A stretch of DNA of 64,000 nt from Talaromyces rugulosus (taxonomy: Eukaryota; Ascomycota; Eurotiomycetes; Eurotiales; Trichocomaceae), in contig NC_049563.1 of the NCBI RefSeq assembly GCF_013368755.1, forward strand, positions 2,170,001 to 2,234,000, given 5' to 3'. The translations under genes and the position numbers were made by a program. The notes beneath the pieces were generated by a model, which was not told where the DNA came from, made no database searches, and saw nothing but the letters and a program-made list of their open reading frames with translations. How positions within the stretch are numbered: the stretch's first letter is position 1; every line of letters begins with the position of its first letter. Shown here in pieces: positions 1 to 64,000 of the stretch.

Positions 1-1695
1 CCGCTTCTTGCAACCACTTTTCCACCCACTGGAAAGCAGGCTGGTTTTGGTTCAACAACTGGTTAGTTTGAGTTGAAAAGACCCATGCACTTGTCAACAG
101 TGCTGACTGATTTAGGAAATATTAACCCTTACTCTATTTCTCCAGCGATGGCTGGCACGACTTCACTTCCATCTTACTCTCCAGAATCAAATACCCAAAG
201 GTCCCTCCAAGATGTTATCAAAGAGTACCAGGGTTTGTCGTCTCAGCTGTCAAGTCTTGATCGTTACATGGCAATAAACACCTTTGAGATGGACCCAGAA
301 ACCAAGAATAGCCTTGTCGAGCAGAGGAAGGGTCTTGTGAAAGACTTGGATATGGCCAGACGATACAAAGAGCATCTAGAATCCAGCATCAAAGTCGTGC
401 CCGGTGTTCCTGATTCTTTGGCAGGGCTGCGGCCGCAGCAAACCACAGAATTGACTAATGGTATCGGACTGCAATGGAACCCGTGGCCATCTTATGTGAC
501 TGCATCCGATATTTCTGGTGACTATTCCTCGTTCACGTTGCATTCGACTGCAAGCACAAACCCCAACATATTTGCCGTGCCGATACCCCAGTTAGGATAC
601 TTGGCGTCATTTCCTGGTGGCAATCCTTGGAGTGAATATCAACATCCCGTACAACTTACTCAGGGCGACCAGCAAGGATCATCCGAACATCAATTCTTTG
701 ACCCTGTTGACAAGCCAGTGTCATTGTCGCAGCCAAACACTGCTTTGCAACAAAGTGCGCGCAGTACTAGTACGTCATCGAACACCAAGTCATCCTGGTC
801 TTCTTCGGAGATAGGAGAACTACACCGCCAAATCGAAAGTGCAGCCAGGCGTGGGGAGCCTGTAGATGAACTCTTCAAGAGACTTGCTAAGCTCACGGAG
901 CAACACGCCGTCAAACGCGGAAAACAGAATACATTGGCATCGACAGACCGTCAAGCACCAGCTTCAGCGGCTGACAATTCGCAAGGTGAAGCCCGTTCGT
1001 CATTACCTTCAGGAGCTTCAGGAAAATCCAGCGGTAATTCAAGTGTGCCACAGCTGTATCTAAACGCACAGGCTACTAAGAGAGGATCAGGGTGAGTTTT
1101 TGTGTTTCAAATTTGCTTTACTAATGACCGATGAGGCTAACTGTGAAACAGAGCAACTGCACCCAAGGTTCACAGAGCGCAGGACAGTTCAAACGGACGG
1201 CTAGCTGGAAACCAGGAGAGTGAAGCAGCGGGCAGCAGACACGGTTTCACTGGGCCGAGACATACCCGTGATGGCAGGTTCAAGAGTCTTGTGACACGGA
1301 GTAAAAGCCGAAAAGAAGGGGGGGAGATAGGCGAAAAGACATCGGTGATGTTTGCTCCTTGGGAGTCGCAGGGAGACAAGAATCTGATTGGGATGAAGGC
1401 TTGCGCTCCAGTGATATCGCGGGTCAATGCACACGGCTTCCTCCCGTCTTCGGACGGCACCAACGATGAGAGCATTGCGTTCGGCGACCACCCCGCCTTT
1501 TTACTTGATATTCAAGACGAGAGGGATTTCTTGCAGAAAGATGGAGCCGCAGCGACTCGTCCATGGTATCAGAAAGCGCCTCGGCAGAGCCCCAATCGCG
1601 TTGAGGTTCACCGATTCTTTCTCCGGGTTGCGGAAGAAGAACGCCAGATGATTTACAAATATCGGATGCGTTATCCAGGTGAAAGGGGAGTCTAG
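1..1695 (+). CDS. Unknown fungal protein, 5' end outside the window
   Basis: I do not recognise this protein. The coding sequence is open from base 1. A probable intron at 62-145 (donor GTTAGT, branch GCTGAC, acceptor CCAG) joins an upstream exon ending near TGKQAGFGSTTA to MAGTTSLPSYSPESN. A second intron at 1092-1151 is clear. The N-terminal half contains a predicted charged helix (SLVEQRKGLVKDLDMARRYKEHLE), the middle is Ser/Gln-rich and low in complexity, and there is another helical segment (SEIGELHRQIESAARRGEP). The C-terminal part (FGDHPAFLLDIQDERDFLQ) looks folded. A third intron (CAG|GTGAAA at 1679 to a pyrimidine-rich acceptor ending at 1757) is possible and would move the stop to 1927, but the extra exon has poor coding character, so I stop at 1695. 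No localisation or function can be inferred. Confidence 0.6.
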
Positions 1696-1960
1696 GTGGA
1701 ATCGAGAGGATGACACGGCGAGCAAGCCAATGTCTTTTTCATTTTCCTTTTTTACAGGGCATGGTTTATTCACGCAGTCTGGCTGCGGGTACGCAGCGGT
1801 GGAAGAAGTCATGGATCAAGAACGGTGTATAGGTAGTCTTGGACGCATTCATTGCTACCAGATGACGATGTCAATTGGAAGTCAGCACCTGCCTGCAGCC
1901 GGGTTAGTAGTTAGCATCAGAGACTAGGGATTGTCCATTCATGGTAGAATAGCAAGCAAG

Positions 1961-1984
1961 CATCAGCATCAGCATCAGCATCAA
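1961..1984. repeat. (CATCAG)n microsatellite, about four units
   Basis: CATCAG is repeated almost four times in tandem in the 3' flank of the first gene. It is a short simple repeat with no coding role visible. Confidence 0.9.
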
Positions 1985-2412
1985 GAATATATTCCCATGA
2001 TTCATGTGTATCGTCCGTAATCCCCGCAATCTCGTCCTGGTCCCTCTCTCCACTCGGACGGCATCGGTGGTGGCGAAAAGACTAGGGCGGGAGTTTCACA
2101 CTGGGAAGATTTAGGTTCACCAGGGGACCAGAACAAGCACATGGCGAAACAACGGATCTCCTAATAATACTAATCAAAGGAGGCGACAAAAGGGCGACTA
2201 TTATGTGGCCAGGGGCGAAATGAATACACCAGCCATGGTTCTCTCCCTCGCGTGCGATGCAAGACTGGGCGACCTGAAGCGGCGGCAACCCCGCAGTGGG
2301 TACGGGACCTGGAGCAGACAGCAGCATTATTCATTGATGTTTCCGGTTCTGGGTCTGGGTATATTCATGGGGCGATGATGCTGGCTTTTTCGGAGGTTTC
2401 TGAGCTGATTGC

Positions 2413-2445
2413 AGAGAGAAAGAAAGAGAGAGAGTGTGTGTTTGT
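2413..2445. repeat. GA/GT-rich simple repeat
   Basis: An imperfect run of GA followed by GT dinucleotides lies in the leader region upstream of the kinase gene. Confidence 0.8.
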
Positions 2446-3161
2446 GTTGGACGGATTTGACGATAGACGGAGCGTCGAGTCGAGGCTGGTCTGGGCCATT
2501 GCGATCGCTCGCTCTGGCCAATTTTTAAGCAAGGTCTCTTCCCTGCCACAGCCAGCCATGCGCTGTTGGGCAGGCAGGTCGCCCGGAATACGCTGTTGAA
2601 GAGAAGAGTGCCCATAGGAGCGTATTCTGATAATAAACGCAAACAATCAAGATAGGAATTAATTAATATATCAGAGGAACAAGAGGGAAGGAGGCCCCAC
2701 CGCGCCCGTCGACTTACGTCGTTCGCGGCTCCACCCGGCGACTGGTGCCAAGTCACGCCCATTCCGCACCGCCTCCCCTCGCTGCTCACTGCTGCTAGTT
2801 GCTTGATTATTAACCTGTCTCGCTTTCTTTCTTTGTCTCCTCCTCCTCCTCTATCCCCCCTCGTCGCGCTGTTCATGGTCGCCTTGCTCTCGACCGCTCT
2901 TCGCTCATCTGCGGTTGCCTCCGCTTACGCTGCCAGGCGCTAGGATTCGGTGTCGTGCTATCTGCTTACTGGCCTAGTCGCCGTGGTGGTGGTAGTGAGT
3001 AGTACAGGCTGGTGTATCAGTCGCTCTCGCCTGCATTATACGGTGATTCCCCCCCAGCCGGCATCGCTGGACTCGAGGACCCGGTTATTGTCGACCCGGT
3101 TTGAGTCGAGGCTCGCTTCTTCTGTCCCTATTACTCTCTCCGGCACCGCCTTTTCTCCATC

Positions 3162-5296
3162 ATGACCCAACTATTCACCTCGCATACGTCTCCCGTAGCG
3201 TCGGAGAAGCGGAATTTCCATGGCCTTTCCCTGTCGTCTAAGAAACACAGCAGCAACAACAACAACCCCGGGAACAATAATAATCAAAGCAGCAACAATG
3301 ATTCGTCCAACAACCATTTCCCCTCGAAGATCAAAAACTTTTTCCGTCTGAATACCGGTGCCGGTAATAACGGCGCAGAGCGAGATGCCAAGGACACCGG
3401 CTCTGGGAACAACCAGGCCAAGACAGAGTCAAAGTCCAGGCAGTCTCGATTTCTGCCGAACATTGGCCGCAATCGCTCGACCACCGTGGCCAGCGAAGGG
3501 AATGCCTTGGACGATGGTCTCTCTCCAACCGCCCATGCCAACCCTTATTTTGCCCACCAGGGTCATCCCGCCCTTCGCCATCGTAATGAGGGTTCTCTTC
3601 CCTCGACGCCACCGGACCCGCCCGAGTTACAAGTTCAAGGCATCTCACCCGCAGACCAAGCAATCACTGCCGGAAAGGAAGAACTGGCGCGAAAGCTTCG
3701 CCGGGTGGCCTCGGCTCCGAACACACAAGGTCTTTTCGCTAACGACCAGTCCGGAGAACGTCCAAAGACAGCAGAATTAGGCAAGGAGCCTTTGGCGGCC
3801 CTAACTGGAGATCAGGTGCAAACTACTGCCGTTGAGTCTTCTTCGGAGGAACGGGGACGGTCTCTGCCCGTGCCCACTGCTGGGCCAGATGGAAAAATCC
3901 CGTCGCCCGGTCAAATCCGGGCTTCCTCGACAGCCGCTTTCCGACGAACATATAGCTCGAACTCGATCAAGGTGCGCAATGTCGAGGTTGGACCCGGAAG
4001 TTTTGATAAAATCAAATTGATCGGCAAGGGCGATGTCGGCAAGGTGTATCTGGTGCGGGAGAAGAAGTCTAATCGGTTGTATGCCATGAAAGGTGAGTAA
4101 CCGCATGGGATCAACGAAAATGTAGCCTGTTGCTGACAGAGATCAAATAGTGCTGAGCAAGAAGGAGATGATCAAACGCAACAAGATCAAGCGCGCTCTT
4201 GCAGAACAGGAGATTTTGGCTACCAGCAATCATCCTTTCATTGTAACGCTCTATCACTCGTTCCAGTCGGAAGACTATCTCTACCTTTGCATGGAATATT
4301 GCAGTGGCGGCGAGTTCTTCCGAGCCTTGCAAACTCGGCCTGGAAAATGCATTCCGGAAGATGACGCCCGGTTCTATGCCGCCGAAGTGACAGCAGCCTT
4401 GGAATATCTACATCTTATGGGTTTCATCTATCGCGACCTTAAGCCTGAAAGTAAGCACTGGACTAGGATTAACAAGGGGAAGCGCTTGGAAGCTAATTGT
4501 ATACACTAGACATTCTTCTACACCAATCGGGGCATATTATGTTATCGGATTTCGACTTATCCAAACAGTCTGGTCCCGGCGGAGCTCCTACTATGATCCT
4601 GGGACGCAATGGAAATGGGCCATCCTCGTTCCCTACCATTGACACCAAATCATGCATTGCTGACTTCCGAACGAATTCGTTCGTCGGCACCGAAGAATAT
4701 ATCGCGCCAGAAGTGATTCAAGGATGTGGTCACACCAGTGCCGTCGACTGGTGGACTTTGGGAATCTTGATTTACGAGATGTTGTACGGGACAACTCCCT
4801 TCAAAGGGAAGAACAGGACTGCGACTTTTTCCAACATTCTGCGGAATGATATCCCCTTTCCCGAACACGGTGGTGCGCAGCAAACTTCCAAGTAAGTCCC
4901 CATTAAGAACGTACACTATGTTGTGAATGTCTTTGCTAACATTTAATAAGCTTATGTAAATCACTCATCCGAAAACTACTGATCAAGGATGAGACCAAGC
5001 GGCTTGGAGCCAGAGCTGGCGCTTCTGATGTCAAAACGCATCCATTTTTCCGAAACACATCCTGGGCCCTCATTCGTCACATGAAGCCGCCAATGATCCC
5101 TCACCAAGGACGCGCTACTGACACGCTCAACTTCCGCAACGTCAAGGAAAGCGCTAGTGTCGACATTGGCGGACCTACTGGTAGCAAAATAAAGGGCGTT
5201 CCGTTGGATTCTGGCCTCGCCACTCCCAGTGGAGAAATTGCCGATCCTTTTGAAGAGTTCAACAGTGTCACTCTGCATCACGAGGGGGATGAATAA
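3162..5296 (+). CDS. FPK1: AGC-family Ser/Thr kinase, Fpk1/Kin82/NRC-2 type (flippase kinase)
   Basis: Exons 3162-4092, 4151-4450, 4510-4891 and 4951-5296 give 652 residues. The first 270 residues are Ser/Asn-rich and disordered, with Asn runs. The kinase domain follows: glycine loop [11 protein letters not shown], lysine in YAMK, catalytic YRDLKPEN, activation-site DFDLSK, then a roughly 40-residue insert before the [14 protein letters not shown] motif. DFD instead of DFG plus this insert is the hallmark of AGC group VIII (phototropin/NRC-2/Fpk1) kinases. In yeast Fpk1/Kin82 phosphorylate the plasma-membrane lipid flippases Dnf1/2, and Neurospora NRC-2 affects conidiation and growth polarity; the same role is inferred here. 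The C-terminal AGC tail ends in [11 protein letters not shown], which resembles a hydrophobic motif. Branch sites (for example GCTAAC before exon 4) support the introns. Confidence 0.95.
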
Positions 5297-6038
5297 CGAT
5301 CCTTTAGCCATCTTACGAGAATTTGTCTTCAATATACACGTTGGTCTTGGCTGGAACACGTGCGTAGCGCATGTCTAGCGACCAAGGCTATGATGACCGA
5401 AACGTTTCGTGCTTTTTCTTTTTTTCTGTTTGTTTCGTTTTGATCAAGTCAAGAGACTTCTTCTGGGATTAGTGGCGTTCGGCGCGGTGCAGATAGGATT
5501 TTGTCTTTTCAACAAACGGCCATGGTAGAGCGGATCCGTCTATTCGAGATTGCATTTCAACTGATTGTCGATGTAACATCGTTCCGCAAAATTACTTGAT
5601 TTGGAAGTCATTCTGGCTGGCTCTGGTATCTACATCTTGCTCTGTCAGTCATGTATTTGCAAGAGAGGCATGGCCCTATGGCGTCAGGACTGTCATGTTG
5701 GTGCTTCATTTGATTGTTGTCTTCAATGTCTTGAGCTATTGATTTCTGCCCCCCGTGAATATTGTGTCAAAATAGTGTATGCTATGCATTTGATGTTTAT
5801 TTTTTTCTGTCATTACTGTCCAGAATATTCAGCCATATACATATTTTTGAGACAAGGAAGAAAAGTAGATGTAAACAGCGGGTCGACTTGGCACTTTGAT
5901 TCCCGTTCCGCTCCACTCCACCCCGCGGAGGGCGAACGCGTCTCCGTTAATTTCTTTGAACAACAGCCGACGCCGTGCCGAACTACATTGAACCAAACAC
6001 ACAACTCGCAAGATCAAGCTACACCCTCAGAATCCATC
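5297..6038. other. Intergenic: kinase 3' flank and DAD3 promoter
   Basis: T-rich tracts just after the kinase stop look like 3' untranslated and polyadenylation sequence; the second half is the DAD3 promoter and leader. A long frame that reads through here into DAD3 (from 5601) has no coding character and is rejected. No RNA gene was seen. Confidence 0.6.
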
Positions 6039-6522
6039 ATGGCTACCGAAGACTTCACCGATCGCCGAAGCACGACGCCCTCGGGCGAACCACGCGGCAG
6101 CAGCAACCCTCTCCTCGGATCGTCGAACCCGCTCATCTCAGATCTCGAACAAGAAGTGCTCGACGAATACAGCCGATTGCTAGATAATGTAAACAAGGTT
6201 TGTACAAGCCTTATATACGGGGATATAGAGAGTAAGATTCGTTAAAACTGACCGCGTCAAGTTATCCGACACATTCGCCGATCTCGCGGGGTCGCCGGCC
6301 TCCCTCACTCTCGACGGACTGCGCTTGCTCGAGCGCAAGACTGCGACGGTGTATACGCTGCTCAAGGCAAGTGTTTATAGTATTGTGTTGCAACAGCAGA
6401 TTATCACCGAGGGGGAAGCGGCGGGGCAGCAGCAGCAGCAGCAACATGATCAGTATGCAGAGGGGGTTTCGGGGATGACGAATATGACAATGGGTGGTGA
6501 GGGGGATACGATGACACAATGA
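6039..6522 (+). CDS. DAD3: DASH/Dam1 complex subunit Dad3
   Basis: Exons 6039-6197 and 6262-6522 give 139 residues; the 64-nt intron has a CTGAC branch. The core matches Dad3: an N-terminal helix (LISDLEQEVLDEYSRLLDNVNKLS) followed by a conserved segment with LAGSPASL and LDGLRLLERKTATVYTLLKASVYSIVLQQQI. The protein is part of the fungal DASH ring that couples kinetochores to microtubule plus ends in the mitotic spindle. The C-terminal tail after residue 100 is low-complexity, with a polyglutamine run encoded by CAG repeats and Gly/Met-rich sequence, longer than in yeast Dad3. The start has a good context (CATCATGG) directly before conserved sequence. Confidence 0.9.
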
Positions 6523-6945
6523 ATGAATTGGAAGAGGATGGATATAGCATGATGCGATGCGATAAACATGAATTATAAGAGAAGCAACACATCCCTGCGA
6601 AAGCCGGCCTAAGATTGGGACTACCAGTGTCACCATCCTCGCGTCAAGGGACGGACTACAGTGTCAATGCAAGCGATTTGCGGCCAATGAAGACCAAGCA
6701 CTGGTCGAGTCAACTACCAAGCGAGGCAACTAGATACGCGCCGGCCGTTGGCCATCGGCCATCTATGCAACGTGGGAGTGTGGAAAGACGCTTATTATCT
6801 ATCAATACGATGTATAATACAAATGGATTCAAATGGTAAAAACTGGTGTACACGCGATACATCACGAAGAAAGAGAAGAAAATATCTTTCAACAATGCAT
6901 ATCATACCAAACAGCGCTGCTCCCAAAACATAGGAGAGATCGGGT
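6523..6945. other. Convergent 3' flanks
   Basis: This lies between the stop codons of DAD3 (+) and the uS5m gene (-). It is AT-rich toward the right, as expected for 3' untranslated regions. I see no gene or structured element. Confidence 0.6.
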
Positions 6946-8249
6946 TTATACTCTACCGGCATAGTAGACCTTTCGTACATCCACCAACTTCCTGTTGCGC
7001 GCACGAGCGATATCCTCTGGATCTTTTTGGCTCATCAAAGCCTCGTAGACGGCCTTGACAGTGTTCATCGGGTTGCGTGACCGGTCAACACGGGCAGCCA
7101 GGTCGTGGATACCGCTGGCGCGAGCCATCTCGTAGATGAGATGTTGGCAGCGTAGACCGAAGCCTTTAAAAATTGCAACGTATTAGTTATAAGGTGATGT
7201 CAGACTACGGTCAAAAGAAACTTACCAGGAGGACGGTTCATGAGCTTCAGTTCAACAGCTCCCACCTTTCCTTGGACGTCTCCAAAAATGGTTCGGTTTT
7301 CATATCGCAGAATTGGCTGCATGTTTCGAATGGCTCGGTATTTGGACTGTATGATTGCATCTGCAACCTCCTCGGACTTGGCCTCTCCAATACCCAAAAG
7401 TCCATTTCCGTTACCAGCGATAGAAAGGCAGTACTGTCGGCGCACTTTACCGAGACGGGTTTGGTTAACGACGGAGTGGGAAACGAGCGTCTTGATTTTG
7501 AAGCCCTTAATCTGGATCGTAGAGTATCCCGTCGATTGCATCAGCTTTTTCAGCGCGTCGGTAATCTCCTCGGTCGGCTGATCAGACTTCTTGTCTGCAG
7601 GTTTTCCATCCTCCGACTCATTGACGACAGGGCCGTGGGTGAGAGTCTCTCCGTTTTGAAACAGCTCTGGCACTAGGAAGCTGGACGGGTTTCGCTCATT
7701 CTCCTCCTTTCCCTTGGTCAAGCGCAGGTTCTCGGTAAAACGGACCCAGTCAGCGGCCGTAGCATTCTCAGGCATTTCCGCGAAGAACTTGGCAAAGTCG
7801 TCCGCAAAGTCGTCTTCTGTTTTCAGGGTAGCATTGAAGTCAGAGTTGGATTCCGGCGCTCGCACGTGCTTGTCGACACCGGGCTCGATCGTAGAAAAGT
7901 CATCGAGGTAGTACAGCTTCATCGGATCGCGCCGAATACCAAACTGTGAAGCCAAGTCCTTGGGATCGATGGCTTCTTCTCCAGCCAGGATTGCAGCAAC
8001 TTGGTCCTTGGTGTATTCCTTCGACAGGAGTTCCTTTTCCTCCTCGGTGTATGGCTTGAAGTCAGTCGGTGTCACGCTTTCTTCGATCTCTTCGAGGGTT
8101 TTGCCGTGTGCAATACTAGGCTGTTTCGATTTCGGCTTGTTGAAATAGATAGGTGCCGCGTGGAATTGTCGTCGTGGCACGCGAACGCTCACGTACACAG
8201 TTCGCGACAAGCTGCAAAACAGACATCTTGCCGGGCGTGCGATGCTCAT
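6946..8249 (-). CDS. MRPS5: Mitochondrial small-subunit ribosomal protein uS5m (MRPS5)
   Basis: Exons 8249-7226 and 7163-6946 give 413 residues. The N-terminus is basic, free of acidic residues (MSIARPARCLFCSLSRTVYV) and looks like a mitochondrial presequence. The first 230 residues are a fungal mitochondrial extension. The S5 double-stranded-RNA-binding fold starts near residue 245 with IKGFKIKTLVSHSVVNQTRL and includes CLSIAGNGNGLLGIGEAKS; the C-terminal S5 domain follows (GKVGAVELKLMNRPPGFGLRC ... MARASGIHDLAARV). The intron (62 nt) splits the codon for Gly in PPG|FGLR. Role: decoding-fidelity protein of the mitochondrial 37S subunit. It is transcribed divergently from the tRNA methyltransferase gene with a 344-bp shared promoter. 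Confidence 0.95.
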
Positions 8250-8593
8250 GGCGACCGTCTTCCCCCAGAGGAAATCCTCCCCTATATAAAAATCTCAAAA
8301 AACTCAAGCGAAGAAAAAAAAAGAGGGGGCAAGAGGGCCAGGCGCAGGTGAATTGGTTGCTGGCTGCCAACCTTTGACACGGGGGTTGAGAGCGTCGTTC
8401 CTGCTCGGAGCAGGGAACAAATTCTCCCTGGGCCGCGGAGGACCCCACGGCCAATCATAGGTCGCCATTTCCACCTTAGTCATTTTCTGCCGCAATTTTC
8501 CTCCACATGCGTTTGGATTTCTTTTCTCCAAGTCAACACTTCTCCCGCAAGTTACTGTGCTTAATGTATGCCGATGCAATCTGCTGCTAGCCA
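8250..8593. promoter_or_regulatory. Bidirectional promoter between uS5m and TRM2 genes
   Basis: A 344-bp spacer separates the two divergent ATGs. An A-rich tract at about 8300-8325 lies close to the uS5m start and would read as a pyrimidine-rich leader on that strand. An ATTGG (reverse CCAAT) occurs near 8350 and CCAAT near 8452 and 8592. These are motif sightings only. Confidence 0.4.
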
Positions 8594-10345
8594 ATGTCGA
8601 ACCGTGCGATCGGTTATTTGAGTCGGTACCTGCGTGCGCGCCCCGTTTGTGTCACAGTCACATTTCAATCTCGGAGGACTTATACCCCCAAACGCATTTT
8701 CGACACACGAATTGAGGATTATTTGAAGAACATAGAGGAGAAAATCGGGATGAAGAACCATAACCAGGGATTCCGGGCTAAGGGCTCTGATCGACAAAAG
8801 AAGCAGAAACGGGGAGGAGATTACAATTTTGGGAAAGGCGAGGACCCCGAGGAAGCCTTGCAAATTGATATCAATCGTTTGCTCGAGAGTGCTCGAAAGG
8901 AGAGGGATAGTTCAAAGTCCCCAGCTGATACGCAGCCGTCCGAACTTCCCCAGCTATTTTCCGAGCTTGATGTCACGATATCTTCCACCTCTTCAAGCGG
9001 CGACGGGTTGGCCCTGTCCGAGGATGGCAGTCGCGTCTACGTCGTTCCATTCACAATCCCCGGGGACAAGGCGACTATCAAGGTTGTCAGACATCTTGTG
9101 AAGGAGAATCACAGCATAACAGATCTAATCAAAGTCAATGAGCCCGGCCCAGGAAGAGACGACTCCCTGATCAAGTGCCAATACTTTGGCGAATGCTCAG
9201 GCTGTCAATTACAGATGCTGCCGTACGAGGAGCAGCTCAAGTACAAAAAGAAATCGGTGGAAAAGGCATACGCCAACTTCTCAGGCTTGATCCCTGAAGT
9301 CATTCCGACAATCGGTGACACATTTCCGTCACCACTCCAGTATGGCTATCGCACGAAACTGACGCCCCATTATGCAGCGCCTCCCAAGCGCTCGAAAAAT
9401 GCATACCCCGAGTCATCAGGATATACCAAACCTCCAGCGATTGGATTCAATATTAAAAACCGGCGTACAAATGTTGACATTGAAGACTGTCCCTTGGGTA
9501 CAGACATTATTCGAAAAGGCCTAAAAAAAGAGAGAGCGCGTGTTTTGAGAAACTACGAACAATACCACAATGGCGCCACGATACTTTTGCGTCAATCAAC
9601 AAGTCGACTGAAGAAGGACAACTACGACCCAGAAAACCCCCCGCACGACGATACCGTTGCCATTTACAAGGACCATCCCGAGTATGTGGAAGAGCAACGG
9701 TATGTAACAAACCAAAACGGATACTCTACCGACTACATCGACGACTTCATCCTGGGAAACAAGGCTGGAGCCTTTTTCCAAAATAACAATTCCATCCTAT
9801 CCCCATTCACGGAATACATCCGCCAGCAAATCCACCCAAAGACGCCCCGAGAGAATGAAAAGCCGATCAAGTACCTGATCGACGCATACTCTGGCTGTGG
9901 GCTATTCACCGTAACGCTTTCAACGGCCTTCAAGTCGTCCCTTGGCATTGATATTGACGTCAATTCCATCGAATGCGCGCGGGATAATGCCCGCAAAAAC
10001 AACCTCCCCAACACCGGCTTTGCCGCTGCTGATGCGCCTTTGCTTTTCAACCGAGTCCCCTATCCTCCCGACGAAACCTTTCTCGTCATCGACCCGCCAA
10101 GAAAGGGCTGCAGCGAGGATTTCTTGAAACAGCTTCTCAAATTCGGGCCCCGTCGCGTGGCCTATGTGAGCTGCAACGTCCACACGCAGGCCCGCGATGT
10201 TGGCTACATGGTGGAAGGAAACAGCAATTCTCGATACGAAATCGAAAGCATTCGCGGATTTGATTTCTTTCCTCAGACTAGCCATGTCGAAGGGCTTGCG
10301 ATTCTTAACAAGGTTCCGAAAGATACACCTTCAGAGGAGAAATAA
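8594..10345 (+). CDS. TRM2: tRNA (uracil-5-)-methyltransferase, TRM2/TrmA/RlmD family
   Basis: A single exon of 583 residues. An amphipathic basic N-terminus (MSNRAIGYLSRYLRARP) may direct it to mitochondria. A TRAM-like OB domain covers about 120-185 (GLALSEDGSRVYVVPFTIPGD). A cysteine cluster (CQYFGECSGCQLQM, about 196-209) follows, like the Fe-S-associated cluster of this family. The methyltransferase domain contains the motif-I-like segment YSGCGLFTVTL, DPPRKGC, the catalytic cysteine in YVSCNVHTQARD (Cys527) and the general-base region QTSHVEGLAIL near the C-terminus. The enzyme forms m5U54 in the T-loop of tRNA from S-adenosylmethionine; some fungal members also act in mitochondria, which is inference here. 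It converges with ARP3. Confidence 0.93.
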   Translation: MSNRAIGYLSRYLRARPVCVTVTFQSRRTYTPKRIFDTRIEDYLKNIEEKIGMKNHNQGFRAKGSDRQKKQKRGGDYNFGKGEDPEEALQIDINRLLESARKERDSSKSPADTQPSELPQLFSELDVTISSTSSSGDGLALSEDGSRVYVVPFTIPGDKATIKVVRHLVKENHSITDLIKVNEPGPGRDDSLIKCQYFGECSGCQLQMLPYEEQLKYKKKSVEKAYANFSGLIPEVIPTIGDTFPSPLQYGYRTKLTPHYAAPPKRSKNAYPESSGYTKPPAIGFNIKNRRTNVDIEDCPLGTDIIRKGLKKERARVLRNYEQYHNGATILLRQSTSRLKKDNYDPENPPHDDTVAIYKDHPEYVEEQRYVTNQNGYSTDYIDDFILGNKAGAFFQNNNSILSPFTEYIRQQIHPKTPRENEKPIKYLIDAYSGCGLFTVTLSTAFKSSLGIDIDVNSIECARDNARKNNLPNTGFAAADAPLLFNRVPYPPDETFLVIDPPRKGCSEDFLKQLLKFGPRRVAYVSCNVHTQARDVGYMVEGNSNSRYEIESIRGFDFFPQTSHVEGLAILNKVPKDTPSEEK

Positions 10346-10756
10346 AAGAAAGGATTTTTTTGGGGTTTTTGTACGATAAAAGCTTTCGTCGGGTAGATAG
10401 ATAGGTTATTTTAATAGAACTTTGTATATTCATTGTACCAGTCTTTCAACCATGTCCTTCAGCTACTAACGCTATCCGTGCATTCTGGCCTTCAGATATC
10501 AAATGTCAACCCAGAGATCAGTTGACTCGGACAGAATATCAAAAGTCTTTGCACGTAACATTGAAATGAAAAGTTGTATGTACAACATATCTAGCTATCT
10601 GACTCTACATGTAGAGCACTTCCTTCCAGGGTTTCGTATTGCAATGCAGCCCCGAGGGTTTGTTTGGACGGACAATTACAATCGATCAATATACCATTTT
10701 GAAATTTAAAAGCTGTCTTTGCGGGGAATGTGTACGGAAACAGTTTGACTGGCAAA
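10346..10756. other. Convergent 3' flanks of TRM2 and ARP3
   Basis: AT-rich spacer between two converging stop codons. T-rich sequence just after TRM2 is compatible with polyadenylation signals. No gene seen. Confidence 0.6.
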
Positions 10757-12274
10757 CTAAGTGCTTCCTGGTCCACCTAGCAGCGCAAACCTCCGGACAA
10801 TACTAGGACCAATCTCATCATACTCAGCCTTGGTGTGGCAGTAGCTGCGGAACTCTGGGGTTTGACCGAGCAAACTTCCTCCGAACCAGGGGCCATGTCT
10901 TTGTCTCTTATGCGTGACAACTTGCACTTCAAGTCCTCCGCTTCTGGCCCCTCCACTGCGGGCCTCCGAGGCACGGATACGATTATCCACGAGGTGCCTG
11001 ATATCACGCTGCAAACGTCGACCAAAGTCTTTGTAAAGGGTAGATCCTCCAGAAAGAACAATGTTCTTGTAAAGTCCTCTCCTGACGTCAATGGGGGATG
11101 ACTGGATGACCCCGTCGACAACATTGGGAAGGGGCGTTAGGAAGTCAGATGAGTAGATCTCTGGGTTGAAAAATATTTCTGGGGCTAAAAAGCGTTCGTA
11201 GCCGACATCAATAGAGATTGAACGTCCATTGGGCGAAGTCACAGTGTGTTTGAGCAAACGGTCGGGCTCCTTATCGTAACGAGCAAATTCCTTAACAATA
11301 TCTGGGCAAACGTAACAGTACTCCTCTTTCACCTTCTCTGCTGTCTTTAAGCTGCTGTCGGCCTCGCCACGATCCCGGAGCAAGCTCTGGACAAAGTAGG
11401 TGATGTCTCTACCAGCAATCGGAATGCTCTTAATCGAGGACCCAATGACATAACCCTCGGCGACGGGGATCACGTGGGTGACACCATCACCAGAGTCAAT
11501 GACAGTTCCAGTAAGAGACCTATCGGTGACTTTCGACGATGTCCAAGAAGCAGCCAGTGCAAGAACGGCTTGCACGGCAATATAAAGACCTGCGCAATTG
11601 AACGACTCGAACATAATCTCGGCCGTGTTTTCTCGGTTCTCGGGAGGGTTCAGAGGCTAGAGGACATGGATGATAGTCAGACCACGTTATACGGCAGGGT
11701 TATTCCCAGGACGACTGCGGGGAGGACAATACCGGTTCAGTGAGGAGGAAATAATGATCTTCGGGCTCGACGCGCAGATATTTGAAAATAGAGTTGGACC
11801 AGAAGCGTTCCATATGATCCCAATTCTCGATTTGGCCGTGTCTAATGGGGTAGTGAATACCGTATCCCGGGCCACTGGAAGCGGACAGTGCCTCGTCTCC
11901 AATGAAGAAATCCAGGTCCTCCGTTCCGCGTTTCCCTGACAGATGAGAGCTGGCACCACCTCCGGAGCCACCCAGGTAAGTAGGCTTGCTTGCAACAGCG
12001 GGTCGTCCAGAGGGAGAAGCACCGCCACCAGCGGCAGACTTGGTCGCAATGGCGGTCGGAAAGACGAAGGATGGAGAGTCGTTACCGGCGAAACCTAGGC
12101 GGAAGGTAAGCCTAGGGCAATGGCAAAGCACACCAGCGATGAAACTCACCGATCTTAGAATATCCAGTTCCGCTACAAAGAAACCAGTTAGCGCGACAGT
12201 CTCAAGGGCAAATTGGGGTCTTCTAGAAATTGGGCATACTTGTCCATGACAACGGCCGGGGTTTGGGAAGTCAT
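10757..12274 (-). CDS. ARP3: Actin-related protein 3 (Arp2/3 complex)
   Basis: Exons 12274-12240 (35 nt), 12172-12150 (23 nt), 12094-11733 and 11656-10757 give 439 residues, the normal Arp3 length. The two tiny 5' exons are needed to read [20 protein letters not shown] followed by [16 protein letters not shown], the conserved start of fungal Arp3. Later come the actin phosphate-loop-like [32 protein letters not shown] and the Arp3-specific C-terminal insert, which includes the SGGARSGG stretch, before the ending [12 protein letters not shown] Gly/Ser-rich insert near residue 45-70 is typical of filamentous fungi. The protein is one of the two actin-like subunits that template branched actin filaments at cortical patches. 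It is divergent from the taspase-like gene. Confidence 0.95.
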
Positions 12275-12725
12275 GATAGGCTGCGGGACCGCCTCGACGG
12301 CAGCAAGTCCGAGAGGGCGAACTGGTTTATCTCGGCACTGGATCTGGATTGTCTAAGTCTGCACACAGGCGCGAGAGAGGATTGCGAGCTGGCCGGGGAG
12401 AGTGCTCTATCAACAGGCCAAGTGCAGCGCGGGGCGGGCGTTGAGCGTCGTCTGCAGGCGGCAGCGCCAGCCCCCGCCCAGAAGGGAAGGCGGTCAGCGG
12501 TGCCAAGCCTGCGTCATATTGGGAATCTCTATACAAGGTACAACCACAGCAGTGCCTGCACCAGCTTCAAGTTCCTAGCTGTGCTCGCGTAGTCTTCAGA
12601 CATGGGGTTGTATTTTGCTGGCATGTTATTTCGGACTGCTTGATAGCAGCTGTTCGACATAGACAAACGGAGGAGGAAGAGTAAAATAGAGAGGAAGAGA
12701 AAACCCGTGTGGTGCTGCTGGTGCA

Positions 12726-12740
12726 AAGAGAGAGAGAGAG
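12726..12740. repeat. (AG)n simple repeat
   Basis: A run of seven to eight AG units in the ARP3 upstream region. Confidence 0.8.
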
Positions 12741-12856
12741 CACCATCCACCAGGGAAGGAGCGTCCCCCCCCTCGGCCGCCGCATTTTCTGCTGCTACTT
12801 CTGCTTCTGCTGTTGCTTCTCCTAAGCTTCTCTCCGTCTTCGTCGATGCACTCCTT

Positions 12857-12877
12857 TCTCTCTCTCTCTCTCTCTCT
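12857..12877. repeat. (TC)n simple repeat
   Basis: About ten TC units in the upstream region of ARP3. Together with the AG run it forms a polypurine/polypyrimidine pair of opposite polarity about 115 bp apart. Confidence 0.85.
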
Positions 12878-13384
12878 TTCGTGTAAAATACCTACTACTA
12901 CTACCTCTATCTCCATCCTGGTCCCTCCGTTCCATCTGGTGCCTCTGGGGTGCTAGTATTATTGTCTATTATTAACCTATCTCGTATATACCACTGCTGT
13001 GTGTGACACTGTTGGGTAGGACATCAATCGATGCAGGCTAGTACCCATTTTCTCGCTATATATACTGCGATGATGCTGACTGTTGGCCAGTGAAATCCAA
13101 AACGTGTTCGTCTTATCTTTGGCTCTTGGTCCAGTACGATACCGGACGATCACGGTGGGGGGAACCTGGCACACGACTTGCTGATACTCGGTCGTCCGTA
13201 CTTGTATGCCAAAAACTTTCGCTCTTCAATTGTTTGTCTATATGACCCTGTTTTCCATCCTACCCTCGTTTCTTCATTTCCAATGCCTTTGTTAATCACC
13301 TCCACTGACGCTCCTCGATTTCTACTAGCATCTGCCAATACAAAACCTGCTGAATGAGATTCTCGTTCAAAATTCACTGGGAAA

Positions 13385-15066
13385 ATGTCTCCTCGTGGGA
13401 AATATGGAGGCGACATTTGCGCAATTTACGTCCACGCAGGCGCTGGTTTTCATAGCTATCAAAACGAGCAGCTGCACTTGGAGGCCTGCAACGAGTGAGT
13501 TCGCTACACCCATAATCCTTGTTCCACTGTCTGCTTGACCTTCTCCAGGCTAACGCAACAAAGTGCAGCCAAAGTCGCCATGGCTCTGCTCAAAAATGGA
13601 AGCTCTGCCCTGGACGCCGTGGAGGGAGCTTTGAGGCTGATGGAGGACCGAGAGATTACCAATGCTGGATATGGCAGCAACCTCACTGCCCATGGTACTG
13701 TCGAGTGTGATGCCACAATCGTGGACCACATGGGTCGCAGCGGAGCCGTTGGGGCTTGCTCCCGTGAGTTTGCTTTCTCAACCAAGAAGTAACAACATCT
13801 AACTTCCATTCTCTAGATATAAAGAACCCGATTTCGGTAGCCCGTCTCATTCTTGATTCCCAGAACAAGCCACTTTCTTTGCAACGCGTCCCCCCGAATT
13901 TTCTGGTCGGTCAAGGAGCTACTGATTTCGCCTACGACCATGGTCTGCCAATCGTCCCTGACGACTTCCTGGTATCTGCGACGGCAAAGTCACGATGGAT
14001 GCGGTGGCAGCATGAACTCGAGGCAGCTCAGGATCCATATTCACCAGACAAAAATGCCCAAAGCGATGAAACTTCTACGTCCTCTGCCAACCCCATTGCA
14101 ACAATCAACCCGGCTATGCTCATGACACCACCCACTAGTCTACACGATAGAAATAACCGCAAAGACCAAGATGATCCACCCGACCATGGTAACTTGGCAC
14201 AACAAGAAACAGCGCCCTCAACGGGTGATGGGGTAGACAAGTGTTTTCAGGGTGGCGGGCAGGATATAACGCCTTCGTCTGCCCATAATGCACCCCTATC
14301 GTTTACCAAAGAAACAGATGAGATGCACCTTCAAACTGAAGATGGAAACATAGGCTCTATCGTTCCATCCGGCGGCGAGGAACCCGGTGACAAAATAACC
14401 GACACAATCGGTGCTATTGCCGTTGATAGCTATGGCAAGATTGCAGCCGGGTCATCATCAGGCGGAATTGGCATGAAACACAGGGGAAGAATTGGACCTG
14501 CGGCTTTGATTGGTATTGGCACGGCAATCATTCCTGTGGATGCCCTTGACCCTGAGCAGACCAGCGTGGCTGTTGTCACGTCTGGCACAGGAGAACACAT
14601 TGCCACCTCGCTGGCTGCAAGTACTTGCGCCAATCGGATCTACTTTAGCGATCGCAAGGACGAGAATGGCATGACGGAAAACGTGACGGAGGAAGAGGCT
14701 ATAAAATCCATGATTGACAAGGATTTCTTGGGTGAGTTCGGCTGAACGCCTATGATTTGTCTCTTGGCTAAACATTTTACTATTTTATGTAGAACACCCG
14801 GGTGTGAAAAATAGTTTTTGTGAAGCTGCAATTGGAGTCATGGCCGTCAAAAAGATGAAAGACGGCATATATCTGTTTTTCTGTCACAACACAGATTCCT
14901 TTGTGAGTGATATACTTATCATCGAGAAGATGTTTGTCATTGATTGCAATTCTAGGCACTATCATCCATGACGTCAGAAGATAAAAAGCCTCGTTGCGTT
15001 ATGTCCCGGCGCGCTCGGCAAGGTACCACAGCGCAGGGCGGCCGTTTCTCGAGGTCTCGACGGTAA
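13385..15066 (+). CDS. Threonine aspartase (taspase-1-like) / asparaginase-2 family hydrolase
   Basis: Exons 13385-13494, 13549-13763, 13817-14731, 14793-14902 and 14956-15066 give 486 residues. The family is the N-terminal-nucleophile hydrolases that cut themselves to expose a catalytic threonine. The alpha part begins YVHAGAGFHSYQNE and contains DAVEGALRLMEDREITNAGYGSN. The predicted self-cleavage site is DTIGAIAVDSYGKIAAGSSS, with nucleophile Thr305, followed by GGIGMKHRGRIGPAALIG, which matches taspase-1 better than plain asparaginases. Between the two halves lies a roughly 140-residue low-complexity acidic insert, expected to be the flexible loop released around processing. The ending (FALSSMTSEDKKPRCVMSRR) fits fungal homologues. 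The natural substrate in fungi is unknown to me. Confidence 0.88.
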
Positions 15067-15411
15067 GTGTCAAATCCCAGGGCTTTTACAATCACAATGG
15101 AACTAATGGCTTCTCTGGAGAAGGTCCAAAAGCAGGAGCCATGGGACTGAGTAGGTTCATACAGGAGCGGTATTTGAAGTCGGCTTTCCATCGGGGTCTA
15201 TGCTGTCGTACAATTGTATGTGTATTCGCGGGCCCCGCATTTCTGCTTCTCGATGGCAATCATTCAGCGTAGTCTCATTCTTTAAAAATCCAATCCTTAT
15301 TCTTTAATTCTTTACTGCATCTTCAACTTCTCAAACTGTGTTCATTGACTACGCTTATTGTATCTGCCAGCATTGTGGCCTATTTCCAGCTATGGGTTTC
15401 GTTTAATCAAG
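15067..15411. other. Convergent 3' flanks
   Basis: Spacer between the taspase-like gene (+) and TFB4 (-). A GTAAGT-like sequence overlaps the taspase-like stop codon, so a further 3' exon is conceivable, but the family ends at this point. No other feature seen. Confidence 0.5.
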
Positions 15412-16616
15412 CTATGGCGCAGGAGTTCCGGCAGGCGTAGGAGTACCAGCAGCCGAGGACCCATTCAAGCGTGCTTTCTTCTTCTTCTTCCTCCTTGCAA
15501 TCACCGCTGGCCGCGATCCGTAATCGCCTATCTCGAGGTGCGTGCCACAGGTCAAACAGTCACCATTATCCGGCGGCTCACAAAAGATGCTGAGGCAAAT
15601 GGAGCACACAAATCCAACATTGACCACACGACGATGGCAGAAGCAGGCGGCACGGAAATCGACATCCACACGCGTCGGCAAGATGAGATGTTTTCGAGAG
15701 CGTTGGTCGGGAAGAAAGGCCATCATGAGGTATTGGAGAAGACCCCGGGGTTCGGTCAGGGCCATGTAGACACCTCGCGTGGCGTCCGCTGCCTGTTGCA
15801 AGAAGACGGCGTCACCGCTCAGTTTGCAGACGTCGATTGGAATATGTAGTCGTTGGCATGCGAAGATGCCGTTCATGATGGGGATGTATTGATGCGCAGA
15901 ATCGGTCGAGCTGCTGACTGAAATGATCATGATCCGACTCTGTAGACCCATGTTGGCATTGCCACTGGACGAGACTGCTGCCGCCGCAGACCCTGTCGGT
16001 GCGTGCGCAGCGTCCAGATTGACAGCCCCATGGGTTTCTGCCCAGGTCATGCTGCGTCTGTTGATATGACTGAGAGCCAGGGTCAAGGCGCCGGCCATCA
16101 TGGTAGAAGTTGTGGATTGTACGTCGGCAGCATTCGTCGAAGCCAGAAGCTCTTTCACATTCTCAGTCACTTGTTCCTCAACGGTTCGAAAAGGCCGATA
16201 CATGTTCGCCTGGGTGGAGCTAGATGCAGTAGCATTATGCTGCTCATCTCCGTTCATCTGGATATCGCCATCGGCGTCGCGCTGGCGAGACGAGGGTTGC
16301 TGGTTGTGTGTCGGGTATAGCCAGGCAGCTCGGTGGGTGTGAGAGGCAATCACGGCGACCTCATTTGTGTAGTTGCATGCTAGGTGGGCGTTGACGAAGA
16401 CCAAGAGGTTGGCCAGCGCCTTGGAGAAAGGTAGCTGGTCCTCTAGCAGCGCCCATGCTCGCGGATTTGTATCGAGGATTATAGTGAGGAGAGATGGGGC
16501 CGGTTCTGAAGAGTTAAGCTGGTTAACAATGGCAACTTGGGGGGAGCAGGTCTTTTGGCGGACGGACCATTGGCGGCACTACTTTCGTAATGATCGGACG
16601 CGTCCACGGCGTTCAT
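15412..16616 (-). CDS. TFB4: TFIIH core subunit Tfb4 (p34)
   Basis: The main exon is 16505-15412. The first exon starts at 16616 (MNAVDASDHYESS). Two donors are possible: 16567 (giving 380 residues, ...SSAANEPAPSLL) or 16582 (375 residues); the acceptor CTTCAG with branch CTTAAC is firm, because the downstream frame has no start codon and is blocked by a stop upstream. The N-terminal vWA-like domain begins PSLLTIILDTNPRAWALLED. The C-terminal C4 zinc finger is visible as CFCHRRVVNVGFVCSICLS and CLTCGTH. The tail is a basic KKKKK stretch and TPAP repeats. Tfb4 pairs with Ssl1 in the TFIIH core used in RNA polymerase II initiation and nucleotide excision repair. Confidence 0.92.
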
Positions 16617-17622
16617 CGTGGCAGGATTTTGGTCGGATTGCGGATTGCCAGCATCATGGACAGGCAAGGCGGACAGGGGATGAAGGTTCGAGCGAACCAG
16701 CACCGACACTGTCTTGCTGAGAGCTTCTTCGGAGTTGTGATAGCTTCCAACATAAATTATTATTGTGTCGACGATATTTCCGGAGCCCGAGAAATCACGT
16801 GACACGGAGTAATAAATTACATACGATACACGAGCGATACCTTAACTCCGAACAGCACGTGTGTTTCACTTTCACTTTCGCCTCAATAATAAGGATGATC
16901 AACTAGCTCTGGTCAAATACAGCTCCGTAAGCGATCAGCCGTGGCTTATTATTAGCTTACTCCTTTGTCCTGACGCAACGTGACACCAAGCCAGGCTGTG
17001 GTTGGAGCAAGCGCCTTGGCCGTTGATTGAGATGCGACTTGGCCGTTGGGTATATCTACTGGTAATCCCAAAACGAGTGCGCAGTCTGAGTCGCCGAAGC
17101 TCATCACCGCAACATTGCCATATCAGTTGGTATAGACACAAGCAGCCTTCCCCGTCCCGGAATATTATTTCATAATATCATATTATCGCCATCTCGTCCC
17201 AGCGGAACAGCAGACTTTCAAGGTGGGGGAGCTCGCGTTATCACGGGCGATAGTGGGCGCTGAGGGGCTCCGATAACGCCAGCCGATTGATTACTCCTCG
17301 ACTAGCCAAGCTTTAAAAAAAAAGAGTGTGGGATGCCAAAGCTCGTGAAGAGTGAATCATTAACAATACTCGCTGCTGACCAAAGGTGGGTAGTGACCGG
17401 AGCCACCTGTAATTATTACTATAATTACCATTCCTAACCATCTTCTCAGTCGTGCATCACATCGATCGGTACCCGCAGCCCTCCGTGGAGAGTCCCGCTT
17501 CTTCTCCTCTCCCGGCCCCAACAGTCGTCTTGATTCTTCACTTTTGACTGTCGACACGCGCTTTCCAACATCGCCATCACCGTTCCTTCTCGTCCCTTTT
17601 CGGCCCGATAGTCGTGCTTGAA
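16617..17622. promoter_or_regulatory. Shared promoter region of TFB4 and the UNC-45/She4 gene
   Basis: About 1 kb between divergent starts. It includes a palindromic TCACGTGA (annotated separately), a second CACGTG core near 16856, AT-rich repeats near 17165-17190 (AATATTAT/ATAATATCATATTAT) and an A9 run near 17313. No gene is supported here. Confidence 0.5.
16795..16802. promoter_or_regulatory. TCACGTGA palindrome, Cbf1-like E-box
   Basis: A perfect 8-bp palindrome with CACGTG core lies about 180 bp upstream of the TFB4 start. CACGTG cores are bound by bHLH proteins such as Cbf1 or Pho4 relatives in fungi. Function here is inferred from the motif only; a second core CACGTG occurs 60 bp away. 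Confidence 0.4.
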
Positions 17623-20228
17623 ATGGTCGACACAAAGGTCGAAGACCGCGCCATCAAACTTTCCCGTGAAGCCGTCGAGCTGATAGATGCCGGCCACAAA
17701 GAGGTAAGCCATCCAAAATGCTGTCTTTAGTCAATCAGATGAAGCGCATCTTTCTGAGGGTAAAAAGAAGGCTGACATTGCAACTATTCGCGTAGGCCGC
17801 ATCCCGAAATCTCCGAGAAGCCCTCTCTCTGGCCCCTCAGAATGACGAGGTCAAGGCTGCTTTCCTAAAGATCCGCAGCGAGGAGGAAAACGGACACCCT
17901 CTCTTGGATCTATGCCGCCGATATGTGAGCGAGAAGATTGAAGAAGCCGGCAAAGAGGCCGCGCGCTATCTTCGTGCCGATGGATTCAAGCCGCCAGAGA
18001 ACGTCTCCCTCGAGTGTCTGAACCTCATCCTGACTCACAATGCCGAATCCTTATCCACGACTCAAGACGACATCATTTCCGGCCTTGTTCGACAGAATCT
18101 CGGTGTGCGACAGCTCTTTTCTGCCCGGCTCCAGGTCTCCGTGACAACTTTTTTTGATGAAATCTACCATCGGGGCGATGGTGCTGTCGTCTGTCTCGAT
18201 TCCGTCGTTCTCGATCCTACATTGTGGCCGTCCGAAGATGTGCGTTCGCACTGCGAAAGTGAACTCTTTCAGTTATTTATTGCCAAATTGATGGAGTCCG
18301 GCCATGATCTGGACGGCCGCTCTCTCAAGGGAATCACAAGGCTCCTAGCTGTCAATGCAGAGAAACTGCAGCATCTCATAGACGACGAAGGTTTTGACGT
18401 CATATTATCATCGCTCGACTACAGGCTTCCGATCGATGTCCGGAGTCAGGCTACTCTGGCAACGGCAAAGTATCTCGAAGTATCCAAAGATGTCGGCCGG
18501 GAACGCTTTTCGCGCTTGATCGCAGCCAAGGTCGCCAATGCCCGCAATGATGACCTGATCGCTGCTTTCTCTGCTGCCGCTGCCGTCTTCCCCGTCGTCC
18601 CTGCAGTCACCTCATCACTGTTTCTGACCGACGGGTTTCTGCAGTCTGTGGTCCCTCTTCTCCATCGTGAAGCAAAGTCCCCCAAAGTTGAAGTTGCCCT
18701 TCTCGAATTGTTCAACGCTGCCTGTTTGGATCGCACGTGTCGGGAAGCAATAGAAAAGAATTGTGGTGAATGGCTTTCCCACATTCTTTCCAATGGAACA
18801 GACGCGAGCTCTGAGCTAGCTGCTGTTGTGTTGGCCAAAGTAAGAGCATCCGAGAAACATGACGGCTCTGAGTCCAATGGTAAAACCCATGAAGACGACA
18901 CCAGCGTCCAGCGACTTGTCGATCGCTTCAAGAGCCAGTCATTAAACTTCCATGTTTCTAGTTTCAGCAATCTGATCGAGGGTCTGGCCTTTTCTTCCAT
19001 GAAGCCAGAAGTTAAGGAGCAGCTCACACACGACCCAATATTTTTAAAGGGTCTTTTTGATGTATTAACTTCGAACCTGGAAGACACGTCGTTGCTATAC
19101 GGAGGGCTAATGATCATCGCCAATCTTACGAGATATTTACCAACCCTATCAGAAGAACAAAGGAAAATGTCCGAGCTCAAAGCCTATGCTGAAGCGTCCA
19201 AAGCATCTGCTACCTCCCACACACTCGATGACGATGAACATGTCATGGCACGCTGCAATACCCTTATTGACGCGAAAATCATGTCTTTACTCAACGAATG
19301 CGGTAAATCGGGTTTGAAATCCATTCACGACCTTACCAGCAAGATAATTCTGGCTTTATCCAAAAACCAGAAGTACCGCGGTAAACTCGCTCAACAAGGA
19401 TGTGTCAAGCTTCTCCTCTCCATTCTAGGACCAAAGAGTGGTAGTCCCGTTCCAACTTTCAACGAAACTACGCAAAATGCTTCCCATGCGCTGGCTCGCA
19501 TCCTCATCTCGGTCAATCCATCTCATGTTTTCCCCTTTTCCGGGTTTCCTCAAATCACATCCGCCATCAGGCCCTTGGTAGCCCTTCTCTCGCCATCACA
19601 GGTTTCATTTTCTGTCGACCAGCCACGAGACCTTCTTCCAGTATTCGAAAGCCTCTTGGCTCTTACGAATCTTGCGTCTTCTCCCGACAGTACCGCGGCG
19701 GAATCCATCGTACGGCAGGCATGGGATGTTTTAGAAGATCTCTTGCTTTCTACAAATACGTTTATTCAAAGAGCCTCGTGTGAGCTTATTTGTAACCTGA
19801 TGACTTGTGAATCCGGGGTCGTGAAGTTCGCCGACGGATCTAAGCGTGCCTCGCAACGTTTGCATATTCTTCTTGCTCTTACCGATGTTGATGATATTGC
19901 CACGAGGAGGGCCTCCGGTGGAGCCCTCGCCATGCTTACCGAGTACGATGCGGCGATTGCTGCTGTTCTGGAACGGCCGCGTGGTGTTAATCTGCTCTTA
20001 AGTTTGTGCGGGGAGAGCAACGATGATCTCGTCCATCGCGGGATTGTTTGCATTCGTAACTTGACATGTACCGCTTCGGGGGACATTGGCAGTCGAGCAC
20101 GAGATGCAGTGAGACAAAACAACGGAATCGACACACTTCAGAACTGTCTCAAGCGTTGTTCCAACCCATCCATTTTGCAAGCGGGAGTAGAAGCGCTGAA
20201 ACCATTAGTGGAACAGGCTGCAGGCTAG
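17623..20228 (+). CDS. SHE4: UNC-45/She4/CRO1 family myosin chaperone (UCS domain)
   Basis: Exons 17623-17703 and 17796-20228 give 837 residues. The N-terminus has only one recognisable TPR-like helical pair (REAVELIDAGHKEAASRNLREALSLAP), fewer than the three TPRs of animal UNC-45. The rest is an armadillo-like helical repeat solenoid, with LYGGLMIIANLTRYLP, FESLLALTNLASSPDS, ASCELICNLMTCESG and GIVCIRNLTC as typical repeat cores of the UCS domain. The family folds and stabilises myosin motor domains and is needed for actin-dependent endocytosis and polar growth; in Podospora the relative CRO1 is required for sexual syncytium-to-cell transition. The 92-nt intron separates the TPR helices. Confidence 0.9.
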
Positions 20229-20599
20229 CTTCGGAATTTCTTACTTTTATTTCCCCTCTACTTCTGCTATAGAGTCGTGTGTGCCGGCTCACCTTTCGAC
20301 CTTGTCTTCTTTCTTTTCTCATTTAAGTACCTGTCTATGTTGTGGCGTTATAGGTATATTTTCGCTCTACATGTTTCACATTATGATTTCCTATGGAGAA
20401 TTTCTACACTGTAATACACACAGAGATTACCGGCAGCAGGAGCCGTGAGTTCAGCTAGGATAGAAGCAGAAATGAATTACGATCGTTATGATATGAGTAG
20501 CATTGAGTTTTGAAATGCCAGAGTTAGATCTCGCGTCACATACATTCAACATTGAAGCTCAAATACCCAAGTATAGTATTTGAACACGAGTAAAGATAA
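20229..20599. other. Convergent 3' flanks; left edge of accessory island
   Basis: Spacer between SHE4 (+) and the lyase gene (-). Base composition turns more AT-rich here and stays so until about 33.8 kb. No gene seen. Confidence 0.5.
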
Positions 20600-21776
20600 C
20601 TAGTTAAACTGAAACCCTTTGCTCCCAGTCATCGACCCCTCAAACTGATACCTCTCTTCCAGTTCGTAATACTTGTTAAATCCAACTCCATCACAAACTT
20701 CGGCATATGAGAGAACTGTTGGCGGCTTCCCGACTAGAAACGACCCCTTGATTGCCTCCAGTGTCTCCCGAATGCTCTTCAATTTTGCCGCAACTAATGT
20801 CCAGGGATAAGCCACCGCACAGTATCCCATTTCTCCAAGATCCTTTGCGGACAGGTTCTCAGTCTTGCCGCCTTCAATGATGTTGGAAAATATAGGGATA
20901 CCAGCCAGATCATTTCGAAGGCGGACCATACTCTCCCGGTCTGGAAGAGCTTCCACGAAGATGCAATCAACGCCAATTTCAATTGCTGCTTTGGCTCTCG
21001 TTATGGCTTCGTCGTAGCCAAGAATAAGGCTGTCAGTACGTGCCATAATCCAAATATCTAGTCCTTCGTTTCGGGCATCGACGGCTGCACGCCATCGTGC
21101 ATATGCTTCCCCTCGCGAAACCACATTTTTGCCTTGAGTGTGGCCGCAACCTGTAGAAGATATTTAAGTAATTAGTCTGCATAGTCTGTAGCTTTTAAAG
21201 TTGAGTCAAAGAGATATATTCCCTACGTTTTGGCCAAACTTGGTCTTCAATCATTATACCTGCCGCTCCTGCATGAGCAAACCTAAGAAGTGATATTAGC
21301 ATGGAATGGCAAGAAAGGAAAAACGGTGATATTCACCCCTCAACCGTCCTGCGAACGTTCATCGGTCCCCCGTATCCGGTATCCCCATCTACAAGAATCG
21401 GAACATTTGTAGCCCTGGCAGTTTCTTGAACTTTCCCAACAACTTCTTGAAAAGCAATATACCCCGTGTCAGGAAGGGCTAGAGAGGACGCCATTGGATA
21501 TCCAGCAAGGAAAAGTGCAGGGAAACCAGCCTCTTCACAGAGTTTTGAGCTCAATGCGTCATAGCTACATACAAATGCTAGGATTTTAGCTGGGTCCGCA
21601 TGGGCTTCAAGCATCATGCTCCGAAGTCGTGATGCTTGGAGGGAGGGTATTTTGCCTCTGCACTTGGGTATCTTGACTTCAATGTCTTTGGTGTCGCCAT
21701 TTGCCTTGGTGGATATGGTTTCACTGGCGTTGAAGAGCCACGGATAAGTATTGGTATTGACAATTGAGCGAGACAT
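20600..21776 (-). CDS. Isocitrate lyase / PEP-mutase superfamily lyase (methylisocitrate- or dimethylmalate-lyase-like)
   Basis: Exons 21776-21337, 21282-21227 and 21150-20600 give 348 residues. The (beta/alpha)8 fold of the family is evident: metal site VDGDTGYGGPMNVRRTV, IEDQVWPKRCGHTQGK carrying the catalytic-loop cysteine (Cys167; the lyase signature is K-[KR]-C-G-H), then IMARTDSLILGYDEAITRA and FVEALPDRESM. The cysteine loop argues for a true C-C lyase rather than a phosphomutase. Family members cleave isocitrate, 2-methylisocitrate or 2,3-dimethylmalate, and some fungal relatives hydrolyse oxaloacetate; which applies is not decidable. There is no peroxisomal SKL ending (it ends FQFN) and no clear presequence. 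It is the first gene of the island and points the same way as the adjacent regulator. Confidence 0.85.
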
Positions 21777-22084
21777 TTTTGGAAATATGAGTAAGAACTG
21801 GTGGAAATGAAAGATGTAAAAGTGGACTATGGCTCCCCATAAATATACCTCTTTATAGACTGTTCTCTGTACATATGTCGCTCCGAAACCGGAGGAGTAC
21901 TTCGTTGAAATTCTGACCCTATGGCCGAGGCAAAGAGCAAGGCTCGGTTAACAGCGGTATGAGATGGAAGCTCTAGTTATTATTTTTTTACAAGAGAGTC
22001 AATATTCCTCGGCAAGAATTACCCGAATGCTTAGATTAAGTTACAATTTTATTGCATTGAAAAATAAAGAATATAATATTCAAT
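21777..22084. promoter_or_regulatory. Promoter of the lyase gene with zinc-cluster-type palindrome
   Basis: The lyase promoter lies between its ATG at 21776 and the 3' end of the regulator gene. It contains a perfect inverted repeat (annotated separately) about 110 bp upstream of the ATG, and on the minus strand a TATA-like stretch (TATTTATGG) close to the start. Confidence 0.5.
21881..21894. promoter_or_regulatory. CTCCG-N4-CGGAG inverted repeat, candidate Zn(II)2Cys6 site
   Basis: The sequence CTCCGAAACCGGAG is a perfect 5-bp inverted repeat with a 4-bp spacer. Paired CCG/CGG triplets are the classic binding signature of zinc-cluster regulators, and one is encoded next door. It sits about 105 bp upstream of the lyase ATG. 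Binding is inference. Confidence 0.45.
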
Positions 22085-24630
22085 TCACTGTCCACCAATA
22101 TCCGGCAAGTTCCATAAAAAGTCAAGTGAATCCACTTCCAGTCCGATAGATAGATTGTCACCGTTGAAGCTAAACGGGGCAATGTTGGGATCAAATGGTC
22201 TAGCTAGCCAATCGTCATCAGAGGGGATTTGCTGAGATGAGTGGAATGAGCTATTGAATTGCTGGTCATCAGCAGGTTTCTGGGTTTCATGATATGCTGA
22301 GTACTGCTCGGCCTCATGTGGACGTATCACGTCTTGGGCAACTGGAATATCGTTCTCATGGTCATTGTTATTGTTAGCACTGCCTGTTGGTATACAGCTG
22401 GAAAACTCTGGTAGAGAGTTATTACTACTGTTCATAATATCCAGTAGCTGGTTGTTAGTTGCCCGAGGAGTAAAGTTTGCACAAAATCGTGCCACGTATC
22501 GTTCGATTAGTGTGGCATATCGTATTGAAAAGTCCATGTCATCAACCGTAGAGGACCTTAACGCTGCAATACATCGGTGTAAGCTGTTAATTGCTGTTTT
22601 AAAATCTGCATTAGTGCCTCCGAGACTTAATGCTTTCAAAAGAAAGACAGACGCAGAAGCAACGCAGACAACAATCCTCAAGGGAGTATATCTCAAGATT
22701 GATTGTGCGGCCATGGAAGTGGCCAGGTCCAATATTCTTGTACTGTCATATATGACATCGCGAATGAATTTGTGGTCTTGATTCAGAATGCACGATGCCA
22801 AAATATCATTTCCTGTCTTGTCAAATTTACTAGCTCCTCGTGATATTGCCCTTTCGACCACAGCCTGAATGGCAAGGGCACTGGTGTAAGTCTTTAAATA
22901 GTGGTACTCGATCAATATCAGAGGAACCAATTGAGCTGGTATGTCTATTCAGGAATCGTCAATCTTGACGTTCTAAAGAAAATATAAGACAGCTTACTTG
23001 ACGTAGAAGCAACGAATTCGTCGTGCCATCGAGCCAAAGAAGGCGCAAAGTGTTCCAAGAGAATACTGTATTGACCTGATAGCAACTGCTGTTTGATATA
23101 TGGTGTAGATTGGAAGAACATGGCAGAGGCAGTCTTTATTAGCCTTGTTAATTCTGTCAGTGAATTGACATAACTGTCCCATTTTAAATCGATGTGTTTC
23201 TGCGCTTCCTGCTGTGCGGTGGAGGTCGCCAAGGAGACATTTTCCGGTACGATAGATGCACAACCCATAGTCACAGCTGCCTGAATGATATGGATAGAAA
23301 GTAATTTCCTGGCACGGTACATTCGTGCCACTTGATGAGGGTCCGTGAAAGTAGACGTATCTGCGAAAATACCCAGTTCATATGCTAAGCTTGACGCAGC
23401 TCCCAGAAGCATCCAAGATAATCGCTCCGATCTCTTGGCAGGTTCAAAAACATCTTCTCTCCATCTTATGAGGGGCACTTCTCTTGATGTCTGAATCCTA
23501 TTTCGACGATCATAGTTGGGAGATATCAGTTCACTGTCCCAGCCTTCAGTTTCAGGGGGGAAATGAACTGATCGAGGATGCCAATTGGATAGCAAGATGA
23601 GACTCTCTATCGACCCCACTATCCTTGTCTTTGCTGTAGAGTATTTTTCTTGTCCGAACATTATACGTCGGATAAGTAGTTCACAATACTGCCAAAGTCT
23701 TTGGTGTATAAAATGACTCCGAGAGATTCCACCAGCACCTGGTAAGATAAAGAATCTAGATGAAACCATGAGAAGTGTACAGCATAGCATTGGCTCTTCA
23801 ATAACAAGCCGGTCGTGATTTGAATGCTCTCGGTATGCTTCTGTCACAACAGGCGTAAGCGGTGCAAGATGCCCATGATACCTAGAACCATTAGCGAATA
23901 ATACGGTAAAAATGGGATTTTCTACTCACAGGTCTATATATGTTACCGCTTCTTGGGCTGTAAACCATCCCTGGCGAACAAAGCGACACTTGTCCCACAA
24001 ATCGAGTACATCATCGCTAGGCTGTGATAGCCCAGGTACTGAAACAAGACCGCTGGTGGAAACGTTGCTTAGAGACATTGAATAAGTAGGAGCTGATGCG
24101 TGTGATTGCGGAACCTGGATATCTGTTCGAGTTTTCGGAGGCGATGCGTTGGCTTGAGCGGCCTCGAAGAGGACGCCTAGGGCATCACTGGGTCTGGACA
24201 TAATTGTAGACATCATCGGGCTTACTAGCGACACCTCGCTATTAGAGGCAGAAGGCTGGGCATGAAACTGACTCTCCTCCCTAGAAGGAGTGAGCAAGGG
24301 CTCCTCTGTCTCCGCCTGACTCCAAATTTCCGTAGTAGGATTGCTGCGGTCGGATGACAAGGCATGACTATTCCTATTTCCTCCATGTTGCACTGGGGAT
24401 ACTGCTTGCTGGGCATTCTCTTGCGGGGTAGCCCATTTTGGCGCATCTCTATGTCTTGCAGCTCTCTTCTGGGGCTGGAATTGGCACTCGCGGTGTTCTC
24501 GAAGACACTTCGCACATGGTGGCCCTTGACCGAGGACACATTTGACCTTCCGACTTCGGCAACCCAGGCAGGCTACGTATCCTCGTTTGAACATATTATC
24601 TCGGGGCATCCTGTTGGTACTGGCCGACAT
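22085..24630 (-). CDS. Zn(II)2Cys6 transcription factor of the accessory cluster
   Basis: Exons 24630-23930, 23881-22998 and 22944-22085 give 814 residues. The zinc cluster spans Cys21 to Cys49 (CX2CX6C then CX2CX6C: CLGCRSRKVKC ... CAKCLREHREC). A basic linker and a disordered Ser/Pro/Gln region follow to residue 200. The middle homology region starts near VEEPMLCC-like sequence (LVIEEPMLCCTLLMVSSRF) and includes SHFIHQRLWQYCELLIRR, characteristic of the fungal-specific transcription factor domain. The C-terminal 100 residues are acidic and Asn/Asp-rich, probably activating. The third exon uses the acceptor GAATAG at 22945; the nearer TTTAG would give an immediate stop. By position it is the likely pathway-specific regulator of the flanking lyase, transporter and dehydratase genes. 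Confidence 0.9.
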
Positions 24631-25142
24631 TGTTGAAACCCATAGCGCTTGTATCCGAATGTCAAGATTGCATCACGGAGAAGAAGAGTAAATAACGGGC
24701 AAGTACGTGGTTAACGGATGGGAGCGGACCGACGCGGACACGTTGCCGGCCTTAGCCGAAGAATCGCCCTATTTGGAAGTCTAGTACCCGAAGTTGTAAT
24801 ACCTACACCCACGTTGGATCAAGCCAGGCTTAAGCGTCCAAATGTCATTTTTAGAAACGTCATTTACCAGTGAAACCCGTCTCGATCCGCTTCCGCCCGG
24901 ATCCAGCAGAAAGACCAAGCACCGGCCTGCAGGACCGTGCCCTGGTGGACATCTGGAATTGATAGTCTGGGGAAAAAATCCGGGGTTGCGGGCCCCATAG
25001 CGCAAACCCTAAAGGAAAGGAAAGACTGGTTTCATTATAAATGGTGAAACAATCGACGGCGTAAACATGTACATAAGTCAGGAAGTTTGTTCTATCATAT
25101 CACATTTTGTCCTCTAAATATTCATCTTATTTCAAAATCCTC
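24631..25142. promoter_or_regulatory. Bidirectional promoter between regulator and MFS transporter
   Basis: The 512-bp spacer between divergent starts carries GATCCG-N8-CGGATC at 24884-24903, another inverted repeat with CCG/CGG triplets suited to a zinc-cluster dimer. A TATA-like ATTATAAATGG lies near 25033. These are sequence sightings; regulation is inferred. Confidence 0.45.
24884..24903. promoter_or_regulatory. GATCCG-N8-CGGATC inverted repeat, candidate regulator site
   Basis: Six-base arms GATCCG and CGGATC are separated by CTTCCGCC. The site is placed between the regulator gene and the transporter gene, so it could serve both. Confidence 0.4.
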
Positions 25143-26912
25143 ATGGCGGAAAACAAAGACCCCAAGCCCACTTCCGCGGAGCACGTGGAGGATATGGATA
25201 ACGTGAAGCTAGAAGCAGCGCAGGATCTCAGCACTAATCAGAGACGGGCGACGGTTGCAATGAATTCTCTAGTTGTCAGGAAGGTAACTTACATCCTCGA
25301 ATGTGAGATAAACCATATCTAACTAATAGCAGTACGACATCAGGGTCCTACCACTCGTCTGGGTCCTTTTCATCATCTCATACCTCGATCGTGGAAACAT
25401 AGGCAACGCAAAAACGGCCGGGGCTCAAAGTGACCTGGGTCTAAATAGCACACAGGTACGACTGTCCCGGGTCCAAGGTTCTTCTCTTGCTTGCTAAAGT
25501 AGACTAATTCTAATGAAACTTGTAGTGGTCCTGGGTCCTACTTTCATTTTATATCACCTATACATGCCTTGAATGGCTAGTTTTATGTTGGAAGATCTTT
25601 CCCGCGCATATTTACGTTTCCGTGCTTTGTTTCTTGTATGTGAATGTCTGAAATTCCTTTACCTTTCCGTTTTTGATGGTAACTTTTTAGATGGGGTATT
25701 TCCGCTGTATTCTCCGGCCTTGTTCACAACTACGCCGGTTTAATAGCATGTCGGGTCGCTCTGGCTATTGTAGAAGCTGGGTTTGGAGCTGGTGTTCCTT
25801 ACTACCTTTCGCTCTGCTATAAGCGCCATGAACTGGGGACTCGTCTATCAATTTTGTTGGGGTCGAGTCCAATTGCCAACTGTATTGCTGGCGCTATGGC
25901 TTATGGCATCTCCCAAATTCATTCTAAAGTCGCACCATGGAGGCTCATATTCATTATCGGTTAGTAGCTGACCGTTATGACCAAACGTATTTTCTTACCA
26001 AATATGAAAACTTTCACAGAAGGAGCGCCGTCGATATTGATGGTCTTGCCAGTGTGGTTTTTCCTGATGGATTCACCTTCAACGGCGAAATTTCTCACCG
26101 AGGAAGAACGTACTTTTGCTGTTGAACGGATGGAAACGCGAGATACAACGGGAAAAAGCACATTGTCCAAACGACAGCTACTCGCTGGATTGGCTGACTA
26201 TAAAAATTACTGTCATGCATGTTTGCACTTCTGTTGCAATTACTCTTTCGCCAGCTTGTCCAACTTTCTCCCTACAATCATTGCCGGTATGGGCTATAGT
26301 TCGGTGAACGCACAGGGATTGACGGCTCCTCCTTATCTAGCGGCGTTCCTTTCGAGTATTCTTGTGGCATGGATCTCTGATCGTTATGGGTCCCGGGGAT
26401 GGTTACTGGCATTAAGCGCTACTGTAGGCGCTATAGGATACGCGCTATTAGCCACTCAGTCCGGAGTTGCTGTGCGATACGTGGCTATTTGGCTTGCAAG
26501 CTGTGGTGTCTTCCCAGCTCTCGCAATCAACATGGCTTGGATGTTGAATAATAACGCCGGAGAAACCAAAAAAGGGATCGGGATGTCGATTCTCTCGATT
26601 ATTGGTCAATGTTCATCTTTTTTAGCTTCCTTTGTGTTTCCGGACTCTGACGCGTAAGTCTCAATACCTCTATTATATGAACCCCCTAACTGACGCCTTT
26701 ATTCGATGGGTAGTCCATATTTTATCACAGGTACTGCAATAGGCTGCGGCTTGACTGGATTGATCATTCCAACTGCTCTTGTACTGCACTTTCGTTATGC
26801 AGCCGAGAATAGGCGTAAAGATCGCGAGTTTGGACAGGTTCAGCCAGACCTGGCCCCAATTGACGTTAGTGATATTGGCGACAAACACAATCAGTTCCGC
26901 CTGTTGACTTGA
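25143..26912 (+). CDS. MFS transporter, allantoate permease (anion:cation symporter) family
   Basis: Six exons, 25143-25283, 25333-25455, 25526-25635, 25691-25959, 26020-26653 and 26714-26912, give 491 residues with all junctions in frame. The N-terminal 50 residues are hydrophilic. The first membrane segment and its loop read LPLVWVLFIISYLDRGNIGNAK, the classic signature of the Dal5-like anion:cation symporters (S-Y-L-D-R-x-N). Later segments include GLIACRVALAIVEAGFGAGVPYY and IACRVALA-type motif, WLLALSATVGAIGYALLA and a last segment near TALVLHFRYAAENRRKDR. Twelve membrane helices are expected. Relatives import allantoate, nicotinate, tartrate or other carboxylates, which suits the neighbouring organic-acid enzymes. 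Its loop between helices 6 and 7 has the TEEERTFAVERM element common in this family. Confidence 0.9.
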
Positions 26913-27378
26913 ATATAAAACATTGATAAACTGAACATTTAAAGGCTTGGCTGCTATCATTATTTGAAATTGTGTTGGTGGAAATACATGTATGTACTTT
27001 TGTACTCGATCGAATATAATGAGTTGTACTTGAGGTTTAAAAAAAAAAACGGATGTTAGCATTTCAAACCTAGAATCTGGGGTATCATCAAGACTTGTGT
27101 TTCAAACAATAATCACCCAAGGAAAATTATATCGTACCTAAGAATAACGAATTCATAAATAATACTTAGTTAAAATACAACCGCATAGCCTGTAAAGGCA
27201 TATACATTTACATCTCGGATATCACCGGCACGCCGTTTCTTCTCACTACCAGGACCCAAATCGTACCCCTCACAGCATGCGACATCGGAGAGGCAAAAGA
27301 AAGAATAAATATTTATCTTTGACAAAAGAAAACATCTCTTCATTGATATTCACACATTAAGGGTACACACACTCAAAA
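26913..27378. promoter_or_regulatory. Promoter of the fused dehydratase gene
   Basis: AT-rich spacer holding the transporter 3' flank and the dehydratase promoter. It includes an A10 run near 27039 and CGGATATCACCG at 27216-27227 (CGG-N6-CCG, the spacing used by Ppr1-type zinc-cluster proteins), followed by TAAATATTTAT near 27307. Confidence 0.45.
27216..27227. promoter_or_regulatory. CGG-N6-CCG motif, candidate zinc-cluster site
   Basis: CGG and CCG triplets face each other across six bases about 155 bp upstream of the dehydratase ATG. It differs in geometry from the other two candidate sites of the cluster, so common recognition is not assured. Confidence 0.35.
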
Positions 27379-30300
27379 ATGCATGTCACCAAAGATCCTC
27401 AAAATTTCAAAATTGCCCTCTTTCCGGTTAACGATGCACTCGGAGTCGAACTAATATCATATGCAAGACGCGTTTTATCCCTGATCCAAAGAATTCGCCA
27501 GAATGATATTTTTGAAATCTCCGAGCACGTATTAGACGGCGCAGCAACGGGCCCAGGAGTGGCTCTACAAACATATCGCAATTCCGATGCAGTCATCACC
27601 ACTGACCTCGAGGGCTACAAATGGAAGAATCATTTCCAAAAAGACCTTGAATTTGCAGCGAAGGTCATACCTGTACGGCTTCCAATCGCTGACTTAGCAC
27701 GGAGGAGCTCGTATAAGGCAGATATCTTGGAAAATCTAGACATAACTGTGATACAAGATTTTTGCATCAAGAACGATGACTATGAGGAGCCCGGCCGGAC
27801 AGAAAGGGTCGACTTTTCAGTACACTTGGCTGCAGGATATTCAATGAAATCCTTACCTGAGAGACCAATCCATATCATTTATTCGGACGACATCACCGCA
27901 TCATGGAAAGACACTGTTATAAATGCCTTGCAGTCAAAGTTTTCAGGAATCAAAGGGAGCTATATGTCCATTACTGATGCGGCCACGGTTCTGTCCCACA
28001 ATCCAACCACCCTGAATGGTGTCATTTTGACAAATTCGGACGTTGTGTCAAATCAAGTCGCAGGGATCATTGATTGTCCTTATATCCTCCCATCTGCCTC
28101 TGTCTCGGCTTCCCAAGGAGGAAAGCCTCGAGGAGTCTTTTCTCCTTTGCAAGCCCAAGTACAAGAAAGCCCTGTTAACCCCCTTGGCATTATTCATGCC
28201 GTTTGCCTTATGCTCGAAACTCTAGGGCTAGCCAAAGAAGCAGAATCCCTGAAAAGGGCGATTATAAAGACCATGGAGCCGATCGAACATATTGGGTCAA
28301 ATATGGGAACAGCCGATATAGGTGGATCAGCGACAGCGGAAATGTTTATGGAAACGCTTTTGGAACATCTTCACGGTTTCCTACAAGCAGCGAACTCTGT
28401 CGAGGCTGCATCCTCTCGGTCGATTCGTCATTTTCCAGTAACAAATAGACGTCCTATGGGAGTAATCGAGAAAATCATGACACATAATGGTGTTGGCCTT
28501 GAAGCACCCGAGGTAAAGCCCGGCGATATGATATGTGTCAAGGTTGATTGGATCTTGACATCTGAGCTTCTATGGGCTGGAATGGAAAAGACATACAACC
28601 AAATGAAACGGCCCCAGCTGTATCGGAATGACCGTTTGTGGCTCGCGGTTGATCACACAGTTGATCCGCGAACTAATCACCAACCTCGTCAACGAAAGCT
28701 TATTGAAAAAGCAGAAGAGTTTCAACGTGAAGCTAAAATAGTTGACTTCTTACCGGCCAACACTAGTATCATGCATACAGATTTCACACGCGAAAGAGCA
28801 CTTCCAGGACAGATTGTAATAGGGAGCGACTCGCATACTTGCTCTTCAGGCAGCATGGGCGCATTCGCCGTGGGATTCGGCGCTGCCGATGTTGTTTTAC
28901 CTATGGTGACAGGTGAAACTTGGTTTCGAGTTCCAGAGGTCTGCAGGATCGACTTTGTCGGAAAACTACCATTCGGTGTTAGCGGCAAAGATGTTATTTT
29001 GCACATACTTGGACTATTCAAACGGAATACAATTGCTTTCCAGCGTGCGGTTGAATACGGTGGGCCTGGGCTTAAAGAGTTGTCTATGGACGCGCGGTTT
29101 GCCATTTCTAACATGACTACCGAGTTTGGAGGCATGGGATCATGTTTTGAAGCGGATGAGAATACCGCCGCTTGGATAGCACAAAGACGACACTCGCAAC
29201 ATCGAGGAGGCCTTTATTTCCGAGCGGACCCTGGAAGCAGATATGCCGAGCAAAGAACCATTGATCTCTCTGGAGTGAAGTCGACAATCGCTCTATATCC
29301 CAATCCGGACAACGTAGTTCCAGTGTCTGAGAAGATTGGAATGAAACTGGACGGTTGTTTTATCGGTGCGTGCACCACCACTGAAGAAGATTTGATTGTT
29401 GGTGCCTTGATTCTTGATGCTGCCCTCAAAGCTGGCACGACGCCTGTATCTCATGGCAAAAGAAGGGTAACTCCCGGCAGCCTAAAAATTATTCGGAATC
29501 TCGAACGCCGTGGACTGTTAGAGATCTACAGGCAAGCAAAATTTGACATCGGAGCCCCGGGATGCTCTTACTGCGTCGGCATCAACGACGTTGATGTTGC
29601 AGGCAAAGGGGAAGTCTGGCTGTCGTCGCAAAACCGGAATTTTCGCAATCGCATGGGAATGGGCAGCTTTGGGAATGTCACCTGTGCAGCAGTTGTTGCA
29701 GCATCCAGCTTTAACATGACAGTTACTGACCCTGCTCCTCTGTGGGAGCGGCTTAACAAAAACACGTTTCAAAAATATGTCATGCACTGGAAGTACAGTG
29801 CCAGCATTGTGCCTGAGACCCAAGAACCAGCCCCGGAGATAACTGGAGCCCCTTCATCGAGTTTTAATCTCAGGAATCCTTCAAAAAATGAAAAATCCAA
29901 GGGTCAACCATTAATCCGTTCAAAAGTTCAGCGCTTCGCAGAAAATGTCGACACGTAAGTAGGCTCCGGAATCTCTGAGCTTAACCCTATAACACGGGCC
30001 CTTTCATGTATTAACGTGAAAATAATGACCAGAGATGCGATTATCCCCGCAGAGTTTATGCCAGGAATCGACAACGCAGACCTCGGCAGCCATTGTTTCC
30101 AGTACTATCGCCCCGAGTTCAGAGAGAAGGCACAAAACGGTTCACGAATAATGTGAGTTAGCCCTGTTATAAAAATTTCCAATCATCTTATACATTAGCA
30201 GTGTAGCCGAGTATGGATTCGGCAGCGGATCATCACGCGAAGATGCGGTGAGAGCATTGCTTGGGGCCGGAATAGAAGCAGTAATTGCTAAGAGTTTTGC

Positions 30301-30728
30301 ATTTATTTGTAAGCAAACAAAATAAGGAAGAGAGCCCAGTGGCAAGATTGAAGGAGTCTAATAAAAGAAATACAGACGAACGGAACCAGCTGAACATGGG
30401 TCTATTTAATATTCAACTGACAGATAAGGAATTCTACGCCAACACCAAAGAAGATTCCGTTATTCTCATTGATAGAGAGCTTAAAGCAGTTCAAATTGAT
30501 GGGCTCGAAAGGGTTTTTCATTATCAGCACTCAGATATAGAAGCAACTCTTCTTGCAGAGGGAGGGGTTTTGCCCTTGTACAACAGATACGGCGCCGCTG
30601 TGTTTCGCCATATTACGAAATCCAACACTAGAAACGGAGGGAAATCTGGATTTCACATAGATGAACCGGAAATGCGTGTGGAAAAGGATACATCGGATAA
30701 GCCGAAAGCTCAAGGTCTGGAATGGTAA
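27379..30728 (+). CDS. Three-part fusion: degenerate IPMDH-like domain + LeuC-like + LeuD-like dehydratase
   Basis: Exons 27379-29954, 30033-30152, 30199-30308 and 30376-30728 give 1052 residues. Residues 1-350 resemble isopropylmalate/isocitrate dehydrogenases: [14 protein letters not shown] for DGIGPE..., [52 protein letters not shown]. Key residues are missing: the metal aspartate pair is D221/N225 (SDVVSNQ), the GGIYFG tyrosine region is absent, and the NAD loop HGSAPDI is replaced by LQAQVQES. Residues 357-800 form an aconitase/LeuC domain with [20 protein letters not shown] and Fe-S ligands Cys665, Cys729 and Cys732 ([15 protein letters not shown]). Residues 858-1000 form the LeuD swivel ([19 protein letters not shown]). 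The dehydratase therefore looks active while the first domain looks catalytically dead. Known members hydrate or isomerise isopropylmalate, homoaconitate, citraconate or dimethylmaleate. The substrate is unknown; the neighbouring lyase suggests a hydratase-lyase pathway. Confidence 0.88.
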
Positions 30729-30934
30729 GCGCGGAAAAAACGATATCTTGAATACAAACAAGGTAGAATCACCGTGTATCTCCATTTATTTCCGTTTTCA
30801 CAAATGTTCAATTTAATTTCCATGTGTACTTCCGCATACCTATTTCAATGTTATCTAGCCCTTGTCAGCACATATTGAAAATACATGTCTAGACAGGAAC
30901 ATTATTAAACGGACTTCAATTGAATATCGACCTA

Positions 30935-32383
30935 TCACAACTTTGCATTGGTTGGAGAAATATCACCCGCTACATACTCTCCCCGTGTTTCCAAGCTGTG
31001 AACAAAAGAATCCATTGAGTCCTGGGACAGGATTGGAGCTGTACAGTAAGGCTCAATATGAAGATCAGCGAGATGTTTCTTTAAAGTGGGCAAGGTTTTA
31101 GTGAGCGCACGCGCTTCGTGCTGAAAAATGTCTTCGCGACTAAGCTTTAGATGCTGCATAAACCAGCTCATGTCCTGCAATATCACGCCGACAGTAAACA
31201 ACTCCAGAAATTCTGAAGAAACCCTGGCGTTGAGGGCGGCTTCGTATGCGAGCCGATAGCCGAAGAAGTACCTCGGTACCAAGCTCTATTTGCAAAGTTA
31301 AGTACAATTAATCGGTCAGAAGATCAGTAGATTAGCCATGCACATACTGATGCTAAGGGCCAGTGTGTCTCCTTCGGCAATTGCAGCGCCTCGTAGTTCA
31401 AGTTCTGCTTCGATGATGTGGTTGATTTCATATAATCCCATTGCGCCACATCGATTAGATAGAGACGAGAAGCATTGTTGACTTGTCTTGGCCAACAACG
31501 CTTTAAATGTAACTGCTGCCCCATTACGGACCGACGGGATCAGGCTCTCGTCGCAGAATCGTTGTATGCTATCTTGGGCATAGGCCTCAAAAACAGCGGT
31601 TTGAGCCAGCGCATGCAATATAGGACGATTCTGTGTGCGTAGCAAAATTATTGCCATATCCTTGCCTTGAGGATCTGCTATAAACCGTCGATAACTATAC
31701 GTTCCGGCCACATAGACTGCTCGTTTCATCGCTGTAACCAGGATCAGTGCAGCGGCTAGGGTGCCTACATTGACACGGTGAATTGCCGTAAAAAATCCTT
31801 CACGTTCATTGGGTGGTCGTTGTATTGATCCAAGGACTGTCGATGCAGGTAATTTCATGTGGCTGAATATTGTGATTAAGTGATCCAACGGCTTAGAGCC
31901 GGCTCGTCTGGGAAGCAGCCTGTCAGCATAAAATGCGCACTAATCCATTCACACAGGAATTAGAACAACCTTTATAAATTAGTTTGAGCATGTCTTCTCG
32001 AGCTTACGACACATCGAACTTTAGTATTCGGCCAAGAAGCGTCTTCTTAGCCTCATCGGCCTCGGCGAATGGAGCCAGTGCTCCAGCGGCCAGATTGTAT
32101 TGTATCGTAATCAATGTCAATGCTGCCAGATCAATCAAACAAATAGGGTCCTGGTGAAGTTTCCAGAACTATGGACTGAAGCTGAGGATGTCTGTGACTT
32201 TGAAATCTTGATTTGAATTAATGTCCCGCTCGTTTCCCTTGTTGAGTTGATCTTACCACACGCGCGAGAAATGGCACAGGCACGACGATAGCTAATGTCA
32301 ATTCTTTCATCATTTGATAATGTTCCAAGATCAATCCTTAACAAGTCGGTTTTAAGAAGCTGAAATGCTGGAGAGCTGGCCAT
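30935..32383 (-). pseudogene. Broken acyl-CoA dehydrogenase/oxidase-like gene (ACAD NM-domain-like)
   Basis: The remnant can be read from MASSPAFQLLKTDLLRIDLG at 32383 through four homologous blocks. An intron (32254-32204 region) leads into DFKVTDILSFSP, then an in-frame TAG at 32171-32169, then FWKLHQDPICLIDLAALTL; relatives have a basic residue before FW. Next come an intron and the block LLPRRAGSKPLDHLITIFSH ... FFTAIHRVNVGTLAAALIL ... RCGAMGLYEINHI ... ELRGAAIAEGDTLALSI, matching the fungal family. The following roughly 50 residues expected in this family are missing; the next recognisable block (VPRYFFGYRLAYEAA ... EPYCTAPILS) is in a different phase relative to the available splice sites. 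A stop plus a deletion argue for a pseudogene. It may once have served CoA-ester chemistry of the cluster. Confidence 0.7.
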
Positions 32384-33526
32384 GTCGATATTTCGGAAGG
32401 GTACTAGATTAGAGAAGTGCTTGTAGCACTAGGTGACGATGGGTTGACATCCAGGCTGATAAAACAACCAAGTGATAAGCAGAGCCCACCATAATTTGGC
32501 GTGTCAATGAATAGGCTAGCATATCAGTTGACTGCATGTGGCGTTGGAAGAAAACGTAATCAATTGATATCGTCCAGTTGCCTTTCGGGCTATACATGCA
32601 CACTCCAAATGTTCCATAAAGCCACTCACCTATTAGAGGGCATGCATTCTTGGGCACTGATGTTAGGATTGGATAGTAAGTTCGTTGAAATTAAAATCTG
32701 CCATGTTCTGCACGCTATGTCTGCAGAAAATAACGCGCCCCAAACTCGGTCCATTAGGTTATGTTCTTGATTGGTCTTGCTGCAAGAGAACCCAGTCACC
32801 AATTGACCATCTTTAAAGAGTAAATAGCCGACCTTGAACCAATAATTTTCAATCCCATGCCTCACTGATGCGGTGCTCGGAACCATACGGCAATTATGTA
32901 GTCCACATGATATTTTAGGTGCTATGAGCCTGTTTCGGTTTCCAGTCTTACATACATTGAATCACCGGGGAAAATCACCAGATAAAGATTCTAGACGAGG
33001 AACATTGAAACTAGTAACACAGCGAACCTAACCCACCACGGCCAAATTTTATTTTTCGAAATAATGCAACCCACAACTTCTGACCTGACATGGATTGAAA
33101 TTCCAAATACGGTAATGTTTGATGCTCACCAAATCATTACCGCATTAGGCTTCAAATGTTATTACCACGCCTTCGTTCACTTTGGACGTCTTTTGAAGTC
33201 CTCGCAGCAAAATCATAGTCTTTTATTTTATTTGAGTTATGCGGTCACAAAAGTATTTAGTTTCTCTAATTATTTACATGAATGGGTGGGTCTTAACCTA
33301 GCGTACATACGGGCGACTATTACCCCTTTTTTTTTAAATAAAAAAATTAGATAGATAAATCAAGCAGTTTCATATGTTGCTGAATTTGTGATAGACTTTT
33401 GCTAACTATGCCTACTTCCTTTGATTATTGAAAGAATAGGAGTCAAGGCCCAAGACAAGCAAACCCTAACTACCTCTTCTGGACTAGCGCGCCTATATGT
33501 CAGGTGACTTTATTACCCACTTCCAG

Positions 33527-33578
33527 TCATGTGATTTTGCTCTCAATCATGTGATGTGCGGGTCCGTTTCTATAAAAA
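33527..33578 (+). promoter_or_regulatory. Two TCATGTGAT boxes followed by TATAAAAA
   Basis: TCATGTGAT occurs at 33527-33535 and again at 33547-33555, exactly 20 bp apart, and TATAAAAA starts at 33571. The arrangement looks like a plus-strand core promoter with a duplicated upstream box, but the next real start codon (PHO81) is over 900 bp away. Confidence 0.35.
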
Positions 33579-33778
33579 GGAGTACAGATGCTGCAAAACA
33601 GTAATATTACAAGAGCCCGTAGATGATATACATCGACATATGCTCAAGTACATGTATACAAGATACGTCATACTACATAGATAGGTACATACTCGCCAAG
33701 ACAGGATCGACCGATTATTCCGGGCCAGCATGTGCCGAGAAAATAGCCTCTGATAGGCACCTGCGCTCGCCTGGGAAT

Positions 33779-33800
33779 AATAATAATTATTATTATTACA
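33779..33800. repeat. AT-rich palindrome (AAT)n/(ATT)n
   Basis: AATAATAATAATTATTATTATT is a near-perfect inverted repeat in which an AAT triplet run meets its complement. It could extrude as a short hairpin. Confidence 0.7.
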
Positions 33801-34507
33801 GTGTCACTCTTAACACAGGGATGACGGTACAAATCATACGGCCGAGGGAAGGCACGCTTTCCCCGCCCGCTGGGTCCTTGCCACAGAGCTTTCCAGGGCG
33901 CCCTGGCCGGCGCTTTCCGTAATTGGTCACCCGCAAGTTGCAGACCCACTTGTCGCCAGTCTCTATTACACTAGTCCTGATTGGGACGGTCATCACCACC
34001 TTTTTTGTTATCACCGCCTTTATGCCCCTCTTACACCTAGCTATTTCATCTGTCCTCTTGTTCCTTTTGTCAGTCGCCTCATTGGAATCGTGTGCCATTT
34101 CAGTGACTCAAATACCAACGCCGAACTCGTTCGATTCGGGCCCGGAAGAATAGCTCCAATCCATCTCTACTTCGCATTGACAACTCGTCCATATTCTGAG
34201 TGATTTCCGCGACTTTGATAATGCAGACCACCTATTAGCAGTACCCATGGATTCTTCGTGCTCCAATCAACTTCTTTTTCCTTTCGTCCGTATTCGTTTG
34301 CGTTGCTGTCCGATTTGATAGTGAGGTTTCTTGGCCGGGGCCGTCTTTGGCAATTATTGACCGCTGACCGATAACTCTTGGCTGCGTCATCTTGTCTAAC
34401 TTCGTCCCTTGAGTTGACTCAACATCTTTTGATTGGTATTTTTGCGCGTTGGAAATCGACCTGCAAGCAGTCACCCACCCATCAATTGAAAGCACCAATC
34501 TTCCAAA

Positions 34508-37500
34508 ATGAAGTTTGGTCGCAATCTCCCCCGAAATGTCGTTCCCGAATGGAGCTCTTCCTATATCAACTACAAGGCGCTGAAGAAGCTCATCAAAGCT
34601 GCTTCCGAAGATGCAAAGGCAAATAAAACTGCAGATCTTGTGGGTAAGTTGTGTTTAGTCTCTTTCGATGCAGCCCCCGAACAATGAGTCTAACGCTAAC
34701 TGACTTTCTCCCAAATAGGCTTCTTCTACTCCCTTGACCGGAATCTTGAAGATGTAGACCATTTCTATAACAAGAAGTTAGCAGACTTCACGCGCCGACT
34801 GAAGTTGTTGGAGGACCGATTTGGACATTCCATGGCCGCCGGACGACAGCTCGATGCCGAAGATGCCGGTGACCTTATGACCGCCTTACTTGAGCTTCGC
34901 GGGCAGCTCCGCAAGCTACAGTGGTATGGCGAAGTTAACCGCCGCGGCTTCATCAAAATCACCAAGAAACTGGACAAAAGGGTTCCGGGCGCTGAAGCGC
35001 AAAAGAGATATCTTGCTATGAAAGTGGATCCGGCGCCTTTTGCCACCAACTCACAGCTCACACAAGCTACAACCACCATTAATGAATGGCTCTCTGTGCT
35101 CGGGGACCGCGCAGTTCCCGATGACGCTAGCTCTGTCACATCCGTCTTGTCGCTGAAACGAGTCACGTCTAGGCCTGTTTTAAATCTACCACCAAGCTTG
35201 CTGATTGCCGTCGACGAGGCGCTCCGGAAGGACGATACTCATGTGTTACTAGAGCTGCTTGAGACCCTGAAAATTGCCGCCGACGAACAGGGAGAATCCG
35301 TTTTCTCTTTGGTACTAAAGAATCTTCTACAGCGTGCCATCACTTGCCGATCCAAGTCCTCAATTGATGCTTTGCTAGGGAAGATCGATTCTCTTGAGGA
35401 CGAAGACGATATCAACAAAAGGAATTGCATTCATCGACTCGTCATTTCAATTGGCAGGAACCAGTCCACTTCTGATTCGGAGCAGTCGGCTACTGGTGTT
35501 TTGGAGTTTCCCGTAGAGACAAACTACATCACACCAGCTGCAGCTCCAAGCCTGCAGCCTCCACGAAATGTCGTGAAGGAGGCAAATCAGCCCCAGCTAC
35601 TGACAAAGGACAACGAGGCCGTCAACACCTTGCAGTACCTGCTGGAGCAGCTGCGCCCCCATCAACGTCGTGACCTCTTAGCTAAAGATTTATCTGGTCG
35701 AACGCCTCTCCATTATGGTGCCCAGTATGGGTTCAGGGTAGTGTGTGAGATAATTATCGAACATCTCCAGAAATGGGACTTGTTCGATGTTTCTGACGGT
35801 ATCGATGGGCCACAATGGTTTGATTATGAAGGATGCGCTCCGTTGCATCTTAGCGTGGTTGGTGGACATCCTTTGACGACCAAGGCTCTCCTTCAATCCG
35901 AGAACTGGTCAGAAGGTCTCTCGGAAGAGAAGGCTACTATCAGAAAGCACCATGCAAAGTCTAGCGCCGTTTTGGCCATGGCAGTGAAGGCTAATTTTGT
36001 CGACATCGTCGAATTGTTGGTTGAAGCCGGTGTCGATATCAATTTTCAGGATGAACAAGGCGAGTCTGCTTTACATGTTGCCGCTCGTTTCGATCATCAT
36101 GAGTGTGCCCGTATCCTACTTGAGGGGTCGGTTCACCAAAAGGCTGACACAGAGTTGTCTGAACTGACATACTCTTGGACGCCTTTGTTCATTGCTTGTG
36201 TGGACGGCTCTTTCGCGGTCGTCGAATTGCTCATCAAGGCGGGTGCCGATCTTGAAAAGCCAGACTCTTCGGGATGGACAGCCAAAGAGCACGCGGCACT
36301 TCGTGGCCACCTAAATATTGCTAGACTACTCGCAGAAGTGACACCGCCTCCGGAGCTCTCAGAGGCTGAGGTTTCCATACCTGTACCATCCAGCTCATCG
36401 TCACCTCCTTCTTCATCGTTAGCGGAGCGCAAATCGAACAACTCAAATTCTGGCACTGGGAGTCCTGGGTTACGGGCTGTTGAATCTCTTAAGACTTTTG
36501 GACATAGGTATCTCACCGACGAGAGTATGATTCTTGTCAGTTTAGGCACAATGGACACTAGGAAAACCAAGCCTGCCGTGAATTTGGACCAGATACCAAT
36601 TGCCAGTGCCCATTCCACGCAACTCGATACCGCACTTTCTATTGTTGTGTCTGCCAGTGGTGCCCACGGGGAGCCGGAAATCATTGACCTTCCAATCCAA
36701 GATAGTGTTTCCACTGAACCCATCACGTTCTACTCCAAAGATACCGCAAACGTGAAACTCTTGTTTGATCTCGTTCCCACGTATGCCGGTTCGACCAATC
36801 AAATAGTGGGACGAGGGGTAGCCCTACTTTCTAGTATCAGGCCCAATGTCGGTTCCAATCGTATCAGTTTGCAAGGCGATTTAACTGTCCCTATCATCGC
36901 TGCCAACACACTCGATATTATTGGATCGTTGACCTTCAACTTTCTTATAATTACTCCATTTAGCCATCCGAAGATGGCTATCGACAACCACACTTATTGG
37001 AAAACCGTCACCGCCCCCATGGTGATAGGACACCGAGGTAATTTTCGATGTGCCCCCTTGCTCGCTTATTTATTTTTCTAACACCATTACCAAGGTCTGG
37101 GGAAGAACTTTGCAAGTCGTAATTCTCTTCAGTTGGGAGAAAATACCATTCAGGTACGACCTCTTGCTTCCATTTTCTTCCGTTAATTCTAATTCTTTTA
37201 TATAGTCGTTCATTGCTGCGGCTAGCTTGGGTGCGTCATATGTTGAGGTGAGTATACAAACTAGAAATATTTTCTCGACGTTGCTAACTGTTGCAGTTCG
37301 GTAAGAAAGTTTATTTTATAACACGGTGAATGTGCTAAGAGATCTAGATGTACAACTTACCAAGGACCACGTTCCTGTAATTTATCATGATTTCCTCGTT
37401 AGTGAGACTGGAATTGATGCCCCAGTCCATACCCTGACTTTGGAACAAGTATGTTTTTCTTATGGCTTACCGAATTTTAACTAACAAGTTTCAAGTTCCT

Positions 37501-38442
37501 TCACCTGAGCAATGCTACGTCGAAGCAGTCAGATATTCCGTTTCGTGGGACTGTAAACGGTGCCGCTCGCCAACGTTCAATGTCAGTCGGAGGCGTCGAG
37601 TCCGATGCTTCCGAGCTCAGCGAGAAGATGAAACATACTCGTGATTTCAAGACGAAGGGTTATAAGGGAAATACCCGTGGTAATCACATCCAAGCTCCAT
37701 TCGCTACCCTGGAAGACCTTTTCAAGAAAATCCCCGAGTCGGTCAGCTTCAACATCGAAATGAGTAAGTCCCTTTACATCAATAAGTGATGAGGTCCAAG
37801 CCTAACTAGGCCACTAGAGTACCCTTCGCTTTACGAGAGTGAGGAGGAGGAGATGGATACCTATGCCGTGGAGCTCAACTCCTTCGTTGACACAGTTCTC
37901 AACCAAGTATATGAGCTTGGTGGAGAGCGAAACATGATTTTTTCCAGCTTCAACCCAGACATCTGTCTGCTCTTATCTTTCAAGCAGCCGTCCATTCCCG
38001 TGCTCTTCTTGACCGATGCTGGCTGCAGTCCTATCGCTGATATTCGGTCGAGCAGCCTCCAAGAAGCCATTCGTTTCGCATCTCGCTGGAACCTTTTGGG
38101 AGTTGTCTCAGCTGCGGAGCCATTCGTACTTTGCCCTCGTCTCGTACGTGTGGTGAAGGAATCTGGACTTGTGTGCGTGTCGTACGGGGTGTTGAATAAC
38201 GATCCCGAAAACGCCAGAGTAAGCATTCCCATCCCTTTTTTATTGTGCGCTCCAATAATAACGATAAATCTCTCTATTAGCTCCAAGTGGCCAAGGGTAT
38301 GGATGCCGTAATTGTCGACTCGGTTCTCGCAGTTCGCAAAGGTCTCACTGAAGGTCCTACCCCAAGCCCTTCACCATTAGCTGCGGCCCAGGATCCCTCC
38401 AAGACATCGCAGTCCGCTGATCACCTCAGTGTCCTGAACTAA
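34508..38442 (+). CDS. PHO81: Pho81-type phosphate regulator: SPX, ankyrin repeats, GDPD-like domain
   Basis: Nine exons (34508-34643, 34719-37037, 37095-37153, 37206-37247, 37297-37300, 37348-37448, 37496-37763, 37818-38218, 38281-38442) close in frame at 1163 residues. The N-terminal SPX domain begins MKFGRNLPRNVVPEWSSSYI and continues to about residue 165 (inositol-pyrophosphate sensing). Ankyrin repeats run from about 395 to 605 (SGRTPLHYGAQYG, GCAPLHLSVVGGH, QGESALHVAARFD, WTPLFIACVDGS, GWTAKEHAALRGH). A C2-like stretch precedes the glycerophosphodiesterase-like domain (HRGLGKNFASRN, GENTIQSFIAAASLGASYVE, FDVQLTKDHVPVIYHD). In yeast and Neurospora (NUC-2) this protein inhibits the Pho85-Pho80 cyclin kinase during phosphate starvation. 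Exon five is only four bases, TTCG, completing the conserved FDVQLT. Confidence 0.95.
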
Positions 38443-38979
38443 TAAGGATGATATATATGACGTCTTCGAGTTCTTGACATTATTTCTGGCATTTTGTTGA
38501 GTTTGCATATATAGGTCGAATTTTTGTTGGGTCGTGTACGTCCATCGATCCAGCCAACCTCAAAAGTTGTTTTTTTTTTTCCCTCTTCTTTTATACTTAC
38601 TACAAGACTTGCATCCTACTTGTGTTGCCTACGTAAGGATTCCTAGGTGACATCGTACGTATGGTTATCAATTGGTCCATCAATTGACGTAGTGCACGTA
38701 GAGAATTCAAGTGTAATATATACAGCGGTCAATACCACTCCAGATGCAAGATACATGTATCAACTGATATTAGATGCGACTGGTACGTGTATTGTGAATG
38801 TCCTCATTAACTGATATCAACTGATCAATTGGTATGTGCGATTTACCCCAAGTTATCAATATTATTCCAATGCTCAAAACTGAGAGAGTCTCACGAGTAA
38901 CAATAACATAAAATAAAAAATGTGCAAATCGTAATACTTTTGTTAACGAGCCAAGTCCCGTCAAGGCCAAGGGCCCCAA
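38443..38979. other. Convergent 3' flanks with short repeated TATCAACTGAT words
   Basis: Spacer between PHO81 (+) and the PRMT5 gene (-). It has a T10 run near 38570 and an AT-rich stretch in which TATCAACTGAT recurs (around 38758 and 38815) along with CAATTGGT/ATCAATTG words. No gene is seen. Confidence 0.55.
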
Positions 38980-41777
38980 TTACATCAAGCATCCTTCCTT
39001 TATACTTGAATGCATCTCACTTATTCCGACTCGAATCCGGCGATACCCATTACTGTTATTATTGTTGTAGTAACTGTCCTTTCTCTCAAGTTTTCCCGGT
39101 CCTGGAGAGTCAACTCTAGCACCACTCATTACAGGAGTGGTGCTGCGGTGAGGACTAGACACGCCCGCGAAATTGGATACGCGCTCTAGCCGGAAGACTT
39201 CTACCATCCACTCATACCATACTTTCCGGTTATCTGTTTGACGGAGCATGGTAACAACCACTTCGCCATTGTCCGGGACGAATAGAGGTGTCTATACAGC
39301 CGCAGTTAGTTTTACATATTCCCTTAATGAACCACCGAATAAAAACAGAATAAAGAAAAGGAGAACGAAAGAAAAAAGAACTGACCTTCAATGGGAAAAA
39401 TATCGGGAACCAGCTGATCATTCCATCACTTTTATTTTCCATTGTCACTGGGTTCGTAGACAGTTCAACATCACCATATAGCACGGTTTCAAAGTAACCG
39501 CCCAATCCATGGCAAAATCCCCGGTTTTGACAAGGGAAGGAGAGGCGAGTTTGGCGCGCATTATGCTCGTTGGCTATCGTCGACGAAGAAGTAGACTGAA
39601 CGAGAATGTTGGGGTTGTGATGGGAAAATGACCAGGCAGTGTGTACGATAGGGCTGGGTGGTTCGAAAACGGGTGGCGGTGTTGAAGTCGATCCCCTTGC
39701 ACCAGCTCCACTGTTACTGCCTATGCTGCTGCTCAGATGGCCATGTGGACTTGTTGATGCTGAAGCCGGTGCTGTTGAAAGATAGTCTATTGCATGCAAC
39801 ATAACCACATAAGGAGTTTCTGGAGCAGCAGGGTTGGATATCTTTTGAGAAGATATGTCTGCATGTAGCTTCGGTGCGGCAATAGGTGTCAGATGTGCTG
39901 AATAAGACGCCGGGATTGAGATCCCATGCACAGGATTTAACAAGTGCGTAACACCGTCCAAGCACTCTGGAGAAAGCTCGTTGTCTCCGAAGGAACCCAA
40001 CAATTCAGAAATGATAATGTCAACAGGCGTATGCTTCATTTCACCGGGAACATCATCTTGCCCTGTACTTGCTGAGAGTAGCGAGTTATCGAGGCCCAGC
40101 GTTTCTCCAACTGGGACTTGTGACTGCAGAGGCTGTATCTCCCTACGGGGGCCCTTCCAGCTGCGCATGTCTGATTTGACCAGGTTGACGGCACCATTCC
40201 AGATAGTTTCATTGTGACGTTGGAGCAGGACAAAAGCGTTTGGATTTTTCTCGACCACCCACATCTCAATTTTGACACCTGTCTCTGCACTTGCGCGCAG
40301 GGCACGCGTTACCAAAGGACCCCGTCCAGCTCCCACCACAGCGACGACAACTTTGCCGTCTGGGCTCGATGTAGGCTTCTTCTGTTCCATCCAATCATTC
40401 AGCGCCTTGGCAACTGCTCGTTCATACCAGGCATATTTGATTGGATCCTTTTCAAACACTTCATAGGTGATACTCTCTAAGTTGACAGTCAATGGTTGCA
40501 ACGGCGCTTGTAGGTAATCTTGGTATCCAGTGCCGAACCGTTCGATAGGAGTTCGAGGAGGCTGCCGTTGTTGAAGGTTTCTAATGTATGACAGGTGGGG
40601 AGTGGGATCTTGGTTTTTCTTGCCTTGACTCATTGCCTGCGTAATAGTGGGAAAGTTCGATTTATCTGTTGAAGAATCGCCAGTCGGAAGTTCGTCATCA
40701 TCTTCCAAACCAGGGACGGGGCCAACATCACAAAGAAGAATCCAAGGAGGTGTGCGCAAACGCATGAACCTAGAGATCAATGCTTGGTGAGCCCTAGAAA
40801 GCACCGGATACCCTTTTTGATTCTTGATAAACGATGCGCCTTCAATAGTCAGAAGGTGGACAGGCTCTGAAAACCATCTAGTTTGAACCTGTATCGGTGG
40901 AAGCTGTTTCGGAAGAGCCAGAGCTAGACAGAAAAATATCATTAATAGAGTGATCAACCTGAGGTTGAAGGTAGCTTACCAATAAGGAGTCTCGAGTGGT
41001 ATTTGCAGGTAGTCCTAATTATTTCCCAAGCATCCCAAGTTCCAAAAAGATCGATCTTTGTGGAAATATCACCATCAGGGGCTAAGAACTCTTCCCTTGC
41101 AAAGGGGGCAAGTTCGCCCATTGCAATGACCTCCGCCTCTGGATTATCCACCATTTTCATCCATATGTGAATCTGAATGTAAGGAGCAAGGCTCAAGGCT
41201 TCTTGCACTGCCCGGGAGTAATACATCAAGCCTTCGGAGTGAATCGCCCCGTGATGCAGCCTAGGACCCGGAATGACCAAGTAGTTAATACCACAAAACG
41301 CGGCATATGCAACCTCTAGCATCAGTACTTGACGAGAAACGTCTGCAATTAGAGGGTCTGGAGAACATATGTCAATCCAAGAGCTGGTGATTCCTACCAC
41401 CTGGCTAGTTGATTCATCCGGAGTGAGAGACGTGTCCACAGCCGACAGAGGGGGCAAAGTGAGAATTTTCGTATTGCGAGAAGTATGATAAGTTCCAACT
41501 GCATCACGAGCAGGTGGGCCTAATGAAGACAAATGGGACGAAAGCAGAGAAAGGACCCGAGAATGGAATTGAGATGTTGTTATGGAGGCTGTCAGCATGT
41601 CATACTAAAACCTGTCAGAACCACTCCTAGATACAACCGATAAATGCAATCAGAACATACATTGCTTGCATGGGCACATTGAACTGAGCGAAGAGTCACA
41701 GGTGCCAACCGGTTTGTTTCATGCTGGCCAATGCAGAAAGGCTGGGCCATTTCCTCGCTTTCGGGGACAGTCTCCAT
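38980..41777 (-). CDS. HSL7: Type II protein arginine methyltransferase PRMT5/Hsl7/Skb1
   Basis: Exons 41777-41661, 41604-40980, 40923-39386 and 39291-38980 give 863 residues. The N-terminal half is the TIM-barrel region (LMLEVAYAAFCGINYLVIPGP, SRAVQEALSLAPYIQIHIWM). The Rossmann methyltransferase core has YEVFEKDPIKYAWYERAVAKAL, SAM loop VVVAVVGAGRGPLVTRAL, and the double-E loop SELLGSFGDNELSPECLDG. The beta barrel contains GFCHGLGGYFETVLYG and ends after WYEWMVEVFRLER, followed by a fungal low-complexity tail. PRMT5 symmetrically dimethylates arginines in histones and Sm proteins; the yeast relative Hsl7 also acts in the Swe1 morphogenesis checkpoint. A disordered Ser/Gly/Pro insert (STSPHGHLSSSIGSNSGAG) in the barrel is longer than usual. 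It diverges from PRP43. Confidence 0.94.
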
Positions 41778-42428
41778 CTCTCGCGCTGATTTGGACTTCT
41801 GTGATAGATATGTAATGGGTGTAGATTGGGCGTGAATACGACCGCAACAAGCTATCGAGACTGCTTTGGATAGAAACTGCCAGTTTCCTGGGCATCTAAT
41901 AATGTGGATATGAAATGTAGTCAAACAGCAGATATTACGGCGTTGTGCGCAAAGCAAAGTCTTAGTTGATGGCCCCCCGAGTCAAATATTGAACAGGTAC
42001 TTATTATGCTATTAACACGATTAGTGAAGGCCTCGAGACGTAGAAAGCAGACCCTTGTTATAAATACACATAATATTCAATGCTATGAAGGGATGAAGGG
42101 GGTTTCGGGCCCTGGTTTCCGTCGTGCAACAGCAGGGCACAAAGTACTCACTCCTTGAGAAATAATTGACAAATGGGATGACGGTCCAGGTGGTTGTTGA
42201 GCCCCTGCGTCTTGTTAGTTAGGTGGAGAGAGGGGTGATTGTTTGATATGGAGAATTCCCGCACGGGTTCCTGGATCTGCTCCCGATCGGGCAGGCGGTC
42301 AGCCAGATAAGCAGGTGTGGCGCATCCCGACTATCCTGCCTTTTTTCTTATCCAGAACTTTTTTTTCTCCCACGCTAACGGTCGAGTATCTCGGACCTTT
42401 GAGCACCACCCTGCTTCCTCGCATAGCT
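41778..42428. promoter_or_regulatory. Shared promoter region of PRMT5 and PRP43
   Basis: About 650 bp between divergent starts. A CT-rich tract (about 42345-42375, TTTTTTTTCTCCCAC) directly precedes the PRP43 ATG, as usual for highly expressed fungal genes. No other feature is evident. Confidence 0.45.
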
Positions 42429-44834
<2,406 letters not shown>

Positions 44835-45034
44835 ATGTGAATGAACATAGAAAAAAAAGAGATGACTAGAATATTTGATTGAGGTTTATTTTATTTACTC
44901 AATAATTAAGCTTGGGGTTACGTGTTTCTTCATAATGACAATTGAATTGAATAAATTTAAAAATTAAAATCCAAGAATATTGAAGTATGCGTCTATCCCA
45001 AATCTGTCTCTAAATTTGTTATAATACAATGGTA

Positions 45035-47137
45035 TCACGAAGCTGAGGCAGACTCTCTGCGGTCTTCGCCGTGTGAGGCCTGCAAAGGATCCGACGGACA
45101 GAGCCTTTGGATGCGTGCTTGTACCAGTTTCAGCTCCCTCAGAAGATCGCTCATTTCCTCTTGTGGTTCAGGAGTACCGGATGACCCGTTTTGCCTTTGG
45201 CGTTGTGTTTTTTGTGGTGTTTCATTACGTTTATTAAACTTGACCTTTGAATAAGATTCATTCAAGTCTCGTGGAGGTATGGCACGGTATGTCTCGCGTA
45301 TGTGCAGAATCTTCGGCAGTGTCATGGAAGCAAATGCAGCGCATTTTTCAGGAAGAGGCTGTTCCTGGTCTCTGAGTTTGTAATGTTCCTGTGCCGTCCG
45401 CCATTTCTGAAAAGTGGAAGATAAAAATCGGCCTTTCCGGTAACCGACATTACAGTCGATGCCACTTCGTAACGCAGCATGAATCAATGTAACGGCAAGA
45501 TCCTCTTGGTTACAATTATTGCAGAAGTCGATCATGTACAATATGAGCCTCGTAACACGCCTTTCTTCGAGGGATGTGGATGCGGTCAAAAATTGCAGGG
45601 CTGTTAGGATGGTTGATAATCCATTCTGTAAATCCCTTCGAGTAGAGTAAAATCGCAAGTATGCAGAAAGAGTATCGAAATTATCCATGAAACCTTGTGA
45701 ACGAGCAACCTGGAGATAAGCTGCGGCTTTTTCAGGTTGGTCGAATCGAAGGCTTGCCGTGACCAGACTCGTGATCATAACGGGGTTGTAACTGTTCAAA
45801 GGGGGTACTGTGATCCTAATGCCATTGATGGTCATTTCGCTCCACAGAGTTCGCAGGTTCGGGGTATAACCGCCTTGACCACGGAGCATTTGGAGATATT
45901 GGTCAAAATCCTTTAGGTTCTTAGTCTTGCGAAAATGAGCAAGAGTGGTAATGATCAATGGCGTGCTGATATGAAACATATTCGGAATTAAGCAGTGTAA
46001 CAGCGTATCCACTAGATCATTTTGGTGCGTTTTGCTGAAAGCGAAGATGAGTGCGGTAAAGATTGAAGTTCGATCAGGCTCGCTGCAAGACAGGAAATTA
46101 TCGGCCACGGCGAAGAGGAGTTCCTGAATGTGCATTTTCCCCTGCAGGTACTGCTCAATATCACGGTTCATCCGTATATCGTGTTTTTCACGAAGCTCTC
46201 GACGTTGCTCATCAAACTCTTCGATCCCTATGTTCTGCATCAAGTCATCGTAGTCGGCTGCCCTGTGATATTTTAATGAATAAAGCCGACGACGTATCGC
46301 TCGAAGTCGAATAAGCATGACATTAGGAGGCTGTTCCATCGATTCGTCCAGATTATAGTTAACCGGCTCACCCCCATAATCATGAATAACGCTGGACCGG
46401 AGTATTAGTCGATACACGAGTTGCTGCAGTGCGAGTTTTTGGATGGCCTTGGTCCGGACAATGCTCTCCTGCTCCCAGGTAAAGTCCGGTTCTGGTCGTT
46501 TTATTGGAAGGTCTTCCGAATATTTTAGGTCACCGCCCTCGTTGTCGTCATCCCCGAGTTCTTCTTCCAAGTGCTCGCCCAGAGCTTCTTGGACGTCGCT
46601 AGCTTCGGCTGCTGCATGAGATACATCCGTGGATATGATATCATCATTTGTAAGACCGGTATTCGTAGATATAAAGCGTTGTGCGAGGTTTCCCTGAGTG
46701 TGGCCGGCACGAGGTCCCAGGAGTCGTGGATGTGGTCGCCCGTGGAAGGAATTGGCCGACGTAACTGGCACGGAGCGAGAAAAGGTATCGTATAACCGAG
46801 ATCGTAACGTGTGTGACGGTTTTCTAGCCGACAGGACCTCTAATATGCGACGTTCTTCGTCAATAAGCTCGTCAACCTCCTCCTTGACGGCTGCGATTTT
46901 GTCGGTCCATTCATCAAGACGTTTCCGCTTGGCTTTGGCGTCTGCAATCGCTGCTCCAGCGAAGATGCTCGAGTATAAAGCCGTGACGGCATTTCCAACG
47001 CGTAATCCTCGCCCCTTTGCTGTCGTTGCTGCCGGGCGCGAGGCGATTTCGCTGGCAGTAGTCCGTAGGCAAGCGACGCATTTGCAGCTGGCAGACGCAG
47101 ACGGCAAGCGTGCGGTTCGGGACCAGAGACCTTGCAT
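45035..47137 (-). CDS. Probable mitochondrial PPR-like protein
   Basis: A single exon of 700 residues. The N-terminus is basic and Ser/Ala-rich (MQGLWSRTARLPSASASCK), consistent with mitochondrial import, and an Ala-rich helix (ALYSSIFAGAAIADAKAKRK) leads into a charged helix (LDEWTDKIAAVKEEVDELIDEE). The middle and C-terminal parts are entirely helical with repeats of about 35 residues resembling pentatricopeptide repeats (FTALIFAFSKTHQNDLVDTLLHCL, ITTLAHFRKTKNLKDFDQYLQML, TSLVTASLRFDQPEKAAAYLQVA, DFCNNCNQEDLAVTLIHAALRSG). Such proteins act in organellar RNA stability or translation. I cannot assign a specific orthologue. It converges with PRP43 and diverges from the EF-hand gene. Confidence 0.7.
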   Translation of the reverse strand: MQGLWSRTARLPSASASCKCVACLRTTASEIASRPAATTAKGRGLRVGNAVTALYSSIFAGAAIADAKAKRKRLDEWTDKIAAVKEEVDELIDEERRILEVLSARKPSHTLRSRLYDTFSRSVPVTSANSFHGRPHPRLLGPRAGHTQGNLAQRFISTNTGLTNDDIISTDVSHAAAEASDVQEALGEHLEEELGDDDNEGGDLKYSEDLPIKRPEPDFTWEQESIVRTKAIQKLALQQLVYRLILRSSVIHDYGGEPVNYNLDESMEQPPNVMLIRLRAIRRRLYSLKYHRAADYDDLMQNIGIEEFDEQRRELREKHDIRMNRDIEQYLQGKMHIQELLFAVADNFLSCSEPDRTSIFTALIFAFSKTHQNDLVDTLLHCLIPNMFHISTPLIITTLAHFRKTKNLKDFDQYLQMLRGQGGYTPNLRTLWSEMTINGIRITVPPLNSYNPVMITSLVTASLRFDQPEKAAAYLQVARSQGFMDNFDTLSAYLRFYSTRRDLQNGLSTILTALQFLTASTSLEERRVTRLILYMIDFCNNCNQEDLAVTLIHAALRSGIDCNVGYRKGRFLSSTFQKWRTAQEHYKLRDQEQPLPEKCAAFASMTLPKILHIRETYRAIPPRDLNESYSKVKFNKRNETPQKTQRQRQNGSSGTPEPQEEMSDLLRELKLVQARIQRLCPSDPLQASHGEDRRESASAS

Positions 47138-47490
47138 TATACCGTCATCGTCCCCTCCCCGCGTAGAATAATATCGAATCGGCTAAATATGTGGACAAGG
47201 CACGGATTGGAGAAACATACCAGGCCCGAGTCGAATCAATTGGGCGTGCAATGGTTGTGTTTTGGGTGTTTTGACGTTGACAAAATTTGGCGATGACTTT
47301 CCGGGACCGGCTTGCCGCGTTCGGGGCCGCGGTGCATACAGTGCAAACAGGGCTCTCTTTGAGATCGGAGTGCAAGGCAAGAGACAACTTCTCCATGTCT
47401 GCCACTGCACTTATTTGTTCATAACACATTTCTGCTCTACTTGTCTGTCTTTGGTATATTTTTGTGGTATCTCAATACATAGCAACCAAA
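47138..47490. promoter_or_regulatory. Bidirectional promoter between the PPR-like and EF-hand genes
   Basis: A 353-bp spacer between divergent ATGs. Apart from CT-rich sequence before the EF-hand start I see no specific element. Confidence 0.4.
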
Positions 47491-48177
47491 ATGCGCGGCA
47501 TCGTCACAGCGCTGCTGGCATTGGCTACCGTCGCTTATAGCCACGGTAACCATGATCAAGAAGATACCAGCGTGGAAACCGACTGGGCTACAAGACACAT
47601 GAAAGGTATGTTGGGCGTTTATTCTACCCTTGTCACGATTTATATATTCTGGTCCTGCACATGTAAGAAACATGCTAATGGCAATGCCTTAGAGGAACAC
47701 CACGTTAACAACTTCGACCCGGCCTCATTCTTCACTCTTCACGACTACGACAACTCTGGAGACTGGTCGCCTGACGAGATCCGCAAAACGTACGGCCTGC
47801 AAGATCCGTCCAACTCACACGTCACCGAAAGCCAAAAGGAAGCCCTGGTTCGCGACGTGCTGAGCCAATTCGACCCTGCCGGAACCGGTTCAGTATCGCG
47901 CGACGAATGGATGCGTCAGAGTCAAGCAGGAAAACGGCTACCTGACTTTGGGTACGGTCCTGGACACCACGGCGATATCGAGTACGAGTACGAAATTCAC
48001 CATTTCGAAAAATACCACAGCGAGGATTCTACGGAGGAAGAGTTGAACCACCCGGAGGACATTGAGCATTTCAAGCTCCACGACGAGATGGATTTGGCCC
48101 AGGAAAGACTGGAGAAACTGGAGAGTATGCAGATTGTCGAGGCCAACATTCCTCAGAAGTTCTTTCGCAGCAGGTAA
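47491..48177 (+). CDS. SSP120: Secretory-pathway EF-hand protein, Ssp120/nucleobindin-like
   Basis: Exons 47491-47605 and 47693-48177 give 199 residues. A signal peptide is evident (MRGIVTALLALATVAYSHG, cleavage after about residue 17). Two EF-hand loops are visible: DYDNSGDWSPDE and DPAGTGSVSRDE, with acidic residues at the calcium positions. The C-terminus is a charged helix (LHDEMDLAQERLEKLE). Yeast Ssp120 is a lumenal calcium-binding partner of the cargo receptor Emp47 in the early secretory pathway; the same role is inferred. The 87-nt intron is a multiple of three with no stop, so an unspliced transcript would encode an extra 29 residues including a hydrophobic stretch. Confidence 0.85.
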   Translation: MRGIVTALLALATVAYSHGNHDQEDTSVETDWATRHMKGMLGVYSTLVTIYIFWSCTCKKHANGNALEEHHVNNFDPASFFTLHDYDNSGDWSPDEIRKTYGLQDPSNSHVTESQKEALVRDVLSQFDPAGTGSVSRDEWMRQSQAGKRLPDFGYGPGHHGDIEYEYEIHHFEKYHSEDSTEEELNHPEDIEHFKLHDEMDLAQERLEKLESMQIVEANIPQKFFRSR

Positions 48178-48375
48178 ATGAACGTTGACGAAGTCGTTTT
48201 GTTTTTGTTACGAATGTAAATAGGAGATTGTGCTTTGGACATGTATATTGATGAATATCACAACTGATGGTAAAGATATATTCCTTTTTTTGCATCTGTG
48301 TAGGCGATATAGAACCTCGCGGCGGCCCCAACATTCAAATGTTGAAGGCAGGTATTGCCTGGTCCTGTCGCGAAT

Positions 48376-49641
48376 CTATGGATCGACATGTACATGTATA
48401 TCATAAACGCAATGCATGACACCCGGTGCATATGTCTTGACCTTCTCGATATGATCACAAGTAATGTCCAGGACTTGTCCGCTCAGAGAAGAGCCCAGCC
48501 TTTTATATTCGGCAACGATATCTTCCTTTTTCACGTCAATCTCGGTAATGTCCACATTCTCGTGTACATGAGTCCATCCGCCGTATTCCCGATCTAGCAG
48601 CTTCAACGAACTGTCCCACGTAGGCTGAGAAGAAGGCAATAGTCCCAGATTCACATGCCGAACAGGAGCCCAAGGATGATGTTCTCTTTGCAACAAGGGC
48701 TGTATATTCGCCATAATTTCTGCTGCAAGTCTGTTATCCCCATGAAACAAAACAATCCTATCATCATCCGTGAGCTCATCCACGATAGCTTCATAGGTCA
48801 CATCTCGGAGAGCTCCAACTTCATCCAGTGGGATGACCTTGCAACCCCAACCATTCTTCAGACAGCCTCGCCGTAGTCCCTCAACGGACCATCCATTTAG
48901 CTCCCATCCCCATACCCTCTTGACTCCTCGTTTGAGGTATGAAAACGAAAAATACCCAATTCCAGCATACAAATCGACGACGCTAATCTCCCCAACGTCT
49001 TGTCCACCCAGTGAAGACGCATCTAACCCATCAAATCGATTCCCAAGTCCCAATACGCGAGCCTTTTCGGTGACATTGCCGCGCGAGAACATTGTATACA
49101 GAGGTGCCCAGCACTGAACGATCCCTCCATTTTGCACTGTCTGCACCCAAAAGGCTTCTGTGAAATCATTACTATCTGGTTCTTTGGCAGGCGCAAGAAT
49201 GGGCCCGAAATCGCCGTATAGCGGAACAAGCCCAACAGGACTGCGCATCCGATTTTCAATGCCCGTGTTGGAATTCGTCAACTCAATAGGCGCATTCAGG
49301 GCAACATGCGTGATGCCCAGGGGTCGGAAAGATGATGCCATCGATTCGTACAACCTTTGACGCTCAGTGTCATCCAGTGATGCATAGAGCTGCGCCCAGG
49401 CGGGCGGGGAAGTGAATACGCTGGCTGGCAGCAGTAAAAGAGGTTTGTAGATTGTGTATCTTTTCGGAAGAGCAGCTATTACTGCTGTGTCGGGGACTGG
49501 GTGGTGTGAGGTTCCTTCTGCATGGCTGCGTAGAAAGCGGCTGATTCCGTCTATCAACGGATTTGATGTTTCTTTCAGTGGGCGTTTTTTGCTTCGCTCG
49601 CTTGAGCGTTTGCCATTATGCTTTGCGTCTAGGGGTTCCAT
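48376..49641 (-). CDS. TRM12: tRNA wybutosine-synthesis transferase Trm12/Tyw2
   Basis: A single exon of 421 residues. The Rossmann fold of the TYW2/Trm5 family is clear: SVVDLYAGIGYFSFSYLKRG (SAM loop), VWGWELNGWSVEGLRRG, VLFHGDNRLAAEIM, and VRHVNLGLLPSSQPTWD, which is the TYW2 equivalent of the NPPR-like motif. A conserved entry segment TMFSRGNVTEKARV precedes it. The enzyme transfers the aminocarboxypropyl group of S-adenosylmethionine to the wyosine base at position 37 of tRNA-Phe. It converges with the EF-hand gene with under 200 bp between stops. Confidence 0.92.
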   Translation of the reverse strand: MEPLDAKHNGKRSSERSKKRPLKETSNPLIDGISRFLRSHAEGTSHHPVPDTAVIAALPKRYTIYKPLLLLPASVFTSPPAWAQLYASLDDTERQRLYESMASSFRPLGITHVALNAPIELTNSNTGIENRMRSPVGLVPLYGDFGPILAPAKEPDSNDFTEAFWVQTVQNGGIVQCWAPLYTMFSRGNVTEKARVLGLGNRFDGLDASSLGGQDVGEISVVDLYAGIGYFSFSYLKRGVKRVWGWELNGWSVEGLRRGCLKNGWGCKVIPLDEVGALRDVTYEAIVDELTDDDRIVLFHGDNRLAAEIMANIQPLLQREHHPWAPVRHVNLGLLPSSQPTWDSSLKLLDREYGGWTHVHENVDITEIDVKKEDIVAEYKRLGSSLSGQVLDITCDHIEKVKTYAPGVMHCVYDIHVHVDP

Positions 49642-50128
49642 CGGAATTGTCTGTAATTGCTTGATTTCAGAGCATAGGAATAGCTTGTCGTTAGGGTTGT
49701 GTCTTCACAGATGGACCCCGCATGTCGCATGGTTTTTGGGTGAAAAAGCAAGTATAAACCCAATCAATAACAGGCTAGTCAGGACACGGTACTATATCCA
49801 TCAAAGTTGTTGAGCATGGTTTAATGTTGAGCGCAAGGGAGGTGTAAAGTTTGGAACTTGAAGGCGAAAAATCATTTTGTCTCGGACGTGGGGTTGGTTC
49901 ATGTTCCCTGATTGGGAAACATTGAACTTGGGATCCAGACTCCAACATTATTGAACATTGAAGAATTGAATATTCACTCAAATGTTCAATGTTTTTGATT
50001 ACTGAAAAGAGATATTCCTCTTATTATTCACAAATTGTATATCCTTGGGGTCAGCCGGTAGCGCTGTGATTTAAGTCTTACAAATACAACTCTTTATACA
50101 TATTCAGAATAAAAAAGACATGGTCCGT
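49642..50128. promoter_or_regulatory. TRM12 promoter with repeated AACATTGAA words
   Basis: This spacer holds the TRM12 promoter and the PET8 3' flank. AACATTGAAC at 49918-49927 is matched by its exact inverse GTTCAATGTT at 49984-49993, and AACATTGAA occurs once more at 49954-49962. The rest is AT-rich. Confidence 0.5.
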
Positions 50129-51196
50129 CTATAGATCTGGCTCACGCTTTTTATAACCACCCTCGAGCGTGTTAAACGCCCATTGATAGCTTCCTAAAAA
50201 GATGGCACCACCAAGAGCAATGGCAGTCGTTCGCGGCCCAATGCCTCGCCAGAAAACACTGGGACCTTCTTCTTTCATGATGCGCCGCACCACGTCTGAC
50301 ACGCGAACACTGCTGTTACCATTGCCCTCTTCACGCCTGGCCAGCATGACTCTAGTCTTGATCACATCCAGCGGTGTCGTCAGCCCAGCCGAGATACCTC
50401 CTGCAATACTACCAAAAAAGGCACTCGGAGCTGCTGGAATTTGGCCAGAGGGGGTTTCCTCGTCTGACTTGCCCCATCGCGCATATCTGTTTTTCATAGC
50501 TTCCCACATTGTAAACTGTATGATAGTAAAAGGGATCTCCCTCGCGATTGTGATGCCAGTCCCGCGGTACAGCTCTCGAATCATGTGGAACAGGCCTCTT
50601 TTGTTCGTCCCGCTTGCTGGATCGCCGGCATGTCTTAGGGACAGAATATCTGTCAGGGCTCGCAGCGACGAACCGCCGAAAAGACCAGCCTGCGCACGCT
50701 GCTTGATCACCTCGGTCGGGACACGCACCACACAGGCCGTGATCTCTCCCAGGGTCGACGCGGTCGAATGAGCAACAAAGGTTCTCGTCTTGGAGGCTTC
50801 CTCGGCCGAGGGTAGCAGGGATCGTTTCACGCCGTCGTACGTAATGAAGAAAAACGCAGCCGACGGAGCCGAGCCGAAGAGGACCGAAGGGAGTCCCGCG
50901 TAGATTCCTCGAATTGCTTGACGCAAGGCAGGGCCCTTGGTTTTGGACAGATTTCCATCTGTTACTGTTGCCGTTGCTGCGGATGATACGCTTTGTCGGA
51001 CTTTTTGTAAACGGGTTTTGATCGTGTCGAGCGGGTAGAGACAGAGGTCAACGGTGAAGCCTGCTATAGCTCCGGCCTAGAAAAATATCAATTGTTAGCT
51101 GGAGCATATCAAACCAATTTGTCGCACACGTACATATAGCGATCTTGCCCATGGTGAGGAGACCAATGGCTCCGGAGTGTGGGTATTGTCAGCCAT
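50129..51196 (-). CDS. PET8: Mitochondrial S-adenosylmethionine carrier (Pet8/Sam5)
   Basis: Exons 51196-51134 and 51076-50129 give 336 residues. Three mitochondrial carrier repeats are visible: [12 protein letters not shown] (repeat 1), [13 protein letters not shown] (repeat 2) and [12 protein letters not shown] (repeat 3), each the P-x-[DE]-x-[LIVAT]-[RK] signature, with six membrane helices expected. Segments [19 protein letters not shown] and [17 protein letters not shown] are characteristic of the SAM carriers. It exchanges S-adenosylmethionine for S-adenosylhomocysteine across the inner mitochondrial membrane. I chose the ATG at 51196 because only this frame joins in phase ([17 protein letters not shown]). 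A Gln/Ala/Thr-rich loop follows repeat 1. Confidence 0.93.
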
Positions 51197-51952
51197 GCAA
51201 TGGAATTGGGTTGCAGGCCAGAAGAGGAGGGGATCCGAGTCTTGAAATTGGCTACCGCGAATTCATATCTGGCCGACCTCGGAAAATAACGAACCCCTGT
51301 CGGTTACTCGCGGAATTGCCTTCTGCTCGACTCTCCGATCAGGGATTCCTGTTGGCAATGGTGCGTGGTCGCGTGTTGTTGCGGGAAAAAGAAAAAGATT
51401 TGCGGGAAGCTCCGAAGCAGATGTAATCACCAACAGCCGAACATCGGACCCTTCGGCCGGGCATTGAAACTACCTCGATACACGGAGTACTACAATTTAT
51501 TTCACTACAATGCAGCGACCTGTTTTCTATGTTGTATTTTCAACTTGTACTATTCACATTCTGTACGTCCTCTCAACTAATACTATCACTAGCTACTGGT
51601 GCGCTATATGCCCAGTGTAGGCCGTCAAGTATTATTTTCTCTTCACTTGCGGATCCAATATATCCACAATATGTATGAGTCATGCAGGGTTCTGAAAACG
51701 TAGGGGAGTCCAAGGATATCAAGACGGCGGTTCCTGAAAAAGAGCATTCTAGGTGGTGATGATCTATGACCTAAAGGGGAGGAAGCAAAGAAGAAAGAGA
51801 AAATAAAGCCCATGTCAATAACGCCGTGCTAGATACAAATTAAGTAAACAAGACAACCCAGTTGAGTAGCTGCAGGAGAAATGTAATAGGTGTAGAAAAA
51901 AATGTACTTTCTTGAAGAAAAGGCGGGATGATGTCGAGAGATATGATTAACC
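51197..51952. other. PET8 promoter and SAT4 3' flank
   Basis: Spacer between two minus-strand genes. It contains no supported gene; the right-hand part is purine-rich and likely belongs to the SAT4 3' untranslated region. Confidence 0.5.
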
Positions 51953-54777
51953 TCACTTGCCCTTACTAGCAACGGGGGCACTGGAAGAGGGAGGTTCAAG
52001 AATGTGGGTATGATTTTTGGCTCTGATGACTTTGCCAGACTCGTCTTGTCGACAGACCAGGATGCTCTGGATCCAATCGTCGGCCATGACCTCATCAAGA
52101 GTGGCACGTTCCTTAGGATTCACCTTGAGCATGCGACCAATGATATATCTAGATTCTCTTGGTAGGATTCGCAGCAAGCGCCATGGGCCCTTGATAACTT
52201 CCTGACGCTGCCCAGTTGAAGTTGATGTACCCTGGGGTAGCGGGGGTGCTTCTTTGCTCGTTGTCTCCCGCGATTTGGGCTTCTCAGGCGCTTCGCCTGT
52301 CGGTTGTGAGGACGCCTGCGTCCGGGGTGGCTGTTCCTGGGGTTGTGGCGTTTGAGCTGGAGAAGGCTTGGAGGACTGGTAAGGGGATGGTTCATCTCGA
52401 GTGACGGGCTCAGATCGGGGGAATGGGTAGCCCTGGCTATCCTGCCGGTGGTGATGGCGATGGTGGCTAGCGTCACTAGGCTTTGTCTCCCCCGCCATGG
52501 CAGGTAGATCGGCCGTTGACTTAGCGCGTTGGTCAGCGCGTCGGGGATGCGAGTCTGGAACAGGCGTTCCAGGCGTGGGCGCAGAGACAAATAATTTGTA
52601 CGAGTTATCCGTCACACGTGGTTGCTTCCAAGGAAACCGGCGGAGCGTCATGCAACAGAATATGATGGCCAAAGACCATATATCTGTGGGGCGGGGGTCA
52701 TATTTTTTCTCGTCGTATACTTCTGGAGCGAGATAGGGGTCTGAGCCGACGATTCCTAGAGTATTGTTAGTAAAGATGATTTATTTACTGTTGCTAGTGC
52801 AATTTTCCCCTTACCTGAAGCCAGCACCGTATCGTTTTCAAAGGGATAACGGAAGACAACAGCACTTCCAAAATCAATCAACTTCATGATACCGTGCTCA
52901 CTGACCACAACATTGTCAAGTTTCAGATCCCGATGAGCCAATCCCATTGCGTGTAAATAGGCAACACCGCTCAATATTTGCTTGAAAGAGCATGCAATTT
53001 CTTCCTTGCTCATTTTGCCCGTCATCACAATTGCAAACAAGTCAAATGGAGCATACTCCATGACCTCGTACCAATGACCCCCCTCTTGGATAATGTCCAG
53101 AGTTTCAATAATGCTTCCATGGTGTAGAGTAGAGCCGATACAAAACTCGGCTGTCACCTTCTTGGAATACTCCTTCTCGGTTTCCCATGAATGACGATCG
53201 CGGAATTGCTTGACAGCAAAAGTGACTCCATCGCTGCTACGTTTGAGCAGACGGACCGATCCTCCAGCTCCAGAACCGAGGACTCGGCCTAGTTTACCAT
53301 ATTTGGATTGAAGCCCGTGGTCGTCGGCAAAGGGGACACTCGTTGGAGCCATCTGGTGGGAAACATTCTTGCCGTTGGAAGATGACTTGCTAGACTTTTT
53401 GGAGACGGCAGACGGAGATTCGCCTCGCTTATGCTTGTGTCCCATGCGAAAGAAGCGTTTAAGCTCTGACATTGAGCCATGACCCTTGCCGTCCAAGCTC
53501 TCATTATGTCTGTGGCCGTGGCCGTGGTCCTTTTTGTTGCCACTGAAAAACGACGATCGCTTATCGCTTGTTGACGGTCTCCCCTCTGGAGCATTGTTGG
53601 CCACGGGAGCGTTAAGAGACGAATACGAGCCTGAGGAATGATGCGAGCGTCTCTTAGAGTCAATGCCGCTGAAGATGAACCTTTGGTCGAGCTGGGAGAG
53701 ATTCCGGTTGGGAATCGGGCGTTTGTTTCGGGCGTATGGGTCGTTAGGCTCACCAATAGGTGTGATTGCCCCCGAGGTGCCTCCTGGGGGGGTGGCCCAT
53801 CCGTGCTCGTGTCGTGGAGTCATGGGAGGACTCTCATCTTGCGAACTTCCATCAGCAGAAGCTCCCAGGAAAAACCGCGGTTTGCCCTGCTTCTCCTGGT
53901 CTTTGGTGGACAGAGAGCTGTCTGAATGGCCGGTAGATTGTTTGGCGGCTATTTCTGTCGAACTGGGACGTGTAGCCGGGGCGCTGGTTGGGGGTGGAGG
54001 CGGAGCTTGCTTGCCGGCATGGACGGATGAGTCGGAAATCTCAGGAGTCACGAGAGACGGATCGAGTTTGGCTGGCTTATTCTCCGTGGCTTTGCTCTCC
54101 CGCGAGTGCGTAGCAGCAGGAGTAAGCGGGGGTGATTGCATGACAGACACTTGTGGTGAGCCAGAGGGTGAAGTAGTGGTGGAAATGGTATTATCCCGGG
54201 AATTGACCTAGTCAAACATGTGTCAGCAACAGTTGGGACGAAATTGCGTCGGCTTGCAAGAGACGACGTACTCTGGACGCTGGTAGAGAAACCGGCTCAA
54301 AAGCAAAGTGACGTATTCGGGATTCTTGCAGACGAGTGTCCTGCAAGCTGATTGAGAGCGATCGCAGCTCGTCCTTGGCGTTGGGATCCAGATTATTGTT
54401 AGCGGCAGATGGGTCGCTGAGCGGCTGGGGCTCTGACGAGCGAGACTGAGCAGCAGCCTGGTCGGGCTCGATTTCCTGGTTCACAGAAGCAAAGCGCACG
54501 GCATGCGGTGGCTCGGTGGAGAGATTCAATTCCGGGGTGGTCGTCGACTGGTTAGCGACGGCAGGCAATCGAGGCTGACTCGGTTGCGAGTCTGCAGTGA
54601 CTTGGCACCAGGGCGCGGGATTAGCCAACAGGAAGACAAAGGGCGTTTTTCTTTTTGGTTTTTGGATTCCTGGGGAAGAGGGGAGAGGGGCAGAGGGAAA
54701 CGCAGGTGGTAGGCTTAAAGCGATGCAGTGCAACATGCAGGAAGAGGAGCGTGGCACATACCTTGAGCAGCCGTCAT
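51953..54777 (-). CDS. SAT4: Sat4/Hal4-Hal5 family Ser/Thr kinase
   Basis: Exons 54777-54762 (16 nt), 54591-54272, 54207-52815 and 52755-51953 give 843 residues. The N-terminal 450 residues are disordered, rich in Ser/Pro/Gln/His and with poly-Pro. The kinase domain starts [19 protein letters not shown], with [40 protein letters not shown] and SDPYLAPEV. Between [18 protein letters not shown] and the last subdomain ([20 protein letters not shown]) lies a roughly 150-residue disordered insert, the hallmark of the fungal NPR/HAL5 kinase group. Yeast Sat4/Hal5 stabilise the Trk potassium transporters and nutrient permeases. The tiny first exon and a 170-nt first intron are required to start the frame at [14 protein letters not shown]. 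Confidence 0.92.
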
Positions 54778-55859
54778 GTTTGCTCGGCGGGGAACGGAAA
54801 CGGCGGCTTCGGGCGGTCGTTAGTGAGAGCTCTCTTCACGTGCAGCTGTCGGCGCGGAAATTATGATTATTATTATAGCGATGATTGGTGTTGATGGTAA
54901 TGTCAAAGCATCGAGCAGACCAAGACGAATTGGGTATTATTGTCGGAGCGCGCGTTGCAGCAAGAAAGAATCAATCGGACTGTGGTGGCAGAGAGAGCGG
55001 GGTGAGGTGAGAGAGGCCCGTGGCGATTGGCAAATGGGCTGCTGCGCTGCTCGGAGAAAAAATAATAATTAAACACGAATGATGGAGATGAGACGCAAGG
55101 GGGGTCGGGCAGAGCGACACTCTGGTCAGGACACGGCGGCCAAGGGACTGTCAGAGTGATGGAGGGAGAGGAGATGAAAAGAGAGAGAGAGAGAAATATT
55201 CTCGTTCCCAAGAGGCAAAGAAAGAAAGGTGGGGAGCGCAGAGAGGGTCCCGCGCCAGCCCGGGTCCGGCTTTATACTACTTCCATCATGGCCGTGATGG
55301 TGATGCGCAGTCGCATTAATGCAGAGAGCAGTGCATCTGATCTCTCTATCAGCATCTGCCGAGATGCAGATTGCCGGCATCCCGGGCAATTGATCTCGAC
55401 ATCCCTGTTTCGGCAGCGCGTTCAAGCACACACCACATGGCGGGAAATTCGCCACTGTCCTACTACGTACTATTTTATTTTCGTGGTTGTTGGAATTAAT
55501 ACTGTGGTCCGGATTGTCGCGGCAAACTTGATTGGGTTCCGCCTGCATTAGTGCCATCTGTATATAGTTCTATCCACTAACTAGTAGGAGCAATACTACG
55601 CCAGTATACGCTTGATTCGGTGGATTTCTGGAACGAACAGAGCAAATTCTTGGTGTATTTGTCGTATTAAGCCTGGAACCGTGACTCGTCACGTGATTCC
55701 AGAATACTGATGAAGTCATCGAGTAAAAAAAACATTCAGATATATTGTACAGTGACGATGCAGATGTATCCCCCCAAAACGCCTGGGCAATGATCGAACA
55801 ACAAGTGATATATATGGCACAGAAAAAAACAGACCCAGAAAAGGCAGAATCGTCGTCGC
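54778..55859. promoter_or_regulatory. SAT4 promoter region and uL11m 3' flank
   Basis: About 1.1 kb upstream of SAT4. On the SAT4 strand the leader is CT-rich, including the GA repeat near 55181-55194 read in reverse. TCACGTGA occurs at 55689-55696. Long open frames here on both strands are low-complexity and not supported. Confidence 0.45.
55689..55696. promoter_or_regulatory. TCACGTGA palindrome
   Basis: The same 8-bp palindrome as upstream of TFB4. It lies about 165 bp beyond the uL11m stop codon and about 0.9 kb upstream of SAT4, so its target gene is unclear. Confidence 0.3.
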
Positions 55860-56388
55860 TCAAAGCACAACCTTCAGGCCAATCGATTTAGCCTGCGCCA
55901 TCACGCTCTTGCACAGCCCTTCTAGGCTCAGTCCAGATAGCCTCAGCTCGCTGTGCTTGATTTTGGCGATTTCATATACGTGTTTCAGAGACACGGTGCC
56001 GATCAATTCGGAGCCCGGGTTCTGCGCACCGCGAATGCGGCCCTTGCGCGGCTCGATGCCGGACGCCTGAAGCAGCAGCCATGAAGTCGTGGGTGTTCGG
56101 AGATCAAACGTGAAGGATCGATCGGGGCGGATGGTGATGAAAGACGGAACCGGCGTGCCGGGCTGGATATGCGCTGTTCGGGCGTTGAATTCCTAACTAT
56201 CGTCAGTGTCGTTCGATTATTTCAAGGTGGCTTGTACAGATAACAAGGAAATCTCTTACCTTGCAAAAATCCATGCTCTTGACACCTTTACTTCCCAGCG
56301 CCGGACCGACAGGCGGACTGGGGCTGGCCTGCCCAGCTCCCACGATGAGCTTGACATACAGGTCCTTGGCAAGCACTTTTCGCGACAT
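55860..56388 (-). CDS. MRPL19: Mitochondrial large-subunit ribosomal protein uL11m (MRPL19)
   Basis: Exons 56388-56260 and 56192-55860 give 153 residues. The L11 N-domain shows [20 protein letters not shown] and [15 protein letters not shown]; the C-terminal RNA-binding domain ends [13 protein letters not shown] ([20 protein letters not shown]) IGLKVVL. It binds the GTPase-associated centre of the mitochondrial large rRNA. There is no long presequence, as in other mitochondrial L11 proteins. The start codon at 56388 is the first ATG in this frame. Confidence 0.95.
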
Positions 56389-57135
56389 GGCGGCAGTCGA
56401 CAAGATGCGTTATGATTGAGAGCGACAGGGTCGAATTGAATGAATTGAATGTGCCAGGGGAGCTTTGGTGATGGTGTTGTTGTTGAACGGGAAGTTTTCT
56501 CGGAATCGGCGCCGAGATTTTCCGTCCGGAGAGCATGTGCACGGACCACCTGGACTGGTCGAGTCTGTCGATGGCTTCAATGTTGACGTGAAAATACATT
56601 AATTCTGCTGGAAAAAAATATACCCAGAGTTGTAGCCTATGGCTTCATGCAGAACTGCCCAATAAATCGACTCCCAGGCGTCCAAGTGCAGGCGTGTACG
56701 CCGTTTTGGGGCAAGGCAGCGGGCTTGTTCCGGACTTGGTATCTGTTTCCTTTCTGGGGAAAAACATGGAGATCTGCGCTGTCCAATTCCTGCATAGCCG
56801 TAGTTTTGAAGAGCGCCTTGCGACGACAAGTTAAAAATAAAATAAAATATTTTCTACTCTATCAGCCACCATTTCGCTGTCAACGCGAGCAGAGAGCCTC
56901 ATTGGCAGTGCGCTGCTCTCTCGACGTCATCGATTCCACAATTCTATCTAGGCTGCGTTGTTTCACCTTCCGTCAACGTTCACTCCCGCAGTCACTTCAC
57001 TTCACGTTCATTCATTTGTGTTTTGAAGATACACCAGAGAATACACCTGGTACGCATCTCTAATGTGCACTGTTCCCTGGCTAACCATATTTCCCCTCCT
57101 AGGGGCATATCCAGCAGTGATAACGCGAACACAAC
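56389..57135. promoter_or_regulatory. Shared promoter region of uL11m and SVF1
   Basis: About 750 bp between divergent starts. An AT-rich stretch (AAATAAAATAAAATA near 56833) lies upstream of SVF1. No gene is supported. Confidence 0.45.
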
Positions 57136-58508
57136 ATGAGTTGGTTCAAGAAAACGCACGCTGCCCCTCTTCTACCTTCCTGCTCAATAACTAACAAACA
57201 CGCTCCAGGTTGGCCAATGTTGCAGGGACACAGGAACCAATTTATGGCCCCGAAGCAATTCAGTCGGTCGCCCGCCAGGCCGAGGAGACTCCCTATACAG
57301 AGCTCAAAAAGGAGGATCTGAAATGGACAGCACCCAAATATACTGCGGTTGAAACCCAAACATTCTATGCGATGGGCGACAACGGTGGCTTGGCCATGGT
57401 GCAAGTCATCTACAGCAATGTAGCGTAAGAAGCTACTCTATTTACCTGTGGAAAAAGAAAAGAAAATTCTGTTGTTTCTGGCTAATGCATCGATTTCAAA
57501 AGTGGTCTTCACACAACATGCCAGTTCAACTCCAAAGTCTTTTCGTTTGACGATGGCGCGCCTCACATTTGGCACTCAGACGCCCTTTCCAACCACATCT
57601 TCGAGCCTGATATGTATTCACTTGGCGCGGACAAGCTTGCATTGACCCTGAACGAAGACGGCACTTCGTATTCGGTCAAGTCAGCCGTCAACGCTAACAG
57701 CCTGGTAAATCTGACATTTACTCGGCAGACACCCGGCTTGTTTGTGGGCAAAAATGGCACGTCTTACTTTGGCACCGACCCTGCCAAACCATGGGGCTCC
57801 ATGCGCCATGCGTTTTGGCCTCGGTGCTCTGTCGAGGGGAGTATCACTACGAAGAATAAGACTTACGACTTTACGGGCCGGGGGTTCTTCATTCACGCTT
57901 TGCAGGGGATGAAACCACATCATGCTGGTATGTTACAAACACTCAATATAGAGCTTAATATTTTACGAACTGACAATTTTAGCGGCACGGTGGAACTTTG
58001 TCAGCTGTCAAACACCCACATACTCTTCCTTCGTAATGGAATACACCACCCCTCCATCCTACGGATCAACTGTCGTCAACGTCGGCGGCGTGGTGAAAGA
58101 CGGAGAAATCCTCTATGCAGGTGTTAACAATACAGTGAAAACCCTCGAGACGAAGACCGACCCGGAGAGCAAGTGGCCAGAACCCAAGGCTGTCAAATTT
58201 ACATGGGGTGGCAAAACCAACGACAAGAGCGACTTTCACGCCGAGTTAGAGACCGTGATTGAGAAGAGACTTGATCGTATAGACATCATGTCTGAGGTGC
58301 CTGGGTTTATCAAATCTTTTGTGGGCAGTGTTGCTGGAACGAAGCCATACATTTACCAGGTGTGTGTACTGCGTGTGTTTCCCATAGTCAACGTCACTAA
58401 CTCGGACAGTACTCCCCCCAAAATAAGCCCACCTTCAAGATCAAAGAGGGCGAGAAGGAGACCACCGAACAGGGTACAATGTTTTCCGAGGCTACGTTTA
58501 TATCCTAG
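57136..58508 (+). CDS. SVF1: Survival factor Svf1
   Basis: Exons 57136-57143 (8 nt), 57209-57424, 57503-57927, 57983-58359 and 58410-58508 give 374 residues. The family features are [17 protein letters not shown] near the start, [80 protein letters not shown] and the second calycin-like domain ending [10 protein letters not shown]. Svf1 is a lipocalin-like protein that protects yeast against oxidative and cold stress and has been linked to ceramide transport to the Golgi; role here by homology. The 8-nt first exon (ATGAGTTG, donor GTTCAA) gives [12 protein letters not shown]; the donor is unusual, so the first exon is the least certain part. Confidence 0.9.
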
Positions 58509-58985
58509 ACGATAGAGCTGATTCATATGAGGGTTTATGAGGCCATCACAGTTTGCTGGCCCAACCCCTATCGGCGTTGGGGTTTGGTTTGCTGCTAGGA
58601 TTTACATCTAGATTAGCTATCAATTTTATGATACTACTGACTGTACATGGCAAGCATCTAAGATTCTCCACTTCTCTATCATGATGTCCCCTTTTCACGC
58701 CCTGCTACCTCGTTACCTGATTGCCCACCGCTGCACTCCAACCCCTTCTCTATCTGTCAACAAAGACAACCCACCATGTTACAGCGCCCCAGCCACCAGG
58801 TCGAGCTGGCTCAGCTTTGCCCTGTTGCCACGCCACCCTTGTGGGTCTAGGAGTCTTTCCCTTTTGAGGATATGTTTTCTACCATCAGTTGGCCCAGTCT
58901 CTTCTTCTCTCCAAGTCACCCATCTCATACTATTTTCACCACGCACTGAAACTTCGAGACCGCAATCCTCGTCCATAAAACAAAA
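58509..58985. other. SVF1 3' flank and promoter of the H4-like gene
   Basis: A 477-bp spacer. The right half is pyrimidine-rich (CTCTTCTTCTCTCC) as is typical just before fungal genes. No CCAAT/TATA arrangement typical of replication-dependent histone promoters is obvious. Confidence 0.45.
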
Positions 58986-59745
58986 ATGGCGACCCTTGGA
59001 TTGGGTATTTCTCAATCAAAACGGTATATCGTCTGCTCTCCTACCACCACGCCTCTGCTGACCCTCTGTCTCTCTCTCTCTCTCTAGCTCTAGAAGACAC
59101 AGGCTTAGCCGTGACTCGATCATGGGAATCAGTAAGTAGATATACACTCTCATGATATATCCAGTTTGATGGCTTATAGCTGACAATCAACACAGCCAAA
59201 CCAGCCATCAGGTACGTTCCTGGAGACATTCTTCTACTAGACACAAACGATATTCATCAAGATATAGACGCCTGGCCCGCCGCGGAGGAGTTGTCCGTAT
59301 GTCCACCACTATCTACGATGAAGTCCGCAAAGCTGTCAAAGACCGACTTGAGAAGGTATGACACCCACTCTCTTCTTCCCCTTGGCAACCACTTTAGTCG
59401 CCAAAATAATAATAACGTTATCTCTCTAGATCCTTTACCACTTGGTCGTTGTGTTAGAATCGAGCAGCACCCAGAGATTCGAGAGAAAAGTATGCTGCCT
59501 TTCTTTTATTGTTTTTTGTGAAAATAGTCACTAGTGCTAACCATTCCCTATTAGACGATCACCACTAGAGATGTAAGTATAATACTCACCGTCACTGTGC
59601 CATTTCTCCTGCTAACTAGAGTTGAGGTTGTTTTTGTTCTAAACAGGGTCCGCAATCCATCCCTACCAGACCCCAATACACACACAATGTACTAACGATA
59701 CGAATACAGATGGGAAATACAATTTACGGCTTTGGACCAGTGTAA
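58986..59745 (+). CDS. Strongly diverged histone H4-like protein
   Basis: Exons 58986-59023, 59088-59131, 59196-59211, 59268-59355, 59430-59489, 59555-59572 and 59647-59745 give 120 residues (canonical H4 has 103). The homology is clear in the core: RRHRLSRDSIMGITKPAIRR, LARRGGVVRMSTTIYDEVRK, AVKDRLEKILYHLVVVLE, KTITTRD and GNTIYGFGP at the end. The N-terminal tail (MATLGLGISQSKRS) has lost the acetylatable K5/K8/K12/K16 pattern. Two inserts break the fold: STQRF before the beta-bridge at ERKTITTRD, and about 15 residues before VLTIRIQMGNTIYGF where H4 has VIHVLNR. Seven small exons are needed; the last acceptor is uncertain (skipping to 59710 would give 99 residues but lose that helix). It resembles the fungal H4 variant class (Neurospora hH4v) more than a canonical H4; a decaying copy is possible. 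Confidence 0.72.
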
Positions 59746-59779
59746 CAACTGGCCAGTATGAAGGTTGAAGATTGAATTG

Positions 59780-59796
59780 TTTTTTTTTTTTTTTTT
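59780..59796. repeat. T17 homopolymer
   Basis: A run of 17 T bases follows the H4-like stop codon, probably in its 3' untranslated region or terminator. Confidence 0.9.
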
Positions 59797-59959
59797 GTGA
59801 CTTGGGAGAAGCTTGTGTTATTTTACATAGTCAAATGTGATTCTTCATTTCAACTAAATCAATCTAGCCTACCAGTCTGTAGGGTAATACTACTTATAAG
59901 CAATGGGTATCGAACCAAGAAAGGCGCCTTGTGTATAAAACAAAAATATAAAATAAAAA

Positions 59960-61398
59960 TTATTTCTTTCTTTCTTTGCCTTCAATTGCTACTCTTAATG
60001 ACTCCTTGGCTCGTTCCTCGCTCTTCTCAAAAGCGCGATTGAACGGCCAGGGCAGCATTTTCAAGCCCGGCATATGTGCACTATACAAGTGCTCGTCGGC
60101 GAAAATGGGCCCGTCGAGCCTGCGTAGACGGCAGATTGACACGGCCGACTCGAGCAGAGTCGAGCCAAACCCGTGGTGACGGTGGGAGGGATCTACTGCC
60201 CACGCTCGAATGACCCCCGTCAGGCGGCCCGATGACGAGCTGTTGGTATGGCGGTGCCGCAGAGCCCGCATGCCGTTGGCACTGGGGGCGCCTGACGAGA
60301 GGGCATTCGTGCGAGCAGTCCGCAGGACGAGGACCCCGACAACCTTGCCGTGGTGCTTGGTAATCAGGACCTCGTCGTCTGAAGGCATGGAGCTGTGATG
60401 GCCATGGTGCTGTTTGGATCCGCCAGCAGATCCATTGCTCGGAGGACTCCGCTGGTAGAGTCCGTCCCGCAGCCAGGCCGGATCTGCTACCGTCGTTGCC
60501 CATGATAAATACGATTTGGTAGTGTAATGGAGGGCGATCCACGCTACCATCACAATCAAGACACTAATAATTCCTACTGTCCGGCGGTTTTCCCGGGGCT
60601 CATAATACGCACTGCGTGTCAGGAATAGGGCTGCGACAAGGGCCACCCCGAGAACTGCCGGGTGCAATAGGATGCTGCGTATGGCGACAAGGCGTTGCTC
60701 TACAACACTGTCAGCAATCAGGTTGAGGGCCTCGGACCGGTCGTCGTTGGTCGAGACATGGTATGTCCAGGTCGCGGGGGCGGACGACTGGGCGGAGGAG
60801 ATGGTCGAAGTCGAAGTCGAGGTTGGAGAGGGAGGGTCTTCGAGATCCTCAGTAAAGCCCGAGGCAAAGGCCAGGTCGTTCAGGTATGGGGGCTTCTGCA
60901 GGTCAAAGCTGTCCAGGGCTGGGTGCAGAGCCCCGGCAAAGCTGGCGGCATTGGTGTCTTCATAGGAGATTTGGAGATTGGTGCGCAACGAGGAGAGAAA
61001 GGCTTTATGCATTCGTCAGCTCGGGTCGCAGTAGAGAGATAGAGAGAGAGAGAGAGAAATGTCTAGCAAGACGTGAGAAGTCATCAACACACTATTACAC
61101 ATACAGTCCAGACAGGTATACAGGGCAGCGGGTTTTTCGAGAGATGGTATCCAGGTCATGGGTGCGAGAGGGACATGACAGAAGAAGGAAAGGAGGCAGC
61201 GAGAGACGAACGGCTCAACCAGCGAGACGAAGCAAAAGAAAGAAGATAGTCGTCGTAGTAGAAGTAGTAATACATACCCAGCAGGACTGTCATCGCGGGG
61301 ATGGAGGCTAGTTTTTGTATCCACAGGCTGGGGAAGGCGCTAACAGCGCTAGGGGCCGCGGGCGCCTGACTCTGCGACAACCGCCGGGTGGGGGGCAT
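59960..61398 (-). CDS. Membrane-anchored GNAT-family N-acetyltransferase
   Basis: Exons 61398-61278 and 61002-59960 give 387 residues. Two adjacent hydrophobic segments (ILLHPAVLGVALVAALFLT and VGIISVLIVMVAWIALHY, about 150-200) form a hairpin anchor. The acetyltransferase half follows: EVLITKHHGKVVGVLVLRT (beta-4), then RLTGVIRAWAVDPSHRHHGF, where the acetyl-CoA loop reads HRHHGFGSTLL in place of the usual Q/RxxGxG/A, and SICRLRRLDGPIFADEH. Low-complexity Ser/Thr and His-rich loops separate the parts. Substrate is unknown; fungal relatives are uncharacterised membrane acetyltransferases. The 275-nt intron is the longest in the window and contains a GA repeat; its branch site GCTGACG is good. 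Confidence 0.82.
61040..61058. repeat. (GA)n repeat inside the acetyltransferase intron
   Basis: About nine GA units within the first intron of the acetyltransferase gene, roughly 40-55 bases from the acceptor; on the transcript strand this is a TC run. Confidence 0.85.
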
Positions 61399-62602
61399 CG
61401 TGTGTTTGAGGTCGCCCGAGCCGGCTTAGGCGGGCTGCCCTTTTTGTTTTTGGCCCTCGCCGTTCACGACTATCACTTGGTAGTTAGCACTTCTGCTCTG
61501 TCCCACCACGCATCAGCTCGTGGTCATTGGCCCTCTGCCTCTGCATCCTCTTCGTCCACCAGCATCCAGTCCTCGTCATGCAGAAACAAAGGCCTCGTCA
61601 GCTTGCCGACGTCACCTCTCTCCGCCCACAAAGAACTTGATGGATTGTTGACAGCGTGACAAGAACCACCGGCTATTTTTACTCCCAAACAGCCAGCCAC
61701 CGAATTCTATATTCACACTCAGAGAAGATAATACCCCGACGGCGACAAAGGATGAAAGGCCAGCAGGACGAGACGAGACGAGACGAGCTGCCTTCCTATG
61801 TATAGGCCGCCTTATCTGTCTATCACAGACCCGGCCCTCAGCGGTGGTGTCATTTTCGTTCGACCTGCGAGCTGCGAGCCCAATGAGAGGCGCGTGGGCG
61901 TTCGATCTTCGTTGATGCCAAGCTCTTTGTCGTTATCGCGTGCTCTCGGCCCTCTCAGATGGACCAGCCATCCCACCGCCAAGCCTGCTGGATCCATGAT
62001 AACGCGCTTTCGGGCCTCCTCCATTGGCCCCGACAGAGGGCCACACACAAATCGACATGGTGGGAAATGCGCTAGGCCCCGATCAAGCATTTCGAGTCAT
62101 TAATTCGACACCTTCGCATGGCTGGTATTTTTGTTGAGAACTTGCTAAGTGCAAAAGCTGGCAATATATTAATATATCCCAGCGCTAGCCTTGCCTGCCT
62201 TATCGGTTGCGACTATTACTAGATACTAACTAGCTTGCCTCAGAAACCCCTCACTCTTGCAACAGACTCGGATTCTTTGTGTTATGTGAAATTTGGTAAA
62301 TTTGTCAAGAAACGACAGGGTAGAATCATAGTACTATAATCTAGACAGGAAAACACATCAAAAGGAAAAAAAGAAAATACAGAAAAGGAAGAGACCAATA
62401 CAAGTATGTGCAGCATGCTATACACGGAGTATCCAGGGTATAGACCAAACCAACCAATCAATCAATCAACAGCCCCCTTCTCCCTCCATGATTATTCTAA
62501 TCAGGGTATCACTGCTATGAACAATAATAATGTACCATCCGGAACACCACTTAGAAAAAATAATAACCAAACAAAAAAAAATGAGTATTTGCGGAGAAAT
62601 GA
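61399..62602. other. Acetyltransferase promoter and dynein 3' flank
   Basis: A 1.2-kb spacer with no supported gene. It contains a (GACGA)4 tandem repeat at 61767-61787, AT-rich sequence with TATTAATATAT near 62166, and A-rich tracts near 62370 and 62560 that probably belong to the dynein 3' untranslated region. Confidence 0.5.
61767..61787. repeat. (GACGA)4 minisatellite
   Basis: Four tandem copies of the pentamer GACGA in the spacer upstream of the acetyltransferase gene. Confidence 0.85.
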
Positions 62603-64000
62603 TCATGACTCCACCATCAACTGTTCGCCTTCGTCCAGGAGAGTTGTCACACGTGACAAGTCCGAGATCATGGCTTTGCCGTGTCCGACCAAGAGCAGCT
62701 TCTCTGCATTGGCTGGCAGTCCCAAGTATGTTGGGGGCTCGCGCTCTGGTAGACGATTAACCCACTCAGTGAAATCTCGCATGCTGGTCGTGCCAGGTAG
62801 AGCCAGGCAGTCGTCATCCTCGACCCCAGAAACGAGCTTGTGTTCGTCCTCGAACGCAGCCGGGGTCAGGAACTTTCTGACAAGCGACTCCAGCTGTTGG
62901 AAATCACCGCTGTCATCGATTTTACCACCATAAGTCTCCGTAACAAGAGTGCAAATCATGTCCCATGGCAGCTTTTGGGGGGCAACATTGGATCGTCCCT
63001 GAGCCACAGAATCGATCCAGGCATCAATGATAAACGCGGAGCATTCATACTGCATCAATGGTTAGCACGTGAAGAATAAAAAAATAAGAAAGCAAAACTC
63101 AAACTTACATCACTATCATTAAACTCCCAAAAGCCCTTCCACCCCAAGTTAGTCGCGTAGCGAAGTCGTTCTTGAATAACAGCGTGCAGGAACGAAAGTA
63201 GCAGGTACACACGAGCCTTCTCGACCGGCGGTTTGCTGGCACGTAGTGACAACGAGGATAGCGAGTCCTTCATGTTTGCTCGGACTCCGGCCGGCTGTTC
63301 GAACATGAGCACCCGAGACGCGCGAAGAAGGTTGACGGGGATTTTAGGGCTGGTTTCCATGGATAGGAAGAGTCGGAATTCCTTATGCGGTTTCAACGAA
63401 TCCAACCGTTTTTCCAAACTCTGCAACCAAGCAGGGGCGAGGTGAACATTCTTCACCAAAACCCATGTCCCTGCTGCAGCTGCGTTGCTGATTGCCTTGT
63501 CTGCACTTTCGACACCTTCGTTTGACCCCATAGCAATATTGGCACAAGTGGCGTGCATCCGTTCGACTAGTCCATCGACCTTGTAACTCGCGTCAAATCC
63601 GGGACTGGAGCTAAGTGCCACCGGTGCCGTGGCAGTAACTTGTTCAACTACATGCTTGAGATCGCTGCTACCTTCGTATAGCTCACGGCCGAAGACAGCT
63701 GCCACAAAACGTTCGGCAACCGGAACAAACCGATCCAAACGACAAAGCTTGACGAGAAGAAGGGATCGGAGTTCCTGGTTGATCGATTCAACGCTTTCTT
63801 CCCACAGGGGCGGCACAAAGTTCTCTGCCAATTCTTCAGTAAAGAAGGCATTCCAAGCCTCTTCGGAGATATTAGCAACGTGTGACTTGAACAGCGACAT
63901 ATTGGACAATCTTGTTATCACTTGATCTTTTGCTTCGGTATCGCTAGACAGATCAACCCCCTCGATACTTTCGTCGAGGATGATATCGATAATGCTCTTG
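62603..64000 (-). CDS. nudA: Cytoplasmic dynein heavy chain, C-terminal part (gene continues beyond window)
   Basis: Exons from the window edge to 63109 and 63049-62603; the frame is open to base 64000, so only the last 445 residues are present. The C-terminal region of dynein is recognisable: [78 protein letters not shown] and [17 protein letters not shown], spanning the AAA5/AAA6 region, then the C-terminal cap ([20 protein letters not shown]). It ends in [24 protein letters not shown] sequence. The motor carries nuclei, endosomes and spindle components along microtubules toward minus ends; the Aspergillus gene is nudA. The 59-nt intron lies between FNDSD and YECSAF. Confidence 0.96.

Follow-up and report, generated by a model that had tools for sequence, protein, structure and literature searches.

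The gene at positions 27379-30728 (forward strand) of the window, a 64,000-nucleotide stretch of Talaromyces rugulosus DNA, encodes a decayed dehydrogenase half joined to a dehydratase. We put the probability at roughly 0.55 that this is an old LeuB-LeuC-LeuD fusion which has been redeployed as a dehydratase, with a neighbouring lyase replacing its own dead LeuB half. Judging from its sequence, a 2-/3-alkylmalate isomerase (or hydratase) is the most probable identity of the window protein, and its product would be cleaved by the lyase and not oxidised by the LeuB half. The architecture of the chain, the graded decay of its dehydrogenase half among relatives, the retained dehydratase residues and the pairing of the genes were observed directly.

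Gene model and domain architecture

The fusion gene has four exons and encodes a protein of 1051 amino acids, in which an isopropylmalate dehydrogenase (IPMDH, LeuB) fold is followed by LeuC and LeuD. Exon 1 (27379-29954) is a single open frame of 858 codons that holds both the IPMDH-like domain (27400-28413, residues about 8-345) and the LeuC domain (28447-29778, residues about 357-800). Three GT-AG introns connect it to LeuD: intron 1 (29955-30032, 78 nt, GTAAGT...CAG), intron 2 (30153-30201, 49 nt, GTGAGT...CAG) and intron 3 (30309-30375, 67 nt, GTAAGC...CAG). Exon 2 (30033-30152) carries the start of LeuD with its loop, exon 3 (30202-30308) the SGSSRE loop, and exon 4 (30376-30728) the remainder of LeuD, a C-terminal tail and the stop codon (30726-30728). 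Intron 2 has an alternative acceptor three bases earlier, which would add one serine; the acceptor at 30201 was picked because it agrees with homologues. Relatives annotated as one protein with this domain order support a single transcript.

A Pfam search, run on the 1052-amino acid form given by the alternative acceptor, bore out the layout of LeuB-like, LeuC and LeuD domains proposed in the initial annotation, with matches to PF00180 (residues 19-321, E 5.8e-13), PF00330 (E 1.3e-70) and PF00694 (E 1.3e-16). The proposal had been made to depend on a PF00180 relationship in the N-terminal part, which scores 49.3 bits against a cut-off of 27. The individual residues that had been named, Asn225, Cys665, Cys729, Cys732 and the SGSSRE loop, are all in place, and the GGIYFG segment is absent from the dehydrogenase-like domain as had been described. 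Over about residues 8-335 the AlphaFold models agree with solved IPMDH structures, in keeping with the fold assigned to the first domain, and the same fold is still predicted when the input consists of the decayed sequences alone.

Dehydrogenase residues are lost and dehydratase residues are kept

We read twelve IPMDH active-site positions, which we take to follow Thermus thermophilus numbering, in an alignment of 202 rows. The window domain keeps only two of the twelve, in the D241 and N286 columns. R94, R104, R132, Y139, K185, D217 and D245 are all substituted, and the NAD loop (E270, H273, D278, N286) is shortened, with N286 its sole survivor. This agrees with the original view of a first domain lacking the known catalytic residues. 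The leuB model TIGR00169 (cut-off 353.2 bits) is outside the best 25 of 35 NCBIfam families for the window protein; the weakest of these 25 has an E-value of 8.5e-19 and 66.8 bits, so the leuB score cannot approach 353. In these respects (two residues of twelve, a shortened NAD loop and a score far under the leuB cut-off) the domain differs from 3-isopropylmalate dehydrogenase (LeuB/LEU2).

The dehydratase machinery, in contrast, is retained, as had been claimed. Both aconitase-superfamily domains (PF00330 and PF00694) are accompanied by three cluster cysteines, which lie in conserved columns of the LeuC domain, and by the SGSSRE loop. Aconitase-type LeuCD enzymes convert 2- and 3-hydroxy acids into one another via an unsaturated acid. 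Compared with isopropylmalate isomerase and homoaconitase (LeuC+LeuD, HacA+HacB), the window protein unites the two subunits in a single chain together with a dead dehydrogenase. Its LeuC part scores 132.1 bits against the leuC model TIGR00170 (cut-off 560.25), far under the cut-off, and the substrate may therefore not be of the leucine type. For the LeuD/DmdB small subunit model TIGR02087 (cut-off 108.95 bits) the window protein falls just under, at 105.4; relatives P0003 (117.4), P0100 (124.9) and P0117 (120.6) are over and P0037 (100.7) is under. The window protein is under the curated cut-off of each of its best 25 of 35 NCBIfam families.

Distribution of the fusion and of related chains

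Relatives were collected by two database searches, one with the window protein (142 relatives at E 1e-10, best 120 of 142 used) and one with the relative P0102 (1580 at E 1e-20, best 120 of 1580 used), each scoring only about 8,000 candidates, namely those that share most words with the query. The combined set holds 201 database proteins and the window protein (202 rows). Among the matches listed, and with genus names as given by the source databases, the three domains occur together in Fusarium, Penicillium, Aspergillus, Clonostachys, Verticillium, Pestalotiopsis and Pseudogymnoascus, and also in Mortierella, Coemansia, Rhizophagus, Gigaspora, Entomophthora, Allomyces, Piromyces, Synchytrium, Neolecta and several eukaryote transcriptomes. 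We take the group from Mortierella to Neolecta and the transcriptomes to represent early-diverging fungi, an early ascomycete and protists. The window protein has the three domains in the order of this LeuB-LeuC-LeuD family and its nearest relatives are alike. Fusion relatives in both searches rule out a unique architecture; the chain is widespread in database proteins across many genera. No description of the fusion, or of the fusion/lyase gene pair reported below, was found in the titles and abstract beginnings searched.

Intact members of the family pass the leuB model (P0100, 455 bits; P0102, 485; P0117, 480), and Fusarium P0003 scores 276 bits, under the 353.2 cut-off. Four intact fusions (P0102, P0124, P0139 and P0154) have the same domains in the same order as the window protein and share its FMPG loop in LeuD, which is found in most intact fusions compared; unlike the window protein, they keep all twelve residues in their dehydrogenase half.

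At least seven fusion chains among the matches listed (P0176, P0179, P0180, P0181, P0185, P0186 and P0187) also contain PF00682 and PF22617. These chains, from transcriptome and environmental sources, hold most of the leucine branch domains in one polypeptide. Four of them (P0176, P0180, P0185 and P0187) were covered by an NCBIfam check, in which the LeuB part of P0176, P0180 and P0185 is over the leuB cut-off and their synthase part has its best match to 2-isopropylmalate synthase models, under the cut-offs of those models. These three chains have the LeuB-LeuC-LeuD core in common with the window protein and add a 2-isopropylmalate synthase (LeuA) domain; the LeuD loop of P0176 and P0180 differs from FMPG. 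Intact LeuB-LeuC-LeuD and LeuA-LeuB-LeuC-LeuD chains appear to place two or three consecutive steps of leucine synthesis on one polypeptide. The synthase domain of P0185 is seemingly interrupted from about residue 332 by an intein-/Hint-like stretch (CLAEGTLVSLANG, CTPDHRI), judged by eye.

A scan of prokaryote genomes with P0102, by a pattern search that favours close relatives, gave 58 loci, five of which were examined. In L031 and L032, leuC, leuD and leuB are each a gene of their own, and L033 has one 644-amino acid frame holding both dehydratase parts with a separate dehydrogenase; L034 and L086 have separate frames, judged by frame lengths alone. A bacterial origin of the fusion was tentatively rejected: dehydrogenase and dehydratase are on separate frames in the three translated loci of the five examined, and prokaryotic fusions may exist beyond them.

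Graded decay of the dehydrogenase half

Coverage of the dehydrogenase domain is at least 70% in 154 of the 202 rows, 30-70% in 19 and less in 29. Among the 154 well-covered rows, all twelve active-site residues are kept by 69, eleven by six (including one ascomycete-type row, P0093), eight to ten by 48, six by a single row (P0174, a partial gene call) and none to three by 30, the window protein being one of these last. After P0165, P0166 and P0174 had been set aside as not of the ascomycete kind, there were three classes. The 75 rows that keep 11 or 12 residues are nearly all from early-diverging fungi or protists. Another 46 rows, of the ascomycete type, have lost the NAD loop and kept the substrate and metal residues, and 30 rows, including the window protein, have lost the pocket; some of these 30 are without LeuD in their gene call. 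Further rows have half of the dehydrogenase domain or none of it.

In the 46 NAD-loop-less rows R94, R104, R132, Y139, K185, D217, D241 and D245 are kept in 96-100% of rows and D278 is lost along with the HGSAPD segment, figures which are partly built in because the classes were cut by residue count (the loss of D278 follows from class selection). Neither the gap that separates the classes nor the location of the missing positions in the NAD loop is built in by the class definition. When rows were binned by LeuCD identity, the ratio of divergence in the IPMDH part to divergence in the LeuCD part was 1.11-1.34 for intact rows, 1.58-2.05 for NAD-loop-less rows and 3.52-4.64 for pocket-less rows. 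The window protein and P0001 are 88.3% identical in the dehydrogenase part and 96.2% in the LeuCD part.

Positional conservation was compared in subsets of 22 intact, 21 NAD-loop-less, 23 pocket-less and 7 half-domain rows. In pocket-less rows conservation within the domain peaks at residues 301-350 (0.62), the very stretch where it is lowest in intact rows (0.39). Coverage in the 7 half-domain rows is 0.94-1.0 over 251-350, zero over 51-150 and 0.6-0.7 elsewhere. A structural role is plausible for the dead domain of the window protein.

The dehydrogenase was probably not silent at the time of fusion, given the complete sets of IPMDH residues in relatives from early-diverging fungi and protists. 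These intact fusions imply that an active fusion came first and that one half died, and the window domain looks, from sequence comparison, like the decay of an old two-enzyme chain. We infer that the NAD loop was lost first, the pocket second and the domain last.

Phylogenetic analysis

A LeuC-LeuD tree was built from 107 rows chosen from the 169 that were long enough, using a quick search with no bootstrap. In this tree a branch of length 0.68 with an SH-aLRT support of 100 sets apart 56 ascomycete-type rows, some of them from metagenomes. NAD-loop-less rows are scattered throughout this group, and pocket-less, half-domain and domain-less rows are inside it. Some Aspergillus relatives are annotated as proteins without the dehydrogenase domain, and these sit in two places of the tree; for some of these and other domain-less proteins the gene model may simply be too short. 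The window protein grouped with pocket-less rows and the NAD-loop-less P0047, with a support of only 85. In a tree of the dehydrogenase part (56 rows), 25 ascomycete rows grouped together with a support of 100, and the window protein and P0001 were apart from the other pocket-less rows. The pocket-less rows may still have a single origin.

A lyase gene accompanies the fusion

Upstream of the fusion gene, on the opposite strand, is a gene for a C-C lyase of the PEP mutase/isocitrate lyase superfamily (20600-21776, reverse strand), with 348 amino acids in three exons joined by eye and the motif EDQVWPKRCGH. Two genes of approximate extent, each with several exons, are in between: a Zn2Cys6 transcription factor (22085-24672, reverse strand; PF00172 on the 23926-24672 piece) and a major facilitator transporter (24900-26912, forward strand; PF07690 on 25968-26657), whose N-terminal pieces, joined by eye, are under the Pfam cut-off. 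The nearest PDB entry to the window lyase is 2,3-dimethylmalate lyase 3fa3 (5.3e-46), followed by 4iqd (named phosphorylmutase) and the petal death protein 1zlp. Enzymes of this superfamily cleave 2-hydroxy-3-alkylsuccinates.

Another LeuCD gene of the fusion family is present in the genome, at about C4:2186.6-2189.2 kb, and its similarity starts only towards the end of the dehydrogenase domain. A lyase gene located about 0.5 kb away has a main exon that matches 3fa3 at 9.7e-66 and also oxaloacetate acetylhydrolase 3lye at 4.4e-58. The locus as a whole (C4:2186612-2190570) consists of a LeuCD gene nearly without the dehydrogenase domain, divergent from a close 2,3-dimethylmalate lyase homologue. 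The 35.76 Mb of the genome contain 11 lyase loci over the cut-off, which puts the chance that both LeuCD loci have a lyase within 6.5 kb at about 1.6e-5, a value that assumes uniform placement and ignores both clustering and a possible derivation of the two pairs from one duplication.

Among the matches listed (120 rows for each protein), fusion and lyase are on one contig in 9 of the 14 species common to both lists, where species were counted by hand among named rows, contigs of identical length were taken as one, and a shared contig shows linkage, not adjacency. In Lophiostoma the shared contig has 45,436 bases. There was no shared contig in A. sydowii, F. nematophilum, V. albo-atrum, C. rosea and F. 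oxysporum, some of which are represented by different strains or assemblies. The lyase is genetically linked to the dehydratase in the window pair, in the paralogue pair and in these nine species.

In bacterial nicotinate fermentation, dimethylmaleate hydratase and 2,3-dimethylmalate lyase act together. Both that system and the window pair combine a LeuC/LeuD-type hydratase with a lyase of the isocitrate lyase superfamily; the bacterial hydratase has separate subunits and no dehydrogenase domain, whereas the window protein is a fungal fused chain.

Proposed function and alternative explanations

Under the reading that we favour, the gene would go back to an old eukaryotic fusion that joined LeuB (3-isopropylmalate dehydrogenase) to LeuC and LeuD (isopropylmalate isomerase); its isomerase half would have made a 3-alkylmalate, which its dehydrogenase half oxidised. 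In this ascomycete separate LEU1 and LEU2 would make leucine, and the old fusion would have been given another job. Its dehydrogenase half would have lost the NAD-binding loop first and, in the lineage of the window protein, the substrate and metal residues next, surviving as a folded appendage that perhaps stabilises the dehydratase or helps it to pack. The dehydratase half would still interconvert 2-alkylmalate, alkylmaleate and 3-alkylmalate (or hydrate a dialkylmaleate), and the neighbouring dimethylmalate-lyase-like enzyme would cut the product between C2 and C3 to give a 2-oxoacid and a carboxylic acid, so that a lyase branch substitutes for the oxidative branch at the same intermediate. 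In this scheme the order of loss, the activities and substrates of the enzymes, and a possible structural use of the dead domain are what we infer. It would amount to a graded series, in living species, in which one half of a bifunctional enzyme dies and its partner takes on a new role. It also suggests a directly testable candidate fungal pathway of dehydratase and C-C lyase. A more tentative extension, with the odds against it, is that in the 46 NAD-loop-less relatives the dehydrogenase half is an alkylmalate sensor or an NAD-free decarboxylase of the isomerase product, and that the pocket was dropped later, once the lyase took over the product, leaving a shell.

The most serious competitor, though on balance unlikely, is that domain 1 is simply idle and being lost, its frame open only since a frameshift would ruin LeuC in the same exon. 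The fast evolution of the domain in pocket-less rows and between the window protein and P0001, the annotated domain-less Aspergillus relatives in two separate places of the tree and the existence of half-domain forms all favour it. The scaffold or substrate sensor of the initial annotation, a dead domain that binds isopropylmalate and regulates the isomerase, is improbable. The eight substrate, metal and catalytic columns kept in the NAD-loop-less class, which is partly defined by them, speak for it, since a domain that binds its ligand without oxidising it would keep them, and a sensor is possible in Fusarium-type relatives; in the window protein the idea is not supported, because the substrate and metal residues are gone and the seven substitutions leave no alkylmalate site of known type. 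An artefact of the gene model, in which annotation had merged two genes or attached a dehydrogenase pseudogene, is scarcely credible, as domains 1 and 2 are within one open exon and the same three domains are annotated in one chain, mostly of 1,000-1,130 amino acids, in many genera.

That the window protein is still the leucine-pathway isomerase of T. rugulosus is very improbable. Intact members of related chains pass the leuB model and some carry a LeuA domain, which favours such a role, but the genome has a separate LEU1 gene (L001) over both cut-offs (leuC 691.2 bits, leuD 268 bits), a LEU2-type gene (L009) over the leuB cut-off at 400 bits and a LEU2-type exon (L015; leuB 285 bits), and the window gene adjoins a lyase, a regulator and a transporter. 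A leucine role was rejected on account of these separate LEU1 and LEU2-type genes. A second LEU1-like gene is at C5:564427-566150, with leuD over the cut-off and leuC at 437 of 560 bits on its open frame. For Mortierella alpina, PMC8880518 gives one LEU1 homologue and two LEU2 homologues, one of them weak (LeuB2), so that even where the fusion is intact, leucine synthesis may depend mainly on other enzymes.

Downstream of the fusion gene in the window, a piece at 31316-31939 (reverse strand) resembles an acyl-CoA oxidase C-alpha1 domain, under the Pfam cut-off, and may be an intron-bearing gene or a decayed copy. Elsewhere in the genome, C1:105773-109549 combines, within 4 kb, dehydrogenase-type exons with an aconitase-type exon on the opposite strand, which may represent another metabolic cluster.
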